Assembly: GCA_016201865.1 (NCBI GenBank) | Contig: JACQCA010000010.1 | Coordinates: 1 to 64,000, forward strand | Length of the DNA stretch: 64,000 bases | Source: Nitrospirota bacterium | GTDB taxonomy: Bacteria > Nitrospirota > Nitrospiria > JACQBZ01 | Direction: 5' to 3' | Part shown: one piece after another, positions 1 through 64,000 of the stretch | How positions within the stretch are numbered: position 1 is the first letter of the stretch | Layout of the letters: the number at the start of each line of letters is the position of its first letter | Notes under the pieces: model-generated | The model's input: the letters and a program-made list of their open reading frames with translations, nothing else | What the model was told of the DNA's origin: nothing | The model's database searches: none | Position numbers and translations under genes: made by a program

Positions 1-88
1 CAAAGAACAAAGCCGGCACCCGATCACCCCTGGTGCCGTCCCATCAAGCGTTGGAGAGCGCGGACACCACCGGTTCTCGTTTCTTAAA

Positions 89-128
89 AACCGGACATTT
101 CTAAATTGGTAGGAACCGGACATTTCTA
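89..128. repeat. Direct repeat pair AACCGGACATTTCTA (89-103 and 114-128), possible insertion-sequence end remnant
   Basis: 15-bp identical copies spaced 25 bp apart in the non-coding region upstream of tusA. Confidence 0.45.
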
Positions 129-247
129 TTTTGGGTTGACATGGCAGAAAAGAGCCGGAACGGCACGAAATCGAGGCTTGACTTAGCCTCGAAACGCGGA
201 CTATGATAATTTGCATGATGTCACATTATAAATAAGGAGCAGTTGCG

Positions 248-490
248 ATGGCGGGCACGATGAAAGTGGATCAGACCTTGGATTGCAAGGGGCTTCTCTG
301 CCCTCTTCCGGTGATCCGGACAAAGCAGGCGATTGATAAAATGGCCGTGGGACAGATGTTGGAAATGATCTCGACCGATCCGGGCTCGGTCGCCGACATG
401 GCCGCCTGGTCAAAGCGAACCGGGCATGAGCTTCTGGAACACCGGAAGGAGAACGGCCTGTTCCAGTTTTATATCCGAAAAGCGAAATAA
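248..490 (+). CDS. tusA: TusA/SirA family sulfurtransferase
   Basis: LDCKGLLCPLPVIRTKQAI motif (CPxP), about 80 aa. Confidence 0.9.
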   Translation: MAGTMKVDQTLDCKGLLCPLPVIRTKQAIDKMAVGQMLEMISTDPGSVADMAAWSKRTGHELLEHRKENGLFQFYIRKAK

Positions 491-501
491 GGAGGCTCGG
501 T

Positions 502-1089
502 ATGACGACAACCCTCGATAAAAGCCTAAACGATCTGATCGAGGCCAAGGTCCGGGAGCTTCTCGATCAGCGTGTCGAAGCTCTGGTAGAAGAAAAATTA
601 AAAAAGGAGAAGAAAAGCCGCCGGAAACGGCTGGCGATCGCGGTCGTTTCCAAGGGGACGATCGAGACGGCCTACGCCGCCTTGATTCTTGCGACGACCG
701 CAGCCGCGATGGACATGGAGGCCGGCATCTATTTTTCGTTCTTCGGTCTGAACATTCTCAAAAAAGGAAACCTGGACTCGCTGAAGGTCGTACCGCTGGG
801 AAACCCGGCGATGCCGGTTTCGATGCCCAACATCGTGAGCGTCCTTCCGGGAATAACGGCCCTGGCCACCCTGATGATGAAACGCGAGATCAAGAAGAAA
901 AAGATCGCGACGGTTCCGGAACTGATGCAGATCGCGATCGAGAGCGGCGTGAAACTGTGGCCCTGCCAGATGGCGATGGACATGTTCAATCTGAAGAAAG
1001 AGGACCTGATCGACGGTCTTCCGGATCCGGTCGGCGCCGCGACTTTTTTGGAATACTCGGCCGAGGCCGACATCACGCTGTTTATTTAA
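502..1089 (+). CDS. DsrE/DsrF-like (DrsE2-type) sulfur-relay family protein
   Basis: VVSKGTIETAYAALILATTAAAMDMEAGIYFSFFGLNIL pattern; follows tusA. Confidence 0.8.
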   Translation: MTTTLDKSLNDLIEAKVRELLDQRVEALVEEKLKKEKKSRRKRLAIAVVSKGTIETAYAALILATTAAAMDMEAGIYFSFFGLNILKKGNLDSLKVVPLGNPAMPVSMPNIVSVLPGITALATLMMKREIKKKKIATVPELMQIAIESGVKLWPCQMAMDMFNLKKEDLIDGLPDPVGAATFLEYSAEADITLFI

Positions 1090-1123
1090 AATTTCCATGC
1101 CGATTCCGCGCACCCGCGGCGGA

Positions 1124-1153
1124 TTGACACCCCCGTGGGTGTTTTGTTATCCT
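1124..1153 (+). promoter_or_regulatory. Sigma70-like promoter TTGACA-N18-TATCCT
   Basis: -10 box ends 7 nt before the DsrE ATG at 1161. Confidence 0.5.
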
Positions 1154-1160
1154 GCCGGGT

Positions 1161-1583
1161 ATGAAAAAAACAAAAGGGAAATTTGTCATCTTCGCCCATA
1201 GCGGCACCTACGATAAACTCCACCAGACCGCCACGATCGCTCTCACGGCGGCGGCGATGGGGAGCGAGGTCTATATCGTTCTCTTTTTCTGGGCCTTGAA
1301 GAAGTTCTATTCGGGCCAGTTGGACAAGTCCGATTTTCCGGTCGAGTACCAGTCCTGGAGTCATAAGATCAGCCTTCTCATGAAGGAGAAGAAAGTTCCG
1401 CCCATCAGCGAGATGCTGAAGGAGGCCCGCGGGATGGGGGCCAAGATCATCGTCTGTTCCGCAGGGTTGGAATATATGGATATGGATGACAAGACGCCGA
1501 AGGACGATCTGATCGACGACGTCTGGGGCCTGCCCCAAGTCCTGACGATGGTGGAGGGCGCCGATACGGTGCTCTATATATGA
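1161..1583 (+). CDS. DsrE family protein
   Basis: DsrE-like fold sequence FVIFAHSGTYDKLHQTATIALTAAAMGSEVYIVLFFWAL. Confidence 0.75.
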   Translation: MKKTKGKFVIFAHSGTYDKLHQTATIALTAAAMGSEVYIVLFFWALKKFYSGQLDKSDFPVEYQSWSHKISLLMKEKKVPPISEMLKEARGMGAKIIVCSAGLEYMDMDDKTPKDDLIDDVWGLPQVLTMVEGADTVLYI

Positions 1584-1735
1584 ATCCCTCCCAGCCGTAC
1601 AGCCCCTCCGTGCTCCCGCCGCGAACCTGCGACATCTGCGGGCTTGAAGCCGAAAAATTCTATCCGGTCTACGCCGGGACGGACATCATGACGATCTGCG
1701 CCGACTGCAAGACGGATGTGGCCGGCGGGGAATAG
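1580..1735 (+). CDS. Small (51 aa) CxxC-CxxC zinc-ribbon-like protein
   Basis: ATGA overlap with the DsrE stop; translation MNPSQPYSPSVLPPRTCDICGLEAEKFYPVYAGTDIMTICADCKTDVAGGE; absent from the supplied ORF track (under 60 aa). Confidence 0.6.
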   Translation: MNPSQPYSPSVLPPRTCDICGLEAEKFYPVYAGTDIMTICADCKTDVAGGE

Positions 1736-2097
1736 AAAGTACTTGCTAATTCCATTCCGTTCATGTTATAGTCGCTTCAGTTTTGACGAACCACGAGGCG
1801 GTATCCGCTATATCCGATCCCTCCTCAGAAGCGGGTCCATCAATCCCCACCGATAGACCATCACTCTTCTAAAACGGTTCTTCAAGAAGGCGAATGACCG
1901 GCAAAGCCGGGCATGTTCTCGTATGCGCGAAGAACTGTCTATAAATTGCCGGCTACAATAATATCGCGCTCCTCCGTCTTGTGCCGCGCGTTGGAATTTA
2001 CCAGCGAGCGAAGCGAGCGAGAGGGGGAGGCTCCATCCGGCTTGGCCGGTGGAGGGGGCGACGCGAGCCCCTACAAACAGAATAGGAGTAACAAGAA

Positions 2098-3318
2098 ATG
2101 ACGTTTGAAGAGATGGGGCTTGCCCCGGAAATTCTACGCGCCGTGAAGGCGAAAAACTATGAAACCCCGACCCCGATCCAAGAACAGGCCATCCCGGCCG
2201 TTCTGGAGGGGAAGGACGTGATCGGCTGCGCGCAGACCGGAACCGGAAAGACGGCCGGCTTCACGCTGCCGATCCTTCACAAACTGCGCGAGGGCCGTTC
2301 GCCGTCGCTTCGCGTGCTGGTGCTGGTGCCCACGCGAGAGCTGGCGGCGCAGGTGCACGAGAGCATCCGGACCTACGGCCGTTACATGCGGCTGAAAACC
2401 GGCGTCGTCTTCGGCGGCGTGAATATCGAGCGGCAGACGATGACGCTCCGTCACGGCGTTGATATCCTCGTGGCGACCCCCGGCCGGTTGCTGGACCATA
2501 TGCGGCAGGGGAATGTGAGTTATAAAAACCTCGAAGTGCTGGTGATCGACGAGGCCGATCGGATGCTCGATATGGGATTCATCCCGGACGTACGGATGAT
2601 CATCAAGCATCTTCCGGTTCAGCGTCAGACCCTTTTCTTCTCGGCCACCATGGCGCCGGAAATCCAGAAGCTCGCCCATGAAATCCTGAAGCAGCCAGTC
2701 GTGATCCAGATCGCGCGGCAGGGGTCGACCGCCAGCGGCGTCCGGCAGGTGGTTTACCCGGTGGATGCTTCCCGCAAGCGGGATCTTCTGCTCCATCTGA
2801 TCGAAAAGGAAAAGATGGACCATGTGCTGGTCTTTACGCGCACGAAGCACCGCGCGGATCATCTTGCGCGTCAGCTTGAAGGAAAAGGGAAACGGGTGGC
2901 GGCGCTTCACAGCAACAAGAGTCAGGGGGCGCGGACCCGTACTCTGGAGGAGTTCCGCAGAGGATCGATCCAGGTGCTGGTGGCGACGAATATCGCCGCG
3001 CGCGGACTGGACGTCAAGGGGATTTCCCATGTCGTGAACTACGAATTTCCGGACTCGCCGGAGGATTATGTCCACCGGATCGGGCGGACGGCACGGGCCG
3101 AGGCGACCGGCGACGCGATCTCGTTGATGTCCCCGAATGAACGGGGGAACCTCCGGGATATCGAGCGGCTGATCGGATCGAAGATCCCTCAGGTGACGAT
3201 CACGGAATTTAAGAGCCATGGTCATGTTCAGGAAGAATCGCCGAGGCGGGAGTTCCGTCCCCGACATCAAAACGGGGGCGGTCCAAGTAAATGGCGGCGA
3301 CCGGTGTTTGAGCGATAA
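2098..3318 (+). CDS. DEAD-box ATP-dependent RNA helicase (RhlE-like)
   Basis: AQTGTGKT, PTRELA, DEAD, SAT, HRIGRTAR motifs. Confidence 0.95.
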   Translation: MTFEEMGLAPEILRAVKAKNYETPTPIQEQAIPAVLEGKDVIGCAQTGTGKTAGFTLPILHKLREGRSPSLRVLVLVPTRELAAQVHESIRTYGRYMRLKTGVVFGGVNIERQTMTLRHGVDILVATPGRLLDHMRQGNVSYKNLEVLVIDEADRMLDMGFIPDVRMIIKHLPVQRQTLFFSATMAPEIQKLAHEILKQPVVIQIARQGSTASGVRQVVYPVDASRKRDLLLHLIEKEKMDHVLVFTRTKHRADHLARQLEGKGKRVAALHSNKSQGARTRTLEEFRRGSIQVLVATNIAARGLDVKGISHVVNYEFPDSPEDYVHRIGRTARAEATGDAISLMSPNERGNLRDIERLIGSKIPQVTITEFKSHGHVQEESPRREFRPRHQNGGGPSKWRRPVFER

Positions 3319-3355
3319 GCCGGATGACCAAGCGGTAACCGTATCGCAAATTAAA

Positions 3356-3390
3356 GGCCGGGTCTGCTATTCAGACCCGGCCTTCTTTTT
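3356..3390 (+). terminator. Rho-independent terminator after DEAD-box helicase
   Basis: GGCCGGGTCTG-CTATT-CAGACCCGGCC followed by TTCTTTTT. Confidence 0.9.
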
Positions 3391-3414
3391 GCAACCAACG
3401 GTCCGTTTCGCCTC

Positions 3415-3443
3415 TTGACTCGTTCTTCCCAATCCGTTACCTT
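3415..3443 (+). promoter_or_regulatory. Sigma70-like promoter TTGACT-N17-TACCTT
   Basis: -10 ends 7 nt before ATG 3451. Confidence 0.5.
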
Positions 3444-3450
3444 GCTTCCG

Positions 3451-4485
3451 ATGAAACCTCAAGGAAGAAACCGGATCCTGCCCATTGGGAAACTCCCGAA
3501 TGATCTCCTGGCCCGGCTGCTTCGCCGGTATATCCGTCTGGATCGTCGTGTTGTAGTGGGACCCGCTGTCGGGGAGGATGCCGCCGCCATCCGATTCGGC
3601 GACCGGTATCTGATCGCCAAGACCGATCCCATCACTTTCGTCAGCGACAAAATCGGCTTCTACGCGCTCCATATCAATGCGAATGATCTGGCGACGATGG
3701 GCGCCGTGCCTCGTTGGTTTCTCGTGACCCTTCTTCTTCCGGAAGGGAAGACCACGCCGGCCCTGGTCGAGAAAATCTTCCGACAGTTATCCAAGGCCTG
3801 CAAGACCCTTGGAGTATCCCTCTGCGGTGGCCATACCGAGATCACCCATGGGATCGATCGGCCCATCGTCATCGGACAGATGCTGGGGGAGGCGGACCGG
3901 GGCAGACTGATCCGGACCTCGGATGCAAAAATCGGCGATGATCTGCTGCTGACGAAGGGGATCGCGATTGAAGGAACCTCGATCATCGCTCGACGATTTT
4001 ACGACAAGGTGACGGATCGTTTCGGCCAAAAGTTCGCCCAACGCTGCAAGGGTTTCCTTTTCGATCCCGGCGTCAGCGTTCTACGGGATGCGCGGGTTGC
4101 CCTCCGCGCCGGCCGGGTTCATGCGATGCATGACCCTACGGAGGGAGGGCTTTCAACCGGTCTGTATGAATTAGCCGAGGCGGCCCGTGTCGGTCTTTGG
4201 GTGGAGGAGGACCGCATCCCGGTGCGCCGGGAAACGCGGAAGGTCTGTAATGCCTTTGATCTTAACCCGCTGGGGCTTATCGCCTCGGGATCCCTGCTTC
4301 TCTCGGTTCATCCCGAAGATACGCCGTCCATCTTGAAGGCGCTCCATCGAGACGGCATCGAGGCTGCTTGGATCGGTCATGTGGTATCGAAGAAAAAAGG
4401 GGTTCTCATCCGCAGGCATGGGCGATGGGCGCCGCTTCCGCGGTTTAAGCGGGATGAGATCGCACGGCTGTTTGAACACAAATAG
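3451..4485 (+). CDS. AIR synthase-related protein (HypE/ThiL-like superfamily)
   Basis: GEDAAAIRFGDRYLIAKTDPITF, NDLATMGAVPRWF, GGHTEIT, MHDPTEGGLS motifs; the track start at 3415 lies inside the promoter. Confidence 0.8.
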   Translation: MKPQGRNRILPIGKLPNDLLARLLRRYIRLDRRVVVGPAVGEDAAAIRFGDRYLIAKTDPITFVSDKIGFYALHINANDLATMGAVPRWFLVTLLLPEGKTTPALVEKIFRQLSKACKTLGVSLCGGHTEITHGIDRPIVIGQMLGEADRGRLIRTSDAKIGDDLLLTKGIAIEGTSIIARRFYDKVTDRFGQKFAQRCKGFLFDPGVSVLRDARVALRAGRVHAMHDPTEGGLSTGLYELAEAARVGLWVEEDRIPVRRETRKVCNAFDLNPLGLIASGSLLLSVHPEDTPSILKALHRDGIEAAWIGHVVSKKKGVLIRRHGRWAPLPRFKRDEIARLFEHK

Positions 4486-4582
4486 CGTGTCGCAACGCGT
4501 CGGACGCCCAGGCCGGAGACCGCCTGCGTGACGAATCGCAACGGGATTGAAATTCAATCGGTAAACCGGTAGAGTAGATTCT

Positions 4583-5299
4583 ATGATCCCGCTTCGCGAT
4601 GATAACCCGACAGAAACGATGCCCCTGGTGACGGTCGGTATCATTCTGGCCGCCACCTTGGTTTTTTTCTACCAGCTTTCGCTGGGCCCGGAGGTCGGGC
4701 AGCGTTTCGTCTACCAGTTCGGCGCGATTCCGGCCGTCCTTTTCGGACAAGAGTCGCTGCCGCGCGGGACCGTCGCCATCCCGGCCGCCTTCAGCCTGAT
4801 CACCAGCATGTTCCTCCACGGGGGGTTCATGCACCTGATCGGAAACATGCTCTACCTCTGGATCTTCGGAAACAATATCGAGGATGCGATGGGTCATGTC
4901 CGGTTCATCGGGTTTTATCTGCTCTGCGGAGTGATCGCCGCGATGAGCCATGCGCTCGTTGATCCCGGCTCGGTGGCGCCGATGATCGGCGCGAGCGGCG
5001 CGATCTCGGGCGTGCTCGGGGCCTACCTGCTGCTCTACCCGCGCGCCCATGTCCTTGTGCTGATCCCTTTGGGATTCTTTTTCTGGCGGACGTATGTCCC
5101 GGCTTTTTTTGTGCTGGGTTTCTGGTTCTTGCTTCAGCTCATCAGCGGCACGGCCTCCGTCGGCCGTGGGGGCGGAGGTGTCGCCTGGTTCGCCCATATC
5201 GGGGGATTCATCGCCGGGATGATGTTGATCGGTTTCTTTAAACGCCGCTCGGTCCGGTTCTTCAATCCCCCGCCTCGCCGATCCCTGCGGTCCTTTTAG
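4583..5299 (+). CDS. Rhomboid family intramembrane serine protease
   Basis: HGGFMHLIGNMLYLWIFG and GASGAISGVLGAY (GxSG) with a later His (FAHIGGF). Confidence 0.93.
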   Translation: MIPLRDDNPTETMPLVTVGIILAATLVFFYQLSLGPEVGQRFVYQFGAIPAVLFGQESLPRGTVAIPAAFSLITSMFLHGGFMHLIGNMLYLWIFGNNIEDAMGHVRFIGFYLLCGVIAAMSHALVDPGSVAPMIGASGAISGVLGAYLLLYPRAHVLVLIPLGFFFWRTYVPAFFVLGFWFLLQLISGTASVGRGGGGVAWFAHIGGFIAGMMLIGFFKRRSVRFFNPPPRRSLRSF

Positions 5300-5362
5300 G
5301 ACTGGTAGGTGATTGCATTACAATTTCGGTCCGTTTATAATACGTCCGGAAGGAATGGTACC

Positions 5363-6490
5363 ATGTCCAATGATCAAGCGATCCTGATGATCGCGAACAG
5401 CGAGACGGACTCGAACCTTTACTACGCCACAAAATTTCTCGCCCCCGATCCCTTCATTTTTATCCAGACCCACGGACACAAAACGATCGTGATGAGCGAT
5501 CTGGAGCTGGACCGGGCGAAAGCCCAGGCGCGCGTGAACGAGGTCTTGTCCTATTCGAAGATCGAGCAACCCTTGAAAGAAAAGGGATTGGCCGATCCCA
5601 AGACGATCGATGTGGTGGATGCCTGCTTAAAAGAACGCGGCGTGAAGCGGCTTCTCGTTCCGGGAGAGTTCGGTTTCCGTCATGCCGAAGCGCTTCGCGC
5701 AAAAGGCTATTTTCTCACGACGAAACCGGACCCCTTCTTCGAAGAGCGCGTGCTGAAATCATCCGAAGAGATCGAGGCGATCACCGAGACACAGCGCGCG
5801 ACCGAGGCCGCGACTGAGGCCGCGATCGAGGTGATCCGGGAGTCCAAGATCAAAAAAGACGAACTCCACTGGAGCGGCGGCGTACTGACGGCCGAGGCGA
5901 TCAAGAAGATCATCAACGTCAAGCTGATGGAGATGGACTGCATCGCACAGCATACGATCGTGGCCTGCGGGATTCAGGGCTGCGATCCGCATGACGAAGG
6001 CTCCGGTCCACTGCGGCCGAATCAATCGATCGTGATGGACGTTTTCCCCCGGTCCGGCCGGACCCGGTATTACGCCGATATGACGCGCACGGTGGTCAAA
6101 GGACGGGCTTCGGACGCGCTCCGAAAATTGTACGACACCGTCCGCCGCGCGCAGGAAGAGGGAATCGAGAGGGTCCGGGACGGCGTGGAAGGACAGACGA
6201 TCCATCAGAAGATCATGACGACCTTCGAGCAGTCGGGTTATGAAACCGGCCCGAAGAACGGCCGGATGCAGGGCTTTTTCCACGGCACCGGTCACGGCGT
6301 GGGCCTCGACATCCACGAGCCGCCCCGGATCAGCAAGGCGAAATGGACCTTGAAGGCGGGCGAGGTCGTGACGGTCGAGCCGGGGCTGTACTATCCCGAG
6401 ATCGGCGCGGTCCGTATCGAGGATCTGGTCGTCGTGACGAAAACCGGCTGCACGAACCTCACGCGATCTCCGAAAGTGTTGGAGTTGTGA
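5363..6490 (+). CDS. M24 family metallopeptidase (Xaa-Pro aminopeptidase-like)
   Basis: FFHGTGHGVGLDIHEPP and VEPGLYYPEIGAVRIED; promoter TTGCAT-N17-TATAAT at 5313-5341 supports the internal ATG. Confidence 0.88.
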   Translation: MSNDQAILMIANSETDSNLYYATKFLAPDPFIFIQTHGHKTIVMSDLELDRAKAQARVNEVLSYSKIEQPLKEKGLADPKTIDVVDACLKERGVKRLLVPGEFGFRHAEALRAKGYFLTTKPDPFFEERVLKSSEEIEAITETQRATEAATEAAIEVIRESKIKKDELHWSGGVLTAEAIKKIINVKLMEMDCIAQHTIVACGIQGCDPHDEGSGPLRPNQSIVMDVFPRSGRTRYYADMTRTVVKGRASDALRKLYDTVRRAQEEGIERVRDGVEGQTIHQKIMTTFEQSGYETGPKNGRMQGFFHGTGHGVGLDIHEPPRISKAKWTLKAGEVVTVEPGLYYPEIGAVRIEDLVVVTKTGCTNLTRSPKVLEL

Positions 6491-6921
6491 CACAAGGCTA
6501 TACATTCCTCGAAGATCGGGTCATCTCCGATCTGGCCTTCGAGGCGACGGGCGATACGCCGGCCGAGCTGTTTCAGGCGGCGGGCCTTGCGCTTTTTGAA
6601 GGAATGGCCGACACAGGACGGCTTCAACCGAGGGTTCGCAAAGAAATCCGTCTGCGGCATGCGCAGATCGACCAGCTACTGCACGACTGGCTGTCGGAGC
6701 TGATCTATTTGAAGGATGCGGCGGGGCTTCTGTTCGGAGAGTTCTCGGTTCAACTAAACCAAAACACCGAATGGAACCTGGTCGCGACCGTCAAAGGAGA
6801 GCCGATCGATCCGAAGCGGCATGCCCTCCGTGCCGATGCCAAGGGCGTGACCTACCATCAGTTTGAAGTGGTCCAGACCGAGACGGGCGGCTGGAAAGCC
6901 CGTGTGGTGGTTGATATTTAG
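6487..6921 (+). CDS. Archease
   Basis: FLEDRVISDLAFEATGDTPAELFQAAGLALF and LLHDWLSELIYL; GTG start overlaps the previous stop; adjacent to rtcB. Confidence 0.85.
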   Translation: MTQGYTFLEDRVISDLAFEATGDTPAELFQAAGLALFEGMADTGRLQPRVRKEIRLRHAQIDQLLHDWLSELIYLKDAAGLLFGEFSVQLNQNTEWNLVATVKGEPIDPKRHALRADAKGVTYHQFEVVQTETGGWKARVVVDI

Positions 6922-6931
6922 GGGTTAATCC

Positions 6932-8377
6932 TTGCAGGTTAACAAGATTACAGACTATTTGTGGGAGATCCCGCCAACCGAAAAGGAAGGGATGCGCGTT
7001 CCGGCGCGGATCTATGCCTCGGAGAAGCTGCTGAAGGAGATGGATGACGGCGTGTTCGAACAGATCACGAACGTGGCCTGTCTTCCGGGGATCCAAAAAT
7101 ATGCGCTTTGCATGCCGGACGGTCACTGGGGCTATGGATTCCCGATCGGCGGCGTGGCGGCCTTCTCATTGCAAGACGGCGTCATCTCGCCCGGCGGAAT
7201 CGGCTTCGACATCAATTGCGGGATGCGTCTGATCCGGACCGATCTGACGAAGGCCGACGTTCAGCCGCGGCTTAAAGATTTGTTGAACGTACTGTTCAAC
7301 AAGGTGCCGGCCGGCGTCGGCGCGAAAGGGTTCGTCAAGATCGAGAGAAAAGAGATGGCCGAGGTGATGACGCGCGGCGTGAACTGGTGCATTAAAAAAG
7401 GGTATGGATGGGCGCAGGACCGCGATCGGATCGAGGGAGACGGCTGCCTTCCGGGCGGCGATCCGTCTCATGTGAGCCAGCACGCCGTGGAGCGGGGCGT
7501 CGGCCAGTTGGGAACGCTCGGCTCCGGCAACCATTATCTCGAGATCCAGGTGGCCTCGAACGAGAATATCTACGATGAAAAACTGGCCCGTGCGCTCGGA
7601 ATCTTCGGCCAGGACCAGGTGGTTGTGATGGTCCATTGCGGCTCGCGCGGCTTCGGGCATCAAATCGCAACCGATTACCTTCGCGTTTTTGATTCGGCCA
7701 TGAAGAAATACGGCATCACGGTGCGCGACCGGCAGCTGGCCTGCGTCCCCTTCCGCTCGCCGGAAGGACAGGCCTACTACAGCGCAATGGCCTGCGCCGC
7801 CAATATGGCCTTTGCGAACCGGCAGGTGATCACGCACCGGATCCGCGAGGCCTTCAGCCAGGTCTTCAACGAGGACGCCGAGCGGTTGGGACTGGAAACG
7901 ATCTACGACGTGGCGCATAACGTGGCCAAGATCGAGACCTATGAGATGGATGGAAAACCGACGGAGCTTCTCGTCCACCGCAAGGGCTCCACGCGATCCT
8001 TCGGGCCCGGCCGGACTGAAATCCCGACGCTCTACCGAGATTGGGGCCAGCCGGTGATCGTGGGCGGCTCGATGGAGACCGGTTCGTACCTTTGTATCGG
8101 CACGCAGAAGGCCGAGACCGAAACCTTCGGCTCGACGATGCACGGATCGGGCCGGACGATGTCCCGTCACGCGGCGAAGCGGATGGTCCGGGGAACCGAC
8201 CTGCAGCGGAGGATGGAGGAGCACGGGATCCTCGTAAAGGCCGTCTCGATGTCCGGCCTGGCCGAGGAGGCCGGAGCGGCCTATAAAAACATTTCGGAAG
8301 TGGTGGACACGATGGACGCCGTCGGGGTTTCGAAGAAGATCGTCCAGTTGAAACCGATCGGAAATATCAAGGGGTAA
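6932..8377 (+). CDS. rtcB: RtcB family RNA-splicing ligase
   Basis: GGVAAFSLQDGVISPGGIGFDINCGMRL, GTLGSGNHYLEIQ, VHCGSRGFGHQ, VHRKGSTRSFGPG, MHGSGRTMSR. Confidence 0.97.
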   Translation: MQVNKITDYLWEIPPTEKEGMRVPARIYASEKLLKEMDDGVFEQITNVACLPGIQKYALCMPDGHWGYGFPIGGVAAFSLQDGVISPGGIGFDINCGMRLIRTDLTKADVQPRLKDLLNVLFNKVPAGVGAKGFVKIERKEMAEVMTRGVNWCIKKGYGWAQDRDRIEGDGCLPGGDPSHVSQHAVERGVGQLGTLGSGNHYLEIQVASNENIYDEKLARALGIFGQDQVVVMVHCGSRGFGHQIATDYLRVFDSAMKKYGITVRDRQLACVPFRSPEGQAYYSAMACAANMAFANRQVITHRIREAFSQVFNEDAERLGLETIYDVAHNVAKIETYEMDGKPTELLVHRKGSTRSFGPGRTEIPTLYRDWGQPVIVGGSMETGSYLCIGTQKAETETFGSTMHGSGRTMSRHAAKRMVRGTDLQRRMEEHGILVKAVSMSGLAEEAGAAYKNISEVVDTMDAVGVSKKIVQLKPIGNIKG

Positions 8378-8402
8378 AGCCCGGCTGGTCTGCCATACTA
8401 TA

Positions 8403-8432
8403 TTGACCCGCCTCGCCCGAAAGGAATATAAT
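8403..8432 (+). promoter_or_regulatory. Strong sigma70-like promoter TTGACC-N18-TATAAT facing an unannotated region
   Basis: Consensus -10 with 18 bp spacing. Confidence 0.45.
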
Positions 8433-8609
8433 CCCGCCATATTATTCCTCCGGCGCGGGCCGTTCCTACCGACTTTAACTTTCATACGCTCCATCCGCCG
8501 GAGTGAGAACCGAGGCCCCATGCTCCGCCACAAATTTTTCATTTTTCATTTCCATACTGCATTTACTGAAATCCCAGATGAGCCAAGAGCAGATTTGACC
8601 CCAATACGA

Positions 8610-8638
8610 GTGTTCCCCGCACACGTGGGAGGACCTTA
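8610..8638 (+). repeat. Solitary type I-E CRISPR-repeat-like sequence (copy 1)
   Basis: GTGTTCCCCGCACACGTGGGAGGACCTTA resembles the remembered consensus GTGTTCCCCGCACACGCGGGGATGAACCG. Confidence 0.45.
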
Positions 8639-8682
8639 TCGGGACGGGTGAAAATTGAAGCATTATAAGTTAAGGAGGTCGA

Positions 8683-8925
8683 TTGTTGGAGAGCAACGAG
8701 TCGATTACGGAGATTACGTTTTCAAACGTGCTCTGGGAACTTCGATGGGCCGTGGTTTTGGCAGTCAGCATAGCCTTGGGAGCGTTGTTGCACGGAGGCG
8801 TTTATGAAGTTGTTCATTTCAACAACTTCATAGTTGTTCGGGTCAATAAGTTTACCGGCACAGTGGCTTTCTGTGGTGTTGATAAAGAAGTCGTAGTATG
8901 TCGTTCCTCAATAGAAGTTAGATAA
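8683..8925 (+). CDS. Small hypothetical membrane-associated protein
   Basis: TTG start preceded by TAAGGAGG Shine-Dalgarno; N-terminal hydrophobic stretch WAVVLAVSIALGALL. Confidence 0.4.
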   Translation: MLESNESITEITFSNVLWELRWAVVLAVSIALGALLHGGVYEVVHFNNFIVVRVNKFTGTVAFCGVDKEVVVCRSSIEVR

Positions 8926-8959
8926 GCATGAAAATGAGTATTTGTGATGGAGGCTCCAG

Positions 8960-8988
8960 GTGTTCCTCGCACACGCGAGGATGAACGA
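8960..8988 (+). repeat. Solitary type I-E CRISPR-repeat-like sequence (copy 2)
   Basis: GTGTTCCTCGCACACGCGAGGATGAACGA; stem CCTCGC/GCGAGG retains pairing. Confidence 0.5.
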
Positions 8989-9063
8989 AACTGACATGGG
9001 GCTAGGTCTTTACTTTGGCATTTGTAATGGTAGTTCCGGGCGCACCAAGCGCAATTCCCGGCC

Positions 9064-9086
9064 GGCTCCGCTCCGGCCTCGCGCGC
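9064..9086 (+). repeat. GC-rich imperfect direct repeat, copy A
   Basis: GGCTCCGCTCCGGCCTCGCGCGC; matches 9945-9967 at 21/23. Confidence 0.5.
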
Positions 9087-9246
9087 GGGCGGGAAAGTTG
9101 ATTCCCTTCGCGCAGGATCTTCCGAAAGATGAGAATAAGATCTTGCGATTCCAGGTGGCATAGTCGATCCTTGGCAGGGCATTTAGGGGTGAGTTTGTTT
9201 GAGATTCACAGGGAAGGCCAATTGCGGTATCTCAAGGAAGACGTAT

Positions 9247-9945
9247 ATGGATTATAATATGTTCATCTCAGCGGTAGTAACCCTGGCGTCGGCATTTTTG
9301 GGTGCATGGAGTGCATTCAAGCTGGAAGATAGGGCACGCAAGCGCAAAAAGCAAGAAGATAACATTGCGGCTGGTAACCGTGCAATCTTCATGTTGACAC
9401 GCATGTTCAATGAGCTCGGCAATATTCAACAACAAGTAATCGACCCTGTGAGGAAACGCGAGGCGAAATCTATAACTATGCTCCCGCTTTTAACACAAAA
9501 TTACGATGATCTGAGATTTGAGGTCAACAATCTAACTTTTCTTCTCGAGACCGAATATCGTCAGATTCTTATGCAGTTGTTAATCGAAGAAAGCCGATTT
9601 CATGCGGCGATACAATTGCTTAACGAAAGATCAAAGCTCCATCTTCGAGAGGTGCAGCCATTGCTTAAAAGAGCGGGTATAGTAGAAGGCGTTGAATATT
9701 CAAAAGAGCAAATTGAAGCAGCTTTGGGTCCCTATACTTTTCCGCAGATTCTGCGCTCTACCGAGCAGGTTATATCGCACATTGATCAAACAGTGGATTC
9801 CCTTCTGGAAATGGGTGAGCGTCTGAATGGTGCATTAAAAAGTCTTTTCCCGGATTCTAAATTTATCCGTTTTAAGCCAACCAATAAATCTGCAACTCCA
9901 AAGCTCAGAGCCGGGCAGAGCGGGGGCAGACCTGGGGAAATTTAG
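9247..9945 (+). CDS. Hypothetical membrane-anchored coiled-coil protein
   Basis: N-terminal TM MDYNMFISAVVTLASAFLGAWSAFKLEDRARKRKKQ followed by helical region. Confidence 0.55.
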   Translation: MDYNMFISAVVTLASAFLGAWSAFKLEDRARKRKKQEDNIAAGNRAIFMLTRMFNELGNIQQQVIDPVRKREAKSITMLPLLTQNYDDLRFEVNNLTFLLETEYRQILMQLLIEESRFHAAIQLLNERSKLHLREVQPLLKRAGIVEGVEYSKEQIEAALGPYTFPQILRSTEQVISHIDQTVDSLLEMGERLNGALKSLFPDSKFIRFKPTNKSATPKLRAGQSGGRPGEI

Positions 9946-9967
9946 GCTCCGCGCCGGCCTCGTGCGC
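9945..9967 (+). repeat. GC-rich imperfect direct repeat, copy B
   Basis: GGCTCCGCGCCGGCCTCGTGCGC; matches 9064-9086. Confidence 0.5.
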
Positions 9968-10115
9968 TGGCCCCCCGGTTCGCGCGCAACCCGCCCGGAT
10001 CGAGATCCAGTGATTGCATTCTTGAAAGGTTTCCCCTAAAATATTGCCGAGATGATTGCCTATCCGAAGCAATTTCTCGCGAAGCAGGAAAAAGTGCAGA
10101 AATGGAGGTGTCAGC

Positions 10116-10313
10116 ATGAGCCAAGAGAAAAATGAGGTCCTTGAGCTTATCCGCAGGTTGCCGGACAACGTGACCACATCGGACATCATGGAAGAGATCT
10201 ATTTTAAGCAGCAGGTGGATAAAGGACTGCGGGATGTAGCCGAAGGTCGCGTGCTATCCCATAAGGAATTAAAGGAAAGAATGGCAAAATGGCGGAAATC
10301 CGCTGGTCGTTAA
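10116..10313 (+). CDS. Putative antitoxin of type II toxin-antitoxin module
   Basis: Small charged protein MSQEKNEVLELIRRLPDNVTTSDIMEEIYFKQQVDKGL..., overlapping a ParE/RelE-like toxin ORF. Confidence 0.75.
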   Translation: MSQEKNEVLELIRRLPDNVTTSDIMEEIYFKQQVDKGLRDVAEGRVLSHKELKERMAKWRKSAGR

Positions 10314-10603
10314 CTGCAGAGAACGACCTGCGGGGGATCGAGACGTTTATTGCGCAGGACTCGGCGCTCCACGCGGTTGACTTTATTGACCGGTTGGTGG
10401 GGGCTGCCGAAAAACTCTCGTCATCTCCAAAGCTGGGCCGTATCGTCCCGGAATATAATCGGGAAGATTTACGTGAAATCCTTTTCCGCAACTATCGGGT
10501 TGTTTATCAGTTTCACTCCAACAGTGTAACCGTTCTGAGAGTCGTCCATGGGGCTCGAGACTTGACAAACCTCTTGCGTCAAGAGCCATGGATCTTAGAA
10601 TAA
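10289..10603 (+). CDS. RelE/ParE family toxin
   Basis: IRWSLTAENDLRGIETFIAQDS...GRIVPEYNREDLREILFRNYRVVYQF...VLRVVHGARDL. Confidence 0.9.
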   Translation: MAEIRWSLTAENDLRGIETFIAQDSALHAVDFIDRLVGAAEKLSSSPKLGRIVPEYNREDLREILFRNYRVVYQFHSNSVTVLRVVHGARDLTNLLRQEPWILE

Positions 10604-10751
10604 CACCTGCCCACAGGATATAGAATCTTACTCCCATGCCATAATCCTTATCTCAGCGGGTCAACCGAGCGGGCGATGATGGCGATATGCCATTTGCACA
10701 CGGCGTCCCGCTCTGATAGAATGCGGCTTCATAATCATCTGGACTCATCCC

Positions 10752-11699
10752 ATGCGCGTCACGCTCCATATCCAAAAATACAATCCTGAAACCGATCATC
10801 ACCCGCACGAGGAGCCGTACCGTCTCGACGTCGGACGGGGCACGACGGTGCTCGAGGCGCTGATGCGCCTGAAGAATGAAACGGACGGGACGCTGACGTT
10901 TCGATATGCCTGTCGTAGCGCCATTTGCGGCTCCTGCGCGATGGAGATCAACGGGACCGAAAAGCTGGCCTGCAAGACACAGATCCGTCCCGAACTGGAA
11001 CGGCACGGCGAAGTCCGGGTCGGCCCGCTGAAGAATCTGCCGCTGATCAAGGACCTGGTGGTCGCGATGCAGCCTTTCTGGGAACAGGTCCGGTCGATCC
11101 GGCCGTGGCTCGATCCACTGCCGCATGAAGCGGTCGATCCGGTCGCGATGCGGGACGCCTATAAAGCCTTCAACAATGTCGAGGCCTGCATTATGTGCGG
11201 GGCCTGCGTCGCGGCCTGCACCGTTTACGAGGTTTCAAAAGGATTCGCCGGACCGGCCGCGCTGGCGAAGGCCTACCGGTTCGTGGCCGACCCGCGCGAG
11301 GCGGCCGTGACGGAACGGCTGGACCGATTGCAGGGAGACGGCGGGATCTGGGACTGCACACGGTGCAACTACTGCGTCGAGGTCTGCCCCAAGGATGTCA
11401 AACCGATGGAGGCGATCGTCCTTCTGCGGCGGGCCTCGATCCAGTCCGGTCTGACGCAGACATTGGGCTCACGGCATATCACCAGCTTCGTCGATATCAT
11501 ACGGCATGAGGGCCGGTTGAACGAAGGCCTCATGCCGATGAAAGTGATCGGGTTCCGCATCAAGGATTTTTTGCGCATTCTTCCGCTGGGAGTCCGGATG
11601 TTTTTAAGGGGAAAGGTTCCGTTTCCGTTTAAACTGAAACCGGCCATTCCGGGCATCAAGCAGGTTCGGGCGATTTTTGAAGCGCGCAAAAGAAAATAA
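10752..11699 (+). CDS. sdhB: Succinate dehydrogenase/fumarate reductase iron-sulfur subunit
   Basis: CRSAICGSCAMEING, CIMCGACVAACTVY, CTRCNYCVEVCPK. Confidence 0.95.
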   Translation: MRVTLHIQKYNPETDHHPHEEPYRLDVGRGTTVLEALMRLKNETDGTLTFRYACRSAICGSCAMEINGTEKLACKTQIRPELERHGEVRVGPLKNLPLIKDLVVAMQPFWEQVRSIRPWLDPLPHEAVDPVAMRDAYKAFNNVEACIMCGACVAACTVYEVSKGFAGPAALAKAYRFVADPREAAVTERLDRLQGDGGIWDCTRCNYCVEVCPKDVKPMEAIVLLRRASIQSGLTQTLGSRHITSFVDIIRHEGRLNEGLMPMKVIGFRIKDFLRILPLGVRMFLRGKVPFPFKLKPAIPGIKQVRAIFEARKRK

Positions 11700-11726
11700 G
11701 CGGCTTCCTGATACAAAGGAGACGAT

Positions 11727-12608
11727 GTGAAGTACGCCCTCTACACCGGCTGTGCCGCGAAAGGCGCCTGCCCGGAACTTTATCAATCCACGATGCATGT
11801 CACGAGCCGGCTCGGGATCGAGGTGGTCGAGATGCTGAATGCCGCCTGCTGCGGCGCCGGCGTGATCACCGAGGCCGACCCTGACCTGGCGCTGGCGATC
11901 AATGCACGGACCTTCGCCCAGGCCGAGGCGCTCGGCCTGAACATCATGACGATCTGCGGAACCTGCCAGGGCGTGATGGGCATGGCGAACCACCGGCTCA
12001 AAGCGGAAGAAGGCCTGCTCGACCGGATCAACGCGATGCTGGAGCCGGAGGGCGTGAAATACAACGGCCGCGTCGAGGTGAAACACCTCCTCTGGATCAT
12101 CGTCGGAGAAATCGGGATCGAGGCGCTGCAACGTCATGTGACCCGGCCGCTGGAAAACCTCCGCATCGCGCCGTTCTACGGCTGTTACATCCTCCGCCCG
12201 TCCAAATATCTCGGGTTCGACGATCCGGAGAATCCGGTCTCGCTTGAGAAGGTGATCTCGGCCCTGAGCGCCCATCCGGTCGATTACGAGGGAAAGACGA
12301 AATGCTGCGGGTTTCCCCTCGTGTTGGAGAAGGAGCCGATCGCGATCGGGATGGTCGGCGCAAACCTGAAAGAAGCGAAGGATGAGCTGGCTGACGCCCT
12401 CGTCACCCCCTGCCCGCTCTGCCACATGAACCTGGATATCTATCAGGAACGGGCCGAGAAAAAGATCGGCGAAAAACTGGCCCTTCCGATCTTCCATCTC
12501 CCCCAGTTGATCGGACTGGCGATGGGGTTCACGCCGAAGGAACTCGGTCTGTCACGCCATCTGGTCTCGACCGAAAAGGTGGTCGAGAAGATCCAGCTCA
12601 AGGTCTGA
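11727..12608 (+). CDS. HdrB-like CCG-domain protein (SdhE/heterodisulfide reductase subunit B family)
   Basis: CCGAGV and KTKCCGFPLVLEK...TPCPLCHMNLD. Confidence 0.9.
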   Translation: MKYALYTGCAAKGACPELYQSTMHVTSRLGIEVVEMLNAACCGAGVITEADPDLALAINARTFAQAEALGLNIMTICGTCQGVMGMANHRLKAEEGLLDRINAMLEPEGVKYNGRVEVKHLLWIIVGEIGIEALQRHVTRPLENLRIAPFYGCYILRPSKYLGFDDPENPVSLEKVISALSAHPVDYEGKTKCCGFPLVLEKEPIAIGMVGANLKEAKDELADALVTPCPLCHMNLDIYQERAEKKIGEKLALPIFHLPQLIGLAMGFTPKELGLSRHLVSTEKVVEKIQLKV

Positions 12609-12610
12609 CG

Positions 12611-12931
12611 ATGCAGATCTTCGATCTTCAAAAAAGCCGTAGCTTTTCGCACGACAAACTCAAGAAAACGAACCTGGCCGAAACCGAGCGGTTTTTTTGC
12701 GACCTGTACTGTCTTGAACCCGGACAGGAGCAAAAGCCGCATCGTCATGACGCCTCCGATAAAATCTATATCGTGCTGGAAGGCCGGGGATCGTTCCGCG
12801 TCGGCGCCGAGGAACGTGACCTGGGCCGGGATCAAGGCGTCCTCGCCCCGGCCGGACTCGAACATGGCGTACGAAACATCTCGAATGAACGATTGACCTT
12901 GCTCGTCTTCATGGCGCCCAAACCGTCATGA
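12611..12931 (+). CDS. Cupin domain protein
   Basis: PGQEQKPHRHDASDKIYIVLEGRGSFRVGAEE. Confidence 0.85.
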   Translation: MQIFDLQKSRSFSHDKLKKTNLAETERFFCDLYCLEPGQEQKPHRHDASDKIYIVLEGRGSFRVGAEERDLGRDQGVLAPAGLEHGVRNISNERLTLLVFMAPKPS

Positions 12932-14100
12932 CCGAGCCCCGACCCGACAGCGTAGTGATTCATTATCATGAGATCGCCCTCAAGGGCGACAACCGGCCGA
13001 TGTTCGTCCGACGGCTGACGGACAATCTTCGAAAAACCGTTTCCGGTCTGGGCAAGATCCGGATTCTGACCCCGCGCGGACGGATTCTTTTATATTTAGA
13101 TGACGAAACGCCGGGGCCGATCTTAAACGAGCGGTTATGCGGGGTTTTCGGCATCGCCAATTTTTCACCCGCCTACCGCTGTTCCACAGAACCGGAAGCG
13201 ATCGAAGCTTTGGTCGACCGGCTTCTCGACTCAAAAACGTTTAAAACGTTTCGGATCTCGGCCCGGCGCGGCGATAAAACCTATCCCCTCACCTCGATGG
13301 AGTTGAATGTCCGGCTGGGCCGGCACGTTCAGGAGAAGACAATGGCCCGCGTCGATCTGGAAAACCCGGGAGTCACAATCCATGTCGAGTTGCTTCAGCG
13401 CGAGGCGCTGGTTTATTTTGAAAAGCTCGCCGGCCCGGGCGGTCTGCCCGTGGGCGTGAGCGGTCACGTGTTGAGCCTGATCTCGGGCGGGATCGATTCG
13501 CCCGTCGCTTCCTATCTCATGATGAAGCGGGGATGCACGGTCGGCTTCGTCCATTTTCACGGCTATCCTCATTTAACCAAGGCTTCCTTGGAGAAGGCGG
13601 AGGAACTGGTTCAACACCTCACCCGCCATCAGTTTCGGTCGCACCTCTATGCGGTGGCGTTCGGCGAGGTCCAGAGGCTCATCGTCCTGAGCGTTCCACC
13701 GCCCCTTCGCGTGGTTTTATACCGGCGATTTATGCACCGAATCGCCGAAGAGATCGCCCATCGGGAACGGGCCAGTGCCCTCATCACGGGCGAGAATTTG
13801 GGACAGGTCGCGTCACAGACGCTGGAGAACCTGACCGTGATTCAAGAGGCGGCCCGTCTTCCGGTTCTCCGTCCGCTCATCGGTTTCGATAAAGAAGAGA
13901 TCATTGATCGGGCTAAAACGATCGGGACGTATCCCGTCTCGATTCAGCCGGACCAGGACTGTTGCCGCCTCTTCATCCCGCCGCACCCGTCCGTCGCGGC
14001 GCGTCTCGACGACGTTTTGAAGGCCGAATCGAAGCTCGATGTCCACGGACTGGTCAAGATGGGGCTTGAGACGGTCGAGATGAGGGAGTTTCATGTCTGA
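12928..14100 (+). CDS. thiI: tRNA 4-thiouridine sulfurtransferase ThiI
   Basis: THUMP domain, SGGIDSPVASYLMMKRG PP-loop, ITGENLGQVASQTLENL. Confidence 0.95.
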   Translation: MTEPRPDSVVIHYHEIALKGDNRPMFVRRLTDNLRKTVSGLGKIRILTPRGRILLYLDDETPGPILNERLCGVFGIANFSPAYRCSTEPEAIEALVDRLLDSKTFKTFRISARRGDKTYPLTSMELNVRLGRHVQEKTMARVDLENPGVTIHVELLQREALVYFEKLAGPGGLPVGVSGHVLSLISGGIDSPVASYLMMKRGCTVGFVHFHGYPHLTKASLEKAEELVQHLTRHQFRSHLYAVAFGEVQRLIVLSVPPPLRVVLYRRFMHRIAEEIAHRERASALITGENLGQVASQTLENLTVIQEAARLPVLRPLIGFDKEEIIDRAKTIGTYPVSIQPDQDCCRLFIPPHPSVAARLDDVLKAESKLDVHGLVKMGLETVEMREFHV

Positions 14101-14515
14101 ACCGGATTCGACGGTTGACGTGGCGGCGGCCGTGATCGTTCAGGACAGTCGTTGCCTGATAACGCAGCGGTTACAATCGACCCATCTGGGCGGTCTCTGG
14201 GAATTTCCGGGCGGCAAACGCCATCCAGACGAATCCCTTCCGGATTGTCTGCGTCGTGAGTTGAAAGAAGAACTGGATCTCACCGTGGAGGTCGGGGAAG
14301 AAATGAAGGTCATCCAACATGCCTACCCGGATCGGACCGTTCGTCTCCATTTCTACCGCTGCAGGATTCTGGGCGGGAGGCCGAGGACCCTCGGCAACCA
14401 GGCCTATCGCTGGGTGTCGCCGGCCGATCTGTCGCGGTTCCCGTTTCCCGATGCCGATCAACTCCTCATTCGGGACCTCCAGGATCAGCCCGGCGCGGGT
14501 GATTGGAGGATATGA
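14093..14515 (+). CDS. NUDIX hydrolase (MutT-like)
   Basis: GLWEFPGGKRHPDESLPDCLRRELKEELDL Nudix box. Confidence 0.93.
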   Translation: MSEPDSTVDVAAAVIVQDSRCLITQRLQSTHLGGLWEFPGGKRHPDESLPDCLRRELKEELDLTVEVGEEMKVIQHAYPDRTVRLHFYRCRILGGRPRTLGNQAYRWVSPADLSRFPFPDADQLLIRDLQDQPGAGDWRI

Positions 14516-15342
14516 ATCAAGCGGGTCAGCCGGTGGGCTCGTTCTCTATCGTTCAACTGGCCGTAGGCATAGACCAGATTGCGCAGCATTCGGGTCAGGA
14601 TGTCTCGGACCGTGGCGGGCGCGAAATGACCGGGGTGGACCTCGTATCCGGAATTGAGAAGGAACTGAATGCATTCATCGCGCGACAAGGTCCGTCCACG
14701 GTTGAAGGCATCCAGAAACAGGCAACAATCCGCGTCTTCGTACTTCAACATGAAGTGACCGGGAAGCCCGACCCCCGTGATCGGCAAGCCCAACCGTTTT
14801 GCGATTAAAAGATAGACCGCGGACAGGCTGATCGGGATGCCGGCGCGGCGTTCCAGAACGCGGTTGAGGTAGTTGTTGTCGGGATCGTAATAATTTTGGG
14901 TGTTGCCGTGAAATCCCAGTTCCAGGAAAAGGTGGTTGTTGATCTGCCGGATGACTTCTGCGGGACGGTTCTTTCGCACGCGGTCGGATATCGGATCCGC
15001 GAGCCGATCCAGCTCCCGGCGGCAGTTTGAAACGCCGAGCTCCGGATAACGGAACTGGGCGATCAGCAGGACGCCCTCTTCCAGGTCCGGATCCGCATCG
15101 TCGCGGCTGGCGTAGTCCCGAAAACGGCTTTCAAGATCGTTCTGGCGGATCTCTTCCACAACGGTTTGAAGATGGCGGCGAATAAGCGGATCGGCCGCTT
15201 TTTGGGCCCGTTCGAGCGAGGGGACGGCTTCGGGTCCGATATCGATCAAGGTCTGTCGGACGAGGTCGACTGTTTTCTCGTCGCGATCCGATAGCAGGGT
15301 GCAGATGGCTTTGAGTTGGTGGTCCAAGGTCGGATTCATCAC
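14485..15342 (-). CDS. SirB1-type transglutaminase-like/TPR protein
   Basis: YYDPDNNYLNRVLERRAGIPISLSAVYLLIAKRLGLPITGVGLPGHFMLKY. Confidence 0.88.
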   Translation of the reverse strand: MMNPTLDHQLKAICTLLSDRDEKTVDLVRQTLIDIGPEAVPSLERAQKAADPLIRRHLQTVVEEIRQNDLESRFRDYASRDDADPDLEEGVLLIAQFRYPELGVSNCRRELDRLADPISDRVRKNRPAEVIRQINNHLFLELGFHGNTQNYYDPDNNYLNRVLERRAGIPISLSAVYLLIAKRLGLPITGVGLPGHFMLKYEDADCCLFLDAFNRGRTLSRDECIQFLLNSGYEVHPGHFAPATVRDILTRMLRNLVYAYGQLNDRERAHRLTRLIHILQSPAPG

Positions 15343-15430
15343 GCCACTACTATATCAAAAATCCCGTCTCCGTGCAACCTTGACATTTGGGTTTCTGTGA
15401 TCTAAGATGAGCGCCGTTGAAGGAGTCGTG

Positions 15431-15820
15431 ATGAAACGCCCGTTGGCCGTCATGATGAACCGAACGATCCGGACAATTTCGGCGGGGGCGACCCTCTTGG
15501 ATGCGGCCCGGACGATGCGGGAGGTTCGTGTGGGCGCCCTGATGGTTGCAGAAGACGATCGACTCGTCGGGGTCGTCAGTGAAACGGACCTGGTCCGACG
15601 GGGAATGGCCGAGGGCCGGGACCTCCAGCGGGAAAAGGTCACGGCGATCATGAGCAGCCCGATCATCACGATCGAGATCGACCGCCCTGCCAGCGACGCC
15701 AGCGACCGGATGAGCGAGAAGGGCATCCGACACCTGGCCGTGACGGACGGCGGAAAGATCGTGGGCGTCATCTCGGTGCGGGATCTCCTCCGCTATTATA
15801 AGAACTGGGGGGCGTTTTAA
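15431..15820 (+). CDS. CBS domain pair protein
   Basis: Two CBS motifs; promoter TTGACA-N17-TAAGAT (15380-15408) supports ATG 15431 rather than 15407. Confidence 0.9.
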   Translation: MKRPLAVMMNRTIRTISAGATLLDAARTMREVRVGALMVAEDDRLVGVVSETDLVRRGMAEGRDLQREKVTAIMSSPIITIEIDRPASDASDRMSEKGIRHLAVTDGGKIVGVISVRDLLRYYKNWGAF

Positions 15821-15858
15821 GCCGTTCCGAAAATCCCGCTCGGCTCGAGCGATCATCC

Positions 15859-16317
15859 ATGCCTCCCAAGACACCCATCCTCCCATCGTTTCGCGGGCTC
15901 CGGCATCTGGCCTTGCGCGTCACGGACATGGCGAAGGCCCGCCGTTTTTATGAGGGGCTTTTGGGGATGACCGTCGCATGGGAGCCGGACGGCGACAACG
16001 TTTACCTCACCAGCGGATGCGACAATCTGGCGCTGCATTCTATGTCCCGGGACGAGCGGGCCTCGTTCGCGCCCGGCCGGGGGCAGGCCATGGACCATTT
16101 CGGTTTTATCGTGGAAAGCGAGGAGGCGGTTCGGGTTTTTGCGCGGCGGATGGAGGGGGCGGACGTCCGGATCGTCAAACCGTTTAAGCGGCACCGTGAC
16201 GGGAGCAGTTCGTTTTATATGGCCGATCCGGACGGCAACGTGATCCAGATCCTCTTTGAACCTCACATCAGTCCGATGGAGCTCCAAAAACCGGAATCAG
16301 CCGCGTCGGACGTGTAG
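15859..16317 (+). CDS. VOC (glyoxalase/bleomycin resistance) family protein
   Basis: [24 protein letters not shown]...[17 protein letters not shown]. Confidence 0.92.
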
Positions 16318-17232
16318 CAGCTCCTTGGGAAGTTGAAACTCCACGTTCTCATCTACGATCGTCCATTCTTCGAGTTGATCGGCGCCAAGCATTTTTAGAT
16401 AGTTCACCACGTCATGCACCAAGACTTCCGGCGCCGATGCCCCGGCCGTGATTCCCACGGTCTGAACTCCCTCCAGCCATGCCGCTTGGATGTCCCGGAA
16501 CGATTCGATGAGATACGCCCGAACTCCTCGCTGTTCGCCCAACTCTTTTAACCGGTTCGAGTTGGAGCTGTTCGGTGCGCCCAGCACCAGCAACAGATCC
16601 ACGGCGGAGGCCATCTCTTTCACGGCGTTCTGGCGGTTCTGCGTGGCGTAGCAGATGTCTTCCTGCCTCGGTCCTTTGATCTTCGGGAAACGTTGATGCA
16701 GCGCATCCATGATTTCCTTGCATTCATCCATGCTGAGCGTTGTCTGCGTGACGTAAGACAGGCGATCGGGATCTTCGACCGTCAGGTTCTTCACGTCCTT
16801 CACCGAGCTGACCAGGTGAAACTTGTCCGGGATCTGGCCCAACGTCCCGATCACTTCGGGATGGCCGGCGTGTCCGATGAGGATGAGTTCGTAACCCTGC
16901 CGATGGTCTCGGTCGACCTCCTGATGGACCTTGAGCACCAGCGGACAGGTGGCGTCAATCGCCTTCAGCTTCCGTTTCCGCGCCTCGGTCCAGACCGATT
17001 TTGGCACGCCGTGCGCGCTGAAGATCACGGGCACGCCGTCCGGGACGTCGTTCAGCTCTTCCACAAAAACGGCGCCTTTGGCCCGGAGCGTCTCGACCAC
17101 GTGACGATTGTGGACGATCTCATGCCGTACATAAACCGGCGGGCCGTAGACCTTCAAGGCCATCTCGACGATATCAATGGCGCGGTCCACGCCGGCACAA
17201 AATCCCCTGGGTTTTGCGAGGAGAATCTTCAT
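16297..17232 (-). CDS. ispH: 4-hydroxy-3-methylbut-2-enyl diphosphate reductase
   Basis: [39 protein letters not shown]. Confidence 0.96.
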
Positions 17233-17436
17233 GGGATGATATTGTCGTTGATTTGCTTCCGTCAAGTCAACTATGAACGGCCATGCATCCCGGCAGACCG
17301 TGTCTGAATCGCTGTTCAGAAGTATCGAGCCTGAGGGTCGCCTTAACGCGTTAATATCCGGGTACGCATCCTGCATTCTCCCTCGGCAGAGGCCGACACA
17401 ATGTTAAACAAAATGTTAAACAATAGGAGGGTTGCC

Positions 17437-17700
17437 ATGGATGAGAAAAATGGTAAGAAGACGGCCCGGCCGGTGCGACATGTTTTTACAGTGGTGGATC
17501 GAAACGGGAAGAGTTTCTGGATCCGGATCGGCGCGGCCTTCGGAAATTACGACGGAAGCGAGACGGTGCTTTTAGACGCGCTGCCGCTCAACGGAAAGAT
17601 GCAGATCCGCAGCCCGATCGCCAAGGAATCGGCGCCGAAGGCAAAGGTCGGCGTTCAGGCAACGGCCGTCAATGACACAGCGGACGACGACGGGGATTGA
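17437..17700 (+). CDS. Conserved hypothetical protein
   Basis: Good RBS (AGGAGG) and compact ORF. Confidence 0.6.
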
Positions 17701-17707
17701 TGATTGC

Positions 17708-17737
17708 TGTAGGGGCACGGCGCGCCGTGCCCCTACA
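17708..17737. repeat. 30-bp perfect palindrome (REP/MITE-like)
   Basis: TGTAGGGGCACGGCG|CGCCGTGCCCCTACA, exact reverse complement halves. Confidence 0.85.
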
Positions 17738-17859
17738 AACAACGAACAATCTGATTTCATGTTTCAGTTATCGTCTGTGGAGGTTGATTCTTTGAGGTCG
17801 CAAATTGCGATCTCAAAAGCGTTTGTAGGCAACGGATGAAAGCATAAAAGGAAAGGCGC

Positions 17860-18120
17860 ATGGGAGTCATGGTTCCAAGTGAAATAATCGAGAAGAGGAT
17901 CTTGTTCATCCGAGGGCATAAGGCAATATTAGATAGAGACCTTGCGATCCTGTATGGGGTAACGACAGCTAATTTGAATAAGGCTGTGAGTCGGAATCTC
18001 GATCGGTTCCCGGAAGATTTCATGTTTCTGCTAACACAGGAAGAGTTCAAAAACTTGAAGTTCCATTTTGGAACATCAAGCTGGGGTGGAACTCGTAAGC
18101 GGCCACGGGCCTTCACTTGA
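17860..18120 (+). pseudogene. Truncated ORF6N-domain (KilA-N-like) protein
   Basis: IIEKRILFIRGHKAILDRDLAILYGVTTANLNKAVSRNLDRFPEDFMFLLTQEEFKNLKF...GGTRKRPRAFT* stops where the family normally continues. Confidence 0.7.
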
Positions 18121-18318
18121 TTGCGCAACCCGAGCCGAGCGAGAAAAAGATCGGGTTCCGTGCGAAAGAAGCTTCGCTCGATTTAGAATAAATCCGGGCC
18201 GTCTGTGGAAGGTCTTGACAGGGTCTTGGAACGGTGAGAGAATCTCAATGCTTTTTGAATATTTTACGAACCCAGACAAGTAGGCCAACCTAATTATGTT
18301 TAAACTCAGAGGTCCCTC

Positions 18319-18780
18319 GTGACGAATACAGACATTGGAGTCGCTGTCACGTTCATTCTTGGAATAGGAAACCTGCTCTACACATGGACGGCCAGCAAAC
18401 GTGCCGTATACGTCAACACGGTGACGTCGGAGCGTGTGAAAAGAATTGATAAGATCCGTGAGAACGTGGCTACGTTGTGCTCGTTGTGCGACCAATGGAT
18501 GCTTCATCGTACCCAGGACTCGACGCCTAACCTCCAGCAACAGATTGTACGGGCAAAGAACGAGGTCAGGTTGCATCTCAATCCCGATGACCCGGAAGAC
18601 CGAGACATCGAGCGACTGCTTGAACGCCTCCCAAGCTGGACGAATTCGATGGCTCCCGAGGAATATTGGAAGCTTCAGGCCATTCTTGTGTCAGCCACCC
18701 AAACCAAGCTCAAATGCGAGTGGGAGAAGGTGAAAGATGAGGCAGTTCGTGGTAACCTTCCCACGAGGAAGGAGCGTTGA
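18319..18780 (+). CDS. Hypothetical membrane-anchored protein
   Basis: N-terminal TM VAVTFILGIGNLLYTW; otherwise unassigned. Confidence 0.5.
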   Translation: MTNTDIGVAVTFILGIGNLLYTWTASKRAVYVNTVTSERVKRIDKIRENVATLCSLCDQWMLHRTQDSTPNLQQQIVRAKNEVRLHLNPDDPEDRDIERLLERLPSWTNSMAPEEYWKLQAILVSATQTKLKCEWEKVKDEAVRGNLPTRKER

Positions 18781-18845
18781 GCCGGAAAGTGGAGTACATT
18801 TGCAGCTTACTTAATAGTTGGCTTTTATAAGGAGACATCACGCAC

Positions 18846-19244
18846 ATGAAAAAGCGCATCCTGGCTGTCTTGGCATACATGCTTCCGACATTTCCGCTCG
18901 GCTTCTTTTGGCACCTAACAATTTTTGCCGACTATTACAAGTCTCTGAACGTGTATCGAGAGGACATCATCATTCCTTTTGGAATTGCATCTATGCTTAT
19001 CCAAGGTGTAATTTGGTCGGTCGTTTATGAGCGCCTCTTCTCCGGTGAATCAATCTTAAAAGGCGCACTGAAGTTTGCTTTATTGGCGTGCCCTTTGGCA
19101 TGGAGCTTCATGGTTCTTGCCGTCAGTGCAAAACACCAAATGTCTTCCGTTAGTGGCTTTTTGCTTATTGAAACGGCCTTTATGCTGGTTCACTATGCAA
19201 TCGTTAGCCCTCTAATTGCGGCTGTTTATGCGCATAAAAGCTAA
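18846..19244 (+). CDS. Hypothetical membrane protein
   Basis: Multiple hydrophobic segments. Confidence 0.6.
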   Translation: MKKRILAVLAYMLPTFPLGFFWHLTIFADYYKSLNVYREDIIIPFGIASMLIQGVIWSVVYERLFSGESILKGALKFALLACPLAWSFMVLAVSAKHQMSSVSGFLLIETAFMLVHYAIVSPLIAAVYAHKS

Positions 19245-19248
19245 CAAG

Positions 19249-19533
19249 ATGTACATCCTGCGGATCGAACACCCCGTCCCTGACTTCAACGGCTGGAAGG
19301 AGGCCTTCGACAGCGATCCTGTCGGCCGGGAGAAGTCGGGCGTGCGTCGCTACCGGATCTTACGACCGATCGACAATGCAAACTACGTCATAATCGACCT
19401 CGAGTTCGACACCGCGAGCCAGGCAGAGGCCTTTCTTGCCGCGCTTCGTGTCCTGTGGGGTCGCGTCGAGAGTAAGGTAATGATGAATCCCCAGGCGCGG
19501 ATCGTCGAGGCGGTGGAAACAAAGGAGTATTAA
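19249..19533 (+). CDS. Conserved hypothetical (antibiotic biosynthesis monooxygenase-like fold suspected)
   Basis: MYILRIEHPVPDFNGWKEAFDSDPVGREKSGVRRYRILRPIDNANYVIIDLEFD. Confidence 0.6.
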   Translation: MYILRIEHPVPDFNGWKEAFDSDPVGREKSGVRRYRILRPIDNANYVIIDLEFDTASQAEAFLAALRVLWGRVESKVMMNPQARIVEAVETKEY

Positions 19534-19607
19534 TTCTGTGGAGACCATATTTAAATATTGATTCTATGCAAGTAAAGAAATAGGGTTTCCTGAAGGAGTA
19601 AAATTCC

Positions 19608-20093
19608 ATGCAAAAAATAACCCCATGCTTGTGGTTCGATCACCAAGCCGAAGAGGCGGTAAATTTTTATATCTCTATTTTTAAGAATTCAAAGATCGTG
19701 AGCGTTACTCGTTATGGAGAAGCAGGAGCAGAGGTCTCCGGAAGACCGAAGGGAACGGTAATGACGATTACATTCCAGCTCGACGGGCAAGAATTTATGG
19801 CGTTAAACGGCGGTCCCATATTCAAATTCACTGAGGCGGTATCGTTCATCGTGAACTGCAAGACGCAGATGGAACTGGACGAGCTGTGGGAGAAGCTCTC
19901 CAAAGGCGGAGAAAAAGGACGCTGCGGTTGGCTGCAAGACAAGTATGGCCTATCATGGCAGATGGTTCCCACGGCCATCGGCAAGATGATGACTGACGCC
20001 GATCCCGCAAAATCGGAGCGAGTGATGAAGGCGCTGCTTCAAATGAGTAAACTCGACATTAAAACCTTAAAGCAAGCCTATGAACAACAATAA
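19608..20093 (+). CDS. VOC family protein (PhnB-like)
   Basis: ITPCLWFDHQAEEAVNFYISIFKNSKI...CGWLQDKYGLSWQMVP. Confidence 0.92.
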   Translation: MQKITPCLWFDHQAEEAVNFYISIFKNSKIVSVTRYGEAGAEVSGRPKGTVMTITFQLDGQEFMALNGGPIFKFTEAVSFIVNCKTQMELDELWEKLSKGGEKGRCGWLQDKYGLSWQMVPTAIGKMMTDADPAKSERVMKALLQMSKLDIKTLKQAYEQQ

Positions 20094-20125
20094 GGTGTCA
20101 CCACAATCTGCCACGTCCCTACCGC

Positions 20126-23100
20126 CTATCCGACTTCCGTCCTGAAATATTTCGCATCCGGATGATGAAAGACGACGGCCGAGACGGAGGCCTCCGGGTC
20201 CATCATGTCGCCGTCGGTCAATTCGAGGCCGATTCGCGCGGTGGTGTCCAGTAGCTTGAAGAGCTTGTGCTGGTCGGCGAGGTTCGGGCAGGCGGGGTAG
20301 CCGAAGGAGACGCGTACGCCGCGGTATTTTTTCCGGAAGAGATCGTACGGCGTGAAGGCGGATGGGTCCGGAAAACCCCAGTCGGCCCGGATTTTTTTGT
20401 GCAGCCATTCCGCGAAGGCCTCGGCCGCCTCGATCGCCACGGCCTGTAGCGTGTGTGAACGGAGATAGTCTCCTGCCTCCTTCCATTCGGTCGACAGTTT
20501 CCTCACGCCGCGCCCGCAGGTGACGGCGAACATCGCAACAGTGTCCGTCTCTTTGGACTCGACGTCGCGGCAGTAATCCGAAAGGCAGAGCCGCTCGCCG
20601 GAGGGCTGCCGTGGGAATGTAAAGGTCTCGATCACGCGCGCCGGACCGTCCGGATCGTAAATCAAAAGATCGTCGCCGCGCGACCGGCAGGGGAAGAACC
20701 GGTAGATTCCCTGTGCCGTGATATATTTCTTGGCGATCGCCTCCTTCTTAAACTCCTCCACCGTACGGAAAAGTTTGACGGCCGTCTCATCTTTTTCGGC
20801 CAGAAGCTTTTCGAGGTTCCCCTTCAGTCCGAGATGTTTTCCGTACAGCATCGCGGGATTGATGTAAGAAAAGATTTCACTGACAGGCGCGTTCTTCAGC
20901 ACGTGGAGATCGGCGTCCGGCGGCGCCTGCAGAGGAGCATCTCTCCTCACGGCCGAACGGACGGCCACGGGCGAAGAAACGGTTGCGGGACGTTGAGCCT
21001 GGTCATCGGCAAGCTGCACGCGGTGTTCACGGTTTTCCTGTACTTTTCGAAGAAAGGCGTCCCGTGTATCCTTGTTCATCAACTGATTGGCGATATCGAG
21101 CCCGTTCATCGCGTCCTTGGCATAGATTACCGGGCCGTCATATTCGGCCGCGATCTTGGTGTTCGTGAATTTTTTGGTCAGCGCGGCGCCGCCAACGAGG
21201 ATCGGGATATCGATTCCGGCTGCCTTGAAGTCCTGGGCCGTCACGACCATTTGGTGTGCCGACTTTACCAGAAGCCCGGACAGTCCGATCGCGTCCGGTT
21301 GTTCGCGTTTGTAGGCCGCGATCAATTCTTCCGGCGGGACCTTGATCCCGAGGTTGACGATCTTGTAGCCGTTGTTGCCCAGAATGATCTCGACGAGATT
21401 TTTCCCGATGTCGTGGACGTCGCCCTTCACCGTGGCCAGTATGATCTTACCGCGTGCGGCCGTATCGGACTTCTCCATAAATTGTTCGAGATGGCGCACC
21501 GCGGCCTTCATCGCCTCGGCCGATTGAAGCACCTCGGCCACGATCAATTCATTGTTATTGAACAGCCGTCCGACTTCGTCCATTCCGGCCATCAATGGGC
21601 CGTTGATGATCTCAAGCGGGCTTCGATTTTTTCTCGCTTCATCCAGATCTTCAACGAGGCCGTCCTTCGATCCCTCGATAATGTAACGCGCGAGCCGTTC
21701 ATCCAGTGATAAAGATGTCTTCGGTTTTTTCGCGGCCGGTTTCTTTGCACGGAAATATTCGGCAAAGGCCGCGACGGGATCGGTTCCCCGCCAAAAGATC
21801 AGGTCTTCGGCCAGCCGGCGTTCTTCCTCCGGGATGGACGGGTAGCGTTCCAGTTTTTCGGCATTGACGATCGCATAGTCCAGACCGGCCTTGACGCAGT
21901 GGTAAAGAAAGACGGCATTCAAGACCTCACGCCCGGCCGGCGGGAGGCCGAACGAGACGTTGCTGATCCCCAGAATCGTCTTGACGCCCGGCAACGCCTC
22001 CTTGATCATCCGGATTCCCTCGATCGTTTCGGGCGCCGAGCCGATATAGTTGGCGTCGCCCGTTCCGACCGGGAAGACGAGCGGGTCGAAAATGATGTCC
22101 CGGACGGGGATGCCGTACTTGTTCACCAGTAAATCGTGCGACCGTTTCGCGATTTCGAGCTTGCGCTTCCGCGTGACGCCCATGCCCTGGACCTTGTCCT
22201 CGTCGATGCAGCCGACAACGACCGCGCCGCCGTATTTTTTGATCAGCGGCACGATCTTCTCGTACCGTTCCTCGCCGTCCTCCAGGTTGATCGAGTTGAT
22301 GACGCATTTTCCCTGGCAATGTTTGAGCGCGGCCTCGGTCACGGCGGCATCGGTCGAGTCGATCATGATCGGGGCCTTGACCTTTTTGTTCAGTATCTGG
22401 ATAAACCGGTCCATGTCCGAAAACTCGTCACGATCCGGATTGGCCATGCAGACGTCCAGCACTTGTGCGCCGGTCTTCACCTGTGCGCGGCCGACCTCGG
22501 CCCCTTCCTCGATCTTTTCGTTGACGATCAGGTCCTTGAACTTACGGCTGCCGATCACGTTCGTCCGCTCACCGACGATGATCGGGCGGTTGTCCTCTTC
22601 AATAGGCAGATAGTCAATTCCGGAGACGGCCGGCTTGATATTCGTCTGAGGGCTGCGCGGCTTTTTGCCTTTGACCATTCCGGCGATCGCTTTAATATGC
22701 TCCGGCGTCGTGCCGCAGCAGCCCCCGACCAGATTGATCCAGCCTTCGTCCGCAAATCGTGCCAGTTTGGTCGAGAGCGATTCGGGCGTCTCGGTATATT
22801 TCCCTTCCTCGTCCGGCAGTCCGGCATTGGGATAGACGCTGATATAACAGGTCGCCAGCGCCGCGAGCGTTCGGATATGGTCCGTCATGAATTCCGGCCC
22901 GGTCGCGCAGTTCAGCCCGATCGAGAAAAGCGGCAGATGTTCAAGTGACGTGTACAACGCTTCCACCGCTTGACCGGCCAGCATCGTTCCGGTTCGCTCG
23001 ATCGTGGCCGAGATCATCAAGGGAAGTTCCCGGCCAGATTCGTTCAGCGCCTTCAGTATTCCGATGGCCGCGGCTTTGAGGTTCAACGTATCCTGCGCCG

Positions 23101-23587
23101 TCTCGAGCAGAAGAAGATCGGCGCCGCCCTCGATCAGGCCTTTCGTTTGTAGATAAAACGATTCGGAGAGTTGATCGAAGGTCACGCCGCCGGTGACGAG
23201 CAGCGTCTTGGTCGTCGGCCCCATTGCGCCAGCGACGAGCCGCGGACGGTCCGGTGTCGACAGCCGATCCGCCGCCGCGCGTGTGAGCCGTGCCCCGGCA
23301 CGGTTGATCTCGATAACTTTGTCTTGCAGTGCATACTCGGCCAGAACGATCGAGGTCCCACCAAAGGTGTTCGTCTCGACGATATCAGCGCCGGCCGTCA
23401 GATAGGCTTCATGGATGGCTTGGATCACATCGGGCCGCGTGATGTTTAAATATTCATTGCAGCCCTCGTATTCCGGCCCGCCAAAATCCTTCGCCGTGAG
23501 GTTCCGATTCTGAATCTGCGTCCCCATCGCGCCGTCGATCACCAGAATGCGCTCGGAGAGAATCTGTTTGAGTCGTGAGATGTCCAT
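20126..23587 (-). CDS. metH: Cobalamin-dependent methionine synthase
   Basis: DGAMGTQIQ, GGCCGTTPEHI, DVHDIGKNLV (B12), C-terminal activation domain. Confidence 0.96.
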   Translation of the reverse strand: MDISRLKQILSERILVIDGAMGTQIQNRNLTAKDFGGPEYEGCNEYLNITRPDVIQAIHEAYLTAGADIVETNTFGGTSIVLAEYALQDKVIEINRAGARLTRAAADRLSTPDRPRLVAGAMGPTTKTLLVTGGVTFDQLSESFYLQTKGLIEGGADLLLLETAQDTLNLKAAAIGILKALNESGRELPLMISATIERTGTMLAGQAVEALYTSLEHLPLFSIGLNCATGPEFMTDHIRTLAALATCYISVYPNAGLPDEEGKYTETPESLSTKLARFADEGWINLVGGCCGTTPEHIKAIAGMVKGKKPRSPQTNIKPAVSGIDYLPIEEDNRPIIVGERTNVIGSRKFKDLIVNEKIEEGAEVGRAQVKTGAQVLDVCMANPDRDEFSDMDRFIQILNKKVKAPIMIDSTDAAVTEAALKHCQGKCVINSINLEDGEERYEKIVPLIKKYGGAVVVGCIDEDKVQGMGVTRKRKLEIAKRSHDLLVNKYGIPVRDIIFDPLVFPVGTGDANYIGSAPETIEGIRMIKEALPGVKTILGISNVSFGLPPAGREVLNAVFLYHCVKAGLDYAIVNAEKLERYPSIPEEERRLAEDLIFWRGTDPVAAFAEYFRAKKPAAKKPKTSLSLDERLARYIIEGSKDGLVEDLDEARKNRSPLEIINGPLMAGMDEVGRLFNNNELIVAEVLQSAEAMKAAVRHLEQFMEKSDTAARGKIILATVKGDVHDIGKNLVEIILGNNGYKIVNLGIKVPPEELIAAYKREQPDAIGLSGLLVKSAHQMVVTAQDFKAAGIDIPILVGGAALTKKFTNTKIAAEYDGPVIYAKDAMNGLDIANQLMNKDTRDAFLRKVQENREHRVQLADDQAQRPATVSSPVAVRSAVRRDAPLQAPPDADLHVLKNAPVSEIFSYINPAMLYGKHLGLKGNLEKLLAEKDETAVKLFRTVEEFKKEAIAKKYITAQGIYRFFPCRSRGDDLLIYDPDGPARVIETFTFPRQPSGERLCLSDYCRDVESKETDTVAMFAVTCGRGVRKLSTEWKEAGDYLRSHTLQAVAIEAAEAFAEWLHKKIRADWGFPDPSAFTPYDLFRKKYRGVRVSFGYPACPNLADQHKLFKLLDTTARIGLELTDGDMMDPEASVSAVVFHHPDAKYFRTEVG

Positions 23588-23687
23588 GGCTCTTCCAATG
23601 AGGTTTCCCATTTTATCAGAGTCCGTTGGTCTTTATCTATCCCTTTTCTGCTTTGACAACCCGCGCGCGGGGATGGTAAGGTGGTGC

Positions 23688-24332
23688 GTGAAAACCGGGG
23701 ATGAATCAAGCGTGAGATACATCGTAATATGGGGATGGTTTTGGCTCGCGATGATCGCGGCGACGGTCGGCGGGGGAATAGGCCTCGCGACGGACGCGGC
23801 GGCCCAGGGCGGCATGATGCAGCAGGGCCGTGCCCCGCTTCCGGAGTTGCTTCCGGAGCAGCTTCCGGATCCCAAAACCGAAGGGGCCGGGCTCACGGTC
23901 CGGTACTGCGCACAGTGTCACAACCTGCCCAGTCCGGTCACCCACAGCGCGGAAGAGTGGCGCGAGGTGATGAGCCGTATGGACCGGTACATGTCCGGAC
24001 ATATGCGGCCTCACGGGATGATGCGGATCCACCGGCCCACGGCGGAGGAACAGGAGGCGCTGCTCCAATATCTTCAGCGAAACGCGCTGCGGACCTTTTC
24101 CGGTCCTTCCCTCCCTGACGCGGGATCACCCGGAGCCGAGCGGTACAAGACGGTCTGCGGCCGGTGCCACGCAGTTCCGGACCCGACTCTTCACACGGCC
24201 GGGGAATGGCCCTCGGTGGTGGAGCGGATGCGGCGGAACATGAAGGTGATGGGAAAACCGGCCATCATGGACGCTGAGAGGGCTGAGATCTCGGATTATC
24301 TGAAACGGCATGCCCGCCAGGGAACGGAGTAG
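23688..24332 (+). CDS. Diheme c-type cytochrome-like secreted protein
   Basis: Two CxxCH motifs (CAQCH, CGRCH) with N-terminal hydrophobic signal. Confidence 0.75.
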   Translation: MKTGDESSVRYIVIWGWFWLAMIAATVGGGIGLATDAAAQGGMMQQGRAPLPELLPEQLPDPKTEGAGLTVRYCAQCHNLPSPVTHSAEEWREVMSRMDRYMSGHMRPHGMMRIHRPTAEEQEALLQYLQRNALRTFSGPSLPDAGSPGAERYKTVCGRCHAVPDPTLHTAGEWPSVVERMRRNMKVMGKPAIMDAERAEISDYLKRHARQGTE

Positions 24333-24341
24333 GACCGACCG

Positions 24342-24560
24342 ATGCTTAAAGTCGTTGGGATGAAACAGATCAATGCGGTCTTTGAGATCACGGATCGGTT
24401 GGGGATCAACCGTGAATGGATCGAGATCCCGCTCGGGCCCGAATCGCCGGGGTCGGTCAAAAAACTTCCGAATGGGAAATATGAAATCATCGTGGATGCC
24501 GAGGTTCCGATCGAGCAATGGGTGTCTACAATGGAAGCCGAACTGAAGAAAATTATGTGA
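24342..24560 (+). CDS. Hypothetical protein
   Basis: Short ORF tightly linked downstream of the cytochrome. Confidence 0.5.
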   Translation: MLKVVGMKQINAVFEITDRLGINREWIEIPLGPESPGSVKKLPNGKYEIIVDAEVPIEQWVSTMEAELKKIM

Positions 24561-24566
24561 GGATGA

Positions 24567-24854
24567 ATGCCGCAGCCGCTTGAATTGAACGATCCCGAAA
24601 GGATCAACCAATTATTGACCAAGATCGCACTGACCGGAAGAGGTTTCACCACCGAATGTCTTCTGGCCGAGGTGATCGACGTCGGGATCACCTATCCCGA
24701 CCACTTGAAAGCCACCGGCGAGGATCCCGACGCCTCCTACGACGGAAAATCACCCGCCTGGGCGGTCTACCACATCCGGCAGGGCAAAAAGGTTTTCATG
24801 GTCTACGGCGGCGGGGGCAAGGAACGCCGGACCCAGGTGACCGAAACGCCGTAG
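24567..24854 (+). CDS. Hypothetical protein
   Basis: ORF with RBS, co-directional with neighbours. Confidence 0.55.
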   Translation: MPQPLELNDPERINQLLTKIALTGRGFTTECLLAEVIDVGITYPDHLKATGEDPDASYDGKSPAWAVYHIRQGKKVFMVYGGGGKERRTQVTETP

Positions 24855-24894
24855 TGCGAAACTCCACGCTATGAACTGCGGTGATAATTTTTTG

Positions 24895-24923
24895 TTGACA
24901 GCATGGCGAAAGAGCGTTATCTT
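24895..24923 (+). promoter_or_regulatory. Sigma70-like promoter TTGACA-N17-TATCTT
   Basis: Upstream of the 24976 CDS. Confidence 0.55.
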
Positions 24924-24975
24924 GGCGAGGGCGGGATTGAGAAGGATTATCTCTTGAGGTCGGAGAGGAAAAGCC

Positions 24976-26007
24976 ATGGATCTGACCGGTCAAGGAAAGT
25001 CTGAAGCGCCTCGAGCCAATTGGGCCGGAAACCAGCCCAATTACGTCATGGTGAAGTTCTTGGACGGGGAAGAACTGGACGGGACGGTCAACGCGTTCAG
25101 TCCTCAGCGACCGACCTTCTTTCTTCGCACCAATGATCTCGCACCGGAAGCCACGGCCCGCGAAATCAGTTTTGTCGCTGTTAAAACCGTTTCGTTTATG
25201 CGGAATCGTCAAGGCACCAAGGGCCCGGTCGGGTTCTCGCGGTCGGCGCGGCTGGTGACCGTTCGGTTTCTCGACCGCGAAACGCTTCGCGGGATCGCCG
25301 AGAATTATCAGGGGAATCGCCAGGGCTTTTTTCTTGCACCAATCTCGAGCGAGGATGTGGATAGGATCTATATCCCGATCACGGCTGTTCGAGACGTAAC
25401 GTCGGTAAAACGACTCGGCGAGATCCTGACCGAAGAGGGGATGGCCACGCCGGAGATGGTGGAACGAGCCATCGCCCGCCAGGAACAGCTTCGCCGGCAA
25501 CCGCTCGGTGAAATTCTTGTAAAACAGCAGGCGATCGATCCCAAGCAACTGGAAGAAGGGCTCCGCCTGCAGCGGGAAAAGGCCGGGAAAAAACTGGGCG
25601 AGATTTTGGTGGAACGGCGCATGGTCGATCCGACACGGCTTGAAGCGGCGTTGGCGGTGCAGCATCGCCAACGCACCATGCGTCTCGGCGAGATCTGCGC
25701 CGAAATGGGCTGTCCGGACGACCAGGTCGTTCGGGCGCTGGCGATCCAGTACAATGTTCCGTTCGTCGAGCTGTCGCATCAGACGGTGGATCCGTCGCTC
25801 CGACGCGTTGTTCCCGAAGAGGTCGCCCGGCGTCATCGGGTGATGCCGCTTGACCTACAGAATAATGTCCTGACCATTGCCGTGGCCGATCCGGTGGACA
25901 ATCCGGCCAAAGAAGAGCTGCGGGCTAAAACCGGTCTCACCGTGGTGGAATCCGTGGCCACGCCGGATGCGATCGGACGGGCCATCGAGCAATTCTATAG
26001 TCTATAA
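24976..26007 (+). CDS. MshEN/GspE N-terminal domain protein without ATPase
   Basis: Repeated LGEIL-type MshEN motifs and C-terminal NVLTIAVADPVDNPAKEELRAKTGL; no Walker A. Confidence 0.8.
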   Translation: MDLTGQGKSEAPRANWAGNQPNYVMVKFLDGEELDGTVNAFSPQRPTFFLRTNDLAPEATAREISFVAVKTVSFMRNRQGTKGPVGFSRSARLVTVRFLDRETLRGIAENYQGNRQGFFLAPISSEDVDRIYIPITAVRDVTSVKRLGEILTEEGMATPEMVERAIARQEQLRRQPLGEILVKQQAIDPKQLEEGLRLQREKAGKKLGEILVERRMVDPTRLEAALAVQHRQRTMRLGEICAEMGCPDDQVVRALAIQYNVPFVELSHQTVDPSLRRVVPEEVARRHRVMPLDLQNNVLTIAVADPVDNPAKEELRAKTGLTVVESVATPDAIGRAIEQFYSL

Positions 26008-26091
26008 CGGATTTTCTTGCGGCCCTACGGCTTGATCCGCATAGGGCATGGAATGCGCGCAGCACCATTCCATCTACGGAGTGCTACCCGT

Positions 26092-26700
26092 ATGGAAACG
26101 ACGGTGGGTCCAAAGCGAACCGCAATCTTTGTTTCCCGCGGCATGGGTCGGCCGCGGTTCTTCCTGATCTTCTCTTGGCTGCTTTTGACCGGCTGTTCGG
26201 TCCATGGAATCGTCCCGACCCGATTGACCTATACCTATCCTCCGGCCGAACCGATGGCCTACGAAACCGACGCGGGATTCGGAGCGATCGCCTTCATCGA
26301 CGGACGGGCGTTCGACCTCTATCTGCCCTATTTCAACAGAGACGTCAAAGGCCGGCCGAAGCGATTTGTCTTTCTGCCGGTGGATCCATCGAACGTTCAG
26401 TGGCTCGGCAAACCCGCAGGGGGTGCGCGGGACCCGGACATCGAGGCCCATTTTGCGCTCGATGCGGAAGAGGTTAAGAATAAAAGCGGAGACGCCTTGG
26501 TTCAATTGAACCGCGGGGCGCTCGTGATCACGTTTCCAGCAAAGGATGAGTACCAGGGGCTTGCCGGTCAAACCCTTTGGCTTGTGCCGTCGGTCGGTTG
26601 GGACCAGGTCGTTCATTTCCGCGGTCTGTATGTCACGCGGCCGTCCGACCTCCCCGAATCGCTCGGCTTCCAGTTCTCGCGGGAAGCCGAGGCGCCTTAG
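26092..26700 (+). CDS. Putative lipoprotein, unknown function
   Basis: Signal peptide with lipobox LLLTGC. Confidence 0.65.
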   Translation: METTVGPKRTAIFVSRGMGRPRFFLIFSWLLLTGCSVHGIVPTRLTYTYPPAEPMAYETDAGFGAIAFIDGRAFDLYLPYFNRDVKGRPKRFVFLPVDPSNVQWLGKPAGGARDPDIEAHFALDAEEVKNKSGDALVQLNRGALVITFPAKDEYQGLAGQTLWLVPSVGWDQVVHFRGLYVTRPSDLPESLGFQFSREAEAP

Positions 26701-26714
26701 GAGGAACCGGAATC

Positions 26715-27023
26715 GTGTCGATCTCGGCGGAACGCCGCGCCAGCAAACGAATTCACTTCGTCCAGGAGGTGGAAGTCGTCGGCGTCGGAATGCGCCGCTG
26801 TTCGGATCTGAGCATCGGCGGAATGTATCTCGAAACCGTCGTCGGCTTTCCGGCCGGCAGTCTTCTTCGGCTTCGGTTTAAGCTTCGCGGCGCGGAAGAG
26901 CCTCTCTTGGAGATCCAGGCCCGTGTCTTATACGCGCATGAAAATGTGGGCGTGGGCCTGGCCTTTGTCGATCTTCCTCCGGAGGACCGCGAAAAGCTCC
27001 GGAAATTTGTGGACCAAGGGTAG
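26715..27023 (+). CDS. PilZ domain protein
   Basis: RRASKR and DLSIGGM motifs. Confidence 0.85.
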   Translation: MSISAERRASKRIHFVQEVEVVGVGMRRCSDLSIGGMYLETVVGFPAGSLLRLRFKLRGAEEPLLEIQARVLYAHENVGVGLAFVDLPPEDREKLRKFVDQG

Positions 27024-27045
27024 GGAAGACTAAAACGGGATCACC

Positions 27046-28377
27046 TCAATCCTTTTTCTTTCTTTTCTTTTTCTCCCGAATCTGTTCCAGCCGTTCCTTG
27101 ATCTGTTTCTCATGACCGCTCTCGGTCGGCTCGTAGTATCGTTCTCCCACAAGTTTTTCCGGTAGATAGCCCTGCGGTGCGATCTGATCCGGAAAATCGT
27201 GCGGGTATTGATAGTCCTTGCCGTAGTTGAGCTCCTTCATCAACCGGGTCGGCGCATTGCGAAGATGCAGCGGAACGGGAAGGCTCCCGCGCTCCTTCGC
27301 GGCCTTCGCCGCTTTCTTGTAAGCCATGTAGCTTGCGTTGCTCTTCGGCGCCGTTGCGAGATAGGTTGCGGCCTGACTCAACGGGATCCAGCCCTCCGGC
27401 AGTCCGACGGCATGAAATGCATTCAAGGCCGCGACGGCGAGCGGCAAGGCCTGCGGATCGGCATTGCCGATATCTTCCGAGGCAAAGATCACCATTCGCC
27501 GCGCGATGAAGAGCGGATCCTCCCCGGCCTCGAGCATACGGGCGAGATAATAGACCGCCGCATCCGGATCGCTGACGCGCATGCTCTTGATGAAGGCCGA
27601 GATGATGTTGTAATGCTCCTCGCGGTCCTTGTCGAACAGCAGCAGACGGTTCTGCGCCGCCTCCCGGACCTCTTTCTCGGTCAGATGCCGTTCCCCTTTT
27701 TCTTCGGGACAGAGCGAGACGGCCGCTTCGAGAAGGTTCAGCGCACAGCGCGCATCTCCCTCGGCCCAGTCGGCCATCTCTTGTAGAAGTTCCGGCGTGT
27801 GGTCAATTTTCATCTTGCCCAGACCGCGCTCCGGATCGGCGAGAGCCTGTTGTAAGATGCGCACGATGTGGTCGGCGGTTAATGGTTTCAGTATCAAGAC
27901 GCGGCATCGGGAGAGAAGCGGGGCGTTGACTTCAAAACTCGGATTCTCGGTCGTGGCGCCCATCAGTATGATCGTTCCGTCCTCCACGTGGGGAAGAAAG
28001 GCGTCCTGCTGGCTGCGGTTGAACCGGTGGATCTCGTCCACGAAGAGAATCGTCCGCTTCCCTTCGCTTTTTTTCCGGACCCTGGCCTCACCCACGACTT
28101 CGCGGACCTCTTTCACGCCGGCCAGCACGGCCGAGAAAAAGACGAAGTGGCATTTCGTGGCCTGTGCGATGATCCGCGCGAGGGTCGTTTTGCCGGATCC
28201 GGGCGGGCCCCAGAAGATGATCGAGGGAGGATGGTCCGATCCTAAAATGGTCGATAGAAAATGGCCCGGGCCAACGAGATGTTCCTGTCCGGCAAATTCC
28301 TCAAGACTCCGGGGACGCATCCGCTCGGCCAGCGGGGGCAGGGGTGCTTTTTGATCTTTCGTGTCGAAAAGATCCAT
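27046..28377 (-). CDS. rarA: Replication-associated recombination protein A (AAA ATPase)
   Basis: [50 protein letters not shown]. Confidence 0.96.
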   Translation of the reverse strand: MDLFDTKDQKAPLPPLAERMRPRSLEEFAGQEHLVGPGHFLSTILGSDHPPSIIFWGPPGSGKTTLARIIAQATKCHFVFFSAVLAGVKEVREVVGEARVRKKSEGKRTILFVDEIHRFNRSQQDAFLPHVEDGTIILMGATTENPSFEVNAPLLSRCRVLILKPLTADHIVRILQQALADPERGLGKMKIDHTPELLQEMADWAEGDARCALNLLEAAVSLCPEEKGERHLTEKEVREAAQNRLLLFDKDREEHYNIISAFIKSMRVSDPDAAVYYLARMLEAGEDPLFIARRMVIFASEDIGNADPQALPLAVAALNAFHAVGLPEGWIPLSQAATYLATAPKSNASYMAYKKAAKAAKERGSLPVPLHLRNAPTRLMKELNYGKDYQYPHDFPDQIAPQGYLPEKLVGERYYEPTESGHEKQIKERLEQIREKKKRKKKD

Positions 28378-28557
28378 GAGACCATCCTGTTGATGCCGAA
28401 TAGAATCGCACATTCATCCTGGATTTGCAACGTCGTCAGAAAGGCCCGCGGCGCGATCTCGCATTGATTTAGCTGCTCGGAATTGCTATCATGCAGCCGT
28501 TTTCAAACGCATGATTGAAGATGGTTGTTTTGTTTCTGGACGGCCGGTGCAAAGCGG

Positions 28558-29415
28558 ATGTCAACAGCAACCCGATCCCCTCTAAGCGGTTTTCGATCGC
28601 AATTGAACGGATCTTTTCACCTGCGGTTCTGGTTCTCCGTCTGGATGGGACTCTTTCTGCTCTCCTGCTCATCGTCGCCGCCCGGAATGGTCTGGATTCC
28701 GCCCGGACCTTTCACCATGGGAACCAACGAAGAGGATAAAGAGGGAAAGAGCGTGGATTACGGATTGACGAAGCCCTGGTTTCAAGACGAGACGCCGGCC
28801 CATTCCGTGAATCTGCCCGGATTTTATTTCGATCGGTATGAAGTGACTCAGCAGGAGTTTGCCGCCTTTGTCCGTGAGAAGCGCGCACAGCCGCCTCCTT
28901 CTTGGAAGGACGGCCGTTATCCTGCCGGGCAGGATCGTTATCCTGTCACGGACGTGACTTGGTATCAGGCCGAGGCCTATTGCGCCGGGGCCGGCAAACG
29001 ACTTCCGACGGAGGCCGAATGGGAGAAAGCCGCCCGTGGACCGAAGGGGCTTATTTATCCGTGGGGCAATGAGTTTGATCTGAAGAAGGCCAATATCATG
29101 ACGAAGGGCCTTCAGCCGATCGGGTCGTATCCTCAAGGGGCCAGTCCTTATCACGTCGAGGATCTGATTGGAAATGCCTGGGAATGGACGGCGGACTGGT
29201 ACCGGCCCTATCCCGGCAATACAATTCCTTCCGAAAATTACGGTCAACGATTTAAGGTGATCCGTGGAAAATCTTGGATTCAAGGATTCGGCCACCAGCC
29301 GGCGAATGAGGCCCAGGCCATCGTCGCGCATGAGTCGAGAGCGTCCTACCGTCTCTATTTCGACCCCGTCTTCAATTTCGGCGATCTCGGCTTCCGATGC
29401 GCCAAGAGCGGCTGA
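28558..29415 (+). CDS. Formylglycine-generating enzyme (SUMF1)-family lipoprotein
   Basis: MVWIPPGPFTMGTNEED, GKRLPTEAEWEKAARG, GNAWEWTADWY, DLGFRCA; lipobox LLSC. Confidence 0.85.
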   Translation: MSTATRSPLSGFRSQLNGSFHLRFWFSVWMGLFLLSCSSSPPGMVWIPPGPFTMGTNEEDKEGKSVDYGLTKPWFQDETPAHSVNLPGFYFDRYEVTQQEFAAFVREKRAQPPPSWKDGRYPAGQDRYPVTDVTWYQAEAYCAGAGKRLPTEAEWEKAARGPKGLIYPWGNEFDLKKANIMTKGLQPIGSYPQGASPYHVEDLIGNAWEWTADWYRPYPGNTIPSENYGQRFKVIRGKSWIQGFGHQPANEAQAIVAHESRASYRLYFDPVFNFGDLGFRCAKSG

Positions 29416-29423
29416 TCGGGTTT

Positions 29424-29452
29424 TTGACAAACGAGCCACGTTCCAGTAAAAT
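29424..29452 (+). promoter_or_regulatory. Sigma70-like promoter TTGACA-N17-TAAAAT
   Basis: Just upstream of the cytochrome b CDS. Confidence 0.5.
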
Positions 29453-29479
29453 CGGCCCTCATTTAACAAGAAGGATTGT

Positions 29480-30706
29480 ATGTCGAACGGCAGTCTCTGG
29501 AATCGACTGGAGCAATGGACCCGATTAAGCCGTCTTTCCTTTCCGGTCCCGGCCCACGCTAAAAATATCGGCTACTGCCTCGGCGGAATCACGCTGATGG
29601 GCTTCAGCCTTCTTTTCCTGACCGGCCTGATCCTGACACAGTTCTTCAATCCCCAGACGGAGCTTGCCAGCAAGAGCATCCATTACATCGTCGAGCAGGT
29701 GACCGGCGGCCGTTTTCTACGGTCGTTTCATTACTGGGCGGCGCAGGCCGTGATCCTGTCGATGTGCGCGCACATTCTCCGCGTCTTCATCACCGGGGCC
29801 TACAAATTCCCGCGCGTCCTGACCTGGTACTTCGGGATGGCGCTTTTTTTCACCGCCACGATGCTGTCTTATTTTTCGGGAACCGTGATCAAATGGGACC
29901 AGGAAGGGTACGAGGCGCTGGAACATTTTGAATTCATCGTGGGACTGCTGGGGCCGATCGGGACTTTCATGGGGAAGGGCCTGACCGACAGCGTATCGAT
30001 GAATGTACGGATGTACGGTTTTCATGTCACGCTGGCCCCGCTGCTCCTGATCGGTCTGATCGCGGCTCATTTTTATCTGGTTCATGTCTTCAATATCTCG
30101 CCGCTTCCGCGAGGTCCGCATTCGCGTCTGGATGAAGTTCCGGAGGCCGAGCTGACCGGGACCTTCACCGAACATCTCTTCAGCATCGTCCGGTTCAGCC
30201 TGATCTTCTACGGGCTGGTCGCGATCCTTGCCTCGATCGTTCCTGCGCCGCTGGAGGCTGCGGCCAGTTCCGAGCCGACCGGCGCGAAGCCGCCCTGGAT
30301 TTATTTGTGGCAGTACGGCGTCGAGAATTTCGTCGGAATGCCGGGGATACTGTACAGCTCGCTTGTCCTGGCACTGCTTTTTCTACTCGTGCCGCTGTTG
30401 GATCGCGGACCGAGCCGGGACCCGAAGGACCGAAAAGGGATCCTATCGCTCGGGGCCGCCGTCTTTATCGTTCTCTTGAGTCTGACACTTTACGGATGGC
30501 TGTCGCCCAAACAGGTTCATCACGGACACAGCCAGGAACATGACCCAGCCCATCCCCAAGACCATTCAATGGACGGGATGCCCGGTATGAAGGACATGGG
30601 AGAGACGCCAACCGACGAGCCGATGCATGACCATGCCGCGGCCGCGCCGGCCGGCTCAACCCAAGAGCAACATCCCGCCCATGAATCCGATGAGCGCACA
30701 CACTAA
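29480..30706 (+). CDS. Cytochrome b (bc/b6f-type) with His/Met-rich C-terminal tail
   Basis: GITLMGFSLLFLTGLILTQFFNP, RSFHYWAAQAVILSMCAHILRVF, GFHVTLAPLLLIGLIAAHFYLVH. Confidence 0.9.
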   Translation: MSNGSLWNRLEQWTRLSRLSFPVPAHAKNIGYCLGGITLMGFSLLFLTGLILTQFFNPQTELASKSIHYIVEQVTGGRFLRSFHYWAAQAVILSMCAHILRVFITGAYKFPRVLTWYFGMALFFTATMLSYFSGTVIKWDQEGYEALEHFEFIVGLLGPIGTFMGKGLTDSVSMNVRMYGFHVTLAPLLLIGLIAAHFYLVHVFNISPLPRGPHSRLDEVPEAELTGTFTEHLFSIVRFSLIFYGLVAILASIVPAPLEAAASSEPTGAKPPWIYLWQYGVENFVGMPGILYSSLVLALLFLLVPLLDRGPSRDPKDRKGILSLGAAVFIVLLSLTLYGWLSPKQVHHGHSQEHDPAHPQDHSMDGMPGMKDMGETPTDEPMHDHAAAAPAGSTQEQHPAHESDERTH

Positions 30707-30709
30707 ACC

Positions 30710-32050
30710 ATGATGGACGAATCGCGTTTTCGCGAGGTAGTCAAACAGGTGATGGCGCTGGCGGATGGAACGGCGGTGGAAGTCCTGCTGGCAGCGCAAC
30801 AGGAAGGCCTCACCCGTTTCGGCAATAATGTCGTCTCGCAGCATATCGAAACCGGCAACAGCGAGCTGGTCATACGGGTTCAACAGGGAACGCGACAGGG
30901 GAAGGCGGGCTGCAATCAGTTCGATCGGGCCACGCTTGAGCGAACCGTCCGGAAGGCTGTTCTGCTTGCCTCGATCCAGCGCAACGATCCCTTGCTTTTG
31001 CCGCTGCCGGGGTCCCAGAAATACCGGACGCTCTCCCATTATCGGCCGCAGACCGTCGCTGTCTCTCCGGGTGAAAAAGTGGATCGCATCCGTCAGGCCG
31101 TCGGGCTTTGCATGAAAAAGAAGACGACGGCGGCCGGGATTTTCTCGCACGGGATGCAGGCGGTCGGCCTGGCCAATTCCAACGGCCTGTTCGCATACAA
31201 CCGGTACACCTCCGCCGGCTTTTCGGTCACGGTCATGGCGAAGGACAGCTCCGGATGGGCCGATGCAACGCAGCCGGATATTCATGACCTTCATCCGGAA
31301 GCATTGACGGCCGTCGCGCTGGAGAAGGCGCTGGCCGGCCGCCGCCCGAAGGCGCTGTCGCCGGGGGAATACGATGTGATTCTGGAACCGGCCGCGGTCG
31401 CGGAGCTGCTGCTCTTCATGGCCTGGGAAGGGTTCGGGGCGCTGCCGTATCTGGAAGGCCGCAGTTTTGTATCGGGCCGGTTGGGCCAGAAGATTCTGGG
31501 CGGGAATGTCACGATCACGGACGATGTTTATCATCCACGGACGCTTGGGTTGAATTTCGATTACGAGGGGATGCCGCGGCGGTCTGTGGTGCTGGTGGAT
31601 CACGGCGTGGCGAAAGCGGTTGTGCATGACCGGAAGACGGCGAAGGAAGCCGGGACGGAATCGACCGGACACGCGCTGCCGCTTCCGAACACCAACGGGC
31701 CGATGCCGCTCAATCTGGTGCTGGCGGCGGGCGACTCATCGGTGGATGAGATGGTCGCCTCGACCTCCCGCGGATTGCTGATCACCCATTTTCATTACAC
31801 GAACATTCTCGATCCGGTGCCTTTGATGATCACGGGCATGACGCGGGACGGCGTTTTTCTGGTCGAGAAGGGGAGGGTAAAGCATCCCGTGAAAAATTTC
31901 CGGTTTACCGAGAGTGTCGTCAAAGCCTTCAATCAGGTCGAGGCGTTGGGGCGCGATATGGTCTATGCCCATGCCTTCTGGGGCGGCGGGATCGTCTGCC
32001 CGGCCGCCAAGATCCGGGGATTTAATTTTTCGAGCGCGACGAGGTTTTGA
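30710..32050 (+). CDS. TldD/PmbA family metalloprotease subunit (TldE/PmbA-like)
   Basis: PmbA-like N/C domains, paired with tldD. Confidence 0.88.
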   Translation: MMDESRFREVVKQVMALADGTAVEVLLAAQQEGLTRFGNNVVSQHIETGNSELVIRVQQGTRQGKAGCNQFDRATLERTVRKAVLLASIQRNDPLLLPLPGSQKYRTLSHYRPQTVAVSPGEKVDRIRQAVGLCMKKKTTAAGIFSHGMQAVGLANSNGLFAYNRYTSAGFSVTVMAKDSSGWADATQPDIHDLHPEALTAVALEKALAGRRPKALSPGEYDVILEPAAVAELLLFMAWEGFGALPYLEGRSFVSGRLGQKILGGNVTITDDVYHPRTLGLNFDYEGMPRRSVVLVDHGVAKAVVHDRKTAKEAGTESTGHALPLPNTNGPMPLNLVLAAGDSSVDEMVASTSRGLLITHFHYTNILDPVPLMITGMTRDGVFLVEKGRVKHPVKNFRFTESVVKAFNQVEALGRDMVYAHAFWGGGIVCPAAKIRGFNFSSATRF

Positions 32051-33498
32051 GGATGCGTGATCTCACGTCGATTGCACTGAACACCGCCAAACGCCACGGG
32101 GCGTCGTACGCCGATATACGGATTCTCCAGACCAAGGTCGAAGACCTGACGGTCCGAAACGGCGAGCTGGGCGAGATGCGGCAGGATGAGTCGTTTGGCT
32201 TCGGCGTGCGCGTGATCGTGGACGGGGCCTGGGGATTTGCGGCCGGCCCATCCGTGACGAAGAAGGATATTCAAAAGACCGCCGTCCAGGCCTGCCGTAT
32301 CGCGAAGGCCAGCGCAAAGCTGAAAAAAGGAAATGTCCGTCTTACGAAAGAAGACGTGGTCGATACCGCCTGGCAGACGCCGGTCGTGATCGATCCGTTC
32401 CGCGTGCCGGTGACCGAGAAGCTGGACCTGCTGTTCCGAATCGATGAGATTCTTCGTAAAGACCGTCGGATCATTGCGGCCGAGTCCACAATGGGATGTG
32501 TCCGCGAGCGGCAATGGCTGGCGACGAGCGAGGGGACCTTCATCGACCAGACGCTCACCCGCACCGGCGCGGGCTATTCCGCGACGGCGGTCGAGCAGGG
32601 CGAGGTTCAGAAGCGGTCCTATCCGATGAGCTTCGGCGGGCAGTACATGGGAATGGGCTATGAACTGGTCAAGGGACTTGCTCTGATCGAGAATGCCGAG
32701 AAGACACGTGACGAGGCCGTCGCTCTGTTGTCCGCCAAGCCGTGTCCTTCAGGCAAGAAAGACCTAATTTTAGACGGGACGCAGCTTGCGCTCCAGATCC
32801 ATGAATCGATGGGCCATCCGTCCGAGCTGGACCGAGTGCTGGGACTCGAGGAAAATTATGCCGGGCGGAGTTTTCTGACAACGGAAAAGTTCGGGAAGTT
32901 TCGTTACGGCTCGGATCAGGTGACGCTGATGGCCGACTCGACCGTGCCGGGGGGACTCGCCACGATGGGCTATGACGACGACGGCGTCCGGTCGCAGCGA
33001 TGGCCGATCGTTCAAAATGGGATCTTCGTCGGGTATCACACCAACCGCGAATTCGCGCCGGTGATCAAGCAGAGCAGCCGCGGCTGCTGCCGCGCCGACA
33101 GCTGGGCCTCGCTCCCGATGATCCGGATCACGAACGTGAGCCTGATGCCGGGCGACCGGACGCTCGATGAACTCATTGCCGATACAAAAGACGGGATCTT
33201 AATGTGCACGAACAAGAGCTGGTCGATTGATCAGATGCGGTACAACTTCCAGTTCGGCTGCGAAGTCGGCTGGGAGATCAAAAACGGCAAGCTCGGCGCG
33301 ATGCTCAAGAACTGCACCTATCAGGGAATCACGCCGGAGTTCTGGGGCTCCTGCGACGCGGTCTGCAACGGCGATCACTGGACGCTCTGGGGCGTCGTGA
33401 ACTGCGGCAAGGGGCAGCCCGGCCAGACGGCCGAGATGTCCCACGGCGCCGCGCCGGCAAGGTTTCGAAGCGTAACCGTAGGCGTCAATCGAAAATAG
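32047..33498 (+). CDS. tldD: TldD family metalloprotease
   Basis: IHESMGHPSELDRVLG (HExxxH) and downstream TldD signatures. Confidence 0.92.
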   Translation: MRMRDLTSIALNTAKRHGASYADIRILQTKVEDLTVRNGELGEMRQDESFGFGVRVIVDGAWGFAAGPSVTKKDIQKTAVQACRIAKASAKLKKGNVRLTKEDVVDTAWQTPVVIDPFRVPVTEKLDLLFRIDEILRKDRRIIAAESTMGCVRERQWLATSEGTFIDQTLTRTGAGYSATAVEQGEVQKRSYPMSFGGQYMGMGYELVKGLALIENAEKTRDEAVALLSAKPCPSGKKDLILDGTQLALQIHESMGHPSELDRVLGLEENYAGRSFLTTEKFGKFRYGSDQVTLMADSTVPGGLATMGYDDDGVRSQRWPIVQNGIFVGYHTNREFAPVIKQSSRGCCRADSWASLPMIRITNVSLMPGDRTLDELIADTKDGILMCTNKSWSIDQMRYNFQFGCEVGWEIKNGKLGAMLKNCTYQGITPEFWGSCDAVCNGDHWTLWGVVNCGKGQPGQTAEMSHGAAPARFRSVTVGVNRK

Positions 33499-33595
33499 TT
33501 CCTTAAACGGTTGACATTGCCCGGGTGGTTATGGTTCAATCCAACCGTTTGGGTCAGAGAAGCAGTCCCATACCAACAATCTGAAAGGAGGAACT

Positions 33596-34183
33596 ATGCG
33601 AAGAATCGGATTTTTTGTGGTAGCGGTGGCGTTATTGATGGGTGTCGCAAGCCGACCGGCGCATGCGGCCAACCTGGGTTTTGATCTGGGAACAAGTTTT
33701 TATCTGCCCGGCGAGAAGACGGCCGACAGCGGGACGGCCAATTCCGTCGCGATCACCTTTCCGTTGAGTCCCGGTTTGGAGGTCGGTTTTTATCGAGAGG
33801 AATTGTCGTTTGGTCTTGAGAAGAACCTCAACGGGGGGCCGAAGACGCGGGTGAATACGGATGTATCCATTGATGCGATTCGCATCGTGCAGAGTCTCGC
33901 GGGGCCCATCGCGATCGGTCTTGCTGTGGGAACGGCGGGTGTCACCGGAACCACGGGGGGAGCAACGACCATCTCGGACCGTGCGCCCATGGCGGATATC
34001 TTTGCACGCGTGACGGCGCTCAGCGGAGGGGACAAGATCAATGCCAACCTTTCGGTGACGTTGGGCTACCGCCTTTTGAGGATCGCGGGAGTAGACCCGG
34101 ACGGCGCCGGAACCGACTTCACCAGCAACGTGAGTAACCTGGGCGGATTTGGGATCGGAGTCTCTGCCGGCGTCAGGTTTTAA
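33596..34183 (+). CDS. Secreted/outer-membrane beta-barrel-like hypothetical protein
   Basis: Signal peptide ...GVASRPAHAANLGF; strong RBS AAAGGAGGA; beta-rich alternating pattern. Confidence 0.6.
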   Translation: MRRIGFFVVAVALLMGVASRPAHAANLGFDLGTSFYLPGEKTADSGTANSVAITFPLSPGLEVGFYREELSFGLEKNLNGGPKTRVNTDVSIDAIRIVQSLAGPIAIGLAVGTAGVTGTTGGATTISDRAPMADIFARVTALSGGDKINANLSVTLGYRLLRIAGVDPDGAGTDFTSNVSNLGGFGIGVSAGVRF

Positions 34184-34209
34184 TCCATCTGCCGATGGGA
34201 ATGATCACA

Positions 34210-34245
34210 AGGCCCGTGATGCTTGCCGTCACGGGCCTGTTTTTT
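34210..34245 (+). terminator. Rho-independent terminator
   Basis: AGGCCCGTGA-N9-TCACGGGCCT then GTTTTTT. Confidence 0.92.
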
Positions 34246-34259
34246 AGAAAAACAGGGCC

Positions 34260-34934
34260 ATGGATCCTGTCCCCATTTCAAGGGTCGAAAGGTGGAACGG
34301 GCTTGCGGTCATCCCGGTTCTCTTGACGTTCACCTACCCCTTGTGGTCGCCGTTTCCCGCCGATGCGTTATGGCCGACGCTGATGCCCCAACTCGCCGCC
34401 TATGCCGGTCTGATCTTCTGGTGCGTCGTGAACGACCGTTGTTTCAGTCGTCTTTTTATAACGGCGGACCGGCTCGCCAAAAATCTTTTGAGAGGGGGAT
34501 TCATCGGTGTTCTGACCGGCCTCGTGAATCTTTGGGTGATCGTCGGGCTCACGCCCCGGCTGGGATACCGCTTCGATTTTCTCCGCGACACCCCGCATGC
34601 CCGGATGCCCTTTGCCGTCATGGTTCCTTGGGGCATCGTCCTGATCGCTTTTTGGGTCGAGCTGAATTTCCGCGGCTTTATTCTGGGAAGACTTGCGGTG
34701 ATGTCGGGCGACAAACCGTATGGACCGGCCATCGCCGTGACCGTCTCGGCCCTTGCTTTTTCCTGGGACCCGTTTATGCTGACGGTTTTTCGCGGCTATC
34801 ACTGGCTGGCGCTCACCGACGGCCTGATCTGGGGCGGGCTGCTGATTTACACCCGAAACCTCTTCTCAACCGTCGCGGCCCATGCCGTGGAAGTGATCCT
34901 CGTCTATTCCGTTCTGAAGATTTTTTATGCTTGA
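34260..34934 (+). CDS. CPBP-like intramembrane protease family protein
   Basis: Polytopic protein with VELNFRGFILGR motif. Confidence 0.65.
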   Translation: MDPVPISRVERWNGLAVIPVLLTFTYPLWSPFPADALWPTLMPQLAAYAGLIFWCVVNDRCFSRLFITADRLAKNLLRGGFIGVLTGLVNLWVIVGLTPRLGYRFDFLRDTPHARMPFAVMVPWGIVLIAFWVELNFRGFILGRLAVMSGDKPYGPAIAVTVSALAFSWDPFMLTVFRGYHWLALTDGLIWGGLLIYTRNLFSTVAAHAVEVILVYSVLKIFYA

Positions 34935-35015
34935 TCGGAGTGAAGATCGGAGCCGGATTGCAAAGAGCGGAGGAACTTCATATAATGGGACGTTTTCCGG
35001 ACGGCATCCATCATT

Positions 35016-36563
35016 ATGACGGACCATGGAGATCAGTTTCGCTTCGGCCTTCGCCGGAGAATCCTGCCGGCCGCCTCGGTCGTGGTCATCGGCCTGCTGG
35101 CCGTCGGCGCGTTTCTGTTTCTCGCGCGCCGCATTCCTCTTCCGACCGTTCCCCTTCCGATGGCCGACCTCCAGGCGGCCGCGATCGGGGAGCGCATCTA
35201 CCTTTTTGGGGTCCAACACGATCGAGCGATATCGCCTCCGAAAGAAACGAGATGGATGAAGACGGTGGAAGGCGATCGAATTCAGGGCGAGTCGGAGGTC
35301 AAGCCGTTTTATTCCCTGGTCGGATTCTCGGACCGGCTCTGGTTTTTAAATCCGGGGATGTACCGGGTGTTCGACGGAAAAGAATGGCAGCGTTTTGAGG
35401 CTCCCTGGGTCGGCGCCGATCCGATCGCGGCCGCAACGCCGGCCCAGGTGTGGGTCTTGAGCCGCAGCGGGGAAGGGTACTCTCTCACGTCCTATTCTCA
35501 CGACGTCTGGAACCGGCCGATCTCCATCACGGTCGAACCGAACGATCGTGAGCGGTTCTGTGCGGACATATGCCCTTCCGGTATGGTCGTTTTCAAAGAA
35601 AAGATCTACGCCTACTGGTTGAAAGACGGCCATCTTTATCAATGGGTATTCGACGGCGACCGGTTCGGGTCGGTCGAACCCTTGCGGGAGGTCTTCGGAA
35701 ACGTCATGAGCTTCGAGGTCTTGGCGGATCCGGACCGGATCTTCGTCTGGTACCTGCCGGCTTCGGCCGCCGCCCCTCCAGACCGGATCCCGAGTCGGGT
35801 TTCCATCGGTCTGAAGACGTTCGATGGAAACGGATGGCGCGAAGAGAAAGGTCTTGATCGGTCCGCCCCGGTCGGTCTTTTTGAAATGGTTCCTCTGAAG
35901 GCGCAGGGCAAGACGCATCTTCTGATCAACACCGGCGTCCGCATTGAGGATCTGATCTGGGAACAGGAAGATTCAGGGCGATCCGTCTTCCTTCTTGGAG
36001 GGGACCTCGGGCCGTCCGTCATCCGGTACCATGGAATAATCCTGCTTTTATTGTCCGTGATGGTCACCGTGGCGGCGTTGGGCTCGTCTTCCGTCCTGAA
36101 CCGCTTGAAACCGGCGCACGAGAACCCGGACGTCCTTTATGCTTCCGTGGGACGGCGGTTTACGGCGAAAGGGATCGACACCGCTTTGGTGATCGCGCCG
36201 GTTGGGATCATGGTCTGGGCTCGACTCGATCCGGACAGCCTGCTATTTCCGATCTCGCTGGCGCAGGCGATCTCGACCGGCGGGAAAGGGTTGATGATCA
36301 TGCCCGTCCTGCTTTTTACCTATCATGTGCTGGCCGAGGGTTTCTGGGGGCAAACCCTCGGCAAGCGGCTTTGCCGGATCATCGTGATGAACCAAGACCT
36401 GAAACCCTGCACGATGTTGCAGTCCGTCGTTCGTAATCTCCTGCGCTTGGCGGACGGGATCTTCCTGTACAGTGTGGGGCTCATGAGCATCGCGGCCACC
36501 GACCGTTGGCAGCGTCTGGGCGACCTGTCCGGCCGGACGGTGGTCGTGCGAATCAAAACATAA
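35016..36563 (+). CDS. RDD family membrane protein with N-terminal sensor-like domain
   Basis: RRFTAKGIDTALVIAPVGI...GFWGQTLGKRLCRIIVM...DRWQRLGDLSGRTVV. Confidence 0.8.
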   Translation: MTDHGDQFRFGLRRRILPAASVVVIGLLAVGAFLFLARRIPLPTVPLPMADLQAAAIGERIYLFGVQHDRAISPPKETRWMKTVEGDRIQGESEVKPFYSLVGFSDRLWFLNPGMYRVFDGKEWQRFEAPWVGADPIAAATPAQVWVLSRSGEGYSLTSYSHDVWNRPISITVEPNDRERFCADICPSGMVVFKEKIYAYWLKDGHLYQWVFDGDRFGSVEPLREVFGNVMSFEVLADPDRIFVWYLPASAAAPPDRIPSRVSIGLKTFDGNGWREEKGLDRSAPVGLFEMVPLKAQGKTHLLINTGVRIEDLIWEQEDSGRSVFLLGGDLGPSVIRYHGIILLLLSVMVTVAALGSSSVLNRLKPAHENPDVLYASVGRRFTAKGIDTALVIAPVGIMVWARLDPDSLLFPISLAQAISTGGKGLMIMPVLLFTYHVLAEGFWGQTLGKRLCRIIVMNQDLKPCTMLQSVVRNLLRLADGIFLYSVGLMSIAATDRWQRLGDLSGRTVVVRIKT

Positions 36564-36632
36564 CCGGACGTTACAAAAGCAGGCGCTTAATGATGCGCGG
36601 GCACTGCGGGATGTCCGTTTCAGGAGGCGATC

Positions 36633-38165
36633 ATGATCGCAAAGATACTGAGCAGCGCCGTTTTGGGTTTGGACGCCCTTCTCGTGGAGGTCGAACTGGA
36701 CGTGGCGTCGGGTCTTCCGATGTTTACGATCGTGGGCCTGCCGGATGCCGCGATCAAGGAAAGCAAGGATCGCGTCCGGGCGGCGCTCAAGAACACTGGT
36801 TTTAATTTCCCGGTGAAAAAGATCACGGTCAATCTGGCCCCGGCCGACGTCAAGAAAGAGGGTTCGGCTTTCGATCTGCCGATGGCCCTTGGGATCCTGG
36901 TGGCGGAAGGGGTCCTGGATCCGGACTCGGTCAAGCCCTACCTCGTGGTGGGGGAGCTTTCGTTGGACGGCCGGGTCAAAGCGATCCGGGGCGCCTTGTC
37001 CATGGCCGTCGCGGTCAAGGAGGCGAATCTTCGTGGATTGATCCTTCCGGCCGAGAATGCGTCCGAAGCGGCCGTCGTGGAAGGAATCCACGTCTTCGGG
37101 GTCGAGACGCTTCCCCAGGTGGTCGAGTTCTTAAGCGATCGTCAGCCGATGACCCCGATCCGAGTCGACCTGCAGCAGATCTTTTCGGACCATGCCGTCT
37201 ACGGCGATGACTTTTTGGATGTGAAAGGGCAGGATCACGCCAAACGCGCCCTCGAAGTCGCCGCGGCCGGGGGCCATAATCTCTTGATGATCGGTCCGCC
37301 CGGTTCGGGCAAGACGATGCTGGCCAAGCGGCTGCCGTCCATCCTTCCCGTGATGAATTTCGCCGAGGCGATCGAGACGACGAAGGTCCATTCCGTGGTC
37401 GGTCTCCTCCCGGAACGGAGGCCGCTGCTTTCGACACGGCCCTTCCGTTCGCCCCACCACACCATTTCGGACGCCGGGCTGGTCGGCGGCGGTCCGGTGC
37501 CCAAGCCGGGCGAGGTGAGCCTGGCCCATAACGGCGTCCTCTTTTTAGACGAGCTGCCGGAGTTCCGGAGAAACGTCTTAGAGGTGCTGCGTCAACCGAT
37601 CGAGGAGGGGCGCGTGACGATCTCGCGTGCGACGGCCACGCTGTCCTACCCGGCGCAGTTCATGCTGCTGGCGGCGATGAATCCCTGCCCCTGCGGTTTC
37701 TTCACCGATCCGGCGCATGCCTGCGTCTGCACGCCCTTGCAGATTCAGCGATACCGTGCCAGGGTATCCGGTCCATTGCTGGACCGCATTGACATTCACG
37801 TGGAGGTGCCGGCGGTGCCGTTTCGGGATCTGGCGACGGACCGCGTCCGGGAAGATTCGACGACGATCCGAAACCGCGTGAACCGGGCGCGCATCCTGCA
37901 GCAGGAGCGGTATAAAAGCGACGGGATCTACTGCAACGCGCAACTGAGGCCCCGGCAGCTTAAAAAATACTGCGCCCTGGATGAAAATTCCCGAAAACTG
38001 ATCGAGCTGGCCATGGCCAAGCTGGGCCTTTCGGCCCGGGCCTACAACCGGATCTTAAAAGTGGCCCGGACGATCGCCGATTTGGAGGCCAAGGAGCGGA
38101 TCGAATCTTCCCACGTCTCCGAGGCGATCCAATACCGCACCCTCGATCGAAGGAATTATGTGTGA
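36633..38165 (+). CDS. comM: YifB/ComM family Mg chelatase-like AAA ATPase
   Basis: [56 protein letters not shown]. Confidence 0.95.
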
Positions 38166-38240
38166 AGTCGAACGCCGTTCCGAGTGACCGACGATAAGAT
38201 GAGACATTCAACATAACAGATACCCTATGAAAGGAGGCCT

Positions 38241-38567
38241 ATGAAAGAGCGACGACGACATCCGCGACTGAGCATTATGGGATTGATCCGAGTCACCCTG
38301 TCCGGGGAATCGAAATCCCAGGAGGCCTATCTGGCCAACATCAGCCGGGGCGGTATCGGGATCTATCTCCATAAAAAGGTCCAGATGGGACAGAAACTCT
38401 GGGTTACGGTTCGATTGAACGACAGGGAAGGCCAAGAGGTGGAAGAGCAAATCGGCGCCCACGTGAGCTGGAGCAATCCGATCGGAGACCTTTGCATGGC
38501 CGGACTTCAATTTGAGAAGATGAGCCGGGAGAAGTACTCGGCTGTTCTCAAAAGCCTCTTTCCATGA
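38241..38567 (+). CDS. PilZ domain protein (canonical motifs)
   Basis: ERRRHPR and NISRGG. Confidence 0.85.
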   Translation: MKERRRHPRLSIMGLIRVTLSGESKSQEAYLANISRGGIGIYLHKKVQMGQKLWVTVRLNDREGQEVEEQIGAHVSWSNPIGDLCMAGLQFEKMSREKYSAVLKSLFP

Positions 38568-38583
38568 GAATGAGCGAAGGAAT

Positions 38584-38964
38584 ATGGATGAATCCTCTGC
38601 GCAAAAACCGCATAAACTGAACGTCACGGAACGGAGAAAGCACCTTCGACTGACCGCGATGGGGCCGGTCGCCTTAACCGTGCAGGGAGAGAAACCGCAG
38701 GGCGTCTATCTGGCGAGCATCGGCCGCGGCGGGCTCGGGATCTACCTCCATCGGGAAATCAAGCCCAACCAGCTCGTCGTGATCACGCTGAAGCTGCTGA
38801 AAGAAGGGGGAAGGGGAGGGGAGTTGAAGATGGCGGCGCGGGTCCGGTGGGCCTCGCCGGTGGGCGAGCTTTATATGGCCGGGCTTCAGTTCGAAAAGAT
38901 GTCGGATCAACGCTACGACCAGCTTTTAAAGCATCTGAACGTCATGGAGGAGATGCAGTTGTAA
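38584..38964 (+). CDS. PilZ-like paralogue (degenerate second motif)
   Basis: ERRKHLR and SIGRGG; tandem paralogue of the preceding gene. Confidence 0.8.
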   Translation: MDESSAQKPHKLNVTERRKHLRLTAMGPVALTVQGEKPQGVYLASIGRGGLGIYLHREIKPNQLVVITLKLLKEGGRGGELKMAARVRWASPVGELYMAGLQFEKMSDQRYDQLLKHLNVMEEMQL

Positions 38965-39030
38965 GGCAGGACGGCCTTCCGATGATGCCTTCATTTCTTG
39001 ACGCACCCCGTTTGTGCGAGAGTGCGTTCC

Positions 39031-39060
39031 TTGTGTTCGTGATCCGTTCCCCCGTATAAT
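39031..39060 (+). promoter_or_regulatory. Promoter TTGTGT-N18-TATAAT upstream of PBP1A
   Basis: Perfect -10 ending 7 nt before ATG of a 26-codon uORF. Confidence 0.5.
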
Positions 39061-39067
39061 GATCATG

Positions 39068-39148
39068 ATGGAACCGCAGATGCCGATCCGTTCATGGATT
39101 CGCGTGTTCAATTTGCTGAAGAATGCCGTACGAAGCCAAACACAATAA
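39068..39148 (+). CDS. Putative 26-aa upstream ORF (MEPQMPIRSWIRVFNLLKNAVRSQTQ)
   Basis: Starts 7 nt downstream of TATAAT; overlaps the beginning of the PBP1A ORF. Confidence 0.35.
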   Translation: MEPQMPIRSWIRVFNLLKNAVRSQTQ

Positions 39149-39155
39149 AGACCGA

Positions 39156-41537
39156 ATGTCCAACGTGGTCGAGCAGGAGCCTCCTTCGAAGTCAAGGCGG
39201 TCCTGGAAGGCCAAACTGCTTATCCTCTTTGCGATCTTCCTGATCGTCGGCGCGGGAGGACCGGGAGGCCTCTTTTGGTATTTCTCGAAAGATCTGCCGT
39301 CTATCGCGACCCTCCGTGAATACCAGCCCAGTCTTGTGACCAAGATCTACGGGGAAGATCAGCAGGTGATCGGGCAGTTTTATATCGAGCGGCGCGTTCT
39401 GGTTCCGTTGAGCCGGATGCCGCAGGACCTTCTCCACGCGATCATTGCGGTGGAGGATTCCCGTTTTTACGAACACAAGGGCGTGGACCCGCTGGGAATT
39501 CTCCGCGCACTCTTGACCAACATCGAGACTCTTCGCCTTCGTCAGGGCGCCAGCACGATCACGCAACAATTGGCGCGTTCGCTCTTCCTGTCGTCTGAAA
39601 AAAGCCTCAAACGGAAGATCAAAGAGGCGCTTTTGGCCTGGAAGATCGAGAAAGTGCTGAACAAGGATGAAATTTTAGAGCTGTATTTGAACCAGATCTA
39701 TTTCGGTCACGGTTCGTACGGCGTTCAGGCCGCGGCGAGGACCTATTTCGGGAAAAACGTGGATCAGCTCAACCTGGCCGAGGTAGCCTATCTGGCGGGC
39801 GTGCCCCGTGCCCCCAGCGAATACTCTCCTTACATTAATCCGGAACGCGCGAAGCAACGTCAGGGCGTGGTGCTCCGCCGGATGAGGGAGGAAGGTTTCA
39901 TCACCGAGGAGCAGCTGCGTCAGGTCTATCGGCAGGACCTCTATTTCCAGAAACCGGAGAAAGTGGAAGAGGTCGCGCCGTACTATCTCGAACATCTCCG
40001 ACAGTACTTGACCTCGGCTTACGGCGATAATATGGTGTACAAAGGCGGGCTCAGCGTTTATACCACGTTGAACCTCACGCTGCAGAAGGCGGCCACGGCC
40101 GCTTTAAAGGAAGGGCTCCGCGAGGTGGACAAGCGCCAGGGCTACCGAGGACCGATTGCCCGCAAGAATCCCACAGAGTTGGCCCGTGAACGGGAGACCG
40201 GCGCCGGGATGATGGCCATGGCCATGGTGAAGGAGGGGGACATCATCGAGGGCGTGGTGACGGCCGTGGACGACAAAGGGGCGACCGTCGTCGCGGCTGG
40301 TCGGACCGGCCGAATCCCGCCCGAAGGCATGGCCTGGGCCAAGAAGCGCCTGAAGGGACCGGACCTCCTTAAAGATGTCGAGCTGCATCCGGAGGCCAAA
40401 CCTCCCGATATTCTCCATCTCGGCGACGTGATCAAGGTCAAACTCCGAAAGTTGGACGCCCGAACTCAGACGGCCGTTTTGAGTCTGGATCAGGATCCGC
40501 TGGTCGAGGGCGCGCTGATCGCCTTGGATCCAAGGACCGGGGCGATCAAGGCCATGGTCGGGGGATACGATTTCAAGCGAAGCGAATTCAACCGGGCGCT
40601 CTCGGCGCGTCGCCAGCCTGGCTCGGCCTTTAAACCGATCATCTATGCGACGGCGATCGAGCGCGGTTTCACGCCGGCCACGATCGTCGTGGACTCGCCG
40701 ATCGTGTTCGTGGACGAGGAGCAACAAAAAATCTGGAAGCCGGAGAACTACGAATCCAAATTCTACGGCCCCATCAGCCTGCGGGAGGCCTTAGCCCATT
40801 CGCGGAACCTGGCCACCGTGAAGTTGCTGGACCGCGTCGGCATCAAGAACGTCGTCGAGTTCGCCAAGCGCGTGGGCATCGCCGGTCCTTTGACACCGGA
40901 TCTTTCCATGGCGTTGGGCTCGTCCAGCGTGAGCCTGATCGAGCTGACATCGGCCTTCGGCGTTTTTGCGAATGAAGGGATCCGGGTGGAACCCATGGCC
41001 GTATTGTCCGTTGTGGATTCGGCCGGTCAGGTCCTCGAGGAGCATGAACCGGCGGCAAACGAGGTAATCGCCAAGGAGACGGCCTATGTGATTACGAATA
41101 TGATGGAGGACGTCATTCAACGCGGGACGGGAGGGCGGGCCAAGGTCTTGGGCCGCCCTCTGGCCGGAAAGACGGGAACGACGAACGATTTCACGGATGC
41201 CTGGTTCGTCGGATTTGCACCGAATCTGGCCGCTGGCGTTTGGGTCGGCTTCGACGACGTCCGATCGCTGGGGGATCGGGAGGCCGGCGCCTCGGCCGCG
41301 CTGCCGATCTGGATCAACTTTATGCGGGCGGCCTTTGAGGTGGTGCCCGAGACGACCTTCCCGATTCCGGAGAATATTGTCTTTGCCAAGGTCGATCCGC
41401 AGACCGGCCTGCTGGCGCCGGAAGGAGCCGAAAACGCTGCGGTCGAGATCTTTGTAAAAGGCACCGAGCCCACCAAGGTGTCTCACCCTCAACCGAAACC
41501 GGCCGAATTTTTCCGGATCGACGCGGCGAACGAATAG
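39156..41537 (+). CDS. Class A penicillin-binding protein 1A
   Basis: AVEDSRFYEHKGVDPLGILRA, QGASTITQQLARSLFL, RQPGSAFKPI, SSSVS, KTGTT. Confidence 0.96.
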   Translation: MSNVVEQEPPSKSRRSWKAKLLILFAIFLIVGAGGPGGLFWYFSKDLPSIATLREYQPSLVTKIYGEDQQVIGQFYIERRVLVPLSRMPQDLLHAIIAVEDSRFYEHKGVDPLGILRALLTNIETLRLRQGASTITQQLARSLFLSSEKSLKRKIKEALLAWKIEKVLNKDEILELYLNQIYFGHGSYGVQAAARTYFGKNVDQLNLAEVAYLAGVPRAPSEYSPYINPERAKQRQGVVLRRMREEGFITEEQLRQVYRQDLYFQKPEKVEEVAPYYLEHLRQYLTSAYGDNMVYKGGLSVYTTLNLTLQKAATAALKEGLREVDKRQGYRGPIARKNPTELARERETGAGMMAMAMVKEGDIIEGVVTAVDDKGATVVAAGRTGRIPPEGMAWAKKRLKGPDLLKDVELHPEAKPPDILHLGDVIKVKLRKLDARTQTAVLSLDQDPLVEGALIALDPRTGAIKAMVGGYDFKRSEFNRALSARRQPGSAFKPIIYATAIERGFTPATIVVDSPIVFVDEEQQKIWKPENYESKFYGPISLREALAHSRNLATVKLLDRVGIKNVVEFAKRVGIAGPLTPDLSMALGSSSVSLIELTSAFGVFANEGIRVEPMAVLSVVDSAGQVLEEHEPAANEVIAKETAYVITNMMEDVIQRGTGGRAKVLGRPLAGKTGTTNDFTDAWFVGFAPNLAAGVWVGFDDVRSLGDREAGASAALPIWINFMRAAFEVVPETTFPIPENIVFAKVDPQTGLLAPEGAENAAVEIFVKGTEPTKVSHPQPKPAEFFRIDAANE

Positions 41538-41563
41538 AAACCGGCCATGACAAGTCTCTACGG

Positions 41564-41593
41564 TTGACTTTTAGGGTTGATTTCACCTACTAT
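41564..41593 (+). promoter_or_regulatory. Sigma70-like promoter TTGACT-N18-TACTAT
   Basis: Upstream of gap. Confidence 0.5.
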
Positions 41594-41646
41594 AAAAACC
41601 TCTTTTTTGAAAATGTTGCAGGTTTGTCCATTGTCGCAGCGAGTGA

Positions 41647-42660
<1,014 letters not shown>

Positions 42661-42741
42661 TGCATTCTCGACGCGGGTCAGACCGCGCCGAATCCGAGAG
42701 CGATGGAAACAAGATCGACCGATACAGACTGAGGCCGTTTT

Positions 42742-43959
42742 ATGAACATGCATAAAGTGACCATCGAGGATCTGAAGATCAAGAAAAAGCGCGTGATCAT
42801 TCGCGTGGATTTCAACGTCCCGCTGGATGAGCAATTGAACATTACGGACGACACGCGAATTCGTTCGGCCCTGCCCACGATTAATTACGCCATTGACGAG
42901 GGGGCGAAGGTGATCCTCTGCTCCCATTTAGGGAGGCCCAACGGCAAAATCGATCCCCGGCTGAGCCTCGCGCCGGTCGTGAAGCGGCTCCAGCGGCTTC
43001 TCGGTAAAGAGGTTGCGTTCGCCCCGGACTGCATCGGTCCGCAGGTCGAGAAGATGGCGCATCAGATGGGGCCGGGCGACGTGTTGCTTTTAGAGAACCT
43101 CCGTTTTCATTCGGGGGAGCAGAAGAACGATGAAGAGTTCTCCAAGGCGCTGGCCCGGTTGGCCGATGTGTATGTGAACGACGCTTTCGGGACGGCCCAT
43201 CGGAACCATGCCTCGGTGACCGGAATCACGAAATTCGTTCCCCAGTGCGCGGCCGGTTTTCTGATGAAGAAAGAGATCAATTATCTGGAAGGGGCGATGG
43301 CCAACCCCGCGCGTCCGTTCGTGGCGATCTTGGGCGGGGCGAAAGTTTCGGGGAAATTAGGCGTGGTCGAGAATCTGGGCAAGAAAGTGGACAAGGTGAT
43401 CATCGGCGGCGGAATGTCCTTTACATTCTACAAGGCGTTGGGATATGAGGTCGGAAGCTCGCTCGTCGAGGACGGGATGCTTCAGATGGCGATGGATATC
43501 CGCAACCACGCGCGGGCCCGAGGCGTGAAGTTCTACCTGCCGGTGGACTGCGTCGTGGCGCAAAGCCGGGATCCGGCCGCCGAGACGAAGATCGTGCCGA
43601 TGCAGGAAATTCCCAAGGACTGGATGGCATTGGACATAGGCCCGGCCTCGGTGAAACTGTTTACCGAGGCGCTGGCGAATGCCAAGACGATTCTTTGGAA
43701 CGGTCCGATGGGGGTGTTCGAGATGGATGCCTATTCCCGCGGGACGTTCGCGGTGGCGCACGCCGTTGCCAATGCGTATGCCTTGACAATCGTGGGCGGG
43801 GCGGATACGGCGTTGGCCGTCCATCGCGCGGGCGAATCCGAAAATATCTCGTTCATCTCGACCGGGGGCGGCGCGGCCTTGCAGTTGTTGGAGGGCAAGG
43901 AACTACCCGGTCTGGCCATGTTGCCGACGCGGAAGGAGGAAGAGATTTCACGGGTGTGA
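42742..43959 (+). CDS. pgk: Phosphoglycerate kinase
   Basis: [50 protein letters not shown]. Confidence 0.98.
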
Positions 43960-44786
43960 TCACGAAGAAAAGCGTTTCCCGCAGACGGCCCATCGCGGTG
44001 GGCAACTGGAAGATGCACAAGACCGTGGCCGAGTCGGCAGCCGCGGCGCGCCGGTTGTCCCGGTTGCTTTCCGGGATCCGACGGCTGGAAGTCGTGATCG
44101 CTCCGAGCTGCACGGCGCTTCAATCGGTCGGCGCGACCCTTAAGGGAACCCGCCTCCGGCTGGCGGCGCAGAATCTGCACTGGGAAAATGAGGGGGCGTT
44201 TACGGGAGAGGTATCGCCCGTCCAGCTCAAAGAGGTCGGTTGCCGATATGTTCTGATCGGCCATTCCGAGCGGCGGCGTCTGTTCGGCGAGACGGATAAC
44301 GTTGCCGGCCGCAAGGTCTCAAGCGCGTTGAGACAGGGTTTAAACGTCATTTTCTGTATCGGTGAGACGCTTGAACAACGAAGGGCCGATCAGACTGCGG
44401 CCGTTGTGAGGGAGCAGCTCGAAAAAGGTCTTGCGGATGTGACGGGAGGATCGTCGGATCGGATCGCCATCGCCTATGAACCGGTCTGGGCGATCGGGAC
44501 CGGGCAGACGGCCGCGGCCCTCCAGATTTCGGGGGCGCATGAGATGATCCGTCGACAACTGACCGAAATCTTCGGTCCGGATTCGTCCGAAGCGATCCGG
44601 GTTCTATACGGCGGCAGCGTGACGTCCGATAACATCGCGGAACTCGCCGGGATTAAAAATCTGGACGGTGTTTTGGTCGGCGGGGCGTCGCTTCAGACCG
44701 ATGGATTTGCGGCCATCGTCAAAATCCTCGATAAGATGAAAAGGCAAGATGAAAAGGAGGGGTCAGAAAAATGTATTTTTTGCTGA
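43956..44786 (+). CDS. tpiA: Triosephosphate isomerase
   Basis: [36 protein letters not shown] start overlaps pgk stop. Confidence 0.97.
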
Positions 44787-45181
44787 TAACATTGCATGTG
44801 ATTGTGAGTTTCATTATGATCGGCGTGATCCTGCTTCAGGCCGGGAAAGGGGCCGAGATCGGCGCCTCCTTCGGGGGATCCAGTCAGACGATTTTCGGCA
44901 GTCGCGGGCCGGGCACGTTTTTAAGCAAATTGACCGTCGCGGCCGCCGTCATCTTTATGCTCACCTCCCTCAGTCTCTCCGTACTGTCCAAAGGGCGGTT
45001 TATATCGACGAGCGTGCTCGATCTTAAGACAAAGGAAGCGCCGCCCGCCGAGGCGCCTGCGACGCCGCCGTCGGCTGCCGGCGGCGGGTCGGCCGCACCG
45101 GCGACAACGCCGGAGAATCCCGCGCCGACTCCCGCACCGGCTGCGCCGGGTCCGGAATCGCAACCGAAATCTTCACCGTGA
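44771..45181 (+). CDS. secG: Preprotein translocase subunit SecG with Ala/Pro-rich tail
   Basis: LLQAGKGAEIGASFGGSSQTIFGSRGPGTFLSKLT. Confidence 0.95.
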   Translation: MYFLLITLHVIVSFIMIGVILLQAGKGAEIGASFGGSSQTIFGSRGPGTFLSKLTVAAAVIFMLTSLSLSVLSKGRFISTSVLDLKTKEAPPAEAPATPPSAAGGGSAAPATTPENPAPTPAPAAPGPESQPKSSP

Positions 45182-46788
45182 CCTCGATGATGATCCGTGC
45201 TCGCACCGTTGCCATCGCAGTGGCGGCCGTTTGGTTTATTGCAGGCTGCGGCGGCGCGAAAGAGCCGATCAACCCGAACGCGATCACGATCGGCTCCATC
45301 GGAGACGCACAGCGTCTGATTCCGATGCTGGCCTCGGATTCGGCCTCCGGCGACATCAGCGGTTGGATCTTCAACGGCCTGGTGAAGTACGACAAACATC
45401 TCAATCTGGTCGGCGACCTGGCCGAATCCTTTACGGCCTCTTCTGACTGCCGCAACGCGACCTTCAAGCTTCGAAAAGGGGTGAAATGGCAGGACGGCCG
45501 TGAATTCACCGCCGCCGACGTCCTGTTCACATACCAAAAAGCGATCGACCCCAAAGTGGCCACGCCCTACAGCGGCGATTTCGAACGCGTCGACAAGATC
45601 GTTGCGCCGGACGACGATACCGTTAAGGTGACCTATAAAGAGCCCTTTGCGCCGGGTCTTGCGAGTTGGGGCATGGGGATTATCCCAAAACACCTTCTGG
45701 AGAACGCGGATCTCAACACGGCCGAGTTCAACCGCAAACCGGTCGGGACCGGCCCCTATCGGATGAAGGAATGGGTCACAGGCCAGAAGATCGTCCTGAC
45801 GGCGAACGAGGCCTATTTCGAGGGCAAGCCGCGCGTGGAGGGATACATCTACCGGGTCATTCCGGACAACGCGACGATGTTCTTGGAACTGAAGGCCGGC
45901 GGGCTGGACTATATGGGATTGAGCCCGCTGCAGTACCAGCGCCAGACCGACACCGATTATTTCAAGCGGTATTTTAATAAATACCGGTATCCGGCGTTTG
46001 CCTATACTTATCTGGGGTATAATCTTCTGGACCCTCGGTTTAAGGACAAGCGGGTCCGGCAGGCGATCGCGCTGGCCGTCAACCGCTCCTCGGTGATCGA
46101 GGGGGTCCTGTTCGGCGTTGGCCGACCGGCGACCCAGCCGGTCCCGCCGGAGTCCTGGGCCTACAACCCCGACGTGCCGAAATTCGATTACAACCCTGAA
46201 AAAGCGAAACAACTTTTGGCCGAGGCCGGCTGGAAGGACACCGACCATGACGGCCTCTTGGATAAGAACGGGCAACCGTTCCGTTTCACCCTCATGACCA
46301 ATCAGGGAAACGAGGAACGGGCCAAGACGGCCGAGATCATCCAGCAGAATTTAAAACAGGTGGGGATTACGGTCGAGATCCGCGTGCTTGAATGGCAGGC
46401 CTTCCTCCACCAATTCATCGACAAGAAGAAGTTCGAGGCGATCATCTTAGGCTGGCAGTTGGGGCGCGATCCGGATTCCTACGATATTTGGCATTCGAGC
46501 AAGACGAAGGAAGGGGAATTCAATTTCGTCTCCTACAACAATCCGGAGGTGGATCGGCTGCTCCTCGACGGCCGGAAGACCTGCGATCAGGAACAGCGGA
46601 AAAAAATCTACGCCCGGATCCATGCCCTCATCGCGGACGACCAGCCCTACACTTTTTTATATTATCCCGACGCCCTTCCCGTTCTTCACAAACGGTTCAA
46701 GGGCGTCTCTCCCTCTCCCATCGGCATCTGGTACAACTTTCCCACCGATTGGTACGTCCCGAAAAACAAGGCCGAGTGGTATCAATAA
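45178..46788 (+). CDS. Peptide/oligopeptide ABC transporter substrate-binding lipoprotein
   Basis: SBP family 5 features; lipobox IAGCGG. Confidence 0.93.
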   Translation: MTSMMIRARTVAIAVAAVWFIAGCGGAKEPINPNAITIGSIGDAQRLIPMLASDSASGDISGWIFNGLVKYDKHLNLVGDLAESFTASSDCRNATFKLRKGVKWQDGREFTAADVLFTYQKAIDPKVATPYSGDFERVDKIVAPDDDTVKVTYKEPFAPGLASWGMGIIPKHLLENADLNTAEFNRKPVGTGPYRMKEWVTGQKIVLTANEAYFEGKPRVEGYIYRVIPDNATMFLELKAGGLDYMGLSPLQYQRQTDTDYFKRYFNKYRYPAFAYTYLGYNLLDPRFKDKRVRQAIALAVNRSSVIEGVLFGVGRPATQPVPPESWAYNPDVPKFDYNPEKAKQLLAEAGWKDTDHDGLLDKNGQPFRFTLMTNQGNEERAKTAEIIQQNLKQVGITVEIRVLEWQAFLHQFIDKKKFEAIILGWQLGRDPDSYDIWHSSKTKEGEFNFVSYNNPEVDRLLLDGRKTCDQEQRKKIYARIHALIADDQPYTFLYYPDALPVLHKRFKGVSPSPIGIWYNFPTDWYVPKNKAEWYQ

Positions 46789-46824
46789 AGTTGACAGTGG
46801 GTCGTGGCGTCATGAAAACCGAAG

Positions 46825-49026
46825 TCACTTCTCATTCTTCGGCGAGTCGGCCAGGGCTCGACGCGGCTCTAACTTCGCGCGCGCGTCGAGGACGACACTG
46901 CCGTCCGGCTGTTTGACCGGAACCGAGAGAGGGGAATTCATCACGATCCACCGGCCTTTGAGAATGTTCGTCGGCTCGTCGCCCTCAAAGGCGAGGTAAC
47001 TGTTCTGGCCGTAGTTGGGCAGCTTGCGCGCGAGACCGGGAAGGGCCGTGATGGGATCGGCGGCTAACCAAACGAGGGATGCTTTCGGGTTGTCGGGCTG
47101 ACGGGCCGTGAGAACAATCGAGTGATTGTTCCGGTGAACCTCGGTCTGTGCGATCCGCAGGCTATTTCCAGTCCATGACAGACCATAAGCCGCCAGGGCC
47201 TCTTGGATGTTGTGAAGAAAGCGGTTTTCCCATCCCAAGATCCAAATGGCGCGATCGGACGGCAAGCTCGCGGTTTCGGTGTCCAGTTTGATCTCGGTCC
47301 CAGCGGACAGAAACGGCCGCAAGGACTCGACGAACCTGCGATAGTTATAACGGGTATGAGCGTCGGTATTGCCCGGAATGATGAAGAGCGTCTTCTCGGC
47401 CCCGAACGGCTGCGTCAATGCCGGCGGGATTTCGTTGCGGTCGAACCGGCGGAAAAGATCGAACTCGGGATCGATTTCCAGGCGCAGCGGACGCGCCGGG
47501 AGCGACAGCGCCAGATCGAGTCGTTTGTCGTCCATGCTTACCGTCGTCTGATAAGCCTTTTCCTGTCCTTCGAGATGGACCGCGATCGGGACGCGCAACG
47601 CGTAGACCGATCCGGGCTGCGTTTGTTCCAGCAGAGCGGTGAGGAAATAACCCTGTCCGTCCTCCCGCGCCGCCGCTTCCCCGACGCGCAGCTCCGGCGC
47701 GCCCGGCCGGGAGATCCACTGGGCGAATTCGGCCGCAAGGTCTTCCCCGGAGACGGCCGAAAATGCGGCGCGCAGATCATCGAAGGTCGTCCACCGGAAC
47801 AGATTTTCAAGGTAGAATTTCTTGAGGGCGTTTACAAAGGCCTCGTCCCCCATCCGTCTCCGCAACATATGGAAGAACATCGTGGTTTTCCCGTAGCCCA
47901 CGGCCTCCATCGCGGGATTGTGGCGTGCGCGAAACTCCGTCAGCGGAAAATCTTTGCGGGCCGTTACGTAATCGGTGTACTTTTGGAGCGTCGTCCGGCG
48001 GTACTCCGTTGCGGTTCCGCGCTGTTCCTGGACCAGGTAATCGGCCAGATAAACCGTCAATCCCTCGCTCCAGTTCCCCTGGTCGTAATTTACCGACACG
48101 CCGTTGCCCCACCAGTTATGGAGGATCTCATGGGGATAGGAGGAATACAGAAAGGACGGAAGGCGGATCACGGACGGCCCGATCAGCATGAACGAGGGCA
48201 TGCCGTAGACGGTTTCCCAAAAATTTTCAACCACGGCGAATTTTTTGTAGGGATACGGGCCGAGAAGATTCTGGTATATTTCCAGATAGGAAGCACCCGT
48301 CTCCAGGTAGCGATTTGCCAGGTTCTCGTCCGGGGTTCGTAGAAAAACCATGAGCGGGATCGCCCCGGCTGGCCGGCTGTATTCGGTGAACCGGCCGCCG
48401 ACGAGATCGATTTCATCCTGCGGCTCGGCGGATTCCCATCGAATCTCGATCCCGCCCGACTTCCGTTCATGCCGTGTCCGTTCGCCCTGACTGATCGCTT
48501 CCCACGACTCCGGCAGCCGCACGTCCAAGGTGAAGGTAACCCAATCGTCGTTGAACCGGGGATACCATTGAGTAATGCCTTTCAGAAAGATTCCAGCCGG
48601 GGTAATCAGGCCGGCTGTGTCGCCCTGATGGGTGATCGGATGGTTGATCAGGCCTTGGTATTGGACGGTGAAATCCTGGCGGCCGGGGGGAAGCGAAACG
48701 GAGTAGTGCTCCGTGATCCTTCGCTCCTCGGCGGCGGCATCGGATTGTTCTTGGTCGGCTTGCCGGATCATCTTGATTCCGGGCGTCGGCGATACCGGCT
48801 GAAGTCTCCCGTGCAGTTGGAAATGCAGGCTGCGACGGGAAGCGGCGAGAAGCGGTTCGGGAACGGTAATCGTATCCTCGACCTGCAGGAGGTTGTTCTC
48901 CAGTTTTACGAACACCTTTAAATCATGATGGATCCGTTCCTCCGCGCGGAGCGAGGTCGGCAGGAGGAAGACGATCAGGAAGAAGAAACTTGCGCTGATC
49001 CGTTGACGGGGATTCTGCGGCGGCAT
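46825..49026 (-). CDS. M1-like (gluzincin) metallopeptidase
   Basis: SYPHEILHNWWGNGVSVNYDQGNWSEGLTVYLADY. Confidence 0.88.
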   Translation of the reverse strand: MPPQNPRQRISASFFFLIVFLLPTSLRAEERIHHDLKVFVKLENNLLQVEDTITVPEPLLAASRRSLHFQLHGRLQPVSPTPGIKMIRQADQEQSDAAAEERRITEHYSVSLPPGRQDFTVQYQGLINHPITHQGDTAGLITPAGIFLKGITQWYPRFNDDWVTFTLDVRLPESWEAISQGERTRHERKSGGIEIRWESAEPQDEIDLVGGRFTEYSRPAGAIPLMVFLRTPDENLANRYLETGASYLEIYQNLLGPYPYKKFAVVENFWETVYGMPSFMLIGPSVIRLPSFLYSSYPHEILHNWWGNGVSVNYDQGNWSEGLTVYLADYLVQEQRGTATEYRRTTLQKYTDYVTARKDFPLTEFRARHNPAMEAVGYGKTTMFFHMLRRRMGDEAFVNALKKFYLENLFRWTTFDDLRAAFSAVSGEDLAAEFAQWISRPGAPELRVGEAAAREDGQGYFLTALLEQTQPGSVYALRVPIAVHLEGQEKAYQTTVSMDDKRLDLALSLPARPLRLEIDPEFDLFRRFDRNEIPPALTQPFGAEKTLFIIPGNTDAHTRYNYRRFVESLRPFLSAGTEIKLDTETASLPSDRAIWILGWENRFLHNIQEALAAYGLSWTGNSLRIAQTEVHRNNHSIVLTARQPDNPKASLVWLAADPITALPGLARKLPNYGQNSYLAFEGDEPTNILKGRWIVMNSPLSVPVKQPDGSVVLDARAKLEPRRALADSPKNEK

Positions 49027-49073
49027 TTATTGGGGCATCTTCGAAAGAATCGGTTTCATCTCGTCTTTATTTC

Positions 49074-49421
49074 CTATCTGTACTCTTTGACGGTCCGTCC
49101 GCAGGATTTGCAGGTCATGGTGTAAAAGCAGCCCTTGGTCGTGAGATCGCACTGGAAACCCAACTCGGTTTTGGCGCTTCCGCATTCCGAACAGGTTAAT
49201 AGAGTGAGCAGGTCTCCGACCATCGGTTGCCGCTTCGCAAGGGCCTTGCTCTCGGCCCCGATCGTGTAATTGGTGTTACAGTTCCCGCATTTGATAAGAT
49301 ACAGACACTCCGTCTCTCCCAGATCGCACCGGAGCCGGAGGTCTAATGCCTTCTTGGTGCAATTGGGGCAGGCTGTCTTGGACAGTTGGGTCTGGAGTTC
49401 ATCCAGCGTGCTGATCTTCAT
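49074..49421 (-). CDS. Duplicated zinc-ribbon protein, unknown function
   Basis: Two internal repeats with CxxC...CDL...C...CxxC. Confidence 0.65.
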   Translation of the reverse strand: MKISTLDELQTQLSKTACPNCTKKALDLRLRCDLGETECLYLIKCGNCNTNYTIGAESKALAKRQPMVGDLLTLLTCSECGSAKTELGFQCDLTTKGCFYTMTCKSCGRTVKEYR

Positions 49422-49513
49422 CGGGCGCTCCTTTTGATTTTGGAATTTGGTCCCACGGGAGCCGAGGTTTTATTGTAGCCCCGACCAGGGGATAAATGTC
49501 AATCGCAATCCGC

Positions 49514-50368
49514 TTACCCTTTCAGTCTTGGATTCAGCGCATCCTGCAAGCCTTCACCGAGGAGGTTGTAGCCTAAGACCGTGATCAAAATGGCGAGGCC
49601 GGGGAAGAGCGTGAGCCACCAGGCGATCTCGATGGTGTCCTTGCCGGCTGTGATGATGCTGCCCCAGCTCGGCGTCGGCGGCTGGACGCCCAGGCCAAGA
49701 AAGCTCAGGGACGACTCGATCAGAATCGCGCCGGCCACGCCCAGCACGGCCGAAACATAGACCGGCGATAAGGCATTGGGAAGCAGGTGCAGGAAGATCA
49801 TCCGTAGATCGTTCGCGCCCAACGCCCGCGCTGCGGTGACGAAGTCCTTCTCCTTCAAGGCCAGGAACTGTCCTCGGACCAGGCGGGCCACGCCCATCCA
49901 GCTCGTGACGCCGATGACGATCATGATATTCCAGATGCTCGGCTCGACGATCGCGATCACGGCCAGGATCAGGAAAAAGGTCGGGATCGAAAGCATGATG
50001 TCCACAAACTGCATCAGGACATCATCAATCCAGCCGCCGTAATAGCTGGCAACGGCCCCGATCAGTATCCCGATCAGAATAGCGATCCCGACCGCCACGA
50101 AACCGACCAGCAGAGAGATCCGCGAACCCCAAATCATTCGGCTGAATACATCCCGTCCGAGCTCGTCCGTGCCCAAGAGATGATCGCTGTTCGGCGCCGC
50201 CAGGATCTTCCCCACATCAATATAGGCCGGATCGTACAGCGACAGAATGGGAGCTAGAAGCGCGATCACGAAGACCGAGAGGACGATGAAGCCGCCCGCA
50301 ACGGCCGGTCCGTTGCTCTTAAATCGGCCCCAGAATCGTTCAAACGCGGTTCGCGGTCGTATCGCCAT
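49514..50368 (-). CDS. Oligopeptide ABC transporter permease (DppC/OppC family)
   Basis: LGTDELGRDVFSRMIWGSRISLLVG, SFLGLGVQPPTPSWG. Confidence 0.95.
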   Translation of the reverse strand: MAIRPRTAFERFWGRFKSNGPAVAGGFIVLSVFVIALLAPILSLYDPAYIDVGKILAAPNSDHLLGTDELGRDVFSRMIWGSRISLLVGFVAVGIAILIGILIGAVASYYGGWIDDVLMQFVDIMLSIPTFFLILAVIAIVEPSIWNIMIVIGVTSWMGVARLVRGQFLALKEKDFVTAARALGANDLRMIFLHLLPNALSPVYVSAVLGVAGAILIESSLSFLGLGVQPPTPSWGSIITAGKDTIEIAWWLTLFPGLAILITVLGYNLLGEGLQDALNPRLKG

Positions 50369-50377
50369 CGAAATCCT

Positions 50378-51358
50378 CTATCGGGTCTTATGCAGTCGGA
50401 CCGTCGGGTTGGCGAAGGCGTACGAGAGGTCCGCCAGGAGATTGCCGATCAGGGTCAGGACGGTTCCCAGAACGGTGATGCCCATGATCGTCGGGTAATC
50501 ACGCGACAGGACGGATTGGTAAAACAACCGCCCCATGCCGTCGATGGCAAAGATCGTCTCAAAGATGACGCTGCCCCCGATCAATCCCGGAACCGAAAGG
50601 CCGAGGACCGTGATGATTGGGATCAAGGCGTTTCGCAGTGCGTGCTTGTAGACCACCACCGGTTCGCTTAAGCCCTTTGCCCGCGCCGTTCGGATATAGT
50701 CCTGCCGAATCACCTCCAGCATCTCGGCCCGCGTGTACCTTGAGAATCCGGCCAGGCCGCCGAAAGCCGAGACGAAAACGGGAAGGAGGAGATGTTTCAT
50801 CCAATCCGCGAGTCGTTGCTCAAAGGACATGCCGCCGACATCAAGGGATTGGTAACCGGAGATCGGAAGCCATCCGAGGACGACGCCGAAAAGGATCATC
50901 ATGATAAGGGCCAACCAGAAGGTGGGCGTGGCAAATCCGATGAGAACGAATACCGTGGCGGCTTTGTCGAACGGGGAGCGCGGATGAGTGGCCGAGAAGA
51001 TGCCGATCGGCAAGGCGATACCTAAGATCAGAATCAAGGATAGGAGATTGATCACGATCGTGATCGGAATCCGCTCCATCATCTTTTGCGCGACCGTCTG
51101 GCCGTCCACGAAAGAGGTGCCGAAATCCATCGTGACGAAACGTTTGACCCATTGGGTATACTGGACGTAAAGCGGCCGGTCCAGTCCGTACAATTTCCTC
51201 AGGTTTTCTTTGGCCTGGGCCGAGACCCGGGGGTTTAAGGTGGTCTGGAGATCGGTCGGTTCCCCGGGCGCAAGATGCATGATCCCAAAGGTGATGAGGG
51301 TGACGCCGATCAATGAGATAAAAAATCGGAAGAGTCGATACCCAAGGAAGGACAGCAA
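50378..51358 (-). CDS. Oligopeptide ABC transporter permease (DppB/OppB family)
   Basis: YIRTARAKGLSEPVVVYKHALRNALIPIITVLG; start placed at TTG with GGAG SD. Confidence 0.95.
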   Translation of the reverse strand: MLSFLGYRLFRFFISLIGVTLITFGIMHLAPGEPTDLQTTLNPRVSAQAKENLRKLYGLDRPLYVQYTQWVKRFVTMDFGTSFVDGQTVAQKMMERIPITIVINLLSLILILGIALPIGIFSATHPRSPFDKAATVFVLIGFATPTFWLALIMMILFGVVLGWLPISGYQSLDVGGMSFEQRLADWMKHLLLPVFVSAFGGLAGFSRYTRAEMLEVIRQDYIRTARAKGLSEPVVVYKHALRNALIPIITVLGLSVPGLIGGSVIFETIFAIDGMGRLFYQSVLSRDYPTIMGITVLGTVLTLIGNLLADLSYAFANPTVRLHKTR

Positions 51359-51455
51359 ACCGGGCTCCTGTCTGTGACGACAAATCCGAGGGGATGGTAA
51401 CAAAACGACCGTCGGAATGTCAAACCGATGGAGCGCCCGTGCACGGCAGGCGGTG

Positions 51456-51485
51456 TTGACAGGGTCTTGAAGGCTAAGGTATGAT
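51456..51485 (+). promoter_or_regulatory. Promoter TTGACA-N18-TATGAT driving TPP riboswitch/thi transcript
   Basis: Consensus -35, good -10, directly upstream of the riboswitch. Confidence 0.65.
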
Positions 51486-51495
51486 GAAAATCGAG

Positions 51496-51621
51496 CTGGG
51501 GGTGCTCGACCGGGTTTCCGTGAGCCGGCCGGTCGGGCTGAGAGCCCGGATAGGCCTGTTGGGCGTGAAGGGCAACCCTGTGAACCTGATCCCGGTAATA
51601 CGGGCGTAGGGAAGCGGCAGC
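51496..51621 (+). ncRNA. TPP (thiamine pyrophosphate) riboswitch
   Basis: THI-box core CTGAGAG...ACCCTGTGAACCTGATCCCGGTAATACGGGCGTAGGGAAGC; upstream of thiS-thiG-thiE. Confidence 0.95.
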
Positions 51622-51645
51622 ATGATCATAAGATCACAAAAGGCG

Positions 51646-51677
51646 AGCCGTACTTCCTGAGAGAGTACGGCTTTTTT
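51646..51677 (+). terminator. Riboswitch-associated intrinsic terminator
   Basis: AGCCGTACT-TCCTGAGAG-AGTACGGCT-TTTTT between the riboswitch and thiS. Confidence 0.9.
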
Positions 51678-51687
51678 ATTGGGGGCG

Positions 51688-51909
51688 ATGAGGAGATACG
51701 CGCCGGTGATTCGGTTGTCTGTGAATGGGGAAGGCCGGGAGTTCGGAAAAGAGATGACGGTTGCAAGTCTGCTGGAAGCACTGGGCACTCCTCCGGAACG
51801 GGTGGCGGTCGAGTTGAATCTTCAGATCCTCGATCAACACGATTACTCCCGGACGGTTTTGAAAGACGGCGATCGTTTGGAGATCATCCGTTTCGTGGGG
51901 GGAGGCTGA
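51688..51909 (+). CDS. thiS: Sulfur carrier protein ThiS
   Basis: [22 protein letters not shown]...[12 protein letters not shown] (C-terminal GG). Confidence 0.94.
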
Positions 51910-51943
51910 AGGAGGGGGCAGAACGAGGGGACAGAAGGAGGGC

Positions 51944-52729
51944 ATGACGTTTATGAAAGACGATTTCTTGACCATCGGCGGTGTTCAGCTCAAATCCCGT
52001 CTGATTGTCGGTACGGGAAAGTACAAAGATTTTGAGCAGACCCGGATGGCCATTGAGGCGGCCGGCGCGGACATGGTCACGGTGGCGGTTCGCCGCGTGA
52101 ATATCATCGACCGGGACAAAGAAAATCTGTTGGATTACATCGATCCCAAGAAATATAAAATTCTGCCCAATACGGCCGGTTGTTACACGGCAGATGAGGC
52201 CGTCCGAACCGCGCGGCTGGCCCGGGCTGCCGGCATCACCCATCTCGTCAAGCTGGAGGTTATCGGGGACGCGAAGACCTTGTTCCCGGACACGGCCGGT
52301 CTGATCGAGGCGGCCAAGATCCTCGTCAAGGAAGGATTCGTTGTGCTTCCTTACACGAACGATGATCCCATCGTGGCAAAGAAATTGGAGGACGCGGGTT
52401 GCGCCTGTGTCATGCCGTTGGCCGCGCCTATCGGCTCGGGATTGGGGATCCGTAATCCTTACAATATTCAGATCATCCGCGGGACGGTGAAGGTCCCGGT
52501 GATCGTGGATGCCGGCGTAGGGACGGCGTCCGATGCGGCGATCGCGATGGAAATGGGCTGCGACGGGGTGTTGATGAATACCGGGATTGCGGGGGCGAAA
52601 GATCCGATCGCGATGGCGGAGGCGATGAAATATGCGGTCTGGGCCGGCCGGCTGGCCTATAAGGCCGGAAGAATTCCTAAAAAACCGTATGCGACCGCCA
52701 GCAGTCCGGTCGAAGGAATGATTGAATAG
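51944..52729 (+). CDS. thiG: Thiazole synthase
   Basis: [60 protein letters not shown]. Confidence 0.97.
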
Positions 52730-52738
52730 GAGAAACAA

Positions 52739-53407
52739 TTGCGTCACCGGAATTCTCGGATTGACTTTGATCTTTATCTTATTACGAATCGGCATCAGAC
52801 CGGAGGCCGATCTCTGGAGGTCGTGGTGCGGGAGGCCTTGGCCGGCGGGGTCCGGGCCGTTCAACTGCGTGAAAAGGATCTGCCGGTGCGGGACATTTTT
52901 CGGTGGGCCGAGCGGTTGCGGTCTCTTACGGCCGAGTATGGCGCTAAACTTTTAATCAATGACCGTGTGGATGTCTGTCTGGCGGTTGGGGCCGACGGAG
53001 TGCATCTTCGGGCGGACAGCCTTCCGATTCCGTCCGTGCGAAAATTGGTGGGTCCGGACCGCCTCATCGGACAATCCACGCACAGCGTCACGGAAGGGAT
53101 CGAGGCCGAGCAGGCCGGCGCCGATTTTGTGGTTTTAGGCCCGATCTACGATACCCCTTCGAAACGGTCCATGGGAAAGCCGTTGGGACCGGCCGAGATC
53201 CGTTCGGCCGCGGGTCGCGTCTTGATTCCGGTCTTGGCCATAGGCGGGATACGGCCGGGACGGATCCGTGACGTGATCGAGAGCGGCGCCCGCGGCGTTG
53301 CGGTCGTTTCGGCTCTTCTCGAAAGTCCGAATGTGCGGGCATCGGCCGAGGCGATACTGCGGGAATTAAAAACAACGCGATCGGTCGCGGACGAGGCGCC
53401 GGTTTGA
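52739..53407 (+). CDS. thiE: Thiamine-phosphate synthase
   Basis: AVQLREKDLPVRD, LLINDRVDVCLAVGADGVHL, GQSTHS, VLGPIYDTPSK. Confidence 0.96.
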   Translation: MRHRNSRIDFDLYLITNRHQTGGRSLEVVVREALAGGVRAVQLREKDLPVRDIFRWAERLRSLTAEYGAKLLINDRVDVCLAVGADGVHLRADSLPIPSVRKLVGPDRLIGQSTHSVTEGIEAEQAGADFVVLGPIYDTPSKRSMGKPLGPAEIRSAAGRVLIPVLAIGGIRPGRIRDVIESGARGVAVVSALLESPNVRASAEAILRELKTTRSVADEAPV

Positions 53408-53428
53408 CGAAGATCGGGAAGAGGGCTA

Positions 53429-53457
53429 TTGACCGTAAGGGTGTTCAGTGATAGAAT
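53429..53457 (+). promoter_or_regulatory. Sigma70-like promoter TTGACC-N17-TAGAAT for the proteasome operon
   Basis: Between thiE and mpa. Confidence 0.6.
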
Positions 53458-53523
53458 CAAAATTAATAAAGAGCCCGCCGGAGGGGATAGGGCAGCTTCC
53501 CTCGATGGATCTTGGGAGATAGA

Positions 53524-55293
53524 ATGGGGGAATCCAAGAAAGGCTCCGGAAGGTTTCACTCTTTGCGCAATACCGTGAAACGGCTCACGGATCGGCTGTC
53601 GGAGAACGAACCTGCCATGAACAAACAAATCGAAGAATACGAGCGAGAGCTCGATAAGCTCCACGTACAGATCCGATCCATGGAGGAAGAACTGCGCCAA
53701 TTGCGTCTCTCCCGGTCGCAGCTCGAACAAGCTCATAAACAAAACGAGAAACTGGCGGCGACGCTGCAAGAAGCCAAATCGCAAATTGATGCCTTGCGGG
53801 TGGAGGTGGAAAAACTGACCGCACCGCCTTCAAGCTACGGCATCTTTTCCGGTGGAAACGAGGACGGCACCGTCAATGTGTATGTCGCCGGCCGCAAGAT
53901 GAAGGTCAACGTCCATCCCTCGATTAAAGTGAAGGACCTCCGAAAGGGTCAGGAACTGGTCCTTAACGAGGCCTTGAACGTGGTCGAGACGAAGGGATTT
54001 GACGGGCAGGGCGAGGTGGTCCGCCTGAAAGATCTGATCGGCGATAAACGGGCCGTCGTGACGCTGCACGCCGATGAAGAGCGGGTGGCCGAATTGGCCG
54101 AGCCGCTGCTTCACGAGAAGCTCAGTGTCGGCGACCATCTTCTGCTGGATGCGCGATCCGGTTGTTTGCTGGAAAAACTTCCCAAGTCCGAGGTGGGGGA
54201 GTTGGTTTTAGAAGAGGTGCCGGATGTCGGTTATGAAGATATCGGCGGGCTCGAAAAACAGATCGAGACGATCAAGGATGCCGTCGAACTGCCGTTCCTG
54301 CATCCGGATCTGTTCGCCCAATACCGGCTCCTTCCTCCGAAAGGCATCCTATTATACGGACCTCCCGGTTGCGGGAAAACCTTGATCGCGAAGGCCGTGG
54401 CCAATTCGATCGCCAAGAAACTGGCCCACCGCACGGGAAAGGACGTCCGGAGTTTCTTCCTGCATGTGAAAGGTCCGGAACTTCTCGACAAGTATGTCGG
54501 TGAGAGCGAGCGCCAGATCCGCGAGGTCTTCAAAAAGGCCAAGGAGAAAGCGGAAGAAGGGATGCCGGTCATCGTTTTCTTCGATGAGATGGATGCCCTG
54601 TTCCGAACGCGGGGAACCGGCATTTCGTCCGACATCGAGTCCACTATTGTTCCCCAGTTCCTTTCGGAGATCGACGGTGTCGAACGCCTCCGGAACGTGA
54701 TCGTCATCGGCGCCAGCAACCGGCAGGACTTGATCGACCCGGCCATCCTGCGACCCGGACGTCTGGACGTGAAGATCCGGATTGATCGGCCCGACAAGCG
54801 GGCGGCCAAAGCGGTTTTCTCGAAGTACCTCCGGCCGGATTTGCCGTATCATCCCGATGAGTTGGCGAGGGACGGCGGCCATGCCGCGGCCATGGTCGAA
54901 CGATTGACGGAACAGACCGTGGAACAGATGTACAGCCAGAGCGAAGAGAACAAGTTCCTGGAGGTCACCTACGCCAATGGTGAAAAAGAAATGCTCTACT
55001 TTAAGGATTTCGTCAGCGGTGCCTTGATCGAAGGGGTGGTGGCTCGGGCCAAGAAATACGCCATCAAGCGGATGATTTCAACAGGCCAGGGCGGGATCCG
55101 GAGCGAGGATCTTCTTCAGGCGACGCGCGACGAGTTTACGGAACATGAAGACCTGCCCAATACCACACAGCCGGACGACTGGGCCAAGATTGCCGGGAGG
55201 AAGGGTGAAAAGATCGTTCATGTACGAACGATGGGGACCAAAGCGACCGACCCGCGACAGATCGATACGATCTCGACGGGTCACTACCTCTGA
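53524..55293 (+). CDS. mpa: Proteasome-associated AAA ATPase (Mpa/ARC)
   Basis: N-terminal coiled coil, [33 protein letters not shown]-terminal GHYL. Confidence 0.96.
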
Positions 55294-55314
55294 TCGGTTC
55301 AACCGGCATACCGT

Positions 55315-56793
55315 ATGATCAAACGCATCATGGGGACAGAAACGGAATTCGGCATTGCGACACGCAATCCGGAGGCCTTGGATCCCGTCTCCACGTCTCT
55401 TCTCCTGATCAACCATTATCCCTCCCTTCCGTCTACCCGAGTGCTTTGGGACTACGAACACGAGAATCCGTTGTTGGATGTGCGGGGTTTTGAGGTCGAG
55501 GGGGAACGGGAGCGGCCCGGGCCGGAGTATAACCGCCTCCTCAATAAGGTGTTGGCCAACGGAGGCCGTTTGTATGTGGATGGAGCCCATCCGGAATATT
55601 CCACGCCTGAGTGCACCAATTCACGGGATGTGGTGATTTACGAAAAGGCCGGCGATCGGATCCTCGGTCAATGTTGTGAACACGCCGGTCGGATCAAGGC
55701 GCAAGACCCGTTGGTCGTCTATCGTAATAACACGGATGGAAAAGGAAACAGTTACGGCTATCATGAAAACTATTTGGTGGACCGATCCGTTCCTTTTGAA
55801 ATGCTGATGAGGGCTTTGACGCCGTTCTTTGTGACGCGACAGATCTACGCCGGATCCGGCAAGGTCGGTGCTGAGAATCGAATGCCGCCTTTGCCGTTCC
55901 AGATTTCCCAAAGAGCGGACTTCTTTGAGACGCTGGTGGATCTCAATACCATGGTCAAGCGTCCGATCATCAATACGCGGGACGAACCCCACGCCGACGC
56001 CTCCAAATACCGTCGCCTCCATGTCATCGTCGGGGATGCAAATATGGCCGAGTGTTCCACGTATCTTAAAGTGGGTTCAACGGCGATTGTGTTGACGATG
56101 ATCGAGGAAAAATGGCCGTTACCCGAGGTCGAGTTGGAAGATCCCGTTCGAGCCATCAAAGAGGTGTCGCGGGATGTCGGTTTAAAGTCGGCGATCCGTT
56201 TGTCGAACGGTCGGGGGTACACGGCCGTTGAGATTCAAAGGCTTTATCTTGAAGCGGCGTATCGTTTCTTCGAAGAACACGAAGCGGATCCGGTGACAAG
56301 GGACGTCCTGAAGAAATGGAACGAGGTCCTCAACCGACTCCAAGAAGATCCGATGCAGCTTTCCCGCGAGATCGACTGGGTGATCAAACTGGAACTGATC
56401 CGGTCCTATATGGAGAAAAAACAGTGCGGTTGGGGAGATGCCCGTCTTGCAATGATGGACCTTCAATACCATGATCTTCGTCCGGAGAAGGGTCTGTACG
56501 CCGCTTTGGAAAAAGGACATTATGTGGACCGCATCACGACGGATCGAGAGATCACGCACGCCGAACAGAATCCTCCGACCGATACGCGGGCCTATTTTCG
56601 AGGAACCTGCCTGAAGAAGTTTCCCAAAGAGGTGTACGCGACCAGTTGGAGTTCGATCCTCTTTGACGTTGGAAACGGGACCATCAAGAAGGTGCCCTTA
56701 ATGGAACCTTTGCGTGGGACGGAAAGCCTGACGCGGTCGCTTTTGGAGTCGGCCGACACCGTTGAGGACGTCTTGAACCGTCTGAGCATGTGA
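55315..56793 (+). CDS. dop: Depupylase/deamidase Dop
   Basis: MGTETEFGIATRNP, long insertion LWDYEHENPLLDVRGFEVEGE, LYVDGAHPEYSTPECTNSRDVVIYEKAGD. Confidence 0.94.
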   Translation: MIKRIMGTETEFGIATRNPEALDPVSTSLLLINHYPSLPSTRVLWDYEHENPLLDVRGFEVEGERERPGPEYNRLLNKVLANGGRLYVDGAHPEYSTPECTNSRDVVIYEKAGDRILGQCCEHAGRIKAQDPLVVYRNNTDGKGNSYGYHENYLVDRSVPFEMLMRALTPFFVTRQIYAGSGKVGAENRMPPLPFQISQRADFFETLVDLNTMVKRPIINTRDEPHADASKYRRLHVIVGDANMAECSTYLKVGSTAIVLTMIEEKWPLPEVELEDPVRAIKEVSRDVGLKSAIRLSNGRGYTAVEIQRLYLEAAYRFFEEHEADPVTRDVLKKWNEVLNRLQEDPMQLSREIDWVIKLELIRSYMEKKQCGWGDARLAMMDLQYHDLRPEKGLYAALEKGHYVDRITTDREITHAEQNPPTDTRAYFRGTCLKKFPKEVYATSWSSILFDVGNGTIKKVPLMEPLRGTESLTRSLLESADTVEDVLNRLSM

Positions 56794-56823
56794 GGGGTGA
56801 TCGATTTAAAGGGGGTGAAAACC

Positions 56824-57024
56824 TTGTCCAAGCAAGAACACAAAACAGACCGGAAGAAAGAGGCCGGAAAGAAAGAGGAAGAGGGCGGAGCCAATCCCAA
56901 GACTGCTGAGAAAGGTAAAAAAATAAAGGAAGACCTGGATAAGCTCATGGAGAAGATTGACGACGTGCTGGAGGAGAATGCGGAAGAGTTCGTTAAGAAT
57001 TACGTCCAGAAGGGCGGGGAGTAG
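56824..57024 (+). CDS. pup: Prokaryotic ubiquitin-like protein Pup
   Basis: 66-aa Lys/Glu-rich protein ending KIDDVLEENAEEFVKNYVQKGGE; TTG start preceded by AAAGGGGG. Confidence 0.95.
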   Translation: MSKQEHKTDRKKEAGKKEEEGGANPKTAEKGKKIKEDLDKLMEKIDDVLEENAEEFVKNYVQKGGE

Positions 57025-57026
57025 AC

Positions 57027-57842
57027 GTGATACTCAAATCTGAAAGTCCGTTTCAAGATCCGGGGTCCAGTTTCTATGATTGGTTGTCGGTGCATCATCC
57101 CGATGCCCTGCTGGGTTTCCGTCCGCGCGCGGGGGCGGAGGGCGGGGGCCCGTCCCCGGCCGCAAGAATCTCGCATGGGACGACCGTCCTGGCCCTGAAA
57201 TACAAAGACGGAGTGATCATTGCGGGCGATCGCATGGCCACGGAGGGGTATCAAGTGTCGGCCCGTCGGATCGAAAAGGTCTATAAGATGGATGAGCATT
57301 CCGCCATCGCCATCGCCGGTGCCGCCGGGCCGTGCATCGAACTGGCCAAGCTGTTTCAGACCGAACTGGAACATTATGAAAAATTGGAAGGCGCGGAATT
57401 ATCCATTGACGGAAAGGCGAACAAACTGGCCCAGATGGTCAAAGGGAATCTTCCCATGGCTTTTCAGGGTCTGATCGTGGTCCCGATTTTTGTGGGATAT
57501 GATCCGAAACGGAGCGAGGGCCGTATTTTTAAATACGACATCACCGGCGGGCGATATGAAGAGACCGATTATTTCTCGACCGGATCCGGAGGGAAGGACG
57601 CGCGCACGACGATGAAGAAACTGTATCAACCGGGCATGGAGGAGCCGGAAGCCGTCCGGACGGTGCTAGAGGCGCTCTATGACGCGTCCGAGGAAGATAT
57701 CGGAACCGGCGGACCGGATTTGATTCGAGGGATCTACCCGACCGTGAAAACCATAACGGTCAAAGGGGTCTCGGATGTGCCGGAAAGTCAGATTCATCAG
57801 ATCTATGAACGGCTGATCGAAAAGCGGAAGCGGGAGACCTAA
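57027..57842 (+). CDS. prcB: 20S proteasome beta subunit
   Basis: Propeptide ending SHG, then TTVLALKYKDGVIIAGDRMATEGYQV (catalytic Thr codon at 57180). Confidence 0.96.
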   Translation: MILKSESPFQDPGSSFYDWLSVHHPDALLGFRPRAGAEGGGPSPAARISHGTTVLALKYKDGVIIAGDRMATEGYQVSARRIEKVYKMDEHSAIAIAGAAGPCIELAKLFQTELEHYEKLEGAELSIDGKANKLAQMVKGNLPMAFQGLIVVPIFVGYDPKRSEGRIFKYDITGGRYEETDYFSTGSGGKDARTTMKKLYQPGMEEPEAVRTVLEALYDASEEDIGTGGPDLIRGIYPTVKTITVKGVSDVPESQIHQIYERLIEKRKRET

Positions 57843-57845
57843 GAG

Positions 57846-58532
57846 ATGGCCATTCCTTATTACGTTCCACCCGAGCAGATGATGCAGGACAGGGCGGAAT
57901 ATGCCAAAAAGGGGATTGCAAAGGGCCGATCGATTGTGGCGATGGAGTACCAGGATGGGATACTCATGGTTGCGGACAACCCCAGCATTTCCCTGAACAA
58001 GGTTTCGGAGATCTACGACGCCATTGCGTTTCTGGGCGCGGGGCGATACAGCGAGTTTGAGAATCTGAGGAAGGCGGGCATCCGGCATGCCGATCTCAAA
58101 GGGTATCTCTACAGTCGAGAAGATGTCACGGCCAAATCGCTGGCGAATGCCTACTCGCAGGTTCTGGGGACGACTTTCAGCCAGGAGGTGAAGCCCCTGG
58201 AAGTCGAGATCGCCGTTGTCGCCGTGGGAGAAGCCAGCCAGTCCAATGAGATTTATCGAATATCCTTTGATGGGAGTATTACGGACGAACGCGGTTTTAC
58301 GGTGATCGGCGGACGGTCCGAGGCCATTATGGTCTTCCTCAAGGACCGCTACAAAGCGGGTCTGCCTCTGTCGGACGCGCTTACGTTATGCAAGGAGGCC
58401 GTCGAGAACACGGCCACTCCCCGGCTGGTGATCCAAACGCTGGAAGTGGCGGTGTTGGATCGCAACCGACAGGGACGGAAATTCCGGCGGTTGACAACGG
58501 ACGAGATTATGGAATTGGTCCATTCCCGATAA
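57846..58532 (+). CDS. prcA: 20S proteasome alpha subunit
   Basis: YYVPPEQMMQDRAEYAKKGIAKGRSIVAMEYQDGILMVADNPS. Confidence 0.95.
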   Translation: MAIPYYVPPEQMMQDRAEYAKKGIAKGRSIVAMEYQDGILMVADNPSISLNKVSEIYDAIAFLGAGRYSEFENLRKAGIRHADLKGYLYSREDVTAKSLANAYSQVLGTTFSQEVKPLEVEIAVVAVGEASQSNEIYRISFDGSITDERGFTVIGGRSEAIMVFLKDRYKAGLPLSDALTLCKEAVENTATPRLVIQTLEVAVLDRNRQGRKFRRLTTDEIMELVHSR

Positions 58533-58542
58533 GGGGATTCCC

Positions 58543-59919
58543 ATGAGGCCGCGCATCTTTGGGCTGGAAAACGAGTACGGTTTGATCTTCTCACCGAACG
58601 GCAAGGTCTATCTACCGGTTGAAAAAGTGTTGGGTTATATTTTTGAAGGGTTGATTCCAAACAGTTGGCCGTCGAATGCCTTCCTGACGAACGGGGCCCG
58701 GTTTTATCAAGACACGGGATGCCACCCGGAATACTCCACGCCCGAATGCGATAACATCCTGGATCTGGTGATGCACGACAAGGCGGGCGAGCGCCTGGTG
58801 GAAGGTTGTCTGCCCTTGGCGGAAGAACGGCTCCGAGAAGAGGGGCTCAACGGTGAAATCTATATTTTCAAAAACAACACCGATTCCATGGGAAACACGT
58901 ACGGTTGTCATGAAAATTACCTCATGAAGCGGGATGTAGATTTCTGGAAGGTCACGGAACAACTGATCCCGTTTTTTGTCACCCGCCAGATCTATGCCGG
59001 CGCCGGTAAACTTCTCCGGTTGTCGGGGAAAACGCATTTTTTTATTTCCCAACGGGCGCAGCATATGCATGAAAAGACGTCTTCGTCCACGACATCTTCT
59101 CGAAGCATCATCAACACGCGGGATGAGCCCCATGCCGATGCGGAGAAATACCGGCGGCTTCACATCATCGTCGGCGATTCGAATATGTCCGAGTTCGCCA
59201 CCTTGATGAAGGTGGGGGTTACCGCCGTTGTTCTGTCGATGATCGAGGAGGGTTACGCCGTTCCGAATATTGAATTGGAAGACCCCGTGAAAACCATCCG
59301 GGAGATCTCGAGGGACACGACCCTCAAGCGGCGGGTCAAACTCGAAGACGGTCGGGAACTCACGGCGATCGAGATCCAGCGGATCTACCTGGAGCGGGCG
59401 TGCGATTATCTGGCGACTGTCGAAGTCGATTCCATCACCCATGACATCGTCAAAAAATGGGAAGATACCTTGAATCAGTTGGAAGAGGATCCGATCCAGC
59501 TGTCCCGTCAAATCGATTGGGTCATGAAGAAGGAGCTGATGATGGCCTACATGGAGAAGAAGGACTGCGGGTGGGATGATCCTCGGATCTTACTGATGGA
59601 TCTCCAGTATCATGATGTGAATCGATCCCGCGGGCTGTACTATCTCTTGGAAAAGATGGATATGGTTGAGAAGGTAGTGGATGAGGAAGACGTTTTGTCG
59701 GCGATGAGCGAGCCGCCTCAGACCACGCGGGCCAAGATCCGGGGCGATTTCATCCGGTTTGCTCGGGAAAAGAACCGTTCCTATACGGTGGATTGGACCT
59801 ATCTCAAACTCAACGGCTATTGGGAAGAAACCATTCTCTGTATGGACCCGTTTAGCGCATCCGATAGGAGGGTCGAGGAATTAATCGCTGCATCCGCCGG
59901 TCACCGATTCAACCGGTAA
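58543..59919 (+). CDS. pafA: Pup ligase PafA
   Basis: RIFGLENEYGLIF, FLTNGARFYQDTGCHPEYSTPECDN; no Dop-type loop. Confidence 0.94.
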   Translation: MRPRIFGLENEYGLIFSPNGKVYLPVEKVLGYIFEGLIPNSWPSNAFLTNGARFYQDTGCHPEYSTPECDNILDLVMHDKAGERLVEGCLPLAEERLREEGLNGEIYIFKNNTDSMGNTYGCHENYLMKRDVDFWKVTEQLIPFFVTRQIYAGAGKLLRLSGKTHFFISQRAQHMHEKTSSSTTSSRSIINTRDEPHADAEKYRRLHIIVGDSNMSEFATLMKVGVTAVVLSMIEEGYAVPNIELEDPVKTIREISRDTTLKRRVKLEDGRELTAIEIQRIYLERACDYLATVEVDSITHDIVKKWEDTLNQLEEDPIQLSRQIDWVMKKELMMAYMEKKDCGWDDPRILLMDLQYHDVNRSRGLYYLLEKMDMVEKVVDEEDVLSAMSEPPQTTRAKIRGDFIRFAREKNRSYTVDWTYLKLNGYWEETILCMDPFSASDRRVEELIAASAGHRFNR

Positions 59920-59927
59920 CCCTTCCC

Positions 59928-60800
59928 ATGCTCCTGCGTCTCTTTTGCCTGATCGCGGTCGGAATAGCGCCGTTCCTTCCCGCGACGGTTTTTTCGGAAG
60001 AACCGTCGCGATCCGAGACCGTCGCTCCCATCCGGGCGAAGCAGGGGGATGTGTTCTATTTTTCCGTTCAGGTCGGACCCGATGCCGTGTCGGTCGAGGG
60101 GCGATTCCTCAACCGGCCCGTTCCTTTTTTTAAGATGGGGAATCCACAGGAATTCGGGGCCTTGATCGGGGTTGACCTTGCGGACCCGCCCGCTCACGAT
60201 GATTTGCTTGTGGAGATATCCGATGCCGCAGGGAAACGGGAACTGCGTCGCTATCCGGTCGAAGTGCTTCCGGTTCATTTTTTAACGCAGGAGTTGACGG
60301 TGCCCAAGAACTATGTCGATCTGGATGAAGAAAGCAGCAAACGGGCTGCGGAGGAGCAGGAAAAGATTTTGCAATCGCTCGGCAAGATCACGGTCCAAAA
60401 ATTCTGGGCGGGTCGCTTTATGATGCCGGTCGAGGGCAAGATTGCCGGGAGTTTTGGATTGCGACGGATCATGAACGGCCAACCCCGCTCCCCTCACAGC
60501 GGGGAAGACATCAACGCGCCCCAAGGAACGGACGTCCGTGCCACCAATGAAGGCATCGTCGCATTGGTGGGGGATTTCTTCTTCAGCGGAAAGAGCATCA
60601 TCTTAGATCACGGCCTGGGGCTCTACAGCATGTATTTCCACCTGGATCAGGTGGACGTTGCGGAGGGGAGGAGAGTCCGCAAGGGAGACGTCATCGGCAA
60701 GGTGGGAGCGACGGGCCGGGCGACCGGCCCGCATCTCCATTGGGGGACCCGGCTCAACGGCGCCCGCGTCAATCCGTTGTCGATTTTAAATATTGAATGA
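59928..60800 (+). CDS. M23 family metallopeptidase (LytM/peptidoglycan endopeptidase-like)
   Basis: PHSGEDINAPQGTDVRATNEGIVALVGDFFFSGKSIILDHGLGLYSMYFHL...GATGRATGPHLHWG. Confidence 0.95.
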   Translation: MLLRLFCLIAVGIAPFLPATVFSEEPSRSETVAPIRAKQGDVFYFSVQVGPDAVSVEGRFLNRPVPFFKMGNPQEFGALIGVDLADPPAHDDLLVEISDAAGKRELRRYPVEVLPVHFLTQELTVPKNYVDLDEESSKRAAEEQEKILQSLGKITVQKFWAGRFMMPVEGKIAGSFGLRRIMNGQPRSPHSGEDINAPQGTDVRATNEGIVALVGDFFFSGKSIILDHGLGLYSMYFHLDQVDVAEGRRVRKGDVIGKVGATGRATGPHLHWGTRLNGARVNPLSILNIE

Positions 60801-60810
60801 GGTCTGCCCC

Positions 60811-61587
60811 GTGAACGTAGCCTTGACCATCGCCGGTTCGGATCCGACGGGCGGCGCCGGAATTCAGGCCGACCTGAGGACGTTTGCGAAGTTTAACGTG
60901 CACGGCGCCGCGGTGATCGCCTCCTTGACGATCCAGAGCACCCTCGGGATTCAGGCCGTGGTCAAGATTCCACCGGACCTGCTCCGGAAACAGATCACGA
61001 CGCTGCTGGAGGATATGACGGTTGATGCCGTGAAGACGGGAATGCTTGTGGATGGAGAGAGCATTGAAATTGTTTCAGAGCTTCTTAAAAAATACCGGTT
61101 GATCCGCTATGTCTTGGATCCGATCGTTCGTTCATCCACCGGCTACCCGATTCTTAAGAAGGACGACGTCGAATTGTTAAAGAAGACGCTGCTTCCTCAG
61201 GCCCTCCTCGTGACGCCGAATCTGAAGGAGGCCGAGGCCTTGACGGGAATGTCGGTGCAGACCGAAAAAGAGATGGAGCGAGCCGCCCTGGAGATCCAGG
61301 CGATGGGGCCCCAATATGTCCTGATCAAAGGGGGGCACTTAAAAGGGTCCGCCGTGGATCTGTTGTTCGGGGAAGGCGAGATCCGGCCTTTCCGGAAGCC
61401 CCGCGTTCAGGCCAAGCGACTGCACGGCGCCGGGTGCATCCTTTCGGCCGCGATTACGGCCGGTCTGGCCGCCGGATCCGGCGTCGAGCGGGCCGTTGAA
61501 AAAGCGAAAGGCTTTGTCCACCGCGCGATTCGGACGGCCGCGATGCCCGGCCATGGCCGACACCTGCTGAATCTGACGTCGAATTAG
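60811..61587 (+). CDS. thiD: Hydroxymethylpyrimidine/phosphomethylpyrimidine kinase
   Basis: ALTIAGSDPTGGAGIQADLRTF, LVTPNLKEAEALTGM, IKGGHL. Confidence 0.96.
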   Translation: MNVALTIAGSDPTGGAGIQADLRTFAKFNVHGAAVIASLTIQSTLGIQAVVKIPPDLLRKQITTLLEDMTVDAVKTGMLVDGESIEIVSELLKKYRLIRYVLDPIVRSSTGYPILKKDDVELLKKTLLPQALLVTPNLKEAEALTGMSVQTEKEMERAALEIQAMGPQYVLIKGGHLKGSAVDLLFGEGEIRPFRKPRVQAKRLHGAGCILSAAITAGLAAGSGVERAVEKAKGFVHRAIRTAAMPGHGRHLLNLTSN

Positions 61588-61649
61588 GGCCGATCCGCAT
61601 TCTATCCCTCGCGGAATTCTGTGGTATAATTTTAGTAAAGGATGGTGTT

Positions 61650-62216
61650 ATGGCCGAGTCGGTTCCTGAATATCATCCCTTGAGGCAACTGGTCACCGCT
61701 CTGACGGAGCGGACCTTCGCTCAGAAATTGCGATGGTCCGATATCCATGTGGTCCGCTATCTGTCCAACATGCTGGTGGATTTTACCCATGTGGATCATC
61801 TTTACCGCATCCGGAACGGCAAAGGGAAACGGCTTGATGAGGTGGCCGACATGCTGCTCGAGGCCGATCTGCTGCTAAACGCCGGCTCCTTCGAACGGGA
61901 GCGGGAGGTCCACCGGCATATCGGCGACCTGACACTGTTCATGGTCGGGATTTTTCCGGAATTCCTTAAACGGATGAAGGTCCGGCAATGGATCCACCAC
62001 CCGGATTTTTTGATGGATTACGTCAAAGTGGGGAAGCATTCCTATCGGAACGTGTCCGAGTTCAACTACGGTGAATATAAACAGTTTGTGCCGCTCTTTC
62101 GGAAACTTTCCGATAATTTTGAGCTCTGCATCATCGGCCTGGGATACGTCAAGGACGCTCTGGATCGCCTGCAGCACGCGGAATATCAACAAGCGAAGCG
62201 AATTTTGCTCACCTGA
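61650..62216 (+). CDS. Conserved hypothetical protein
   Basis: 188-aa ORF with upstream TATAAT (TGTGGTATAATTTTAG) and AAAGGATGG RBS. Confidence 0.7.
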   Translation: MAESVPEYHPLRQLVTALTERTFAQKLRWSDIHVVRYLSNMLVDFTHVDHLYRIRNGKGKRLDEVADMLLEADLLLNAGSFEREREVHRHIGDLTLFMVGIFPEFLKRMKVRQWIHHPDFLMDYVKVGKHSYRNVSEFNYGEYKQFVPLFRKLSDNFELCIIGLGYVKDALDRLQHAEYQQAKRILLT

Positions 62217-62241
62217 TAACACCCCGCATGTCGCGGCCGTC

Positions 62242-62276
62242 AAGCGCCATCGCTCTTCGAAGGGTGGCGCCTTTTT
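62242..62276 (+). terminator. Rho-independent terminator
   Basis: GCGCCA...TGGCGC hairpin followed by CTTTTT. Confidence 0.75.
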
Positions 62277-62290
62277 ATTCCGGGTAAACG

Positions 62291-62707
62291 GTGGAAGGAG
62301 ACCCGCCGATCGTGAAAGGGCAACGGAAGAGCCGTCTGACGGTTCGAATCTATTACGAAGACACCGACTGCGGCGGGGTGGTGTACTACGCCAACTACTT
62401 ACGGTATTTTGAGCGGGCCCGGACCGAATATCTCCGAGCGTGCGGAATCGAACTTAAGCCCTGGATGGAGAAAGGGCTCTATTTTGTCGTGGCCCGTGTC
62501 GAGATCGATTACAAGGCGCCGGCCCATTATTCGGATCTCCTGGAAATTGAAACGGCCGTGACCGGTCGGTCAAAGGCCAGCATTACATTCTCGCACTCCG
62601 TCCGGGATCAGAATGGCCGGTTGAACGCCGATTCAATGGTGATCCTGGTCTGTGTCTCGGGCGGCCGCCCCCGACGGATTCCGGACGAGATCATCGCCAA
62701 ACTTTGA
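62291..62707 (+). CDS. YbgC/FadM-type acyl-CoA thioesterase
   Basis: RIYYEDTDCGGVVYYANYLRYFERARTEYLR. Confidence 0.94.
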   Translation: MEGDPPIVKGQRKSRLTVRIYYEDTDCGGVVYYANYLRYFERARTEYLRACGIELKPWMEKGLYFVVARVEIDYKAPAHYSDLLEIETAVTGRSKASITFSHSVRDQNGRLNADSMVILVCVSGGRPRRIPDEIIAKL

Positions 62708-62738
62708 ACCGTCGTTGGCAAGTTGCTTCGGTTAACCG

Positions 62739-63785
62739 TCACCGGGCCAGGATGCAGGCGGCCCAGTGAAGGGGCTGGATCTGGACCAGCGGGGGATCTT
62801 CTTTCAGGCAGTCCGGCAGTCGTTTCGGGCATCGGGAATAAAACCGGCAGCCTTGGGGGAGATCGACCGGGCTTGGAAGATCACCCTCAAGAATAATTCG
62901 GCGGCGTCCGGCCTTGGGGTCCGGGATCGGAATCGCCGCCAGCAGGGCCTCAGTGTAAGGATGCAGGGGGTGACGATACAGATCCGAGGCCTCGGCCAAT
63001 TCGACGATCCTTCCCAGGTACATGACGGCCACGCGGTCACTGATATGCCGGACCATGTTCAAGTCATGCGCGATGAAGATCATGGAAAGCCGGTATTCAT
63101 CCTGAATGTCCTCGAGCAGGTTGATGACCTGGGCCTGGATCGAGACATCCAAGGAGGATACCGGTTCATCCGCCACGATCAATTTCGGGTTCAAGGCCAG
63201 GGCCCGCGCCACGCCGATCCGTTGTCGCTGGCCGCCGCTGAATTCATGCGGATAACGGTTCACGGCGTCGGGATCGAGCCCGACCTTTTCCAGCAGCCCT
63301 CGCACGCGCGCGCGGCGTTCCTCCTTTGTTCCGATACGGTGAATGATCAGCGGTTCCTCCAGCGTGGCCCCGATCGTCCTTCGGGGGTTCAGAGAGGCGT
63401 ACGGGTCCTGGAAAATAATCTGCATCTCGCGGCGCAGTTCCCGCATCCGTCGGGCGTCGGCCTCAAAAACATTTTCGTTCATGAACCGCACTTCGCCCGA
63501 CGTCGGTTCAAGAAGCCTTAAGATCAGTCGGCCGGTGGTGGATTTCCCGCAGCCGGACTCGCCCACCAGACCGAGGATCTCGCCGCTCCGAAGATCGAAA
63601 CTGACGCCGTCCACGGCATGGACCCGGCGATCCGGGCGGCCGAAGAGACCTTCCCGGACAGGAAAATATTTTTTGAGGTTCTTGACGGAGAGCAGGGGAA
63701 TCTCGGCCGATCCGATCCGTGTCGAGTCGGGTCCGGGCGGGATACCGGCGTTCATGGCGCCTTCTCTCCAAACGCGACCCAGCAT
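62739..63785 (-). CDS. Oligopeptide/dipeptide ABC transporter ATP-binding protein (DppF/OppF family)
   Basis: [37 protein letters not shown], oligo_HPY C-terminal [10 protein letters not shown]. Confidence 0.96.
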
Positions 63786-64000
63786 CGGACCCGATGGCCG
63801 GGTCGGACTTCTTTCAAGGGAGGCTCTTCACGACGGCAGTGCTCGATGGCCGCGCCGCAACGCGGGGCGAATCGGCAACCGGGAATGGGTTCCATCAGGT
63901 TTGGAACGGTTCCCGGGATGGCCTGGAGTCGTTCCCGTCGCGCTCCGGCCGGATCGAACGAAGGAATCGAGGCCAACAGGCCCTGGGTGTAAGGATGGAG
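63752..64000 (-). CDS. Oligopeptide/dipeptide ABC transporter ATP-binding protein (DppD/OppD family), C-terminal part, truncated by window end
   Basis: [34 protein letters not shown] oligo_HPY-type C-terminus. Confidence 0.88.

Follow-up and report, generated by a model that had tools for sequence, protein, structure and literature searches.

The locus analysed here raises two questions: which small tag its proteasome system uses, Pup or UBact, and what a depupylase/deamidase gene (dop) might do beside a tag whose last residue is already Glu. In the window (the whole stretch of 64,000 nucleotides under study), the tag gene lies within the gene order mpa-dop-pup-prcB-prcA-pafA, in which all genes are on the forward strand and are separated by short gaps (Table 1); dop adjoins pup on its 5' side, and prcB lies 2 bases 3' of it.

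Table 1. Coordinates of the proteasome operon and flanking genes, as positions in the window
Feature	Coordinates	Strand	Product	Family score
thiG and thiE (TMP synthase)	51944-53407			
mpa/ARC, proteasomal ATPase	53512-55293	+	593 aa as listed, start not refined	TIGR03689 755 bits (cut-off 505)
dop, depupylase/deamidase family	55315-56793	+	492 aa	TIGR03688 583 bits (cut-off 492)
pup	56824-57024	+	66 aa, TTG start, QKGGE end (Glu = GAG)	Pfam Pup 74.9 bits (cut-off 27); TIGR03687 57.4 bits (cut-off 41.45)
prcB, 20S proteasome beta subunit	57027-57842	+		TIGR03690 309 bits (cut-off 192)
prcA, 20S proteasome alpha subunit	57846-58532	+		TIGR03691 305 bits (cut-off 139)
pafA, Pup ligase	58543-59919	+	458 aa	TIGR03686 569 bits (cut-off 551)
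M23 peptidase gene	59928-60800			
thiD-like phosphomethylpyrimidine kinase	60793-61587			
Open reading frame	61650-62216		188 aa	no Pfam match at E 0.001

The start of pup was placed at the TTG codon at 56824, which has a ribosome-binding-like site, AGGGGGTG, just 5' of it; the codon is TTG in close relatives too, and ATG stands there in more distant relatives. A longer reading frame from a GTG at 56797 (75 aa) was disfavoured because of this site and of the conservation in relatives. At the other end, the final sense codon GAG is followed by the stop TAG (57022-57024), and the C-terminal Glu is thus encoded directly, as a previous reading of the letters alone (hereafter the sequence-only reading) had claimed.

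The same reading took the protein for a true Pup and not a UBact, and comparison with both families bears this out. The matches to Pfam Pup and TIGR03687 have E values of 9.6e-21 and 1e-15, respectively, and hence are not due to chance. The tail, YVQKGGE, has the GG[E/Q] end that is a criterion of PF05639/TIGR03687, and the C-terminus, IDDVLEENAEEFVKNYVQKGGE, is identical to the mycobacterial Pup string at 18 of 22 positions. This count, made in the sequence-only reading, was correct on recounting; the mycobacterial string is consistent with the PDB chains of M. tuberculosis Pup, which are the nearest solved chains to our protein. A UBact-type tag would be conceivable, since UBact can be part of proteasome loci in Gram-negative bacteria, and among 41 genomes of the class, all of which have Pup, 26 also have UBact above the cut-off. 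However, the UBact model NF033388 gives the protein 11.5 bits (cut-off 35, E 0.26), the real UBacts of relatives end in RQRTG[E/Q] and look different, and UBact is absent from the source genome and from the seven members of its family. With this score and this tail (YVQKGGE rather than RTG[E/Q]), the UBact identity is refuted, and we would give it practically no weight: the protein is a true Pup, UBact being ruled out by the family scores.

The counts in the class also correct another claim of the sequence-only reading, namely that such loci often carry UBact instead of Pup. In 26 of the 41 genomes the two occur together, and in the source genome's family it is the Pup system that stands alone (UBact in 0/7). 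More broadly, 189 of 198 class genomes have a Pup. UBact-bearing genomes mostly have four PafA/Dop-family genes rather than two. In the source genome (2.47 Mb, 95% complete) there are one Pup and two Pup-ligase-family genes; a second tag, a UBact or a second PafA/Dop pair was looked for in it, and none was found. UBact, like Pup, is a small tag that ends in G[E/Q] and is encoded beside PafA/Dop homologues, but it differs in its body and in its RTG[E/Q] tail, and it occupies a second locus in most relatives.

In many Nitrospiria (e.g., G028, G036 and G018), a Pup-type and a UBact-type tagging system coexist; both look complete, and each comes with a separate PafA/Dop pair. On TIGR03688, the Dop homologues linked to UBact reach 441-487 bits, slightly short of the cut-off of 492. 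In G028, the UBact gene is at 0.934 Mb, and Pup is at 3.229 Mb. While pup is placed between dop and prcB in our window, it lies outside the dop-prcBA-pafA operon, 43-215 kb away, in eight f2/f12 genomes (G028, G036, G007, G018, G022, G026, G038 and G040). The idea that UBact sits beside dop in those Nitrospira loci that have no adjacent pup was rejected, as prcB directly follows dop in most loci read and UBact is encoded elsewhere, at a second locus. According to a review, Leptospirillum ferrooxidans has the complete system twice, and the Pup of the second copy has no GGE (PMC3511204); we suspect that this second tag is a candidate UBact.

All five neighbours of pup exceed their own NCBIfam equivalog cut-offs. 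That the gene 5' of pup is Dop and not PafA is indicated by the PafA model, which gives it 410 bits (cut-off 551); conversely, PafA scores 427 bits on the Dop model, below that model's cut-off. The Dop protein has the Dop-loop motif WDYEHENPLLDVRGFEV at residues 45-61 and its catalytic Asp at residue 89, which is in register with Asp94 of Acidothermus Dop (4b0r) in the alignment. The sequence-only reading was right that dop is retained, and the Dop encoded next to pup is complete. In PafA, aligned with the solved structure of the Corynebacterium glutamicum enzyme (4b0t), the catalytic Asp is residue 57. Mpa ends in GHYL, which resembles the gate-opening GQYL motif, and Thr1 of PrcB is expected, from reading by eye, to be the first T of TTVLALKY. 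Outside the operon, thiamine genes flank it on both sides, the M23 peptidase gene sits between pafA and the thiD-like gene, and the 188-aa reading frame comes after the latter.

The sequence of this locus shows which genes are present, which families they belong to, that the catalytic motifs are conserved and that Pup ends in Glu, whereas all activities are assigned from characterised relatives and families (PMC3511204, PMC8223512, PMC12288473). On this basis, it is very likely that we are looking at a Pup-proteasome operon of the ordinary kind, from an uncultured member of the Nitrospirota (class Nitrospiria). Pup would be translated with a C-terminal Glu and would be competent for ligation with no deamidation step, so that PafA could ligate it directly, first phosphorylating its gamma-carboxylate and then joining it to substrate lysines. 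Mpa would recognise the tag and deliver the tagged protein to the PrcAB 20S core for degradation. Dop would remove Pup from conjugates and recycle it, and very probably could still deamidate a Pup that ended in Gln. That a Pup ending in Glu (PupGlu) needs no deamidation, as also held in the sequence-only reading, had already been stated in the literature (PMC12288473).

The Lys-rich N-terminal half of the protein, to which the sequence-only reading had drawn attention, is indeed basic: it has 11 Lys or Arg against 7 Asp or Glu (net +4), and the whole protein has 15 Lys in 66 aa. It might be imagined from these numbers that Pup is itself heavily pupylated, forming chains, or that it has a non-degradative role. 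However, the same operon encodes Mpa and a full 20S core, polypupylation in bacteria is stated to lack any evidence (PMC12288473), and we regard this possibility as very improbable. The net charge of the N-terminal half ranges from 0 to +5 across 30 class genomes, and a basic half is thus common to the class.

The Glu end singled out in the sequence-only reading is no surprise, being the usual state in class Nitrospiria. When the Pup reading frame was read in 30 distinct class genomes (loci L082-L111), the protein ended in GGE in 28 and in GGQ in 2. A scan for DNA patterns in 396 genomes of the phylum gave QKGGE followed by a stop in 185 and QKGGQ followed by a stop in 44, both figures including chance matches. 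By reading the frames, chance QKGGQ matches with no in-frame Pup body were discarded, and a Gln-ended Pup was confirmed in 11 class genomes. One further Pup, at locus L223 of the single-contig genome G199, is divergent (43 bits) and contains a stretch that looks duplicated, ENAVKENAAEFVKNNVQKGGE.

Dop and PafA from the Pup-type locus were aligned and concatenated for 34 genomes, and a maximum-likelihood tree was built. The set comprised every genome with a confirmed Gln end (11) together with 23 Glu genomes drawn from the main genera. The end residue of Pup needs 7 Glu/Gln changes on this tree (bootstrap range 7-8), a figure that is the minimum number of events among 34 rows and not a rate, the sample having been picked to hold every Gln case found. 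All 7 remain forced when only well-supported branches are counted. Sister genomes can differ in this residue, with Gln in G018 and Glu in G024, and likewise Gln in G031 and Glu in G008; the Glu states of key neighbours in the tree were verified by reading their Pup. Dop is above the family cut-off in all 34 genomes, and Glu and Gln lineages have similar active-site motifs in both Dop and PafA. Both ends occur in UBact as well (of the 26 UBact loci read, L118 and L127 among them, 24 encode RTGE and 2 RTGQ), which indicates that the alternation is not peculiar to Pup.

Since a Gln-ended Pup cannot be ligated before it is deamidated, such repeated change is most readily explained by a Dop that can still deamidate in Glu lineages. 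It has been pointed out that deamidation is chemically equivalent to depupylation (PMC8223512), and because the chemistry is the same, Dop could still act on a Gln-ended Pup. We therefore suggest, with the repeated switching as our whole basis, that the Dop of PupGlu lineages probably keeps its deamidase ability. It might be argued instead that such a Dop has become a pure depupylase and has lost this ability, as PupGlu needs no deamidation and there would be no selection for deamidating free Pup (PMC12288473). Nevertheless, at least 7 changes with Dop in every genome and with unchanged active-site motifs, together with the shared chemistry, make such a loss unlikely. The suggestion in the sequence-only reading that Dop is presumably kept only for depupylation thus holds in part: with PupGlu the enzyme is stated mainly to depupylate (PMC12288473), but the word "only" is doubtful given these switches. 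A retained, unused deamidase ability fits a broader picture that we consider fairly likely, in which the end of Pup has flipped repeatedly between Glu and Gln in Nitrospiria with Dop always present, and in which the choice of residue is close to neutral provided that Dop is retained for depupylation.

A Glu-ended Nitrospirota Pup is already known in kind, as the Nitrospirae ends, PupGlu and the pathway are all covered by earlier work. Iyer et al. described a G[EQ] end in Nitrospirae Pups in 2008 (PMC2588565), many species encode PupGlu (PMC12288473), and the pathway was described in Nitrospirae, where it probably arrived by transfer from actinobacteria (PMC7947786, PMC3511204). The protein resembles the Pups of both groups (PF05639/TIGR03687) in family score, GG[E/Q] end, the conserved IDDVLEENAEEFV region and its dop/prcBA/pafA neighbours, and there is no substantial difference, the basic Lys-rich half being the norm of the class. 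The Dop genes most similar to ours (85-86% identity) come from metagenome-assembled genomes of Nitrospirae/Nitrospiria, several of which originate from groundwater. The pupylation system of Corynebacterium glutamicum (mpa/pup/pafA/dop) uses the same families of tag, ligase and depupylase, but that species has no 20S core (PMC12288473), whereas one is present in our operon. Repeated Glu/Gln switching was not met in the literature searched, from which most subscription papers were outside coverage.

Taken alone, the pup locus is one further Nitrospirota Pup-proteasome operon, of which the lability of the end residue is the only mildly interesting part. Most of the sampled Nitrospiria run Pup and UBact systems in parallel, which makes them good organisms for asking what the role of each tag is. 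The comparison of Glu and Gln ends bears on a small and old question, namely why some Pups need deamidation, and the switch appears to be frequent and is probably near-neutral. If this is true, near-neutral switching would offer a simple reason for the existence of the mycobacterial deamidation step.
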